Source of the DNA: a virus
Virus record (IMG/VR): IMGVR_UViG_3300025151_000009
Coordinates: 1 to 35,584 of that record
Direction: 5' to 3' (one strand)
Length of the DNA stretch: 35,584 nt
Every line of letters begins with the position of its first letter. Position 1 is the stretch's first letter. The position numbers and the translations under genes are program-made. This document shows positions 1-35,584 of the stretch, piece after piece. The notes under the pieces were generated by a model. It worked only from the letters and a program-made list of their open reading frames with translations, had not been told where the DNA came from and searched no databases.

Positions 1-99
1 GGCGCTGGCATAAAAGGCGACAAAAAATTGATTGGGTCTATACCCACATATCTAATCACTGAGTGGCTAAAAGAAGCTGGTATTGACCACAGTGACCAT
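1..99. repeat. 99-bp terminal redundancy, left copy
   Basis: Bases 1-99 are identical to 35486-35584. Joining the two copies restores an uninterrupted 95-codon gene, so the sequence closes into a 35485-bp circle. The length and the position inside a gene look like an assembly overlap of a circularly permuted phage genome rather than a biological end. Confidence 0.95.
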
Positions 100-180
100 G
101 AAGCACGGCAGCAGGTCATAAAGCGCAAAATATTATCTGGCGAGTTTGATAAATTTAGAGTTTGGAAAGGAACATACTAA
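1..180 (+). CDS. Small conserved phage protein, 3' part (gene crosses the circle join)
   Basis: This is the last part of a 95-aa protein whose start lies at the other end of the window (35378). The frame is open from base 1 and ends with TAA at 178-180. The C-terminal part reads GIDHSDHEARQQVIKRKI and ends FRVWKGTY. The stop shares one base with the start of the M15 peptidase gene (TAATG), which suggests translational coupling. No family is recognised. The N-terminal half contains IPTYLITEWLKEAGI, which looks helical. It follows the capsid gene and a terminator, and precedes the endolysin. Function unknown. Confidence 0.85.
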   Translation, partial: GAGIKGDKKLIGSIPTYLITEWLKEAGIDHSDHEARQQVIKRKILSGEFDKFRVWKGTY

Positions 181-533
181 TGAGTTACAAGTATTTCACA
201 TTAGATGAGTTTGATTGCCAGGAGACTGGCGAAAACGAAATGAAGCCGGAGTTTTTAGAGAAGCTAGATGAGCTTAGAGAGCGCTGCGGTTTTAGTTTTC
301 GTATAACTAGTGGGTTTAGGTCCGTAAAACACTCTATAGAGGCGCGTAAGGCAAATGGCGGCGGTACCCACACCAAAGGTATAGCTGCAGACATATATGT
401 CTCAAACGGCCAGCAGAAGGCTTCTATCATACGCCATGCTGTAGAGATGGGCTGCTTTAATGGTATGGGCCTGGCGAAAACATTCGTCCATGTAGATATA
501 CGTGAAGGCGAGCCGGTAATGTGGAGCTACTAG
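180..533 (+). CDS. M15-family peptidase (endolysin)
   Basis: A 117-aa peptidoglycan-cleaving peptidase of the M15 (Peptidase_M15_3) type, the likely endolysin. The zinc site is visible: SGFRS at 44-48, HTKGIAAD at 64-71 (ligands H64 and D71) and VHVD with H104. The size is normal for a single-domain M15 lysin, with no separate wall-binding domain and no signal peptide, so it would need the holin for release. The ATG at 180 is preferred to an upstream TTG at 162, because it overlaps the preceding stop as TAATG and has GGAAAGG about 10 bases upstream. It ends tail to tail with the leftward gene at 530, sharing CTAG. Cleavage is probably of the L-Ala-D-Glu or D-Ala bond, which the sequence cannot settle. 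Confidence 0.9.
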   Translation: MSYKYFTLDEFDCQETGENEMKPEFLEKLDELRERCGFSFRITSGFRSVKHSIEARKANGGGTHTKGIAADIYVSNGQQKASIIRHAVEMGCFNGMGLAKTFVHVDIREGEPVMWSY

Positions 534-538
534 TAGCT
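525..538. repeat. 14-bp perfect palindrome at convergent stop codons
   Basis: AGCTACTAGTAGCT reads the same on both strands. Its central CTAG provides the TAG stop of the M15 gene on the plus strand and the TAG stop of the 146-aa gene on the minus strand. There is no T-run on either side, so it is not a typical intrinsic terminator. Confidence 0.8.
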
Positions 539-970
539 GTAATAGCGGTTTGCAAAATCTTCTCTAGTGTTGATTCTGCGTCTCAGCTCTTCTAGCTCTG
601 CATCGTTAAATTCGGTAATGTTTTTACCAAGATAGTATTCGTCCGGGTGGTCTGTAAACTGCATAGCTGCACGCAACTGTTCTATGGCGTGACCATCTAA
701 TTTTTTGAAATTTTTGCCGAGCGCTCTTGCTCCGTCTTGCAAGACACGAAATTCATGTGCTGACATGTCTGGCCCTGAAACATATTCAGGCGGTATGAAC
801 TCCTTTTGCATGACTCTCATTTCTTCTGGAGTAATTGCAGAACCGCTTACATCAAGCAGGCCTTGTGGCATTTTTTCAAATCCACGCTGTATTTCTTCAG
901 GTCGCATTTTTTGCGCATACGCTGCTTCTATTAACCTGTGTCTTACGCTAGGCGCCATGAGAGTATTCAT
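530..970 (-). CDS. Hypothetical phage protein, 146 aa
   Basis: Last gene of the leftward block. The protein is charged and mostly helical by eye, with MAPSVRHRLIEAAYAQKM near the N-terminus and ELEELRRRINTREDFANRYY near the C-terminus. No membrane segment or catalytic motif is seen. Its ATG overlaps the stop of the upstream small basic gene as ATGA, which supports the start and suggests coupled translation. The N-terminal style (internal helices rich in Met, Glu and Arg) would fit a virion-associated or DNA-associated small protein, but this is only a guess. No family recognised. Confidence 0.75.
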   Translation of the reverse strand: MNTLMAPSVRHRLIEAAYAQKMRPEEIQRGFEKMPQGLLDVSGSAITPEEMRVMQKEFIPPEYVSGPDMSAHEFRVLQDGARALGKNFKKLDGHAIEQLRAAMQFTDHPDEYYLGKNITEFNDAELEELRRRINTREDFANRYYSY

Positions 971-1116
971 TTTTTCTTCTTCGCAGTCTTTGCAGCTTTC
1001 TTAAACGCCTTAGCCGTAGGTCTGCCCTTTGTGCCAGCTTTGCGCATTGTCTCACCTGAGCCAGCCTTGATGCGTTTACGCTTTGCATGGATGTTGGCAT
1101 ATAATCCTTTAGCCAT
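967..1116 (-). CDS. Small Lys/Arg-rich conserved phage protein, 49 aa
   Basis: Starts MAKGLYANIHAKRKRIKAGS, continues GETMRKAGTKGRPTAKAF, and ends in a poly-Lys tail (AKKKK). Very similar short proteins occur in many marine phages, where they are unannotated or of unknown function; that is recalled family knowledge, not a search. The strong positive charge suggests nucleic acid binding or packaging inside the capsid. It is tightly coupled on both sides: TAATG with the upstream gene and ATGA with the downstream gene. It is easy to miss because of its length. Confidence 0.85.
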   Translation of the reverse strand: MAKGLYANIHAKRKRIKAGSGETMRKAGTKGRPTAKAFKKAAKTAKKKK

Positions 1117-1226
1117 TACTTTTTCTTACCGTATGAGATTTTCTTACCGGTTTTTTTAGCTGCTTTTTTTGCAGCAGCCATTCCTTTTTTTGTGTAAGAG
1201 TATTTTTTACCAGCTACTTTTGGCAT
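1116..1226 (-). CDS. Small Lys-rich phage protein, 36 aa
   Basis: MPKVAGKKYSYTKKGMAAAK followed by KAAKKTGKKISYGKKK: about 40 percent Lys. The pattern resembles other tiny basic phage proteins (histone-like, AAKKAAKK type). It sits immediately upstream of the 49-aa basic gene with a TAATG overlap and downstream of the DUF6321-like gene. The translated run is well formed and coupled at its 3' end, which argues for a real gene despite its size. The role is probably electrostatic (DNA or virion interior), which is inference. Confidence 0.75.
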   Translation of the reverse strand: MPKVAGKKYSYTKKGMAAAKKAAKKTGKKISYGKKK

Positions 1227-1235
1227 GAGACACCT

Positions 1236-1514
1236 CTACCATTTCGATTTATTAGCCCAATAAGCCGCAGACATTTTGCCTTTAGCTATGTTTTTAGCAT
1301 GGCGCGCTTTAAATGATTTGCGCCGTGCTTTTTCTGCTGCTGTCTTTGGGTTTTTGCCAGCACCAGTTACGCCTTGCTGTCCATAGCGTATAGTCTTAAT
1401 TTTGTCGCCTTCTTTAGCAACAACAACGTGTGATTTTGTAGGGTGATTAGGTGTTCTCTTGGGCTTGTTGTAGCCAGAAACGCCTACCCTAGCTAGTCTT
1501 GGGTCTTTAGCCAT
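1236..1514 (-). CDS. DUF6321-like conserved phage protein, 92 aa
   Basis: Reads MAKDPRLARVGVSGYNKPKR at the start, with KSHVVVAKEGDKIKTIRYGQ in the middle and a basic helical end (KSFKARHAKNIAKGKMSAAY, then WANKSKW). This closely matches a small conserved family found widely in phages that I recall as DUF6321; the function is unknown. It is very basic. The ATG at 1514 fits that family's N-terminus; a longer in-frame start at 1562 would run through the terminator and is rejected. Only 6 bases separate a TATAAT box from this ATG, and no ribosome binding site is seen, so the transcript may be leaderless. Confidence 0.85.
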   Translation of the reverse strand: MAKDPRLARVGVSGYNKPKRTPNHPTKSHVVVAKEGDKIKTIRYGQQGVTGAGKNPKTAAEKARRKSFKARHAKNIAKGKMSAAYWANKSKW

Positions 1515-1520
1515 GCGCCG

Positions 1521-1549
1521 ATTATACCATAAAAAAACCCCTACCCGAA
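1521..1549 (-). promoter_or_regulatory. Promoter-like element (TGGTATAATCGGCGC) before the DUF6321-like gene
   Basis: On the minus strand TATAAT lies at 1526-1521 with an upstream TG (extended -10), followed by CGGCGC and then ATG. A weak -35 candidate TTCGGG is 17 bases upstream, inside the terminator hairpin. The same GGTATAAT plus GC-rich pattern recurs at 8769, 10622 and 25592. Start-site mapping is needed to confirm it. Confidence 0.6.
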
Positions 1550-1557
1550 GGCAGGGG
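1531..1557 (-). terminator. Rho-independent terminator with UUCG loop
   Basis: On the minus strand CCCCTGCC-TTCG-GGTAGGGG forms an 8-bp stem with one G-T pair and a stable TTCG tetraloop, followed by seven Ts. It lies 3' of the 79-aa gene, ending the repressor-initiator-HNH unit. It is followed at once by a promoter-like box for the small basic genes, so the leftward block is probably split into two transcripts. Confidence 0.85.
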
Positions 1558-1573
1558 AACAACTTTGAGGAAG

Positions 1574-1813
1574 TTAATCTGTACTGAACATTTCAGGATG
1601 CTCTAAGGATAACTGCTCTTCAGTAGGTGGTTCAAGTCTTTTTGTGATCTGCTCTTCCATCTCTACCCACAAAGCAATGATTTCTTCACGCGCGTAATTC
1701 TGTGCGCCCTCGTATACTGCAGACTGTATGACATTGATCAGCCTGTCTTTTATGTCCTGTAAGCCGTGTGTCTCAAGCCTATCAAACATTATGCCAAGCG
1801 TACTGTCTTTCAT
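1574..1813 (-). CDS. Hypothetical protein, 79 aa
   Basis: An acidic, mainly helical protein: MKDSTLGIMFDRLETHGLQD followed by KDRLINVIQSAVYEGAQNYA and an acidic C-terminus rich in Glu and Pro. It has a good ribosome binding site (GAGGTG) about 6 bases before ATG. It is the last gene before the UUCG terminator and follows the HNH gene in the same leftward unit. No family, membrane segment or motif is recognised. Confidence 0.7.
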   Translation of the reverse strand: MKDSTLGIMFDRLETHGLQDIKDRLINVIQSAVYEGAQNYAREEIIALWVEMEEQITKRLEPPTEEQLSLEHPEMFSTD

Positions 1814-1821
1814 ATAACACC

Positions 1822-2211
1822 TCAGTTGTAGCTGGTTGGCTCATATTCTGGGTCGTCATCCATTTTTTTCAACTCTTCCCTATAATGTTTGCCTATCTCT
1901 AAACGTAGCTTTTTAGTGGTTTTCATTAGGTGCTGCCATTTCTCGCGCAGCATTTCCATATGACCTCTGCCTAGCTTTGTTTCGACCCAGCTGGTGAACT
2001 CCAGCGGATTTGCAGTGAACTTCATGTGGCAGTAGTGGCACAAACAAAGTGCATTATCTAAAGACCACCTCACTGATTTAGCTGCCCTGCCATAAATATG
2101 AGCGCACTCCATCCTAGCGTCCGCCTTGCCGCAATGCTCGCATATGTAACCTGCTCGCTGCCGCACTACATTGCTGAACCATTTATCAGCGCTGTCTCTC
2201 TTTATACCCAT
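1822..2211 (-). CDS. HNH/NinG-like zinc-binding nuclease, 129 aa
   Basis: Contains CEHC at about 24-27 and, about 25 to 30 residues later, CHYCH, with MECAHIYGRA between them. CxxC, a His-containing segment and a second CxxC are the layout of HNH-fold endonucleases with a structural zinc, including the NinG type of lambdoid recombination genes. The C-terminal half is a Lys/Glu-rich helical region (LMKTTKKLRLEIGKHYREEL). It overlaps the upstream NinB-like gene by 26 bases and has AGGAAGAG before its ATG. Position next to a NinB-like gene supports a role in recombination or DNA processing. The catalytic His pair is only tentatively assigned (AHIYGR), so the activity is inferred. Confidence 0.7.
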   Translation of the reverse strand: MGIKRDSADKWFSNVVRQRAGYICEHCGKADARMECAHIYGRAAKSVRWSLDNALCLCHYCHMKFTANPLEFTSWVETKLGRGHMEMLREKWQHLMKTTKKLRLEIGKHYREELKKMDDDPEYEPTSYN

Positions 2212-2629
2212 CTAACTCTTCCTTGCTTGGAAACGGTATGTTTAGGCCGCGTTTTTCTGCCAAGTGCCTAATTATAACATTAGCCACCTCAGAAACCTCA
2301 TCAGTATTTAACGCCGATGTTCCCTTTTTCTCTGGGTACATTGCTAGCTGAACCTCACTCCATATAGCTGCCTTTACTCTTTCCATTGTCCAGGGCATCT
2401 CAATATAGTCGCCTGTAAGAAGGCTTTTGATCTGATACTCAAACCCTGCAGCATTGCACGCATCAGCTATCAAGCGGCAAAACTTATGTATAGCGTTGTT
2501 CTGTGTCACAGTGCGCTGCCTGCCTGTCTGCACTTTTACTGTACAGTATTTGTTTGCCATATAAATATCATTGAGCGCCCTGGTCGCTGCGCCGAATGAT
2601 GCATCGCTATTAATAATAATTGTTGTCAT
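2186..2629 (-). CDS. NinB-like recombination-associated protein, 147 aa
   Basis: Starts MTTIIINSDASFGAATRALN and contains RTVTQNNAIHKFCRLIADAC, TGDYIEMPWTMERVKAAIW and EVANVIIRHLAEKRGLNIPF. The R-T-x-x-Q-N-x-x-x-H pattern near the N-terminus, the E-x-P-W-T-x-x-x-V-K segment and the C-terminal R-H-L-x-E-K-x-G-x-x-x-P-F-P-S signature match a widespread phage family often labelled NinB (single-strand DNA binding, helping recombination). The ATG at 2629 overlaps the upstream stop as ATGA and has AGGAGAAAG before it, so it is preferred over the start at 2647. Family assignment is from memory of sequence patterns and is moderate. Confidence 0.6.
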   Translation of the reverse strand: MTTIIINSDASFGAATRALNDIYMANKYCTVKVQTGRQRTVTQNNAIHKFCRLIADACNAAGFEYQIKSLLTGDYIEMPWTMERVKAAIWSEVQLAMYPEKKGTSALNTDEVSEVANVIIRHLAEKRGLNIPFPSKEELDGYKERQR

Positions 2630-2910
2630 AACTTTCTCCTTAACCATTTTGCAGAAACAACTGACGAGTAGTCCTCAAAGATTAGCCAGGGACTGTTTTT
2701 ATTCCCTGCGTCTTTTCTTTTATCTCTAAGGTCCCAGTCAGTTACATATTCACGACCACCGAGCCTGGACTGCATGCAATTCTGCGAGACATTAGCCACA
2801 GCTGCATAGTCCTTGTATGTATATAATTCATCGCGCTTTAAGCCGCCTAAACCCTCTCCCTTGTAAACCAGATAAACCGTGCCAGCTTCTCTAGTAACTT
2901 TCCCTATCAT
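2626..2910 (-). CDS. Hypothetical protein, 94 aa
   Basis: MIGKVTREAGTVYLVYKGEG at the start, then ELYTYKDYAAVANVSQNCMQ and SRLGGREYVTDWDLRDKRKD. The middle (DYAAVANVSQNCMQSRLGG) reads like a small helix-turn-helix, so it may bind DNA, but this is not a confident family match. The ATG at 2910 overlaps the initiator stop as ATGA; an in-frame ATG at 2919 is also possible. It lies between the initiator and the NinB-like gene, tightly coupled on both sides. Confidence 0.65.
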   Translation of the reverse strand: MIGKVTREAGTVYLVYKGEGLGGLKRDELYTYKDYAAVANVSQNCMQSRLGGREYVTDWDLRDKRKDAGNKNSPWLIFEDYSSVVSAKWLRRKL

Positions 2911-3542
2911 TGCGCCCAACTCCTATCCGTTAGCTTATTTACAATGTCAGACTTTTTGAGGCTTGTTTCAGGCTTTTTATATTCGCGTGCAGCCCAATTA
3001 CGCACACAAGCTTTCCAGTCTTTCATTTTATTTCTACCAACCATCCAGCCGTTAGATTCATAATAACTGTACCAGCTGTATGCATTGACTGTGTAGTTTT
3101 GCTCTTTGATGTAATCGTAAACATCTTCAAGCAGTGGCGGTATTTCTTTAATATTAGATTTATTATTAGCCTGTATTATTCCCTTAGAACTTTCTTTCCT
3201 GGGGGTATCGCAATTTTTTTCCAGGGGGGCAGGAATATTTTTTCCAGGGGTCTGGAAATTATTTTCTACAATGTAGATTCTTCTTTCCTGTACCCGTTTA
3301 GTGCCTGTCTCATAAATCTCTTCACGTTTTATGTAACCAGCTTCTTCAAGCGCACCGAGCCAATTAGTGATAGACCTATTTTTGACGCTGTAAAGGTCCG
3401 CAAAGTGCGCATTTGTAGCCCAGCAATATCCACGCTCATTGCAAAGCGCAGTTATCTCGCCATATAAAAGTTTAGCGTTAGCTGGAATCCGATTGTCATA
3501 CCGTACTGTGGCCGGAATGATTGCATAGTACCCCGTATGCAT
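2907..3542 (-). CDS. Replication initiator (lambda O-like), 211 aa
   Basis: The N-terminal 75 residues form a winged-helix domain of the HTH_36 type: YYAIIPATVRYDNRIPANAK, then ATNAHFADLYSVKNRSITNW and LGALEEAGYIKRE. A low-complexity linker follows (about 95-130), then a C-terminal domain with WMVGRNKMKDWKACVRNWAA, as in phage O/DnaT-like initiators. Such proteins bind origin iterons and load the host helicase. The linker-coding DNA holds three 23-bp-spaced repeats next to an AT-rich stretch, the same arrangement as the lambda origin inside O. There is no phage DNA polymerase, so host replication proteins must be recruited. AGGAG is placed before ATG. It follows the repressor gene directly. 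Confidence 0.75.
   Translation of the reverse strand: MHTGYYAIIPATVRYDNRIPANAKLLYGEITALCNERGYCWATNAHFADLYSVKNRSITNWLGALEEAGYIKREEIYETGTKRVQERRIYIVENNFQTPGKNIPAPLEKNCDTPRKESSKGIIQANNKSNIKEIPPLLEDVYDYIKEQNYTVNAYSWYSYYESNGWMVGRNKMKDWKACVRNWAAREYKKPETSLKKSDIVNKLTDRSWAQ
3141..3263. other. Putative replication origin: three 23-bp iterons and AT-rich flank
   Basis: TTTCCTGGGG at 3195, TTTCCAGGGG at 3218 and TTTCCAGGGG at 3241 start exactly 23 bases apart, each followed by an A/T tract. The third ends in an inverted copy (TTTCCAG-GGGT-CTGGAAA, 3241-3258). Because 23 is not a multiple of three, each copy is read in a different frame of the initiator gene, so the repeat is a DNA signal and not a protein repeat. 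The segment 3141-3180 on the downstream side of the gene is strongly AT-rich and could be the unwinding element. This mirrors lambda ori within O. Confidence 0.7.
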
Positions 3543-3544
3543 TT

Positions 3545-3745
3545 TTATTCTCCTTCTTTGATTAATATTGATAGCCTAACACCAAATGCAACTGACAATT
3601 TTGTGAGTGTAGCCAGCGTTGGGTTTTGTGTTTTTAATGAAAGCGACAGCTGCGACTGAGTTATACCAGCTCTTTCAGCAATTTCTTGCTGTGTCCAGTT
3701 ATGCTCTGCTGCTAAACGCTTTACAGCTTTTCTTAGGTCAAACAT
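3545..3745 (-). CDS. Xre/Cro-CI-type HTH repressor, 66 aa
   Basis: A single HTH_3 domain: NWTQQEIAERAGITQSQLSL (helices 2-3) followed by NPTLATLTKLSVAFGVRLS. There is no C-terminal cleavage or dimerisation domain, so it is Cro-like in size rather than CI-like. It is divergently transcribed from the rightward early genes, with 124 bases of control DNA between that contain operator-like palindromes. It heads the leftward unit with the initiator only 2 bases downstream, so it likely controls its own and early rightward transcription. With no integrase in sight, it may serve lytic timing or exclusion rather than lysogeny. Confidence 0.85.
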   Translation of the reverse strand: MFDLRKAVKRLAAEHNWTQQEIAERAGITQSQLSLSLKTQNPTLATLTKLSVAFGVRLSILIKEGE

Positions 3746-3759
3746 AGTAGCTCCTTAGT

Positions 3760-3801
3760 TAGTGAAACTTAATATTAACACTACTAAATATTTATTGTAA
3801 A
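3760..3801 (-). promoter_or_regulatory. Leftward promoter and operator for repressor gene
   Basis: On the minus strand TTTACA (3801-3796), an 18-base spacer and TAATAT (3777-3772) make a plausible sigma-70 promoter. The -10 lies in the palindrome TTAATATTAA (3769-3778), and TAGTG/CACTA arms (3760-3764 and 3779-3783) flank it. This suggests repressor autoregulation. The assignment rests on pattern only. Confidence 0.55.
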
Positions 3802-3809
3802 GAAAATAA

Positions 3810-3845
3810 TAGTTTGCATATGTAAACTACATGTGTAAGAATACT
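3810..3845 (+). promoter_or_regulatory. Rightward early promoter with 20-bp operator palindrome
   Basis: TAGTTTGCATATGTAAACTA (3810-3829) is a palindrome with one mismatched pair: TAGTTT/AAACTA arms around CATATG. It covers a -35 candidate TTGCAT (3814-3819), with a weak -10 AAGAAT (3837-3842) 17 bases downstream. A bound HTH dimer here would block rightward transcription. The 20-bp size and symmetry suit an Xre-family dimer. Confidence 0.6.
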
Positions 3846-3869
3846 ACTTCACAACAAATGAGGTGATTT

Positions 3870-4049
3870 ATGGATTTTAATAATTTGACTGATTATGAGC
3901 GCGGTGAGTATGACGCACTGCATTCTTTTGAGGCGCAGCTTAACCAGCCTAGAGAATATTACTGGGGCTACGGCGATGCATATGCGCAAGAGCAAATAGC
4001 TGACGCAAACACAATAAAGCAAGAGGAGTTAATGTATGACTTGGGATAA
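3870..4049 (+). CDS. Small acidic hypothetical protein, 59 aa
   Basis: MDFNNLTDYERGEYDALHSF, then REYYWGYGDAYAQEQI, ending QEELMYDLG. It is acidic and rich in Tyr and Gln. It is the first gene of the rightward early block and has a good site (GAGGTG) before ATG. It overlaps the Rad52-like start by 14 bases. First-in-operon acidic small proteins of phages are often host-takeover or DNA-mimic factors, but nothing here proves that. Confidence 0.7.
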   Translation: MDFNNLTDYERGEYDALHSFEAQLNQPREYYWGYGDAYAQEQIADANTIKQEELMYDLG

Positions 4050-4431
4050 TATCAAAACGGGGCTGCGCGCCCCATTTAAGCCTACGCAGCTACGCTGGAG
4101 ACAGGGTAGAGCCGGCATGCAGTTAGCGTATATTGATGCACGTGATGTGGCTAACCGTTTAGATGAGGTTGTTGGTATAGAGAACTGGCAAGACAAATAC
4201 GAAGAGGTGGCTGGTCGTATGATCTGTTATCTATCTATACGCTGTGATGGCGAGTGGGTAACAAAGGCTGACGGTGCTGGCGACACAAATATTGAAGCCG
4301 AGAAGGGTGGTATTTCTGATGCGCTAAAACGCGCTGCACAGAAGTTTGGCATTGGCAGATACCTGTATTACCTGCCTAAGAATGCTTCGCCTGATAACCT
4401 ACCACGCTGGGCTGTTCCAAATGACTTATAG
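4036..4431 (+). CDS. Rad52/Rad22-family single-strand annealing protein, 131 aa
   Basis: Matches the short phage Rad52_Rad22 type: DVANRLDEVVGIENWQDKYE, GRMICYLSIRCDGEWVTKAD, GAGDTNIEAEKGGISDALKR and AAQKFGIGRYLYYLP. These cover the conserved core that binds single-stranded DNA and anneals complementary strands. It ends after the core, with no C-terminal Rad51-binding part, as is normal in phages. AGAGGAG precedes the ATG. It is followed at once by a PD-(D/E)XK nuclease and SSB, a typical two-component phage recombination block. In this genome it would support replication by recombination and end repair. Confidence 0.85.
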   Translation: MTWDNIKTGLRAPFKPTQLRWRQGRAGMQLAYIDARDVANRLDEVVGIENWQDKYEEVAGRMICYLSIRCDGEWVTKADGAGDTNIEAEKGGISDALKRAAQKFGIGRYLYYLPKNASPDNLPRWAVPNDL

Positions 4432-5182
4432 AGCAGAGTCGGGCCACTGGTATGATCAAGACGGCAACCCTGCCTACACGACTGTAGGTAAGAATGGTCA
4501 AGAAAGAAACACAACGCTGCGCGATGCAAGAAAGCACAACCTGGTTCCTAGTGTCACCACGATACTAGGAGTTGCAGCCAAGCCAGCTCTTGAAAACTGG
4601 AAGATAGATCAGGCGTTGTTGGCAGCAGCAACTATGCAGCAGCAAGCTAATGAGCCTATTGAGATGTTTATGGCTAGGGCTAAGATGGAGTCTAGACAGG
4701 CATCAAAGCAAGCAGCAGAAATCGGCACAGCAATACACGCTGACATAGAAAAAGGTTTTGTTAATGGTGTAGAGTCTGTAGCATACAATGCAGTCAGGGC
4801 TGAGTTAGACGAGCTTTTTCCCAAGACTGTGTGGTGCAGTGAGGCATCGTTTACTAGCCCACTAGGGTTTGGCGGCAAGATAGATTTGTGCAGCCTGGAC
4901 GGTGTTTTTGTGGACTTTAAAACTAAGGATGGCTTAAAAGGTAAGGACGCTAAGAAATTAGTTTACGATGAGCATGGCATGCAGCTAAGCGCGTATGCTT
5001 TAGGCTCTGATGTAGACAACCCAGTGAGAGTGTCTGTGTTCGTGGATAGGGCCGACCCTAGCATAACTCAGGTGTATATCTGGGATGAAGAATCTCACAA
5101 GAAACATGTTGAGATGTTTAAGGCGCTTCTAACTTTTTGGAAGCTTACTAAAAACTATGATCCTAGCGAGGATAAAAAATGA
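4421..5182 (+). CDS. PD-(D/E)XK exonuclease (RecB/Cas4-like), 253 aa
   Basis: Motifs fit the PD-(D/E)XK superfamily: GTAIHADIEKG at about 101-111, GGKIDL with D near 154, and FVDFKTKD with D165 and K167 by count, followed by KKLVYDEHGMQLSAYALG (the conserved Q-x-x-x-Y helix). The VPSVTTILG segment near the N-terminus is also typical of phage exonucleases of this group. It would degrade one strand to give the substrate for the Rad52-like annealing protein next door. The ATG at 4421 overlaps that gene by 11 bases; an in-frame upstream start at 4346 is embedded in the Rad52 gene and lacks a binding site. Confidence 0.85.
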   Translation: MTYRAESGHWYDQDGNPAYTTVGKNGQERNTTLRDARKHNLVPSVTTILGVAAKPALENWKIDQALLAAATMQQQANEPIEMFMARAKMESRQASKQAAEIGTAIHADIEKGFVNGVESVAYNAVRAELDELFPKTVWCSEASFTSPLGFGGKIDLCSLDGVFVDFKTKDGLKGKDAKKLVYDEHGMQLSAYALGSDVDNPVRVSVFVDRADPSITQVYIWDEESHKKHVEMFKALLTFWKLTKNYDPSEDKK

Positions 5183-5568
5183 GCATTAATTCAATAGTGT
5201 TTACAGGCAACTGCGGAGCTGATATGGAAATCCGCCATACCCCAAAAGGTGTTGCTATAGGAACTGTAAATGTGGCTGCAAAGTCAGGGTGGGGTGAAAA
5301 CCAAAAAACAACATGGGTGCGCTGCAAGCTATTTAAAGAGCGTGCAGAGAAGTTAGCCCCTATGCTAACAAAAGGAACCCCGGTAACAGTTATGGGTGAA
5401 TTTCAGTTAGAAGAGTGGACTGCAAAAGACGGCACACAAAAATCAGCATTAGCGTGCAATATAAACAGCATACAAATGCAAAGAAAAGAGCCTGCTGTGC
5501 AGCAAACTGCGCCGGTGCAGCAGCCTGCAAAAACTGATAATTTTTTAGATGACGATATTCCATTTTAG
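5179..5568 (+). CDS. ssb: Single-stranded DNA-binding protein, 129 aa
   Basis: OB-fold SSB: SINSIVFTGNCGADMEIRHT, then TTWVRCKLFKERAEKLAPML, KGTPVTVMGEFQLEEW and a Gln/Pro-rich linker. The C-terminus ends DDDIPF, the standard acidic tip by which bacterial SSBs recruit partners, so host replication enzymes may dock on it. It overlaps the nuclease stop (ATGA) and is shorter than E. coli SSB mainly in the linker. Part of the Rad52/nuclease/SSB recombination set. Confidence 0.92.
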   Translation: MSINSIVFTGNCGADMEIRHTPKGVAIGTVNVAAKSGWGENQKTTWVRCKLFKERAEKLAPMLTKGTPVTVMGEFQLEEWTAKDGTQKSALACNINSIQMQRKEPAVQQTAPVQQPAKTDNFLDDDIPF

Positions 5569-5577
5569 AGGTGTAAT

Positions 5578-5772
5578 ATGACAGACTATGAAAAGGCACT
5601 GAAAGAGGTGCATAAGCACGCTGACAAGGCAATCGACAGCGTAGAAGATGCAGCTAAGTCTGCAAAAGAGAAAGTGAGAGAATGGGCCAACAAGCCGTGG
5701 AAAACATTAAGTAAGGGCGAGGCTTTGATTGGCGCAGCAATTATCCTTTTGATGATACTAGCTGCTAGTTAA
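5578..5772 (+). CDS. Small membrane-anchored protein, 64 aa (DUF883/ElaB-like layout)
   Basis: An amphipathic charged helix (KALKEVHKHADKAIDSVEDA, then AAKSAKEKVREW) is followed by GEALIGAAIILLMILAAS, one membrane segment at the C-terminus. The order (charged coil, then C-terminal anchor) resembles DUF883/ElaB-type tail-anchored proteins. Family membership is not proven. It lies 9 bases after ssb with GAGGTG before ATG. Possible roles are anchoring the replication complex or ribosome, or membrane effects in lysis. Confidence 0.75.
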   Translation: MTDYEKALKEVHKHADKAIDSVEDAAKSAKEKVREWANKPWKTLSKGEALIGAAIILLMILAAS

Positions 5773-5845
5773 TACCCCTAAAGGCCGAAGGGTATCCTTA
5801 CCCCTTTTGTGCAAAGCCTGATCCACTTTGGGCCGAAACGGATCA
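5772..5845 (+). ncRNA. Two tandem hairpins with matching GGCCGAA loops (structured non-coding region)
   Basis: Hairpin 1 pairs ATACCC (5772-5777) with GGGTAT (5790-5795); hairpin 2 pairs TGATCC (5819-5824) with GGATCA (5840-5845). Both loops carry GGCCGAA (5783-5789 and 5831-5837), and GGCC is self-complementary, so the loops could kiss. Between them GGGTA-TCCT-TACCC then CTTTT could act as a weak alternative terminator. This is the largest gene-free gap (5773-5934); after the hairpins it holds TGCATGCA and a TATAAT box. No known RNA family is recognised. Confidence 0.45.
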
Positions 5846-5897
5846 TTACCTACCTGCATGCAAATCATTACAAATAATCAATAGCAACATACCCGTC

Positions 5898-5910
5898 TTG
5901 ACACTATAAT
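5898..5910 (+). promoter_or_regulatory. TATAAT box before the 35-aa membrane peptide
   Basis: TATAAT (5905-5910) is followed by CTCGCC and lies 24 bases before the ATG at 5935. TTGACA (5898-5903) sits just one base upstream, far too close to serve as its -35, and no good -35 is seen at 17 bases. Promoter activity is therefore uncertain. Confidence 0.4.
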
Positions 5911-5934
5911 CTCGCCTCAATTACAGGGGGTGGT

Positions 5935-6042
5935 ATGAACTACATGATTATATTCACGCTGACTATGTTAGCGCTGATTGCCATAGATGATCTAGCTGGT
6001 CGCAGGCATCAGGAAAAGCATAGAATAGAACAGGGCCAATAG
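5935..6042 (+). CDS. 35-aa membrane peptide
   Basis: MNYMIIFTLTMLALIAIDDL is a hydrophobic segment of about 17 residues followed by a charged tail, AGRRHQEKHRIEQGQ. A run of Gs (AGGGGG) about 7 bases before ATG gives a strong binding site. It is a stand-alone gene with its own TATAAT box and a terminator that includes its stop codon. The layout (one membrane segment and a basic cytoplasmic tail) recalls very small toxin-like or lysis-regulating peptides, but the function is unknown. Confidence 0.65.
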   Translation: MNYMIIFTLTMLALIAIDDLAGRRHQEKHRIEQGQ

Positions 6043-6052
6043 GCCCTTTTTT
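6032..6052 (+). terminator. Rho-independent terminator overlapping a stop codon
   Basis: AGGGCC-AATA-GGCCCT forms a 6-bp perfect stem with a 4-base loop, followed by six Ts counting the stem's last base. The TAG stop of the 35-aa gene (6040-6042) lies within it. Confidence 0.88.
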
Positions 6053-6066
6053 ATTGCCTAAAATAG

Positions 6067-6094
6067 TTGCAAGTAACTGTTACCTGTGTATAAT
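6067..6094 (+). promoter_or_regulatory. Sigma-70-like promoter for the second early block
   Basis: TTGCAA (6067-6072), a 16-base spacer and TATAAT (6089-6094), with TGTG just before the -10. It starts just after the terminator at 6032-6052 and 34 bases before the ATG at 6128, so it most likely drives 6128-8766. Confidence 0.7.
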
Positions 6095-6127
6095 AGACAC
6101 CATAAACAAATAAATAAGGGTATACAG

Positions 6128-6343
6128 ATGACTAGATCACAAATTTTAAAGCTACAAAAAATTGTTGATGGGCAAACCTATCAAGAATCTCTTATTAATG
6201 AGGCAATCAACTTAGCTACTTCACGAGAAGTATCACACGCTTTAAAAGCGCTTAGAGGCGGATTCGTAAGCACAGAGGGTAGATTCCTCATAAGCGAGTT
6301 TATCGTAGAGCTGCTGCGCAGCAAACAATCCACAAATAAATAA
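6128..6343 (+). CDS. Hypothetical protein, 71 aa
   Basis: MTRSQILKLQKIVDGQTYQE, then SLINEAINLATSREVSHALK and a C-terminal helix FLISEFIVELLRSK. A mostly helical small protein without recognised motifs. The ATG at 6128 is chosen because AAGGG lies about 8 bases upstream; the earlier in-frame start at 6086 would overlap the promoter -10 box. First gene after the 6067-6094 promoter. Confidence 0.72.
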   Translation: MTRSQILKLQKIVDGQTYQESLINEAINLATSREVSHALKALRGGFVSTEGRFLISEFIVELLRSKQSTNK

Positions 6344-6353
6344 GGAGACAAAA

Positions 6354-6554
6354 ATGAAATTACCATACTACGTAGTAGAGTCTGAGGGTTTGTTCTTTGA
6401 ATACCAAGACAAAGATGCGGCTGTTAATTCCTTTCACGAGCAGAAGAGGTTTGCGACTTATGAAGGATTTTACACTGTGTTAATAGAGGTGTTTAAGACA
6501 GATAAAAATGCTGCTGGTCGCGGCGAGCAAACTTTAATGAAGTATTTCACATAA
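6354..6554 (+). CDS. Hypothetical protein, 66 aa
   Basis: MKLPYYVVESEGLFFEYQDK, then AVNSFHEQKRFATYEGFYTV and LIEVFKTDKNAAGRGEQ. A small mixed alpha/beta-looking protein rich in aromatic residues. AAGGAGA about 7 bases before ATG gives a strong site. It sits in a run of short early genes, none of which has a recognised family. Confidence 0.75.
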   Translation: MKLPYYVVESEGLFFEYQDKDAAVNSFHEQKRFATYEGFYTVLIEVFKTDKNAAGRGEQTLMKYFT

Positions 6555-6568
6555 TAGGGAGAATAATA

Positions 6569-6850
6569 ATGAGAAAGACAAGAGCTACAACGCTGTGTAA
6601 AAAACTTAACGCAGCGTTTCCAAATATCAACGCAGTGACTTACAATGAGTTTACCGGCGAGGATAAAGTGTGCCAAGATGGCATATGGCTGCGTGGCAGC
6701 GAAGATGTAGATCAAGACGGTATGCCGTACTTTGATTACTGGAGCATGGGTGACAGTCAATACCATGCAGGGGTAGAAGCTATGGCAGATAAGCATGGCT
6801 TCTTTTGTGAGCCATATGACGCAGGGACATTGATGTTATGGAGACTCTAA
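6569..6850 (+). CDS. Hypothetical protein, 93 aa
   Basis: MRKTRATTLCKKLNAAFPNI, then NEFTGEDKVCQDGIWLRGSE and MPYFDYWSMGDSQYHAGVEA. The DGMPYFDYW/H-x-G-V pattern and the C-terminal GFFCEPYDAGTLMLWRL are characteristic but I do not recognise the family. AGGGAGAA precedes the ATG. Its TAA shares a base with the next gene's ATG (TAATG). Confidence 0.75.
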   Translation: MRKTRATTLCKKLNAAFPNINAVTYNEFTGEDKVCQDGIWLRGSEDVDQDGMPYFDYWSMGDSQYHAGVEAMADKHGFFCEPYDAGTLMLWRL

Positions 6851-7308
6851 TGAAAACTGCTATTTTCGGCGATATTGTAGTGCAGCTGCCAGATGACTGG
6901 GATGGGTGTATGCCTGAGCTGCAAGACCGTTTAAAAGATGCTGCAGTGTATGCGCTGCTCACTGAGTTAGATGCGTATCAATTCGATTGCTTCCCACAGT
7001 GTGCGCACGACATTACAAATCAGCTAGTTAATGTGTTATATGCTGATGGCACAGATGAAATGTTTGAGGCGCTAATGAAGGATGCCAGGGTGCGATATGC
7101 AGATGCTATGGGTGTTACTGAGGAAGATTTTCCAGACCATTTTTACAGCAGCGAGGCTGTAGGCAACTTCAAAGACTATGTTGGCGGTAGTGAGTGGTTT
7201 GGCACGCAGCGCAGTTTGGCTGAAATATTTCGTGACAGCCTGTACTTGTATTTTGAGCGTGACTTAGAGCATGCTCTAACACAGCAATTTAGACAATCAA
7301 TTCACTAG
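6850..7308 (+). CDS. Hypothetical acidic protein, 152 aa
   Basis: MKTAIFGDIVVQLPDDWDGC, then MPELQDRLKDAAVYALLTEL and RVRYADAMGVTEEDFPDHFY, ending with a helical FRDSLYLYFERDLEHALTQQ. Acidic and mainly helical. Two starts are possible: ATG 6850, overlapping the previous stop, or ATG 6838, adding four residues. The coupled start is preferred. No known domain, membrane segment or catalytic motif. Confidence 0.72.
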   Translation: MKTAIFGDIVVQLPDDWDGCMPELQDRLKDAAVYALLTELDAYQFDCFPQCAHDITNQLVNVLYADGTDEMFEALMKDARVRYADAMGVTEEDFPDHFYSSEAVGNFKDYVGGSEWFGTQRSLAEIFRDSLYLYFERDLEHALTQQFRQSIH

Positions 7309-7317
7309 GAGAAGGCA

Positions 7318-7539
7318 ATGACACAAGTTGAAAGAGTTTTAGATTACTTGCAGGCTGGCAAAAAGCTAACCTGCCTCAACGCATTCAATGAGCTTGGTAT
7401 AACGCAGGTGGCTGCAAGAATCTATGAGTTGAAAGAAGCAGGCCATAATGTTCTAAGCCGTAGAATTAAAGTAACCAACAGGTACAATGAGCGATGCAGC
7501 GTATCTGAATATTACATGGAGCGTAGCGATGTCAGGTAA
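7318..7539 (+). CDS. HTH_39-like helix-turn-helix protein, 73 aa
   Basis: TQVERVLDYLQAGKKLTCLN, then AFNELGITQVAARIYELKEA and a wing with TNRYNERCSVSEYYM. The pattern R-V-L-x-Y-L, L-T-x-x-x-A, L-G-I and A-A-R-I-Y-E-L-K-x-x-G is the signature of the short HTH_39 family of phage DNA-binding proteins. It may regulate late gene transcription. AGGAGAAGG before ATG is a strong site. It overlaps the next gene by 11 bases. Confidence 0.78.
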   Translation: MTQVERVLDYLQAGKKLTCLNAFNELGITQVAARIYELKEAGHNVLSRRIKVTNRYNERCSVSEYYMERSDVR

Positions 7540-7744
7540 AGGTGATGCTCCAAGACCTATTCCTAATAGGCAGCAGTATGAAGATAACTTTGATGCTATT
7601 TTTAGAAAGAATAAAAAGCCAAAACCTAAGGCACAATGCATGCGTGAAATGCGCGCAAGGAGAAAAGAGCAAGGCCTTAAAGAAATGCACATTTGGGTGA
7701 CTGCTGAACAGTATGCAGAAATTAATAGCATTTTAAAAAATTAA
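7529..7744 (+). CDS. Small conserved phage protein (MSGKG type), 71 aa
   Basis: MSGKGDAPRPIPNRQQYEDN then FDAIFRKNKKPKPKAQC matches a short conserved phage N-terminus of the MSGKGxxPRP..Y..NFD.IF type. The C-terminal part, REMRARRKEQGLKEMHIWVT then AEQYAEINSIL, resembles a ribbon-helix-helix DNA-binding domain (beta strand HIWVT, then helix). The ATG at 7529 gives the family-like start; a longer start at 7487 inside the previous gene is rejected. Probable DNA binding is inferred. Confidence 0.72.
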   Translation: MSGKGDAPRPIPNRQQYEDNFDAIFRKNKKPKPKAQCMREMRARRKEQGLKEMHIWVTAEQYAEINSILKN

Positions 7745-7780
7745 TCATATACTTGTATCAATGTATTAAAGGAGTAGGTC

Positions 7781-8551
7781 ATGGCACGACACCTTGTAAT
7801 ACCAGATACACAGGTTAAACCAGACCAGCCTGTCGATCATCTTCGATGGGCTGGCTTGTATGCAGCAGAAAAAAAACCAGATGTTATTGTCCACATAGGC
7901 GACCACTGGGACATGCCATCTCTGTCAGGCTTTGATGTCAACAAAAAGAGCTATGAAGGCCGTAGATACATACGGGATGTAGAAGCTGGCATAAGGGCGA
8001 TGGAAACCTTCTTAGAGCCTATAGAAGAAGAGCGCAGCAGGCTGCGTAAAAACAAGCATAAACAGTGGAACCCACGCTTAATATTCACGATAGGCAACCA
8101 TGAGCAGCGTATAGAGCGTGCAATAGAGTCTGATGCTAAGCTAGACGGCCTGATAGGCTATGACGACCTCAGGCTAGATGACATGGGGTTTGAGGTATAT
8201 GACTTCTTAGAGGTGGTTGTAGTGGACGGTATATGCTACAGCCATTACTTTACTAGTGGCATTATGGGCAGGCCTGTATCGAGCGCGAAGAGGCTGCTAG
8301 CCACCCAGTATCAATCCTGTGTAATGGGCCACGTTCAAGATAGAGACATTGCCTATGGGCGCAGGGCAGACGGTAGTCCGATTTTAGGGCTGTTCTCAGG
8401 CATTTTCTACCAGCATGATGAGGATTACCTCACTCCACAGACAAATGGGTCCTGGCGTGGTATATGGCTGCTTAACGAGGTGCAGAACGGTGGGTGTGAT
8501 GAGCTGCCTATCAGTATTAACTATCTGCGTGATAAATACGAGGGTAAGTGA
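7781..8551 (+). CDS. Calcineurin-like metallophosphoesterase, 256 aa
   Basis: Metal-site motifs are in the expected order: IPDTQ with D9 and Q11, HIGDHWD at about 39-45, GNHEQR at about 105-110, a His in YSHYF and GHVQ at about 183-186. The usual first motif D-x-H is D-x-Q here, as in several phage relatives of this group. Substrate unknown: candidates are nucleic acid ends, cyclic nucleotides or nucleotides. AAGGAG before ATG is strong. The stop overlaps the DUF3310 start as TGATG. It could protect the phage by removing signalling nucleotides, but this is speculation. Confidence 0.88.
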   Translation: MARHLVIPDTQVKPDQPVDHLRWAGLYAAEKKPDVIVHIGDHWDMPSLSGFDVNKKSYEGRRYIRDVEAGIRAMETFLEPIEEERSRLRKNKHKQWNPRLIFTIGNHEQRIERAIESDAKLDGLIGYDDLRLDDMGFEVYDFLEVVVVDGICYSHYFTSGIMGRPVSSAKRLLATQYQSCVMGHVQDRDIAYGRRADGSPILGLFSGIFYQHDEDYLTPQTNGSWRGIWLLNEVQNGGCDELPISINYLRDKYEGK

Positions 8552-8766
8552 TGAAGAGTGCATTGAGAAAGCAAGAGGGTGGTAAACATTACAGTGACAT
8601 GCCTATCCAGCCAATAGAATATATAAGTAAAAATGAGCTGGGCTATATTGAGGGTAATGTCGTAAAGTATATAACCCGGCATAAAAACAAGAACGGCGCA
8701 GAAGATATCAAGAAGATTATTCACTACTGTGAGCTGCTGCTTGAGTTAGAGTACGGGTTAAAATAG
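8551..8766 (+). CDS. DUF3310 protein (SaV-like nucleotide kinase-like), 71 aa
   Basis: KQEGGKHYSDMPIQPIEYIS, NELGYIEGNVVKYITRHKNK and NGAEDIKKIIHYCELLLELE match the phage DUF3310 family, a short domain found in many phages. The G-G-x-H-Y, Q-P-I-E-Y-I, G-N-V-V-K-Y and D-I-K-K-x-x-H-Y blocks are all present. The family's function is poorly known. The start overlaps the phosphoesterase stop. Confidence 0.9.
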   Translation: MKSALRKQEGGKHYSDMPIQPIEYISKNELGYIEGNVVKYITRHKNKNGAEDIKKIIHYCELLLELEYGLK

Positions 8767-8774
8767 GGTATAAT
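8746..8774 (+). promoter_or_regulatory. Promoter-like element (GGTATAATCAGGCC) before the terminase block
   Basis: TATAAT (8769-8774) is followed by CAGGCC and then ATG at 8781, a gap of six bases. A weak -35 TTAGAG (8746-8751) is 17 bases upstream. It belongs to the same GGTATAAT plus GC-rich group as 1521, 10622 and 25592. It probably begins the late (terminase) unit. Confidence 0.6.
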
Positions 8775-8780
8775 CAGGCC

Positions 8781-8948
8781 ATGATTAGAGTTACTATTGA
8801 TGACGATATTCACGAGGCCGACTTAGAGTTGATTAACGACTTCGCCCAGGCAATCTGCGACAAAGACACATTGTTGCTGGATGAGGTTATTTATATTGCT
8901 AGACAACGATTAGAAACTGCATACGAAGAGTACGATGCGACCAAGTAA
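8781..8948 (+). CDS. Small acidic protein, 55 aa
   Basis: MIRVTIDDDIHEADLELIND, then FAQAICDKDTLLLDEVIYIA and RQRLETAYEEYDATK. Very acidic. It starts six bases after a TATAAT box and has only AGG about 4 bases upstream as a weak binding site, so it may be translated from a leaderless message. It overlaps the terminase small subunit start by 14 bases, so the two are probably translationally coupled. Too short to find by length alone. No family recognised. Confidence 0.72.
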   Translation: MIRVTIDDDIHEADLELINDFAQAICDKDTLLLDEVIYIARQRLETAYEEYDATK

Positions 8949-9348
8949 ATACACAACAGAGTTAGGTGACGATATCTGCAGACGATTAGCACATGGTGAG
9001 AGTGCTAGACAAATCTGTAGGGACGAAGCTATGCCTGCTATGAGTACGTTGATGAAGTGGCTTACTGATAGTGACAAAATAGAGTTTTCGGAGCAGTACG
9101 CGCGCGCGAGAGATTGCCAGGCAGACTTCTATGCTGACCAGATAGTTGATATAGCTGACGAGCTGTCAGAGGTTGCAGAGGCGAGTGAGCTGGCTAAAGC
9201 TAAGCTGCAGATAGATTCACGTAAGTGGAAAGTTGCCAGGATGGCACCACGTAAGTATGGCGATAAACAGCAGATTGACCATACATCATCAGACCAATCA
9301 TTTAAGCCCACAGTAATTAAATTAGTTGCAGAGAATGGAAACAGCTGA
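8935..9348 (+). CDS. terS: Terminase small subunit (Sf6-like), 137 aa
   Basis: An N-terminal HTH-like part (LGDDICRRLAHGESARQICR, DEAMPAMSTLMKWL) is followed by the family signature EQYARARDCQADFYADQIVD then IADE, and by KLQIDSRKWKVARMAPRKYG then DK. This is the Sf6/P22-type small terminase pattern: DNA recognition, then oligomerisation and C-terminal contact. It would recognise the packaging site and stimulate the large subunit. It overlaps the large subunit by 14 bases. Sf6-like terminases package by headful, in keeping with the circular assembly. Confidence 0.9.
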   Translation: MRPSKYTTELGDDICRRLAHGESARQICRDEAMPAMSTLMKWLTDSDKIEFSEQYARARDCQADFYADQIVDIADELSEVAEASELAKAKLQIDSRKWKVARMAPRKYGDKQQIDHTSSDQSFKPTVIKLVAENGNS

Positions 9349-10615
9349 GATTAAGCTGCCACCTAAAATTGTCAGCTTGTTCGAAGGCAGCGCTAGGTAC
9401 AGGTGTGCATATGGCGGACGAGGATCAGCGAAGACTAGGTCATTTGCATTAATGACAGCAGTGCGTGGTTACCAGTGGGGCATGGAAGGCAAGCAGGGGC
9501 AGATACTTTGCGCCAGGGAGCATCTAAACTCTCTTGATGAATCATCCTTAGAAGAAATCAAAAGCGCCATAAGAGGCGTAGACTTCTTGTCTGACTATTA
9601 TGAAATAGGAGAAAAATATGTACGATCCAGAGACGGTAGAATCAATTATGTGTTTACTGGCCTCAGGCGTAATCTTGATAGCATCAAGTCAAAAGCTAGG
9701 ATTATTCTTTGCTGGGTAGACGAAGCAGAAGGTGTAAGTGACAGTGCCTGGCAGAAACTAGTACCAACAGTCCGTGAAGAAGATTCAGAGATATGGGTGA
9801 CCTGGAACCCGGAGTCTAAGCTATCAGCAACACATAGACGATTCAGGATAAATGGACCAGCTGACATGAAAATAGCTGAGATCAATTGGCGTGATAATCC
9901 ATTTTTCCCAGAGGTTCTCAACAAAGAGCGCCTCGAAGATGAAAAGCAGCGACCAGACTTGTACGGTCATATCTGGGAAGGTGAGATGCTGGTACATGCC
10001 GAGGGTGCGTACTATGCAGTAGAGATGCGTAATGCTGCATCAGAAAACAGGATAACTAATGCACCGTATGACCGCGACATTGGCGTTGTAACGGCTTGGG
10101 ATTTAGGGGTAGGCGACAGCACTGCTATTTGGTTTGCGCAGTTTGTAGGGGCTGAGGTGCGCCTTATAGACTATTATGAAAGCAGCGGTGTGGGGCTAGA
10201 CCATTATGCTAGGGTATTGAATGAGAAAGGCTATGTATATGACCAGCATGTGCTGCCACACGATGTACGGGTAAGAGAGCTTGGCAGCGGTAAAAGCCGC
10301 CTGGAGACGCTGGAGAACCTGGGGGTGCGGCCAGTACAGATTGCGCCGCAGCTAGGCGTTGATGACGGAATACAGGCAGTACGCAGTATGCTAGGGCGCT
10401 GCTGGTTTGATGCTGAGAAGTGTGAGCGTGGCATAGATGCATTAAGGCAGTATAGAAGAGACTATGACGAGAAAGGTATGACCTGGCGTGGCAGGCCGCT
10501 GCATGATTGGACCAGTCATTGCGCTGATGCTATGAGATATCTAGCAGTAGGTTACAGGCCAACATCATCTAGCTGGGGCGAGCCTATCAGGAGAAACCTT
10601 CAGGGGATTGTCTAA
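9335..10615 (+). CDS. terL: Terminase large subunit, 426 aa
   Basis: ATPase and nuclease motor for DNA packaging. Walker A GGRGSAKT at 27-34, Walker B IILCWVDEAE at 123-132 (D129, E130), nuclease domain AWDLGVGDST with D256, and HCADAMRYL with D398. It is the Sf6/Terminase_3 type, slightly short but complete. The start is ATG 9335; a TTG at 9326 would only add three residues. It follows the small subunit with an overlap of 14 bases and ends 6 bases before the next TATAAT box at 10622. It docks on the portal (31023). Confidence 0.93.
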   Translation: METAEIKLPPKIVSLFEGSARYRCAYGGRGSAKTRSFALMTAVRGYQWGMEGKQGQILCAREHLNSLDESSLEEIKSAIRGVDFLSDYYEIGEKYVRSRDGRINYVFTGLRRNLDSIKSKARIILCWVDEAEGVSDSAWQKLVPTVREEDSEIWVTWNPESKLSATHRRFRINGPADMKIAEINWRDNPFFPEVLNKERLEDEKQRPDLYGHIWEGEMLVHAEGAYYAVEMRNAASENRITNAPYDRDIGVVTAWDLGVGDSTAIWFAQFVGAEVRLIDYYESSGVGLDHYARVLNEKGYVYDQHVLPHDVRVRELGSGKSRLETLENLGVRPVQIAPQLGVDDGIQAVRSMLGRCWFDAEKCERGIDALRQYRRDYDEKGMTWRGRPLHDWTSHCADAMRYLAVGYRPTSSSWGEPIRRNLQGIV

Positions 10616-10618
10616 CTG

Positions 10619-10627
10619 TGGTATAAT
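10619..10627 (+). promoter_or_regulatory. Promoter-like element (TGGTATAATCTGGCC) before the polyvalent protein
   Basis: An extended -10: TGG then TATAAT (10622-10627), followed by CTGGCC. A weak TTCAGG (10599-10604) is 17 bases upstream, within the terminase gene. It gives a leader of about 30 bases with AGGG before ATG 10663, unlike the leaderless-type sites. Confidence 0.62.
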
Positions 10628-10662
10628 CTGGCCACTTCACACACTAGTTTTCAGGGTTAATT

Positions 10663-13600
10663 ATGGTAGGCATATTAGGCAGTTTGGGTAGAAAGGCTGT
10701 AGATGAGGTAGACGCATTCGGACGACCTAAAAAGCAAACTCTAGCTAACCAGTTGACGCAAGCTACACCAGAAGATGTGTTAGGCCTGCTTGGTCAAAAC
10801 CCAGACTATCTAAAGACAATAGGCTTCCAGGGCAAAGACACTGACAGGGCAGCAAAGTCTGCATTAACTAGGTATGAAAACGCATTACGGAACAACCCTG
10901 AGTTTTTGACTACGCAACATCAAATACTCACGAACCCTCTTACATATGAATTTGGCCCTTTAGCACCAAGAAACATTGTTCGTCCTCAAGACTTAGAAGG
11001 TGATGTTTTAATAGGTCATAAAGGCGATACAACAGCTACTGATCTGTCTGTATTTGATATTGCTGGTTACCAGTTAGAGCCGCCTGCTGTCTCACGAGGC
11101 GGATTCCAGTACCCATTAAGCCCGCTTACACCGCAAGGTAATTATTGGGCTTCCATGCTCACTGCTGCAAAGCCGCTACGTAATAAAGCAGCATTGCTGC
11201 GTGAATCAGAAGATGCTGACGTAACAGGCATGTATATGGCGATGGGGCCAGAAGGCAGCTACTTTAATCAGGCGTTTGCTGACACATTGTTAAGGTTTGA
11301 TCAAGCGCGAAATCTACCACAAGAAAGCAAGAAAATATTTGATGACAAGCTGCGCAAGGTAGATGGCATGGAGCGCTGGGTGGGATTAGATCATCCTGAT
11401 GCGTATGACCAGCTTATGGGGATAGGTGATTACCCGATGGAAGGGGCTGGTAAGCTGCGGTCTGCATTCACCAGCACAATGGGTGAGGCATCATTTAGAA
11501 ATCAGGGCTTCTTCCCTGTAGGAATACTAGACAGTCTATACCGCGACCCACAATTAGGGGGTGTAGAGTTAGGCGATACCGGTATGATGATGGGCCGCAT
11601 TAGCGATGACCTCGGCACAGAAACCAACCATCCATCATATGATACTCCGATCCTGGGTGAAGCCTTAGGGGGCTTTGAGCGCAGCCTGCCGCCTCGTATA
11701 GCATTTCCTGATGCATATAAAATACTAGACCAAGAGCTAACCAAGCCTAAGAAAGGCACGCCAAGATTACTCACTGAGTCTGAAAAAATAGACGCTATTG
11801 CTAAGCGCAAAGACCTCTTCCAAAAAGCAACGCCAGAGTGGGTAGATAAAGCTAGTACATGGCTAGAGCAAAATCCAGGCAGCACAACTAAGGCTCTATT
11901 AACAGCTATTGGTATACCGTTAGCATTCCAATCTGAAGAGACAGAGGCAGGCATTGTGGCGAAGCTGTCGCAGGCTACGCAGCGCGGCAATACATTGGCT
12001 ACAGCTAAGGCGTCACAGGACTACCTGGCAAAAATGGGTGGCAAGGGTAGGTCTATAGACTACGGCGCAGGGCTAGGCACTAACGCACAGCAGCTAGGTG
12101 TCACTGATACGTTCGAGCCATTCCCAAGAGAGGGCTTTAATCCTACCTATCAGTCATCTGCAGATATACCTGCTAACTCATATGGCCAGCTGATAAGCAC
12201 TAACGTATTGAACGTAATACCCCCAGAAGCTCGTAAAACGGCTGTGCTGAACATTGGCGAGATACTCGAACCCAATGGTATGGCTGTAGTACAAACACGC
12301 TCAGCAAGCGCTGTAAACGAGCTGAAGAAGTCTAAAACTGCTGTGCCACAAGATGAGCCAGCATCATACTTAACTAAAGACGGGACGTATCAGAAAGGCT
12401 TCACACGGGATGAGTTAGTCGATTATACAAGAAACATTCTTGGCGATGGATTTGAGGTGTCTAAGATACCGGCTAAGGATATGCCTAATGGCTCTGGTGT
12501 GCTTATTCGTAAGCTGCCAACTATTACTGCAATGGGTATGGGTGCGTCACTGCTGTTCCCATCAGAAGAAACCGAAGCAGCTCCATCAGTGCTGAAGTCT
12601 ATAGCTCTCGATGCAATGGCTAAAGTACCACGCAAAAAACCTACGTCATACACCGGCTGGAAGAAAGCATTAAACAAAGCTGGCATCAAAGATGATGAGC
12701 TAAATCAGATGGGCTTCAGGCGTGAGTTTGAGTTTAGGCAGCGGTCACAAGACATTACCAGGGAAGAGGTAGAATACTTTCTTGCTGACAATCAATATAA
12801 CATCAGAGAAGAGGTGTTAGGGCAAAGAAAAGAGTTTGGGCAGGTAGAATTTGACCCAGATCTGCGTTTGTATACTGCAAGAATGCCAAATCAAGATTAT
12901 GACCAAAGTTTTCACACAAGAGAACAGGCCGAAGGGTATATAGCCAGTAGGCCACAAATATATAATGACTACGAGTATGCTTCATGGACGCATGGCGGCC
13001 CTAAGTCTAACTACCGTGAAATATTGCTTTTAGATGGGCCAGAGCGCGATAAGTATGAAGCGCTAACTAAACAAATAAATAAATTACAAAGTGAAATAGA
13101 AGATGCTGCAGGCGTAGATAGAGGCTATCTAACTGATGCAATTGTAGAGTTTGATGAGGCTAGCGATCTTGCAAACCCATTTGACAGACTGCAGGAGCTG
13201 CGTGATGAAAGAAACAGTCTGCCGCAGCCATTTATGCACAGGCATTATAGTGGTGTCGAAAACATATTGTCACATATGCGTGTATCTGATCGTGACCTAG
13301 AAGATGGCAGCAGCACATTAATGGTAGAAGAGATACAGTCAGACTTGCATCAGCGCGGCCAAGACTATGGCTATGCTAAGCCAGATGATCTAGATGATAT
13401 CAATACGCAGATAGATGATGTTGAAGAACAGATAAGCGGCTTAACAAAAGCAGGAGTTAGAAGATGGGCTGAAACTAACATGCCTGATTTGCAAAAAAGA
13501 GTGTTCGATGAAAACGATATACTAACGCCAGATGAGTATATTGCATTGCGAAAAGAAATTGACGTTGCGTTTGATGAGGACTATACAAGGCGTACAGGTA

Positions 13601-14925
13601 AAAATAGGGATGAAGAGCTTGACAGGCTTGTAGATTTAAGAGGTGAACTGCGTAAACGCAGAATAGATGTAATGTCTGCTGCGCCAGACATGCCATTCAA
13701 GACCAATGATAAATCAAGCTGGTATGACCTGTCATTTAAGCGCTCATTAATAGAGGCGGCTGATGGCGATTACGACAGCATATCATTCACTCTTGGAGAC
13801 GAGCAGGTAAGAAGATATGGCGATTCAGCAGCAGGTGGCGTTAAAAAATTCTATGATGTGACGCTGCCTAACCATATCAATAAGTGGGCTAAAAAATATG
13901 GCGTAAAGCTGCAGCGAAAACCGTTAAATGTTTCAAGCCGTGATTTGAGCATTGATGAGTACGATGATGGTACGTATTTTGTTAGGGATGAGCGTGGCAA
14001 TGAGATAGAAGATTTTGATACGCGCTCAGAGGCTGCTGACTACATCAAAAAACATACCAAGTTAGACACTGTGCTAACGCTGCCAATAACAAAAGAAATG
14101 CGTGACGACATCAATGAGAAAGGCATGGCGCTGTTCAGCGACCCACTCATTCAGGCTGGCGTATATGGCTCAGTAGTTGCAGGGACAACTGGATTGCTGC
14201 CTGATGACGATAAGCAGCAAACTACTAACGTAGTATACGATGACAGAGACACGCGCAGAGAGCAAAGCACGCAGAGCATAATGGACATGCTAGCTGCCGA
14301 TGCTAGACAGGAGCGTATCGACAATGTTAAGAATATTGCAGCCAATGTCGCGTCACTCCCTATAGCAATTAATGAGGGGGTGCAGGAAGGTTTATTAGAG
14401 GCGTTATCGTTTATTCCTGAGCAGTTTGCTAAGGCTGGAGCATCGCTAACAGGTGGTGATGCAGAGGCAGCTGCAGCAAGAGTTAGAGACTTCACTAACC
14501 CAGTGGTTGAAGCATCAAGCCCAAGAACTAGAATGCTACGCGATGGGATGTCGCAGAATATAGCGTATAACACAGGAAATGTTATTGACGCACTTACTCC
14601 GGCTGCTAAGGCTATCTACCAGGGTAAAGGATTAATTGGCCCTTCATTGGAAGAGATTGTCGGTGACGTTAAATCTGGCTATCAGAACCTGCCAGAAGGA
14701 TATCTTAAAGACAATGTGCTACCAGCAGCAGGTTATGGCGCACTAGGGGTATTAGGATTGCTTGATTTCTACAGGCCAAAACCAAAAGCATTGACTGGCG
14801 AGGTGTTAGACCCAGCGAAGCCACGCCGCGTATCAGCTTCTAACAGATTGTACAATGAGCCATTCACTGTTGATGGCGAGTATGATGTTCTTGATCCATT
14901 AGGCTTGCTGCAGATGGCAAACTAA
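10663..14925 (+). CDS. Giant polyvalent-type virion protein with methyltransferase-like segment, 1420 aa
   Basis: Largest gene here. The region at 1-400 is unassigned (SYDTPILGEALGGFERSLPP near its end). At about 464-620 a Rossmann methyltransferase-like segment is seen: SIDYGAGLGTNAQQLG, STNVLNVIPPEAR, LEPNGMAVVQTR and VLIRKL. At about 660-1100 lies a domain common in phage polyvalent proteins: YREILLLDGPE, MVEEIQSDLHQRG, WYDLSFKRSLIEAA, SISFTLGDEQVRRYG, FYDVTLPNHINKWAKKYG. Hydrophobic stretches followed by SEETEA occur twice (about 424 and 631), plus LLPDDD near 1175. Polyvalent proteins are packaged and injected to act in the host; this one sits just after terminase with its own promoter. 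Methyltransferase activity is unproven: motif I is D-x-G-A-G-x-G, but the binding-site acidic residue (D480 region) needs checking. Confidence 0.75.
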   Translation: MVGILGSLGRKAVDEVDAFGRPKKQTLANQLTQATPEDVLGLLGQNPDYLKTIGFQGKDTDRAAKSALTRYENALRNNPEFLTTQHQILTNPLTYEFGPLAPRNIVRPQDLEGDVLIGHKGDTTATDLSVFDIAGYQLEPPAVSRGGFQYPLSPLTPQGNYWASMLTAAKPLRNKAALLRESEDADVTGMYMAMGPEGSYFNQAFADTLLRFDQARNLPQESKKIFDDKLRKVDGMERWVGLDHPDAYDQLMGIGDYPMEGAGKLRSAFTSTMGEASFRNQGFFPVGILDSLYRDPQLGGVELGDTGMMMGRISDDLGTETNHPSYDTPILGEALGGFERSLPPRIAFPDAYKILDQELTKPKKGTPRLLTESEKIDAIAKRKDLFQKATPEWVDKASTWLEQNPGSTTKALLTAIGIPLAFQSEETEAGIVAKLSQATQRGNTLATAKASQDYLAKMGGKGRSIDYGAGLGTNAQQLGVTDTFEPFPREGFNPTYQSSADIPANSYGQLISTNVLNVIPPEARKTAVLNIGEILEPNGMAVVQTRSASAVNELKKSKTAVPQDEPASYLTKDGTYQKGFTRDELVDYTRNILGDGFEVSKIPAKDMPNGSGVLIRKLPTITAMGMGASLLFPSEETEAAPSVLKSIALDAMAKVPRKKPTSYTGWKKALNKAGIKDDELNQMGFRREFEFRQRSQDITREEVEYFLADNQYNIREEVLGQRKEFGQVEFDPDLRLYTARMPNQDYDQSFHTREQAEGYIASRPQIYNDYEYASWTHGGPKSNYREILLLDGPERDKYEALTKQINKLQSEIEDAAGVDRGYLTDAIVEFDEASDLANPFDRLQELRDERNSLPQPFMHRHYSGVENILSHMRVSDRDLEDGSSTLMVEEIQSDLHQRGQDYGYAKPDDLDDINTQIDDVEEQISGLTKAGVRRWAETNMPDLQKRVFDENDILTPDEYIALRKEIDVAFDEDYTRRTGKNRDEELDRLVDLRGELRKRRIDVMSAAPDMPFKTNDKSSWYDLSFKRSLIEAADGDYDSISFTLGDEQVRRYGDSAAGGVKKFYDVTLPNHINKWAKKYGVKLQRKPLNVSSRDLSIDEYDDGTYFVRDERGNEIEDFDTRSEAADYIKKHTKLDTVLTLPITKEMRDDINEKGMALFSDPLIQAGVYGSVVAGTTGLLPDDDKQQTTNVVYDDRDTRREQSTQSIMDMLAADARQERIDNVKNIAANVASLPIAINEGVQEGLLEALSFIPEQFAKAGASLTGGDAEAAAARVRDFTNPVVEASSPRTRMLRDGMSQNIAYNTGNVIDALTPAAKAIYQGKGLIGPSLEEIVGDVKSGYQNLPEGYLKDNVLPAAGYGALGVLGLLDFYRPKPKALTGEVLDPAKPRRVSASNRLYNEPFTVDGEYDVLDPLGLLQMAN

Positions 14926-14947
14926 GAATGAGTTACAGAGATACATC

Positions 14948-14956
14948 TGTTATAAT
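14948..14956 (+). promoter_or_regulatory. Promoter-like element (TGTTATAATCC) before the adaptor gene
   Basis: TGT then TATAAT (14951-14956) makes an extended -10, followed by CCGCAG. No -35 is seen at 17 bases. It lies 22 bases before the ATG at 14979, with GAGGT as binding site. It may start the tail operon. Confidence 0.55.
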
Positions 14957-14978
14957 CCGCAGTTATTCGAGGTAAATT

Positions 14979-15650
14979 ATGGCCATAAGCACATACGCAC
15001 AATTGCAGAGCAATATTGCAGACTTTTTAAACCGGGACGACCTGACTGTTGTTATACCAACATTCATCGACTTAGCGCACGCTAAAATAAACCGTGATGT
15101 GCGACACTGGAAAATGGAAGCTGAGGAAAGCCTTACAACGCCAGACGGCGTGGCGACACTGCCTAACGATTGGATTTCAACCATCGAGATTGAGAACATA
15201 GATTTTAGCACAGGCGAATATGTAAGACACCTGGAGCAAATGAGTGATGCAGAGTTTGCTGATGCTCGCCAAAACACAAATGATGCGTCAGGCGACCCTA
15301 TAGGATTTAGGCACGCACAAGGCAAGATTGAGGTGTTTCCTAACAATCCTACACACAGAATAGTCTTGCGATATATGCAAAAGGTGCCTGCGCTTAGTGA
15401 TACAGCAACAACAAACTGGTTGCTTACAGATCATCCAGACGTTTATTTATATGGCGCGCTAACACATGCTGCACCATATTTAGTGGAAGATAACAGGCTA
15501 GCAATTTGGGCGCAGCTTTACAGTGCGGCAGTGATGCGAGTAAACAGTGAGTCAGACAACTCAAAGTATACTAATTCCACACTTATTATGCGCAACAAAG
15601 GGATGAATACAGGTGCTAATAGAACTAAGCACTATCAATTTAGAGGTTAA
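14979..15650 (+). CDS. Head-tail adaptor (SU10-type/gp4-like), 223 aa
   Basis: MAISTYAQLQSNIADFLNRD, then FIDLAHAKINRDVRHWKMEA and LPNDWISTIEIENI. Mid region FRHAQGKIEVFPNNPTHRI, then a helix with DHPDVYLYGALTHAAPYLVE. This is the pattern of phage adaptor proteins of the SU10_adaptor/gp4 type, which form a ring under the portal and seat the tail. Length is normal. It follows the polyvalent protein and precedes the fibre genes; the usual partner gp10-like hub is at 20871. Confidence 0.8.
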   Translation: MAISTYAQLQSNIADFLNRDDLTVVIPTFIDLAHAKINRDVRHWKMEAEESLTTPDGVATLPNDWISTIEIENIDFSTGEYVRHLEQMSDAEFADARQNTNDASGDPIGFRHAQGKIEVFPNNPTHRIVLRYMQKVPALSDTATTNWLLTDHPDVYLYGALTHAAPYLVEDNRLAIWAQLYSAAVMRVNSESDNSKYTNSTLIMRNKGMNTGANRTKHYQFRG

Positions 15651-15652
15651 AT

Positions 15653-16480
15653 ATGTCAACAACTAATTATTCAATTACTTTACCTGTAGTCGGTAGTGAC
15701 GAAGATCAATGGGGAACGAAAATTAACAATGCGTTCCAATCTGTAGATGATTTGCTTGGCGGCGACACACCAGTTACAAATATAGATATAAATAGCGGCA
15801 CAATAGATGGCGCAACAATTGGAGCTAACAATGCACAGGAAGGCAACTTCACAGATGTTGAGGCGACTGGCCTTATAACAGGTAATGTAAAAGGCGACAT
15901 AAAAGCCAACAATGGCGCAACAGTGTTAAACAATGGCACAGATGGTACAGATGCGACATTCACTGGCTCGTCTGCTAGTCTGACTAACGCAAGAGCGTTT
16001 AGCGTGTCTGGCGATGTAGCAACATCAGCTGGTGTCAATTTTGATGGAACTGGCGCAGTTGATTTAAGTGTAGCAATTACTAATGCTATGTATGACAAGA
16101 TATATCCAAACGGAAGCATTTATGCTACAACTGACGCAAACTTTGACCCAAACAACTCCTTCAATGGCGACTGGTTCTTGTACGCACAAGGCAAGGTTTT
16201 GGTTGGCCAGAATACAAATGACAGTGACTTTGCAACTGTTGGCCAGGAAGGTGGTGCGAAAACGCATACGCTAACGATTGCGGAAATGCCGTCACACACT
16301 CACGAATATAAATACTCAGATCAAACGCAAGTGCAGTTGATTGGCAGTACAGTTACAAATATTTCAGAGGTTGATGAGGGCGGTGAAAGGCGCGACACAT
16401 TAGCAACTGGTGGGAGTGACCCACACAACAACTTGCAGCCCTATAAGGTTGTAATTTATTGGCACAGGAATGATCAATAA
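15653..16480 (+). CDS. Tail fibre with collar-type C-terminus, 275 aa
   Basis: Gly/Asn/Thr-rich beta repeats (TNIDINSGTIDGATIG, DATFTGSSASLTNARAFS) lead to a C-terminal domain with GGAKTHTLTIAEMPSHTHEY and PHNNLQPYKVVIYWHR. That end is the metal-binding tip of short fibres (T4 gp12/collar type), with the H-T-H and N-L-Q-P-Y signatures. It likely binds the host surface. The N-terminus (NYSITLPVVGSDEDQWGT, then KINNAFQSVDDLL) is the common phage fibre attachment start. Confidence 0.85.
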   Translation: MSTTNYSITLPVVGSDEDQWGTKINNAFQSVDDLLGGDTPVTNIDINSGTIDGATIGANNAQEGNFTDVEATGLITGNVKGDIKANNGATVLNNGTDGTDATFTGSSASLTNARAFSVSGDVATSAGVNFDGTGAVDLSVAITNAMYDKIYPNGSIYATTDANFDPNNSFNGDWFLYAQGKVLVGQNTNDSDFATVGQEGGAKTHTLTIAEMPSHTHEYKYSDQTQVQLIGSTVTNISEVDEGGERRDTLATGGSDPHNNLQPYKVVIYWHRNDQ

Positions 16481-16499
16481 TTAACTAAGAGGCAAAACA

Positions 16500-16775
16500 A
16501 TGGGTAACCCATATAAAGGTCGGCCACCTGTACAAACTGGCCAAGTAGCGGACATGATTCCCTGCGGCAACGGCGTAGACACTACATTAGATTCTGGTGA
16601 TGTTGGCATTGGCATGTATGTAACAGGAGCTGGTAATGTAAAGTTTTTATCTGCTGCTGGCGTAGAGCGAACAGTTGCAGCTGCTGCTAACAGCTACATT
16701 ATCTGTGGCGTATCAAAAGTAATAGATTCAGGAAGCGAAACTACAGCAACTGGCGTACATATACTGGTAACTTAA
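16500..16775 (+). CDS. Small beta-rich structural protein, 91 aa
   Basis: MGNPYKGRPPVQTGQVADMI, then GNVKFLSAAGVERTV and GVSKVIDSGSETTATGVHIL. Gly, Thr and Val rich with alternating pattern, suggesting a beta-sandwich. AAGAGGC precedes the ATG. The gene sits between two fibre genes and is one base from the next. Possible decoration or fibre accessory protein; no certain family. Confidence 0.7.
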   Translation: MGNPYKGRPPVQTGQVADMIPCGNGVDTTLDSGDVGIGMYVTGAGNVKFLSAAGVERTVAAAANSYIICGVSKVIDSGSETTATGVHILVT

Positions 16776-16776
16776 T

Positions 16777-18141
16777 ATGATTCGGCTATCGGCGACACTC
16801 CCAAGCAATGCAGCTACTGGTAAAGTAGGAGCTGCGCCTTTTACTATTGAAGGTCTTTTCAACAGCGGTGTAGAGGGGTATTTCTACGATATCAATGACA
16901 CTGACACCTTGAAAAGCGATACTGCAGGCACGACTGCTGCTGTAGCTGATGGACCTGTGGGCAAGATTATGGACAAGTCGCCAAATGGTAACGACCAGGT
17001 TGCTACTAGCGATGTGGCGCGTGCAACTTTAGGCAGAAGGCCTTTAAGTACGGCGCGAAGAAACGCATACGGTACTACAGGCGGATCAGAAGACTGGACG
17101 GCAAATACTGCCAACAACATGACATACTCTAAAGGCACAGAAACATCGCCAATTAACGCGATTGTGCATACTATGGAAAATTCTGGCACATCAATAATTT
17201 ATAAAGCTATCGTTTCTAGTGGTATTGACACGACAGGCAATATGACCATTACGTTTTACGCTAAACTAAGCACGCAAACAGAAACCAATCCATGTAACGC
17301 TGTGCTAATGTTGCATACAGGGCAAGCCCACGGTGTGGCTTTCAATCTTGACAGTGAAACGGTGTCAACAACTGGCACTGTTGTTTCATCATCATTAACA
17401 GCTGTGTCAGGGTACTCTGGGTGGTACAAATGTGTATTTACTGTTGCCGGCCATAATTCAGGGTATTATTTAATGATGACTGATGGCTCTACGACCTTTA
17501 CGAACACTGTTGCCGTTGGTAACGAAATAAAGGTGCAAGGCATGCAGCTGGAAGAGGGAAACAATTCCACTAACTATCAAAAAGTTAATGGGCAGTACGA
17601 TATCACAGAAGAAGGTGTAGCAACTGTACATTACCTTGCAACTAACCTTGATAAGTATCAATCAACTAACGTAACGCACGACAACAATAAAATGACAGTA
17701 GTGGCGCGCGCTCGGGCTAACAACATCTCAGGGTATGGTACTGTTGTTGATGCATTTGGCGGCGGCACTGGTCATGGATACCGTATGAGATATGATGCTG
17801 CTAATGATGCGTATAACGCCGTGCAAACCAATGGCGGCAGCATAACCGCAAATGCTGCAGACGAGCAGTCGCTAGTTAATACAATTACATTAGAAATAGA
17901 CCGTAGCAACAATACGCAAACAATCACAACAAGAAACACGGTTACAGACGATACGCAAACGACAAATGTAACAGCAAGCGCAAATTTTGATAATAACACT
18001 GTAAAGCTTTTCTTCCAAGGCTCTAGCGACGACAGGCTTGTTGGTGAGGTGCATAAGATTATCGGAATTAACGATGTATTGAGCAATGACGACCTTGAGT
18101 CACTGCAGACTATATTTGAAACTCAATCAGGAATAGTATAA
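16777..18141 (+). CDS. Tail protein with carbohydrate-binding/LamG-like domains, 454 aa
   Basis: After an N-terminal part (IEGLFNSGVEGYFYDINDTD, GPVGKIMDKSPNGND), the middle resembles a carbohydrate-binding module (NMTITFYAKLSTQTE, GYSGWYKCVFTV, and EIKVQGMQLEEGNNSTNYQK, where the Q-L-E-x-G-x-x-x-T-x-Y motif is typical). The C-terminal part (MTVVARARANNISGYGTVVD, HGYRMRYDAAND, KIIGINDVLSNDDLESLQTI) is LamG/concanavalin-like and common in phage receptor-binding proteins. It likely recognises surface sugars. Stop and next start overlap (TAATG). Confidence 0.72.
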   Translation: MIRLSATLPSNAATGKVGAAPFTIEGLFNSGVEGYFYDINDTDTLKSDTAGTTAAVADGPVGKIMDKSPNGNDQVATSDVARATLGRRPLSTARRNAYGTTGGSEDWTANTANNMTYSKGTETSPINAIVHTMENSGTSIIYKAIVSSGIDTTGNMTITFYAKLSTQTETNPCNAVLMLHTGQAHGVAFNLDSETVSTTGTVVSSSLTAVSGYSGWYKCVFTVAGHNSGYYLMMTDGSTTFTNTVAVGNEIKVQGMQLEEGNNSTNYQKVNGQYDITEEGVATVHYLATNLDKYQSTNVTHDNNKMTVVARARANNISGYGTVVDAFGGGTGHGYRMRYDAANDAYNAVQTNGGSITANAADEQSLVNTITLEIDRSNNTQTITTRNTVTDDTQTTNVTASANFDNNTVKLFFQGSSDDRLVGEVHKIIGINDVLSNDDLESLQTIFETQSGIV

Positions 18142-18410
18142 TGGCGGTAAACACTACATTAATATTTACGGATGCTAATAAATCAGCAGCTATAGAGGCT
18201 GTAGATTCTTTTCGCGGCTATCAAGCACCATTTACATGGGCTAATAACATCAATATTGAGCTAACTGATGGTGAAAACACGTTTTGGGCATTAAGTGGCT
18301 GGGTTGATGACGCAGAGATGAACATACTAATTAATGATTATGTGCTTGAGGCTCATTTCCCGGCTGATTTAGACGCAGCATTATCTGGAAGCTCATTAAC
18401 TAAAGTTTAA
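18141..18410 (+). CDS. Hypothetical structural-region protein, 89 aa
   Basis: MAVNTTLIFTDANKSAAIEA, then VDSFRGYQAPFTWANNINIE and LSGWVDDAEMNILINDY. A compact mixed alpha/beta protein coupled to the preceding fibre gene. It may be a fibre chaperone or accessory, which is only positional inference. Confidence 0.72.
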   Translation: MAVNTTLIFTDANKSAAIEAVDSFRGYQAPFTWANNINIELTDGENTFWALSGWVDDAEMNILINDYVLEAHFPADLDAALSGSSLTKV

Positions 18411-18421
18411 GGACATCTAAC

Positions 18422-18628
18422 ATGGATGACAACAGAGAGGCGCTGCTTAAACTAGAAGCCCATGAGCGAGAGTGTGCAGCACGCATGGAAAACATCCAGG
18501 ACAAGCTCGGTGTGGTTGACAAGCGACTAGACCAGGGCATGGATAAGTTTAAAAACATAGAGCGTCTTTTGTGGCTGCTTTATCCAATGATTCTAGGGTT
18601 AGATTTGATTGGCAAACAACTTATTTAA
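18422..18628 (+). CDS. Coiled-coil protein with hydrophobic C-terminus (XhlA-like), 68 aa
   Basis: A charged coiled coil (REALLKLEAHERECAARMEN, IQDKLGVVDKRLDQGMDKFK) is followed by NIERLLWLLYPMILGLDLIG. The order (coiled coil then C-terminal hydrophobic anchor) is that of XhlA-type haemolysin/holin helper proteins. It opens the envelope/lysis cassette. AAGGA precedes the ATG. It overlaps the next gene by 20 bases. Function inferred from layout only. Confidence 0.65.
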   Translation: MDDNREALLKLEAHERECAARMENIQDKLGVVDKRLDQGMDKFKNIERLLWLLYPMILGLDLIGKQLI

Positions 18629-19235
18629 AGCTGCACTGTTATTGATATCAAGTTTTGCTTTAGGCACAGAGCAAGAAGGCAGCCTAAACACAAACAACGA
18701 AAACAGCACAGTGAACAGCAACAATGTTACTACTGATGAAAGTACAACAAATACCTATCAGGGCGCTGGTGCAGCATCAAAAATACCTGTAGGGTCAGCA
18801 ATAAGCCCAAGCATGCAGTCAACAGGCATGGAAACATGTTTAAAAGCTGCAGGAAGCTCGATACAGACAGTTGGCTTTGGCTGGTCTAGCGGTAAGTATA
18901 TTCAGGATAAGGACTGTACGCGAAGACGAGACGCAGCACTGCTAGACAAGTTTAATATGAAAGTAGCAGCTATAAGCATGATGTGTCAGTCAGTAGATGT
19001 TTGGAAGGCGATGTTTGCAGCTGGCACTCCATGTCCAGTAACGATAGGCGGGAAGCTTGTAGCAGGCAGGCGCAGTTACTTAGTAATGATGCAAAACCCA
19101 GAGTTACATATACCTGACTATGGGCCAGACACAGAAGATTACTACAAAGTTATGTTAAACATAGGGGCGGAGCAAACAGATGAAGAAAGCGATAATAGGA
19201 GCATTAGTGATATGTTCCGCAGCAGCAAACAGTGA
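18609..19235 (+). CDS. Exported Cys-containing phage protein of unknown function, 208 aa
   Basis: A signal peptide is seen (ANNLFKAALLLISSFALGTE), then an Asn/Thr/Ser-rich stretch, then SAISPSMQSTGMETCLKAAG, KDCTRRRDAALLDKFNMKVA and AISMMCQSVDVWKAMFAAGT then PCP. The I-S-P-S, D-x-C, M-K-V-A-A, M-C-Q and A-G-T-P-C-P pattern matches a family I recall from many marine phages, with unknown role. Conserved cysteines suggest disulphides outside the cytoplasm. The start is TTG 18609, with AGGG upstream and overlap of 20 bases with the previous gene. It overlaps the next exported protein by 56 bases. Confidence 0.75.
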   Translation: MANNLFKAALLLISSFALGTEQEGSLNTNNENSTVNSNNVTTDESTTNTYQGAGAASKIPVGSAISPSMQSTGMETCLKAAGSSIQTVGFGWSSGKYIQDKDCTRRRDAALLDKFNMKVAAISMMCQSVDVWKAMFAAGTPCPVTIGGKLVAGRRSYLVMMQNPELHIPDYGPDTEDYYKVMLNIGAEQTDEESDNRSISDMFRSSKQ

Positions 19236-20034
19236 TCAGCTTAGCGATCTAGTTAATACGTCTAACGCTATAGTTGATAAGATTGATCGCGGCATTATGC
19301 TTGTGGGGGCAGCCACTGAGTATGGCTACACAGGCAGCGGCATGTCAGACGGCACCCTATCACAGTCTGCCCATATATCTGCAGCGCAAGTTGCAGCCTA
19401 CAATAACGCCTTATCTAACTTTGACTCTTATCTTCCATACGGTAATGTAGAGGCCGTTTTGCAGCAAGCTGCGGCTACAGAGCTTGAGCTAATGGAAGAC
19501 AGTGTAGAAGTGTTTACAACAGCAGTAGTCGAGATGTCAACAGTTATACAGGTTGCTGAAATGGCAGAAGAAAGCGTTGGCAATCCAGCTGAAGAGGAGC
19601 AAGTGCAAGAATTTGTCGCACAAAACGAAGAGGTGCTGATGATATCGCAAGATACAGTAGAATCATACAATGACAGCATGGATTCTATTGAGGAACACGC
19701 AAATAAGGCTGCTGGATACATTGCCGTAGCTGCAAACGAAGATGCTGTAGCGTTTTTAGAGCAAGGAGCTATAAATAATAATTCTGTTGCAGAAGAAGCT
19801 ACACTAACATACAGCGCAGAGCAGCAATGGGTGTCTATGCAGTGGGCAGGAACAAACAATGCTACAGCAGTGTATTTAAGCGGACAAAACTTCGGGCTAG
19901 ATATGTATGTGGATGAGGCCTCAGTGTTGTACGCAGGTGCTGAGTCAGAGTTTTATCTAACTGGTCCAACAGCAAACGGCTACGACTGCTTTATGTATGG
20001 CACAGGCTGCGATTATGAATCTAGCGGAAACTGA
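19180..20034 (+). CDS. Exported acidic phage protein, 284 aa
   Basis: Signal peptide KKAIIGALVICSAAANSDQL, with likely cleavage after AAA or AAN. The mature part is acidic and helical (LMEDSVEVFTTAVVEMSTVI, EEEQVQEFVAQNEEVLMISQ) with a C-terminal beta-like region (WVSMQWAGTNNATAVYLSGQ, ESEFYLTGPTANGYDCF). Two C-terminal Cys (CFMYGTGC). With the preceding gene it forms a pair predicted to be exported, unusual for a phage. GGGCGGAG lies 8 to 12 bases before ATG. Function unknown; envelope modification or exclusion of other phages is possible. Confidence 0.75.
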   Translation: MKKAIIGALVICSAAANSDQLSDLVNTSNAIVDKIDRGIMLVGAATEYGYTGSGMSDGTLSQSAHISAAQVAAYNNALSNFDSYLPYGNVEAVLQQAAATELELMEDSVEVFTTAVVEMSTVIQVAEMAEESVGNPAEEEQVQEFVAQNEEVLMISQDTVESYNDSMDSIEEHANKAAGYIAVAANEDAVAFLEQGAINNNSVAEEATLTYSAEQQWVSMQWAGTNNATAVYLSGQNFGLDMYVDEASVLYAGAESEFYLTGPTANGYDCFMYGTGCDYESSGN

Positions 20035-20494
20035 GTTAAAAATTGGCAACACATCATTTAAAGGTGTGTATATTGCAATTTTGCTGTCTCTAGCTACATC
20101 CTTAGGGGGTATGGTCTGGGGTGCATCTGCGCTATATGCCAGGCTTGAAACAGTAGAGTCAAGAGCAATACCTGATGTTGAGCCTGTCACTGAAAGAGTT
20201 ACACTAATCGAGCAAAGATTAGAGGACAACGATGTAGGCCAATTAAAGGGTAATTTAGCGGCTTTAGGCACTAACCTTGAAACTATATTAGAGCAGCAAG
20301 AAAAGCTGTTAGAACTGAAAGCAGACGTTTCTAGACTAGAAAAAGAAATAGAGGCTATGCGTAGCACAGTTAAGCAAGCAGAAATAGTTAGCAACAGCCT
20401 GACAGATGTCGCTGAAAAGATGAAAAAGGTAAATGTGGAAATAAATAATTTGTGGGATGGTCTTGATTACGTAACAAGCAATCCATTGAGGTAA
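19997..20494 (+). CDS. Membrane-anchored coiled-coil protein, 165 aa
   Basis: One N-terminal membrane segment (GVYIAILLSLATSLGGMVWG) is followed by a long coiled coil (LIEQRLEDND, LETILEQQEKLLELKADVSR, LEKEIEAMRSTVKQAE). An anchored periplasmic coil is the shape of an i-spanin or a structural anchor, but no o-spanin lipoprotein partner is seen. The start is uncertain: 19997 or 20015, both without a clear binding site and overlapping the previous gene. It is followed by the holin. Confidence 0.7.
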   Translation: MAQAAIMNLAETELKIGNTSFKGVYIAILLSLATSLGGMVWGASALYARLETVESRAIPDVEPVTERVTLIEQRLEDNDVGQLKGNLAALGTNLETILEQQEKLLELKADVSRLEKEIEAMRSTVKQAEIVSNSLTDVAEKMKKVNVEINNLWDGLDYVTSNPLR

Positions 20495-20496
20495 AT

Positions 20497-20871
20497 ATGT
20501 GGCAGACATTAGTTGGACCTATAGCCAATATAGCTGGCGGTTATCTAAAAAATAAAGCAGAAGAAAAGCAGGCTAAACATAAAGCCAAGATGACCATGAT
20601 TGAAAACGATGCTAATTGGGAATCTAAGATGGCTGAGGCATCAAATAACAGTCTTAAAGACGAGTGGTTTGCAGGAATTTTGAGCCTGCCCCTGCTGTTT
20701 ATTGGCTATGCTGTAGGCGTAGATGACCCTGCTATTATTGACAGGGTAAAAGAGGGTTTCAATGCCTTGAATGAGCTGCCAGAGTGGTATCAATATTTGT
20801 TGTTTATAGCTGTCAGCTCTAGTTTTGGCATAAAAGGTGCAGACAAGATAATGAGTATGAGGAAAAAATAA
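20497..20871 (+). CDS. Holin (GTA 3TM type), 124 aa
   Basis: MWQTLVGPIANIAGGYLKNK, then EEKQAKHKAKMTMIENDANW, DEWFAGILSLPLLFIGYAVG, GFNALNELPEWYQYLLFIAV and SSSFGIKGADKIM match the holin family described for gene transfer agents (three membrane segments, W-Y-x-x-L-x-x-x-x-x-S-x-F-G-I-K end). It would permeabilise the inner membrane and release the M15 lysin, which lacks a signal peptide. Its TAA shares a base with the next ATG. Confidence 0.85.
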   Translation: MWQTLVGPIANIAGGYLKNKAEEKQAKHKAKMTMIENDANWESKMAEASNNSLKDEWFAGILSLPLLFIGYAVGVDDPAIIDRVKEGFNALNELPEWYQYLLFIAVSSSFGIKGADKIMSMRKK

Positions 20872-22715
20872 TGCCATTAGTACCATTAGATATACCGGCT
20901 GGCGTTGTAAGGCATGGCACAGACAGTGAGTCTGCAGGACGTTGGCGTGACGTTAATTTTGTACGGTGGGAAAACGGATCGTTAAGACCAATCGGCGGCT
21001 GGGTGAAAAGACAAAAGCGCTCTGGTAATGACGGCGCCTTTGTGCAAGATGTTGTAATGCCAAACAATGAAAAGCCACGTGCAGCAGAAGGCTGGCTAAC
21101 AAATGCACGGACGCCGTGGATAGCTGCTGGCACTCATAATAACTTATATGCAATTTCTGGCGGTGGTGATGTATATGGGCTTTTACCATCAGCGATAAGC
21201 GGAGCAACTGACGATGCAGTTGAAAATGTTGGTTTTGGCCAGTATTTTTACGGTAGAGCGCGTTATGGGATTACCAGGCCAAGCACGGGCGTTGTTTCTG
21301 CAGGAGACACATGGACGCTTGATACCTGGGGTGAAAATTTAATTGCGTGTAACACGCACGAGGGCAAGATACGAGAATGGGCTTTAAACCCACTTAGCGA
21401 CGCAATAGAGATTAATGATGACGGCCATATGCCTTCAGGCGTTACAGCTATAGTAGTCACAGAGGATAGATTTCTATTTGCATTAGGTGGTGTAACAAGC
21501 AGCGGCGCTAATAAATCACTAGTTAGTTGGTGTGATAGAGAAGACAATACAGTATGGCAGCCACTAGCAACTAATGAAGCTGGTAGCTTTACTTTAGACA
21601 CACCTGGCGACATAGTTTTAGGGCTGCAGGTGCGCGGCAGGACATTAATACTCACAGAAGTAGATGCACACGCTGCTACCTATAGCGGCCCACCTGTTGT
21701 TTTTGGTTTCGAAAAAGTAGGGACAGGCTGTGGCGCAATTAGTCCGCATTGTGCAATAAGCATGGATGCAGGCGCTATCTGGATGGGATATGGTAGCTTT
21801 TTTTACTACGATGGTCAGCAGGTGCAAGCAATGCCGTGCGAAGTAAAAGACTATGTCTTTAAAGGAATGAATGATGAACAAAGGCATAAAATAACTGCAG
21901 TTAAAAACGGCCACTATAATGAGATTTGGTGGTTTTATCCTAGCGCAGGATCGAAAGAGAATGACAGCTATGTTATTTACGACTACGAAGAAAAGCATTG
22001 GAATATAGGTAAGTTAAATAGAACATGCGGTATAGACGCAGGTGTGTTCAGAAAGCCAGTGTGGATGGGCGCAGACAGCAATGTTTACGACCACGAAACA
22101 GGCTATGAGCATAACTATACAGTTGATGGCGAGTTGGTCACGGCATATGCTGAAACTGGACCAATAGAAGCAGGCGCTGGAGACAATGTAATTAATGTTA
22201 CAAAAGTAATTCCAGACCATAAAGCTACAGGCGCTTATGAAATAATATTTAAAACTAAGAATTATCCTAATGATAGCGAAAAGTCTGTTGGCCCATTTCC
22301 TGCGACAAGTCAAACTAGCGCGCGATTCCAGGGCAGGCAAATCCGCATGCGCATTAATCCAGAGTCAAAAACACTTAACCGAATTGATACTGATGGTAAT
22401 GGCACAAATGATGTTTTCAGTGCATACAGTGACCAATCATCGGTAATTTACAGCGTGTCCATAAACGGTAGAGCGCTCGGCGACATAAATGGTAACGGCA
22501 CAGTTACTGACCAAGATAATCTTCGCTATGCTGATTACGCGCAAAATCAAACCTCAATCAGTGCAGAAGAAATAGCTTACTGCGAAAATGTAATTGACAA
22601 CTATATGATTGTGAATTATCCAGCAACTAAACAATACTTTGATGTAGATATTAACAGAGAAGATTGGACGCTCGGAACTGTTAGACTAGAAACTAAAATT
22701 GGCGGAACCAGATGA
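20871..22715 (+). CDS. Packaged-DNA stabilisation/tail hub protein (P22 gp10-like), 614 aa
   Basis: MPLVPLDIPAGVVRHGTDSE, then GRWRDVNFVRWENGSLRPIG and GWVKRQKRS begin this family, followed by beta-propeller-like repeats. It plugs the portal under the adaptor and holds packaged DNA. C-terminally, a calcium-loop pair is inserted: DTDGNGTND (506-514) and GDINGNGTVTDQDNLRYADY (537-556), where D538, N540, N542, G543, V545 and D549 fit the 12-residue EF-hand/dockerin loop. The dockerin-like segment is unusual here. It is coupled at both ends (TAATG, ATGA). Confidence 0.85.
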   Translation: MPLVPLDIPAGVVRHGTDSESAGRWRDVNFVRWENGSLRPIGGWVKRQKRSGNDGAFVQDVVMPNNEKPRAAEGWLTNARTPWIAAGTHNNLYAISGGGDVYGLLPSAISGATDDAVENVGFGQYFYGRARYGITRPSTGVVSAGDTWTLDTWGENLIACNTHEGKIREWALNPLSDAIEINDDGHMPSGVTAIVVTEDRFLFALGGVTSSGANKSLVSWCDREDNTVWQPLATNEAGSFTLDTPGDIVLGLQVRGRTLILTEVDAHAATYSGPPVVFGFEKVGTGCGAISPHCAISMDAGAIWMGYGSFFYYDGQQVQAMPCEVKDYVFKGMNDEQRHKITAVKNGHYNEIWWFYPSAGSKENDSYVIYDYEEKHWNIGKLNRTCGIDAGVFRKPVWMGADSNVYDHETGYEHNYTVDGELVTAYAETGPIEAGAGDNVINVTKVIPDHKATGAYEIIFKTKNYPNDSEKSVGPFPATSQTSARFQGRQIRMRINPESKTLNRIDTDGNGTNDVFSAYSDQSSVIYSVSINGRALGDINGNGTVTDQDNLRYADYAQNQTSISAEEIAYCENVIDNYMIVNYPATKQYFDVDINREDWTLGTVRLETKIGGTR

Positions 22716-25357
22716 CAATACATACCAGGCCGCCATCGCCTAGTGGCAATATAAACACCTGGGCAGAGCGACTAAATGATTGGTTGATGCGCAACCAGTC
22801 ACAACTATCATATTACCTGGCTGGGCAATCTGCTGCAGAAGAAGGCGTTTTGCTGTGGGACAGAGATAATAGTCGAGTAGTAGTGTCTGACGGGGGGCAG
22901 TGGGTTGAGCTAGGGTCAGGTGGCGCACAACAAATAACAAACTACCTACGTGATGATGCAGACGACTCTACTGATTTTAGGTTGACTATGGCAGCGCTGA
23001 CGGTAGACACAGATACGCTGTATGTCGATGAAACAAATAATCGCGTGGGCATTGGCACGACAACACCAAGCCAGCTTCTTGATGTCGATGGCACGGCTAA
23101 AGCAGATAAATTTGACGGCGCACTAGACGGCACCGTAGAGTTTTTAGCAGAGGCTGGAGAAGCTTTAACAAAAGCTGCATCAGTATATATATCAGGCACT
23201 AATAATGGCTTGCCAGTAGTAAGCGGAGCAAACTCCTCTGATACAGCAAAAATGCCATGCGTTGGGCTAGCTAAATCTGCTGCTAGCTCTGGCGATGAGA
23301 TTATGGTTGTAACGCAAGGCCCTATAACAGGGTTGGCTCTGCCAAATGGATATAATGTTGGTGATGAGGTATATGTTAGTACCTTGTCCAGCGGACTATC
23401 GAATACAGAGCTAGCTGGTAGCGAAATTATACAATCAATTGGCATGGTTCATAAGGTGGCAGCAAATAACGGCACCATTTATGTCAACTGCGTACACCGA
23501 ATGCCGAACACACCAGAACTGTCAGATGGCGATATATTTATAGGCGATTCACTTGACAGAACAACTACAGTAAACCTGGCAACGAAGGTGGCTGCGCTAG
23601 AAACAAGCCACAGTGATGTGCTAGTGGATGGTGATTTTACTTCTCAAGGCTTTATGAAAACCGATGGCTCTGGCGGTTACAGCGTAGACACTAACACATA
23701 TTTGACCTCAGAAACTAGCCACTCTGATGTGTTAGTAGATGGTGATTTTAGCAGTGCTGGATTCATGAAAACTGACGGCAATGGTGTATATTCTGTAGAT
23801 GCAAGCACCTACTTAACATCTGAGACAAGCCATGCAGATGTTGTTGTTGATGGCGACTTTGCATCAGAAGGCTTAATGAAGCGCGGTGCTACTTCTGGCA
23901 GCTACTCTATAGTTACAGACAACTCTAGCGACTGGAATACTGCACATGGCTGGGGTAATCATGCAGATGCTGGATACTTAACTAGCCAGCCGTGGGCAAC
24001 AGGTAGTCAGCTAAGTAATTCATGGCTGTATTACAACAGCAACCCAGTAGCAATTGGGTCAGCTACTATTCCTGCCAGCACAGAGATGTATGTTGCTAGC
24101 ACAAAAACAGATACATTAACTATCGAGAATACAGGTAACGGCCAATACGACAAAGCAAAGTTATCACTTGTAGGTCAAGCCGGCGGTGAAATCTTTTTTA
24201 AAGACGATGATAATGCTGTAGATTTCCGCATGCGCGCTACTAATGGTGGGTTCGAGATACGGACAGAAACTGATAGTGGTGGCGGCAGTGTTAGTTTTGG
24301 CGTTTTATTCGATGCCTCAAACGGCGCAGGCCACGTAGGTATCGGTGGAACGTCTGATGCAAATTACACTCTCAAGGTAAATGGAAACCTGTATGCAGGC
24401 GGTGTAGCTTTTCCATCGGCAGACGGCAATGCTAATGAGGTGCTAAAAACAGACGGGGCTGGAACGCTATCATACTCGTCTATCACAACTGATATGATAG
24501 GCAGCCAACAGGTTACTGGCGCTAAAATAGCAGCTAACACTATTGGTAGCGGTAACTTAATAGATGGCTCTGTGCCATTTAGCAAGCTGTCTGGCGTTAA
24601 AGATGAAGACGACATGGCGTCTAATAGTGCGTCACACATCTGTACACAGCAATCTATAAAATCGTTCGTAGAAGAAAAAACACACCGTCAATATTTTGCT
24701 AACAATTATGTCAATCAGGCCCTGACAACTACGCCACAGACGGTATGGGAAAGTTTTTCAACTACAGCAACTAGCGTAAAAAAAGCGCACTTCGCTACTT
24801 TTGAATTTCAGTGTACAAGTGGGTCAAACGCTTCTCGAAACGATGCATATTTTTATGTAGAGGTAGATGTACCTAGTGGCACAACGTCATTTTCTTTAGG
24901 TACTGCTACATACGAATCTGCACCAGCACAATTTGGTCGAATTATTAGTTTTGCTGGCGACATAACAGATAAATTGTCAGACGGTGGCGCAATAGGCACA
25001 AGTGCAAGCTCGACAGGGACGTTTGGTGACCGTAGCGTAGAATCATTTTACTATGATGTAGGCGATAACAAGACCTATCTAAGATATAATTCATATCCAT
25101 CAGATATTGTATCAAGTGGAACGCCTGTAGAAATATATTTTGATCCATTCCACTGGCAGGCATCAAGCACGCATTTTCTTGAGACATATCAACTAGAGCT
25201 GCCTACGTCATCACAAAATGGGTACTTTAACATCACATCTAAGCTTGGGTATTTTTCGCCAACAACAGGATTCAGGTTAAAAGCTCGTGAAATAAACTCA
25301 GGTGATGTTTGGACCGTGAACACACTGCGCGTAACACTCGAGTCGAGGATAGTATGA
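22712..25357 (+). CDS. Long tail fibre, 881 aa
   Basis: The N-terminus (NTWAERLNDWLMRNQSQLSY, AAEEGVLLWDRDNSRVVVSD) is the fibre attachment form seen in similar phages. Then NRVGIGTTTPSQLLDVDG, and three 37-residue tandem repeats (297-333, 334-370, 371-407) of the SHSDVLVDGDF...GFMKTDG...Y type, then SSDWNTAHGWGNHADAGYL and a long C-terminal head. It would form a trimeric adhesion fibre. It overlaps the hub by 4 bases and the next gene by 4 bases. Confidence 0.82.
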   Translation: MTIHTRPPSPSGNINTWAERLNDWLMRNQSQLSYYLAGQSAAEEGVLLWDRDNSRVVVSDGGQWVELGSGGAQQITNYLRDDADDSTDFRLTMAALTVDTDTLYVDETNNRVGIGTTTPSQLLDVDGTAKADKFDGALDGTVEFLAEAGEALTKAASVYISGTNNGLPVVSGANSSDTAKMPCVGLAKSAASSGDEIMVVTQGPITGLALPNGYNVGDEVYVSTLSSGLSNTELAGSEIIQSIGMVHKVAANNGTIYVNCVHRMPNTPELSDGDIFIGDSLDRTTTVNLATKVAALETSHSDVLVDGDFTSQGFMKTDGSGGYSVDTNTYLTSETSHSDVLVDGDFSSAGFMKTDGNGVYSVDASTYLTSETSHADVVVDGDFASEGLMKRGATSGSYSIVTDNSSDWNTAHGWGNHADAGYLTSQPWATGSQLSNSWLYYNSNPVAIGSATIPASTEMYVASTKTDTLTIENTGNGQYDKAKLSLVGQAGGEIFFKDDDNAVDFRMRATNGGFEIRTETDSGGGSVSFGVLFDASNGAGHVGIGGTSDANYTLKVNGNLYAGGVAFPSADGNANEVLKTDGAGTLSYSSITTDMIGSQQVTGAKIAANTIGSGNLIDGSVPFSKLSGVKDEDDMASNSASHICTQQSIKSFVEEKTHRQYFANNYVNQALTTTPQTVWESFSTTATSVKKAHFATFEFQCTSGSNASRNDAYFYVEVDVPSGTTSFSLGTATYESAPAQFGRIISFAGDITDKLSDGGAIGTSASSTGTFGDRSVESFYYDVGDNKTYLRYNSYPSDIVSSGTPVEIYFDPFHWQASSTHFLETYQLELPTSSQNGYFNITSKLGYFSPTTGFRLKAREINSGDVWTVNTLRVTLESRIV
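23600..23932 (+). repeat. Three tandem 111-bp repeats in fibre gene
   Basis: The units start at 23600, 23711 and 23822 (GAA/GAG of ETSH), each exactly 111 bases. They encode ETSHSDVLVDGDF-type modules of 37 residues. The third copy has diverged most. Such in-frame repeats can change fibre length by recombination. Confidence 0.85.
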
Positions 25358-25554
25358 TTATAGGTAGGCTAGTAACTAACACAGATGGCGAAGTAGAAGA
25401 AGTTGCTGAGACAACAGTATATGAAACCTGGGACGCTACATATGCAGCAGCGCAGGCTCTGAGAGCTGAAAATGCAGACAATGAAAGCGTTGTCGGTATA
25501 TTTATTGCAACAGAAAGATCGCCAACTGAATACAGAGTGCGCACTATCCTGTAG
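25354..25554 (+). CDS. Small fibre-associated protein, 66 aa
   Basis: MIIGRLVTNTDGEVEEVAET, then TVYETWDATYAAAQALRAEN and SVVGIFIATERSPTEYRV. A small acidic alpha/beta protein, coupled to the fibre gene by an ATGA overlap. It could be a fibre assembly chaperone by position. No family recognised. The ATG at 25354 is preferred to an in-frame start at 25309, which lies inside the fibre gene. Confidence 0.7.
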   Translation: MIIGRLVTNTDGEVEEVAETTVYETWDATYAAAQALRAENADNESVVGIFIATERSPTEYRVRTIL

Positions 25555-25588
25555 TAATGCAATATACGCTTTAGGGCAGAGAATATTG

Positions 25589-25597
25589 TGGTATAAT
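25589..25597 (+). promoter_or_regulatory. Promoter-like element (TGGTATAATTGGGCG) before ejection/portal block
   Basis: TGG then TATAAT (25592-25597), followed by TGGGCGTT and ATG at 25606, eight bases later. A weak TTTAGG (25570-25575) is 16 bases upstream. No Shine-Dalgarno lies between box and ATG, so the message would be leaderless or nearly so. It would drive 25606-35316. Confidence 0.62.
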
Positions 25598-25605
25598 TGG
25601 GCGTT

Positions 25606-25971
25606 ATGACAGTAGACCAAGAGCTTGAGCGATGTAGAGAGTGGCTAGAAAGCGCCTTAGCGTACTCTGGCGGCACGCATACATTTTACGACATCAAAGC
25701 AGGTGTACATGCTTTAAGATATCAATTTTGGCCTGCAGAGCGCGGCTGCGCTGTTACTGAGATTATAGACTATCCAAGAAAAAGAACGCTGCACGTGTTT
25801 TTAGCAGCTGGAGAGTTAGATCAAATTGTAGATATGGAAAGCAGTGCAGTAGAGTTTGCAAGGCAGCATGGGTGCCAGGGCATGACATTAGCTGGTCGGC
25901 GCGGCTGGAAAAAAGTATTAAATGAACACGGTTGGGACGAAAGGTTCACCGTATTAGGTAAGGAGATATAG
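25606..25971 (+). CDS. GNAT-like conserved phage protein, 121 aa
   Basis: DQELERCREWLESALAYSGG, THTFYDIKAGVHALRYQFWP and AERGCAVTEIIDYPRKRTLH, then VFLAAGELDQIV and LAGRRGWKKVLNEHGW. A widespread phage gene lying next to ejection proteins. It has acetyltransferase-like fold features (beta hairpin, then G-R-R-G-W), but no proven activity. The ATG is chosen at 25606; a TTG at 25597 overlaps the TATAAT box and is rejected. Confidence 0.78.
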   Translation: MTVDQELERCREWLESALAYSGGTHTFYDIKAGVHALRYQFWPAERGCAVTEIIDYPRKRTLHVFLAAGELDQIVDMESSAVEFARQHGCQGMTLAGRRGWKKVLNEHGWDERFTVLGKEI

Positions 25972-25972
25972 T

Positions 25973-26407
25973 ATGTCAGGCGGTAAAGGCGGTGGTCAAA
26001 CCACTACAGCAGATATCCCAGATTGGGCAAAAGAGCCTACAAAGCGCAACTTAGCAAGAGCTGAGGCAGTGCAGCAAATTGGTTATCAGCCTTATATGGG
26101 TCCTGATTTAGCTGCATTTAACCCAACGCAAAGAGCAGCTATGCAAAGCACAATTGACTCTGCTGCTGCATTTGGCCTTGCAACCCCTGGTAAAGCCTTA
26201 GAGGGGCTAGCGGCTCCTACAGACTTTGGAAACGGGATGATGGGCTACAGCTCCTTCCCTATGTTCGAACAAGCTAGAAGTGAATTGGCGAAACGCAACC
26301 CGGAGCAACAAGCTCAATATGATGCGTTGTTTGGAAACGAAGTGGAAACTGATGGCGATCACATATCGTCATTCTACAACACAAAACTTGAAAGAATGTT
26401 TCACTAG
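25973..26407 (+). CDS. Virion-associated phage protein, 144 aa
   Basis: GGKGGGQTTTADIPDWAKEP, then TKRNLARAEAVQQIGYQPYM and PDLAAFNPTQRAAMQSTIDS. A conserved small protein in the ejection-protein cluster of such podoviruses, with the P-F/Y-M-G-x-D-x-A-A-F-N-P-x-Q pattern. It probably belongs to the interior virion. AAGGAG precedes the ATG. It may be a shortened relative of the next protein. Confidence 0.7.
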   Translation: MSGGKGGGQTTTADIPDWAKEPTKRNLARAEAVQQIGYQPYMGPDLAAFNPTQRAAMQSTIDSAAAFGLATPGKALEGLAAPTDFGNGMMGYSSFPMFEQARSELAKRNPEQQAQYDALFGNEVETDGDHISSFYNTKLERMFH

Positions 26408-26416
26408 GAGAAAAAC

Positions 26417-27301
26417 ATGGCTGGCAGCGCAGCAGGCGGTATTGTTAATAAAAATCAAGGGTTGTTCGGAAATCCTCAACCAAATGTAATCAAAGCTATT
26501 CCTGATGGGCAGAAGCCAGCTGAGCAGCCGCAAGTAGCGCAAAACCCAACGCCGCAAGCGCCACCACAAGAGAGTTTAGCACGCAATACTGCAGATTCTA
26601 ATATTATGACGCAAGCAGCGCAGGGCATGGATATAGCAAGTCAGGCAGCAGCTGCCGGCACGCAATATAATCCGATGCAAGTACAGGCGCAAACTGTTGC
26701 TAACACGGATATGTCACAGTACATGAATCCGTATGAAAACCAGGTTGTCGGACAGACAATGTCGGATTTAGAGCGCGCCAGACAAATGCAGCAAAACCAG
26801 GCTGACTATGCTATGGGCCGTGCTGGTGCTTTTGGTGGATCACGACATGGAATTGCGCAAGCAGAAGATAATCGTAATTTCTTTGACAGGGCTGGCTCTA
26901 TTGCAGGTCAATTAAGGCAGCAAGGTTATCAACAAGCGCAAAACATGGCTGCACAGGACGCTAACCGCATGCTACAAGCAGATACAGCGAATATGACTAC
27001 TGATTTAGCTGGAGCGCAACAAAGACTATCTGCTGCAAACCAACTAGCTCAAACCTCTAATTTAGGCTTTGACATGGGGCGTACATTGCAATCAGACATG
27101 ATGAAGCAAGGCTCTGCACAGCAGCTAATGGAGCAACAATTAATTGATGCAGCTAAGCAACAGTTTGCAGGATATACTGGTGCGCCAATGGATAGTATTA
27201 GCATTCTTTCACAGGCTTTAGGCGCTTCTACAATTCCACAATCACAGCAAACGCGCAAAGACCACGGATTATTCGATTACTTAACATTAATGGCGTTATA
27301 A
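26417..27301 (+). CDS. Internal virion/ejection protein, 294 aa
   Basis: Gln/Ala-rich and helical. Signature YMNPYENQVVGQTMSDLERA and AMGRAGAFGGSRHGIAQAED then NRNFF is typical of phage ejection proteins injected with DNA. A proline-rich N-terminal part (KPAEQPQVAQNPTPQAPPQE) precedes it. AGGAGAAA is placed 6 bases before ATG. It lies between two further ejection-like genes. Confidence 0.8.
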   Translation: MAGSAAGGIVNKNQGLFGNPQPNVIKAIPDGQKPAEQPQVAQNPTPQAPPQESLARNTADSNIMTQAAQGMDIASQAAAAGTQYNPMQVQAQTVANTDMSQYMNPYENQVVGQTMSDLERARQMQQNQADYAMGRAGAFGGSRHGIAQAEDNRNFFDRAGSIAGQLRQQGYQQAQNMAAQDANRMLQADTANMTTDLAGAQQRLSAANQLAQTSNLGFDMGRTLQSDMMKQGSAQQLMEQQLIDAAKQQFAGYTGAPMDSISILSQALGASTIPQSQQTRKDHGLFDYLTLMAL

Positions 27302-27335
27302 GAGTTTAGACTGACTTTAGAGGTTCAGGAGTATC

Positions 27336-27623
27336 ATGGAAATTACAACACTGATGGCGGCTATGGAAGCCTTAAAAAACTTAGGCCAATCTGGCGGCGG
27401 TTCTGGCGGCGGTTCTGGCGGTGCAAACTTTACGCAAGCTCAGCAAAATGCATTTAAAGAAAAGCTTCAAGACATGGGCAGTCAAGATGTGCAGCACCAC
27501 GCAATGATGCCATCAAACGCGCAGTTTGTGCCTATGCAAGACAGCACACCTAAGATGCCGCCGCTTGCAACAGAAACACCAAACGGCTTGTTCCAACTTT
27601 TACAGAATATGTACGGAAGGTAG
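27336..27623 (+). CDS. Small Gly/Ser-linker virion protein, 95 aa
   Basis: MEITTLMAAMEALKNLGQSG, with a GGGSGGGSGG linker at about 21-29, then ANFTQAQQNAFKEKLQDMGS and a C-terminal NGLFQLLQNMYGR. The linker is coded by 12-base tandem repeats (27396-27422). AGGAG precedes the ATG. Likely an accessory virion protein. The stop is followed by the next GTG start after one base. Confidence 0.75.
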   Translation: MEITTLMAAMEALKNLGQSGGGSGGGSGGANFTQAQQNAFKEKLQDMGSQDVQHHAMMPSNAQFVPMQDSTPKMPPLATETPNGLFQLLQNMYGR

Positions 27624-27624
27624 T

Positions 27625-28785
27625 GTGAGTTACAGGCTTCGCCGCATAGAAAATTCACCTCTATACGATATTATCTCTGACGATGAGGTGCAACGCACGT
27701 TGGCAAATAATCCGCGTGGCGGTTTCCACACAGAGACACAGGGCAAGTCAAACTCCAGGCCACCTGAATCTACTAGCGACATGGACTATATGAATATGAA
27801 ATTTCCTGGCAGAAAAACAGAAAATATTACACGCAATATGCAGCCTAGCGTTGAAAGTGACTACATGCGCCGAAAAAAAGGTCTAGGCCCGGTTGTGCCA
27901 GCGCAGGAAAATGTTGAGAACGATGATAAGCCAGGCTTTTTCGGCAGGATGAAAGACAAATTTACTGACCCTGAGTATAGAGCAAAGCTTGCGCTAGCGT
28001 TAAATAGTATGCGTTACGCTCCTGATGCAAGCATAGCAACATATGCGCAAGGCGTTATTGATACGGCGCAAAAAAATAGAAACGCAAACAAAACCATAGA
28101 TTATTTCAATAAGATTGGTCGCAAGGACATAGCTACGGCGATAGAGGCTCAGCCGGAGTTAGCTGCAAATGTATACAGTGCGTATTTACAAAATCAGTTA
28201 AGCCCAAAGTCCACCTTCAACCAAAAATCAGGTGCAGAGCTTAACGCTGCTTTGGCCGAACAAGGCTTGCCGCCTGCGTATGATAGCGACAAAGTTTACA
28301 ATGTGGACGCTACAACTGGCAAGGTAACGCAAATTGGCGGTGGTGATACAAATATCAATATGCCGAGTCTGACAGAATCACAGGGCGCAGCTACTAATTT
28401 TTATCAGCGCGCACTAAATGCTAACAATGTGTTAGTTAATTATGAAAACCAGGGTACTGAGTTAGGACAGGCTTTGTTAGGTAAGGTGCCGCTTTTAGGT
28501 AACATGCTAATAACTCCAGAGTATCAGGTGTACCAGGCACTAAAAAGCAATTTCTTATCAGCTGTACTAAGAAAAGAGTCTGGAGCTGTAATCGGCGTTG
28601 AGGAGCTTGTCACAGAAGACAAAAAGTATTTCCCACAAGTAGGTGATTCGCAAAGCGTAGTTGAAGAAAAAAGGCGCGCTAGACTAGATGCTATTCGCGG
28701 CTTGCAGATACAAGCTGGCGAGGGTGCTAATTTAGTAGGGAACAACGGTTTGCCTTCAAATGTGACGGTAAAGGTTAAACAGTAA
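27625..28785 (+). CDS. Internal virion/ejection protein, 386 aa
   Basis: The C-terminal half carries the common phage signature: SLTESQGAATNFYQRALNAN, YQALKSNFLSAVLRKESGAV, KYFPQVGDSQSVVEEKRRAR, LDAIRGLQIQAGEGAN. The N-terminal part is charged and linker-like (NPRGGFHTETQGKSNSRPPE). It probably lines the portal channel and enters the host. The start is GTG 27625 with GGAAGG before it; an earlier ATG at 27526 would overlap the previous gene in another frame. Confidence 0.8.
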   Translation: MSYRLRRIENSPLYDIISDDEVQRTLANNPRGGFHTETQGKSNSRPPESTSDMDYMNMKFPGRKTENITRNMQPSVESDYMRRKKGLGPVVPAQENVENDDKPGFFGRMKDKFTDPEYRAKLALALNSMRYAPDASIATYAQGVIDTAQKNRNANKTIDYFNKIGRKDIATAIEAQPELAANVYSAYLQNQLSPKSTFNQKSGAELNAALAEQGLPPAYDSDKVYNVDATTGKVTQIGGGDTNINMPSLTESQGAATNFYQRALNANNVLVNYENQGTELGQALLGKVPLLGNMLITPEYQVYQALKSNFLSAVLRKESGAVIGVEELVTEDKKYFPQVGDSQSVVEEKRRARLDAIRGLQIQAGEGANLVGNNGLPSNVTVKVKQ

Positions 28786-31013
28786 TGCCTACTTATGAAG
28801 TCACAATTGACGACAAAGCATATGAGGTTGACTCACCGACTGAGCTTAACAGCACGCAAGCATACCAGGCAGTAATCAACAACATTGAGCTAGAAAAGCC
28901 AGCAGAAGAGCAGCCTTATGGGCCAGGCGGCACCAGGGTTGAGTTAGCAGATGGCAGTGTGGTCATAAGCCATCCTGACGATAGACGAAAGTTGCAGCTA
29001 GTTAAAGACGGGAAAGTTGTTACTAGTGATAACAAAAGAATTATACCTCTGATTAGTGAGCAATTTCGGCGCAATCGCCGCGCAGGATTAGTTGAAGAAA
29101 ATCCATTTACTGCAGGCGTTGTAAACACGCTTGGCAAGGTTCCTTACGTTGGTCAATTTGCAGATGAGGCTATGGGTGCTTTGCCATTTGGCGCTGACAC
29201 GCAAACCATAAGAGACGTACAAAAGGGTGTAGATGAAACAGCGCCTGTACCAGCAGGAATAGGGCGCGCAGCAGGTATTGGTACTGGCATTTATGGTGCT
29301 TACCAAATGCCAATAATAAGGGGTACTACACCTCTTACTACAGCAATGAAGTTAGGCGCAGCTGGAACTGCAGCTTCAACTTTGGAAGGCGGACTATCAG
29401 GGTATGGCAGCGGTGAAGGCGGACCAACAGACCCTACTAGATTGAAAAACGCCATGTCTGGTGCCGGGTGGGGCTTAGCCATAGGGCTACCATTATCTTT
29501 TGCTGGCGGTGCTGTACAGGGCGTTCTCGACAAGCGAGCTGTAGAGCAAGGCGCACGAATGATAGCAGAGAAGCTTCAAATATCATTCCCAACAGCTGCT
29601 ATATTGATGAACCAAATTAGGCTGGGCAACAATCTTGAATCAGCAATTAGCAATGTAAGAAAAGCTGGTGACCAGGGTATGGTTGCTGACGCTGATGTTG
29701 CAATAGCGCAGCTTTTAGATGCTGTAGCGCAGTCAGGTGATAGAGCAGGCACGCTTGCCAGAGAGGCTGTAGAAGGACGAGCCAGGGCTTCTAGCGGCGA
29801 GCTAAGCACCATAATGGATGATACATTAGGTGTGCCGCCTGTAGGAAAACAGACAGCTATAGAGCAAGCATCTGCAAGAACTGCTCCACAAAGAGATGCA
29901 GCATATGATGAGGCCTTCAACACGCCTATAGATTACGCATCAACTGCTGGACGTAACCTAGAAAATATGATGAATAATTTAGCGAATGTTGATCCTAAAT
30001 TGTTCAATGAAGCTATAGATGAAGCAAACAGACAAATGCGGCTTTTTGGCAGAGAAAACCAGCAGATAATGGCTACTATAGGTGATGATGGCAGCATAAC
30101 ATTTAGTGAAATGTTCAACTTAGAGCAAGTTGATTTTCTCAAAAGCGCCATGCAAGCCCAAGCACGCAAATACACAAATAATATAGGCCAGTTACTACCA
30201 GAAGGCAAAGCATTAAACGAAATGGCAAGAAGGCTGCGTGATACTGCAGTAGAAGCAGTGCCTTCATACGCTAAAGCGCTGCAATTAGGTCAGCGCAACA
30301 TACTTGCGAACCAGGCTTTATTTACAAGTGGCAGCTTGTTACGTCAAGGAACCAGTGTTGAAGATGTTTTGAAAGCAACTAGAAACGCAGACGACACAAC
30401 TATGCAGGCTATGCGAACATCGCTGCGAATGGAAATAGATGACATGCTAGGCAATGTAAAATCAGGCATTTTGTCTGGTGGCGATGCCAGCATTGCAGAA
30501 GGATTAAAGTTATTGCGTGAAATGACAAGCGGCAATAATATTAAAAAAATGCGAATGATTATGGGCGAGCAAAACTATCAAAACTTGCTGCCTAAGCTAG
30601 GTGTAATAAGAAAGCAGCTAGAATTGCTAGCGCGAGTTGCAGACAACTCTAAAACACAAGTCAGAAAAGAAGTGATGTCTCAAATTGACGATGTGATAGA
30701 AGGTGGCATTGTTAGAGCTGCAATGCGTGGCGAGACGGTTAATGTTTTGCAAAGAGGCATACAGCAGCTAACTGGCGCTACAGCTGAAGCGGATGCGTTG
30801 AGAAAATCTGGCATATTAGATGAGCTACGGGTTGTTCTTACAGGCATGCGAGGCAAGGACGCTGAGGCCGCACTGAGGTACATAACAGAAGTGCAAAAAG
30901 GACAAGAGCTAACTGAGCCAGCTAAAAACTTTTTAGTTACTATGTTGCGCAGAGCTGCACAAGTGTCAGGCCGTGAATCAGCCCAAGAATTACTAGCACC
31001 AGAAACTAACTAG
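28785..31013 (+). CDS. Large ejection protein, 742 aa
   Basis: Starts MPTYEVTIDDKAYEVDSPTE. A Gly/Ala-rich segment that could insert in membranes lies at about 165-245 (AGIGTGIYGAYQMPIIRGTT, GAGWGLAIGLPLSFAGGAVQ). The rest is long helices (ISNVRKAGDQGMVADADVAI, MRRLRD-type, AQALLQ-type patterns) and ends EVQKGQELTEPAKNFLVTML. This is the large DNA-ejection protein of P22-like and related podoviruses by layout and place before the portal. Start and stop are coupled with neighbours (TAATG). Confidence 0.72.
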   Translation: MPTYEVTIDDKAYEVDSPTELNSTQAYQAVINNIELEKPAEEQPYGPGGTRVELADGSVVISHPDDRRKLQLVKDGKVVTSDNKRIIPLISEQFRRNRRAGLVEENPFTAGVVNTLGKVPYVGQFADEAMGALPFGADTQTIRDVQKGVDETAPVPAGIGRAAGIGTGIYGAYQMPIIRGTTPLTTAMKLGAAGTAASTLEGGLSGYGSGEGGPTDPTRLKNAMSGAGWGLAIGLPLSFAGGAVQGVLDKRAVEQGARMIAEKLQISFPTAAILMNQIRLGNNLESAISNVRKAGDQGMVADADVAIAQLLDAVAQSGDRAGTLAREAVEGRARASSGELSTIMDDTLGVPPVGKQTAIEQASARTAPQRDAAYDEAFNTPIDYASTAGRNLENMMNNLANVDPKLFNEAIDEANRQMRLFGRENQQIMATIGDDGSITFSEMFNLEQVDFLKSAMQAQARKYTNNIGQLLPEGKALNEMARRLRDTAVEAVPSYAKALQLGQRNILANQALFTSGSLLRQGTSVEDVLKATRNADDTTMQAMRTSLRMEIDDMLGNVKSGILSGGDASIAEGLKLLREMTSGNNIKKMRMIMGEQNYQNLLPKLGVIRKQLELLARVADNSKTQVRKEVMSQIDDVIEGGIVRAAMRGETVNVLQRGIQQLTGATAEADALRKSGILDELRVVLTGMRGKDAEAALRYITEVQKGQELTEPAKNFLVTMLRRAAQVSGRESAQELLAPETN

Positions 31014-31022
31014 GATTAAATA

Positions 31023-33086
31023 ATGGAAGCTAAACAATTAACAGAAAACCAAATCCAGTCTATAGTTAAAAATGCTGTAGATAACTGTGTTGATTTTGTT
31101 GACTCAGAGATAGCTCCAGATCGCATAAAGGCGCAACGCTACTTCGAGGGCGAAGTTGATATAGGCCAAGAAGAAGGCCGGTCAGGTATCGTTGCTACAA
31201 AAGTACGTGATGTTATTCGCAGCATAAAACCTAGCTTGATGCGCGTGTTCTTGCAATCAGACCGAGCTGTTGAATTTACACCATCAAGCCCACAACATGT
31301 GCAGTTTGCAGAGCAGGCAACTAAATACATTAATTACAAGTTTGAAGAGCTAAAGGGCTACAAGGCTTTAGCTGACGTTATACACGATGCGCTTCTTAAA
31401 AAGAACGGTATCATCAAGGCCTACTATGACCCAACTGTTAAAGGTGAAGTGTATACTTTTAATAACCTTAACGACATGGAGTTTACAGCTATTGTAAATG
31501 ATGACGGCGTAGAGGTTATTGAGCATGTCACTACAATGTCCATAGAATTGGATATGCAGGGCTTTGAGATAGAGACGCCACGACACGACCTAAAGGTTAT
31601 GAAAAAGGCTGAGATGGGCGATCTGAAGCTTGAAAGCGTACCGCCAGAAGAGTTTTTCGTAGATGCTAGTGCAAGAACGCTAGAAGATGCATATGCAGTC
31701 TGCCACAGAACTGAGATGCGTGTTGGCGACCTGGTTGAAATGGGCTACCCATTTGAGCAAGTTGTAGAATTAGGCAGCCATGATGATTCTGGCAGCTTTG
31801 ATGATATTGAGGATTTTGAGCGCAAAGGCTACCACGACCTGCATGACGATGAGGATTCTGACCTTAGCATGCGCAAAGTAACGGTCACTGAGCTGTATAT
31901 GAAAATGGATGTTGATGGCACAGGCGTGCCGCAGCTGTACAGGTTTTTATGTGGTGGCGGTAAATATGAAATCCTGGATATGGAAGAATATGGCCACTTG
32001 CCTTTTGCTGTGTTTGAGGTAGACCCAGAGCCACACGCTTTTTACGGTACATCTATTGCGGACCTAATCTGCAACGACCAAGACAGCTCCACAGCTATGA
32101 TACGCGGAGTGCTAGACAATATTGCTCTGACAAATAATCCGAGAACAGAGATTGTAGATGGCGCTGTAAACATTGACGACCTACTTAACAATGAAGTAGG
32201 CGGAATTGTTAGAACCAAACAACAAGGCGCTATAACGCCTTTGGCAGTGCCATTTGTTGCTGGACAAACCCTGCAAGCCATACAGTATTACGACCAGGAA
32301 ATAGAAAACAAAACTGGCATATCTAAAGCTAGTCTTGGCTTAAATCCTGACGCGCTGCAGGCGAACACTGCTACAGCTGTTATGGCGACTATGCAGGGGG
32401 CGGCTAGCCAAATTGAGATAATGGCGAGAAACCTAGCTGAAGGCGGTATGACGCAACTGTTTAAATTGCTGCTAAAGCTAGTAGTAGAGAACTGCGAGGA
32501 AGAGACTATAATGCGTGTTTCAGGCAATAACTATGAGCCTATTGATCCACGCAGCTGGGACAAGAAAATGGATGTGAGCGTGAATGTAGGGCTAGGAACA
32601 GGCCAAGAAGAGCAAAAGCAAGCAGCCTTACAGCAAGCGCTGCAAATGCAAATGCAAATATTCCAGGCATATGGTGTAGATAATCAAATGGTTTCTATGA
32701 CTAACATAAGAAACACCTTATCAGACATGTTAGCCATGAACGGCTTGAGAAACTCGAATCGTTACTTCAAGCCAATGGATGATGCTACAGAGCAACAAAT
32801 ATTAGCTATGCAGAAACAACAGGCTGCACAGCAACAACCGCAAATGTCACAGCAAGAGGCTTATATACAAGCTGAGCAAATTAAGGCGCAAACAAAAGCG
32901 CAAACGGACATGGCAAAAGTGCAGCTAGAAGCGCAAAAAGCTATGGCAGCAGACGACTTAAAACGCGATGAGCTAGATCAGGACCTACTAGTTGATGCAG
33001 CAAAGATTTTAGGACAATATGGTACGGCAGTAGATGTTGCAGCAGTTAAAGCTGCGCAAAATGCACCCAGAACACCTAACGGATAA
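31023..33086 (+). CDS. Portal protein (P22-like), 687 aa
   Basis: ENQIQSIVKNAVDNCVDFVD, EGRSGIVATKVRDVIRSIKP, FAEQATKYINYKFEELKGYK, AHYHE-type stem, DQDSSTAMIRGVLDNIALTN, then NTATAVMATMQGAASQIEIM and a Gln-rich C-terminus (QQAAQQQPQMSQQEAYIQAE). It has the order of the P22-type portal with a long C-terminal barrel region. It forms the dodecameric ring for DNA entry, bound by the terminase and by the adaptor. AGGA precedes the ATG. Confidence 0.92.
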   Translation: MEAKQLTENQIQSIVKNAVDNCVDFVDSEIAPDRIKAQRYFEGEVDIGQEEGRSGIVATKVRDVIRSIKPSLMRVFLQSDRAVEFTPSSPQHVQFAEQATKYINYKFEELKGYKALADVIHDALLKKNGIIKAYYDPTVKGEVYTFNNLNDMEFTAIVNDDGVEVIEHVTTMSIELDMQGFEIETPRHDLKVMKKAEMGDLKLESVPPEEFFVDASARTLEDAYAVCHRTEMRVGDLVEMGYPFEQVVELGSHDDSGSFDDIEDFERKGYHDLHDDEDSDLSMRKVTVTELYMKMDVDGTGVPQLYRFLCGGGKYEILDMEEYGHLPFAVFEVDPEPHAFYGTSIADLICNDQDSSTAMIRGVLDNIALTNNPRTEIVDGAVNIDDLLNNEVGGIVRTKQQGAITPLAVPFVAGQTLQAIQYYDQEIENKTGISKASLGLNPDALQANTATAVMATMQGAASQIEIMARNLAEGGMTQLFKLLLKLVVENCEEETIMRVSGNNYEPIDPRSWDKKMDVSVNVGLGTGQEEQKQAALQQALQMQMQIFQAYGVDNQMVSMTNIRNTLSDMLAMNGLRNSNRYFKPMDDATEQQILAMQKQQAAQQQPQMSQQEAYIQAEQIKAQTKAQTDMAKVQLEAQKAMAADDLKRDELDQDLLVDAAKILGQYGTAVDVAAVKAAQNAPRTPNG

Positions 33087-33089
33087 TTT

Positions 33090-33350
33090 ATGAACATTAA
33101 AGAAAAGGCTGGCCATGCACGCCAGCTTTTGCAAGACGAAACCTTCCAGGAAGTCTTGAACAGTATTCGGGAACAACAAACAAAAGTGTTCTTGAACAGT
33201 GAATCATCACAAGATGATTTAAAACATGCGCATGATGTAATACGTGCGCTTAACCATATCGAAGATGGCTTCAACACTATATTTTTAGACGAGGCTCTTT
33301 TTGATAAGAAAGAAAAAGGAACAGCACCGTGGAAACGACTGAAACTTTAA
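33090..33350 (+). CDS. Conserved phage protein between portal and scaffold, 86 aa
   Basis: MNIKEKAGHARQLLQDETFQ, then EVLNSIREQQTKVFLNSESS and DDLKHAHDVIRALNHIEDGF. A small helical protein commonly placed between portal and scaffold in related phages. Function unknown, possibly assembly. It overlaps the scaffold by 22 bases. Confidence 0.75.
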   Translation: MNIKEKAGHARQLLQDETFQEVLNSIREQQTKVFLNSESSQDDLKHAHDVIRALNHIEDGFNTIFLDEALFDKKEKGTAPWKRLKL

Positions 33351-34357
33351 ATGATGGCAGCATAGAAAGTGCTGTAGATAGTATTTTACAACCTGTTGAA
33401 ACTGAAGAGCCTGAGAAGGAAGCTGAAGAGTCTGTTGAAGAAACAGAGGAAGAAGCTACTCCGGAAGAGGCTGAAGATGAAGAAGAGGCTGTAGAAGAAC
33501 CCGAACCTGCTGAAGAAGAGTCTGATGAAGAAGATGAAGCAGATGAGGATGAGGGAGTATCCGATGAGGACGAAGAAGATACTGATACAGATGCTGAGGA
33601 AAAGGCGCAACATTTCACCGTCAAAGTAGACGGCAAGAACGAAGTTGTTACCCTAGATGAACTCAAGCAAGGATACAGTGGTCAAAAGTACGTCCAAAAA
33701 GGCATGCAACAAGCTGCAGAAGCTAGGAAACAAGCTGAGCAGGTTTACACTGCCTTATTGAATGAACGGCAAGCTATTTCGCAACTTTACGAACAAGCGC
33801 GCGCTGGCAGCTTAGCAGCTGCTCCTGTGGAACCGCCTCGTGAACTGTTCGAGACAGATCCAATTGGCTATATGGATGAAAAGCTAAAGTATGATGAGAA
33901 CTTGGCAGCATACAACAAGCAAATGGCACAAATGGAAGCTGTAACGCAGCAGCAATCACAGGCAGAAGAAGCAGCGAAGCAAGCATATTTGCAGCATGAA
34001 ATGTCTAACTTACAAAAGGTAATACCTGAGTTTGCAGACAAAGAAAAAGCTACAAAGCTTAGAGATAAGTTGGTGCATAGTGGCACAGAGCTTTATGGGT
34101 ATGAACCAGGTGATCTAGCTCAAGTTATGGACCACCGGGCAATACGTGTATTGCATGATGCTATTAAATACCACGAAATTATGTCTGGTAAAGATGCTGC
34201 CAAAGAAAAGGTTAAAACTGTAACTCGCAAAAAGCGACCAGTGAAAGCCGGTGCTAAGAAAGTTAAGCATGATGCCGTTCAAAAGCGTAAAAAGCAACGA
34301 CAAAACTTATCCCGGTCAGGTAGCATCGAAGATGCACTGGCTTTAATGTTTGAATAA
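33329..34357 (+). CDS. Scaffolding protein, 342 aa
   Basis: An extremely acidic N-terminus (EEPEKEAEESVEETEEEATP, SDEEDEADEDEGVSDEDEED) is followed by KVDGKNEVVTLDELKQGYSG, a long helical/coiled middle (EARKQAEQVYTALLNERQAI) and a basic C-terminus (TRKKRPVKAGAKKVKHDAVQ). Acid-to-basic polarity is typical of scaffolds that bind capsid through the basic end. The start is GTG 33329, with AAAAAGGA before it. It sits between portal and capsid, as expected. Confidence 0.85.
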   Translation: METTETLNDGSIESAVDSILQPVETEEPEKEAEESVEETEEEATPEEAEDEEEAVEEPEPAEEESDEEDEADEDEGVSDEDEEDTDTDAEEKAQHFTVKVDGKNEVVTLDELKQGYSGQKYVQKGMQQAAEARKQAEQVYTALLNERQAISQLYEQARAGSLAAAPVEPPRELFETDPIGYMDEKLKYDENLAAYNKQMAQMEAVTQQQSQAEEAAKQAYLQHEMSNLQKVIPEFADKEKATKLRDKLVHSGTELYGYEPGDLAQVMDHRAIRVLHDAIKYHEIMSGKDAAKEKVKTVTRKKRPVKAGAKKVKHDAVQKRKKQRQNLSRSGSIEDALALMFE

Positions 34358-34374
34358 TTGAAAGGTAATTAATT

Positions 34375-35316
34375 ATGACACAGGTAGCTAATACTTATGA
34401 CTCTTATGATATGAAAGGTATCAAAGAGGACTTGCAGGATGTTATTTATAACATCACTCCAGACGAGACTCCGTTTTACACGGCTTGTAAAAAAACTAAA
34501 GCGTCAAGCACTTTGCATGAGTGGCAAACAGACACTCTTCGTAACTCTGCTGATAACAAGCACGTTGAAGGTGATGAAACTTCATTTGCTGAGCCAACTG
34601 CTTCAGTACGTTTAAACAACCGTACACAAATCTTCAAAAATGCTGTTGTTATTTCAGATACTGACGAAGGTTTGAGCAAAGCTGGTCGTGCAAAAGAAAT
34701 GGCTTATCAAACTCTTAAAATTGCTCGTGAGCAAAAACTAGATATTGAGAAGGCTTTATTTGCTAACAACGCTAAAGTGACTGGTAGCAGCTCAGTTGCA
34801 CGCGAACTAGCTGGTCTAGGCGCTTGGATCACAACTAACACTAACAAAGCTTCGAACGGTACTGATCCTACCTCTGCAGACGGTACTGATCCACGTAATG
34901 ATGGTACAGACCGCGATTTTACCCAAGCTATGTTTGACGATGTTCTACAGCAAATTTGGACTTCTGGCGGTAACGCTGACAAATGTTACTTGTCACCTAC
35001 TAACATGAATATTGCGCTTGGCTTTGAAGGTAATAACAACCAGCGCAACACTGTTTCATCAGGTGAGGTATCTAAGGTTGTTGACTTGTACATGACTCCG
35101 TGGGGATCAATTGAGTTTGTACCTTCGCGCGAAAACCGTGGTGACGATGTGTTTATCCTACAAAGCGACATGTGGGAAGTGCCTGTTCTACGTGGCACTA
35201 AAAACACTGAGCTAGCTAAAACTGGTGATGCTACTAAGCGTCAAGTAGTTACTGAGCTAACTCTTTGTGCTAAAAACGAAGCCTCAAGTGGTGGTGTTTT
35301 TGATACTAACGGTTAA
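34375..35316 (+). CDS. Major capsid protein (SU10 type, DUF5309), 313 aa
   Basis: DMKGIKEDLQDVIYNITPDE, TPFYTACKKTKASSTLHEWQ, TASVRLNNRTQIFKNAVVIS then DTDEG, then WGSIEFVPSRENRGDDVFIL. This is the SU10_MCP/DUF5309 family, an HK97-fold major capsid. A GTDP-rich loop (NGTDPTSADGTDPRNDGTD) is an insertion. Codon use is unlike the neighbouring genes: Arg is only CGT/CGC and no AGA, AGG or ATA is used, as expected from high expression. It is followed by a strong terminator. Confidence 0.93.
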   Translation: MTQVANTYDSYDMKGIKEDLQDVIYNITPDETPFYTACKKTKASSTLHEWQTDTLRNSADNKHVEGDETSFAEPTASVRLNNRTQIFKNAVVISDTDEGLSKAGRAKEMAYQTLKIAREQKLDIEKALFANNAKVTGSSSVARELAGLGAWITTNTNKASNGTDPTSADGTDPRNDGTDRDFTQAMFDDVLQQIWTSGGNADKCYLSPTNMNIALGFEGNNNQRNTVSSGEVSKVVDLYMTPWGSIEFVPSRENRGDDVFILQSDMWEVPVLRGTKNTELAKTGDATKRQVVTELTLCAKNEASSGGVFDTNG

Positions 35317-35339
35317 TTGTTAGTTTGTAGTACAATCAA

Positions 35340-35365
35340 GGGGTGGCTACGGCTGCCCCTTTTTT
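35340..35365 (+). terminator. Rho-independent terminator after capsid gene
   Basis: GGGGTGGC-TACG-GCTGCCCC gives an 8-bp stem with two G-T pairs and a UACG tetraloop, then six Ts. It lies 23 bases after the capsid stop. Confidence 0.88.
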
Positions 35366-35377
35366 ATGGAGATTACA

Positions 35378-35584
35378 ATGGCTAAGACAAAAGAAAGTGT
35401 AAGTTTTACTGATGACGCTATAGTTATAAAAACACAGCATGATGTTACTGATGATTTGCATAGAGCGCGCGTGTTGCGAGAGGCAGGCGCTGGCATAAAA
35501 GGCGACAAAAAATTGATTGGGTCTATACCCACATATCTAATCACTGAGTGGCTAAAAGAAGCTGGTATTGACCACAGTGACCAT
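35378..35584 (+). CDS. Small conserved phage protein, 5' part (crosses the circle join)
   Basis: Starts MAKTKESVSFTDDAIVIKTQ, then HDVTDDLHRARVLREAGAGI, and is cut by the window end at residue 69; it continues at base 1 and ends at 180 (95 aa in total). GGAG lies 7 bases before ATG. It follows the capsid terminator without an obvious promoter, so it may be expressed by read-through. No family recognised. Confidence 0.85.
   Translation, partial: MAKTKESVSFTDDAIVIKTQHDVTDDLHRARVLREAGAGIKGDKKLIGSIPTYLITEWLKEAGIDHSDH
35486..35584. repeat. 99-bp terminal redundancy, right copy
   Basis: Identical to bases 1-99 (see the left copy). It falls inside the gene that starts at 35378, so it marks assembly closure. 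Confidence 0.95.

Follow-up and report, generated by a model that had tools for sequence, protein, structure and literature searches.

A probable phage replication origin within an HTH_36 initiator gene, with dyad iterons matched to the recognition helix of the initiator

The DNA analyzed here, referred to as the window, is a 35,584-bp (35.6 kb) stretch of phage DNA whose bases 1–99 and 35486–35584 are identical (99 bp), and the record is therefore probably a complete or near-complete genome, circular or terminally redundant. On the minus strand, positions 2907–3542 hold a replication initiator gene encoding 211 amino acids, which consist of a winged helix-turn-helix (HTH), a disordered linker, and a helical C-terminal domain (Pfam, PHROG, and AlphaFold2). 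A Cro/CI-like HTH gene (3545–3745) lies directly upstream of the initiator gene and runs away from the Rad52-like, exonuclease, and SSB genes at 4036–5568, with divergent promoters probably located in the gap at 3746–3869. The cumulative GC skew, which the preliminary description had proposed to inspect for a switch, does have its minimum nearby, at 3592, but the direction of transcription flips at the same place, so the skew gives no independent support and was discarded as evidence of an origin. No RNA element with an Rfam match was found in 2600–4200. The genome has no match to DnaB or to a DnaC-like helicase loader (PF01695), and PHROG profiles revealed no loader gene among the neighbors of the initiator; the earlier statement that the phage lacks its own DNA polymerase holds for the families searched, A and B, neither of which has a match in the genome. 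DnaB/DnaC-like genes were likewise not found in twelve related contigs tested, some of which are possibly fragments, and a helicase or loader gene adjoins the initiator in several other HTH_36 phages.

The N-terminus of the initiator matches Pfam HTH_36 (PF13730; 1.5e-10, 41.2 bits against a gathering cut-off of 25), and the protein matches a PHROG replication initiation protein at 4e-27, while the O-like PHROG profiles match it only at 3e-8 and weaker. There is no match at E ≤ 10 to either Phage_rep_O (PF04492) or RepA_N (PF06970). The protein had been called O-like and the locus a copy of the lambda design; the layout does match that of lambda ori, but the protein is of the HTH_36 type and not of the Pfam family of lambda O. 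The AlphaFold2 model has a mean pLDDT of 80, with linker residues 97–131 below 50, and this predicted disordered linker coincides exactly with the location of the iterons. The winged-HTH DNA-binding domain covers residues 11–91 (3270–3512, minus strand), as judged from the predicted secondary structure and the HTH_36 match, and includes a predicted recognition helix at residues 55–68 (3339–3380, minus strand) that carries R56 and N60 and shares mutual information with the iteron arms. The closest PDB folds include RepA_N initiators, which have a winged HTH, and DnaD, all with weak E-values of 0.015–0.07, and a sequence search against PDB chains found no initiator for the window protein. The helical C-terminal domain (2928–3131, minus strand; helices at residues 138–205 in the model) has no Pfam match, and its motif GWxVGxxxMxDWK is kept in relatives. 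This domain would recruit the host helicase or primosome, possibly drawing in the helicase unaided, since the tested phages of the window clade show no helicase or loader.

Within the linker-coding part of the gene, an exact-match search of the window returns the decamer TTTCCWGGGG three times, at 3195, 3218, and 3241 (spacing 23 and 23 bp), and allowing up to one mismatch adds a single further site in the window, at 26184. The three cores had been described at these positions, each read in a different codon frame, and both points are borne out, the encoded peptides being TPGKN, PLEKN, and TPRKE. Each core is the left half plus the spacer of a larger unit, which reads on the gene strand as a C-run followed by GGAA-AAAATA-TTCC or, more generally, as a C-run followed by GGAA-N6-TTCC around an A-tract. 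Four such units, u0 to u3, lie on the minus strand at spacings of 22, 23, and 23 bp. The fourth unit, u0 (3251–3269; GTAGAAAATAATTTCCAGA), is located 22 bp upstream and has both half-sites (dyad at 3255–3266) without the upstream C-run; u1 (3230–3250; CCCCTGGAAAAAATATTCCTG) has a full dyad at 3233–3244 and holds the core at 3241; u2 (3206–3229; CCCCCCTGGAAAAAAATTGCGATA) retains the left half-site only and holds the core at 3218; and u3 (3182–3205; CCCCCAGGAAAGAAAGTTCTAAGG) has a full GAA/TTC dyad at 3187–3198 and holds the core at 3195. The pattern GAA-N6-TTC with at least four A in the loop occurs exactly three times on both strands of the genome, always in the linker, against about 0.8 expected by chance. 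An inverted arm had also been reported, and it is present (TTTCCAGACCCCTGGAAA on the gene strand), but the main dyad is centered on the A-tract and not on CCCC. A dyad centered on CCCC, as the inverted arm hinted, was considered and rejected, because family statistics place the main dyad 10.5 nt past the C-run. In the main family geometry complementary positions sum to 21 from the end of the C-run, with some genes, including that of the window, 2 nt closer; anchoring on the start of the C-run removes most of this difference for the window clade.

Just downstream of the iterons on the gene strand, the initiator gene reaches its highest AT content over 60 bp (70% AT) at positions 3123–3182, in agreement with the AT-rich stretch noted earlier. 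A candidate opening element at 3147–3181 (minus strand) contains three TAATAATACA-like copies on the same strand, namely GAATAATACA at 3172–3181, TAATAATAAA at 3159–3168, and TAATATTAAA at 3147–3156. Every copy has at least one mismatch; the first two, with one mismatch each, are the only matches in the genome within one mismatch of TAATAATACA. The first copy is in another codon frame than the second and third, and some relatives likewise have one copy that is out of frame with the rest.

Relatives were collected from annotated phages, viral contigs, and genome contigs to give 125 non-redundant genes that span Firmicutes, Bacteroidetes, Spirochaetes, Proteobacteria, and other groups, and tandem A-tract dyads occur in the same linker in most of them. 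The four nearest relatives (L003–L006; 75–76% amino-acid identity) preserve the 23-bp spacing to the base but differ in the central letters of the core, so that the conservation expected by the preliminary description is found for the spacing and not for the center of the core. The 14-mer AATTGCGATACCCC lies at the right half of u2 (3206–3229) in the window and, in these four phages, at the corresponding half of the first unit, and its shifted place suggests recombination or conversion between iterons. Strong linker self-repeats occur at lags of 22, 23, and 24 bp in 25, 25, and 57 of the 125 genes. A repeat of 24 bp is in frame, and the encoded peptides are similar in relatives, as would be the case if a repeated linker peptide were maintained at the protein level and the DNA likeness were a by-product. 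As the main cause this explanation is refuted, and it keeps a vanishingly small probability. The copies in the window lie in three frames and encode different peptides, and dyads occupy more than one codon frame in 34 of 58 genes with at least two full dyads. In addition, against shuffles that preserve the protein and the codons of each gene, the 125 linkers have a higher self-repeat score (18.0 vs 10.4, sd 0.2), more C-runs (356 vs 198, sd 10), and a higher dyad pairing rate (0.442 vs 0.296, sd 0.016). The iterons are thus selected as DNA, as had been proposed. The spacer may be a C-run or a G-run, both above the null (157 vs 59 and 55 vs 25); for example, a G-run replaces the C-run between dyads in some units of the linkers L175, L058, and L028. 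The A-tract lies on the coding strand in 99 dyads (A-rich loops) and on the other strand in 2 (T-rich loops), and the array therefore has a direction.

The AT-rich element is similarly widespread, with TAATAATACA (up to one mismatch) following the array in 113 of the 125 relatives. The linkers hold 264 copies, compared with 102 (sd 7) in synonymous shuffles and 3 elsewhere in the same genes, and the Asn codon is AAT in 100% of the codons within the motif but in 67% of those elsewhere. The two-part layout of dyads and AT element is common to the 125 relatives from many phyla and stands well above synonymous-codon shuffles. A literature text search for the motif returned only unrelated papers among the matches listed. 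Paired TnnT motifs are a target of DnaD on single-stranded DNA (PMC10201434), and TAATAAT holds two overlapping TnnT, a likeness that is drawn here as a parallel only.

The pairing of sites and protein was examined by comparing the dyad arms, which were called without use of the protein domain (6-base loop with at least three A, a setting chosen after the first genes were seen and left unchanged in the held-out test), with the residues of the domain. Among 77 clusters at <75% identity, the highest mutual information links residue 56 to arm position 3 (z 13.6) and residue 60 to arm position 1 (z 9.4), and both residues are on the recognition helix of the AlphaFold2 model. Across 114 clusters, G stands at arm position 3 in 50/50 of those with R or E at residue 56 but in 13/64 with other residues, and C stands at arm position 1 in 38/47 with R60 but in 5/67 with other residues; the two rules hold in each of the three codon frames, which further argues against a peptide repeat as the source of the pattern. 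In a held-out set of 41 new clusters, which share <75% identity with the 77-cluster set and with each other, R/E56 goes with G3 in 18/18 against 3/23 for others (Fisher p 8e-9), R60 with C1 in 16/20 against 2/21 (p 6e-6), and V56 with A3 in 6/7 against 8/34 (p 0.004). Both associations remain significant at <60% identity (28 clusters; residue 56 p 1e-4, residue 60 p 5e-6), while at <55% identity (12 clusters) the association persists for residue 60 (p 0.002) and is marginal for residue 56 (p 0.045). The code partly survives in shuffled linkers (61% and 41%, against 14% and 8% for other residues), since the linker peptide places some constraint on the DNA that encodes it. In the window, R56 and N60 accompany GGAA arms (G3 and A1), as the rules predict. 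Covariation between recognition-helix residues and dyad arms, the held-out clusters included, ties the sites and the initiator together, and the initiator of the window almost certainly binds these iteron sites.

The computations thus show site–protein pairing, selection at the DNA level, and a conserved AT-rich element that adjoins the array on a constant side, and on this sequence evidence the region 3147–3269 is very probably the replication origin of the phage, located where its own initiator gene encodes the linker, which supports the original proposal of a likely origin. Counting against this reading, one half-site of u2 has been lost, the AT copies are mismatched, and the core letters differ in the nearest relatives. 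The same covariation would be expected if the array were an operator at which the initiator represses or roadblocks transcription of its own gene while replication starts elsewhere, and a protein bound to sites within a transcribed gene could indeed block RNA polymerase. The sites nevertheless lie in the linker, far downstream of any start, the AT-rich element nearly always follows them (113/125 genes), the divergent promoter region at 3746–3869 has no full dyads, and the origins of lambda, RepA_N plasmids, and lactococcal phages are precedents for an origin at this place (PMC7466680; PMC5703833; PMC8965321), so that an operator is improbable. When cloned, the ori regions of lactococcal phages confer phage-encoded resistance in trans (PMC8965321), and the sites might by analogy bind the initiator mainly for copy control or superinfection exclusion by titration, with opening elsewhere; this is very improbable, since the conserved AT-rich element adjoins the array on one constant side and the A-tracts keep a fixed polarity, both of which suggest directional opening at this place.

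If the region acts as an origin, the lambda and RepA_N precedents suggest that dimers of the HTH_36 domain would bind the A-tract dyads u0, u1, and u3, and u2 weakly. R56 would read the G of each GGAA half-site and N60 would go with the innermost A, and the G:C tracts together with the 22–23-bp spacing may set the dimers in a regular array. By the same precedents, the loaded array would open the adjacent downstream AT-rich TAATAATACA-like element, and the C-terminal domain would then bring in the host replicative helicase and polymerase. Host enzymes are proposed because searches of the genome turned up no phage helicase, loader, or polymerase, and this last step is the least certain. Beyond the window, it is fairly probable that HTH_36 initiators of many phyla share one two-part origin in the DNA of their own linkers, in which residues 56 and 60 read the A-tract dyads by a simple, transferable code and the opening element TAATAATACA that comes next acts through its sequence and not just its AT content, being recognized, perhaps as a single strand, by the N-terminal domain that these initiators share or by some other conserved factor.

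An origin within the initiator gene, the layout of lambda and RepA_N, is already known; the family-wide anatomy and the recognition code were not found in the open-access literature, with an earlier description in a subscription journal being possible. To our knowledge, origins are known for few phages. Comparing more than a hundred related genes indicates which amino acids match which DNA letters and makes such origins readable from sequence alone. Should experiments bear out the code, the initiator gene of many phages and prophages, uncultured ones among them, would directly reveal both the origin and the specificity class to which it belongs, and if the shared two-part origin is real, the replication specificity of uncultured phages would become predictable from sequence. 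It also becomes testable why one AT-rich decamer persists across phyla despite differing C-terminal domains and hosts, a puzzle because intrinsic melting alone would need no fixed sequence.

Among known systems, phage lambda has its ori inside the initiator gene O, and O binds as dimers (PMC7466680). Like the window, lambda ori has four iterons (spacings 20, 24, and 23 bp) with A-rich-centered dyads in the linker of the initiator gene, in several codon frames, and an AT-rich stretch downstream. The two differ in that O belongs to Phage_rep_O and the window protein to HTH_36, the lambda arms are CCCTC/GAGGG around 5 nt and those of the window GGAA/TTCC around 6 nt, no TAATAATACA is seen in the lambda ori stretch, and the window has no adjacent loader gene by the PF01695 and PHROG searches. 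Similarly, the ori/Rep boxes of the RepA_N plasmid pSK41 are established inside rep (PMC5703833), and the RepA_N rep gene of pUSA03 holds four A-tract dyads at 23-bp intervals, which fall in codon phases 2, 1, 0, and 2; RepA_N proteins also share the winged-HTH fold and are among the best PDB matches. Unlike the window, the pUSA03 dyad is TGTC-AAAAG-GACA with a 5-nt loop, and its rep linker has neither a C-run spacer nor TAATAATACA. The pUSA03 Rep (L421:101-1060) is an ordinary RepA_N protein with 111 bits to PF06970, a family that the window protein does not match. A review lists pUSA03 with the PF13730 chimeric type (PMC5703833), yet the pUSA03 record examined matches RepA_N. In the lactococcal phages TP901-1 and Tuc2009, an origin within the initiator gene is proven, formed by direct repeats to which the initiator binds (PMC8965321). 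The Rep of TP901-1 matches HTH_36 at the borderline (24.5 bits, with a cut-off of 25), but the TP901-1/Tuc2009 repeats have a 15-bp period with no comparable A-tract dyad array and no TAATAATACA, and the C-terminal domains differ from that of the window. The nearest experimental support for an HTH_36 origin family is plasmid pPR9, which combines a Rep that has a PF13730 N-terminal domain with an origin region of its own and is both able to replicate and compatible with pSK41; like the window, it combines a phage-type HTH_36 domain with an origin region, and there they form a replicon with its own specificity (reviewed in PMC5703833). By analogy, the origin region of the window would work like lambda ori and the RepA_N origins, yet its initiator belongs to neither Pfam family.
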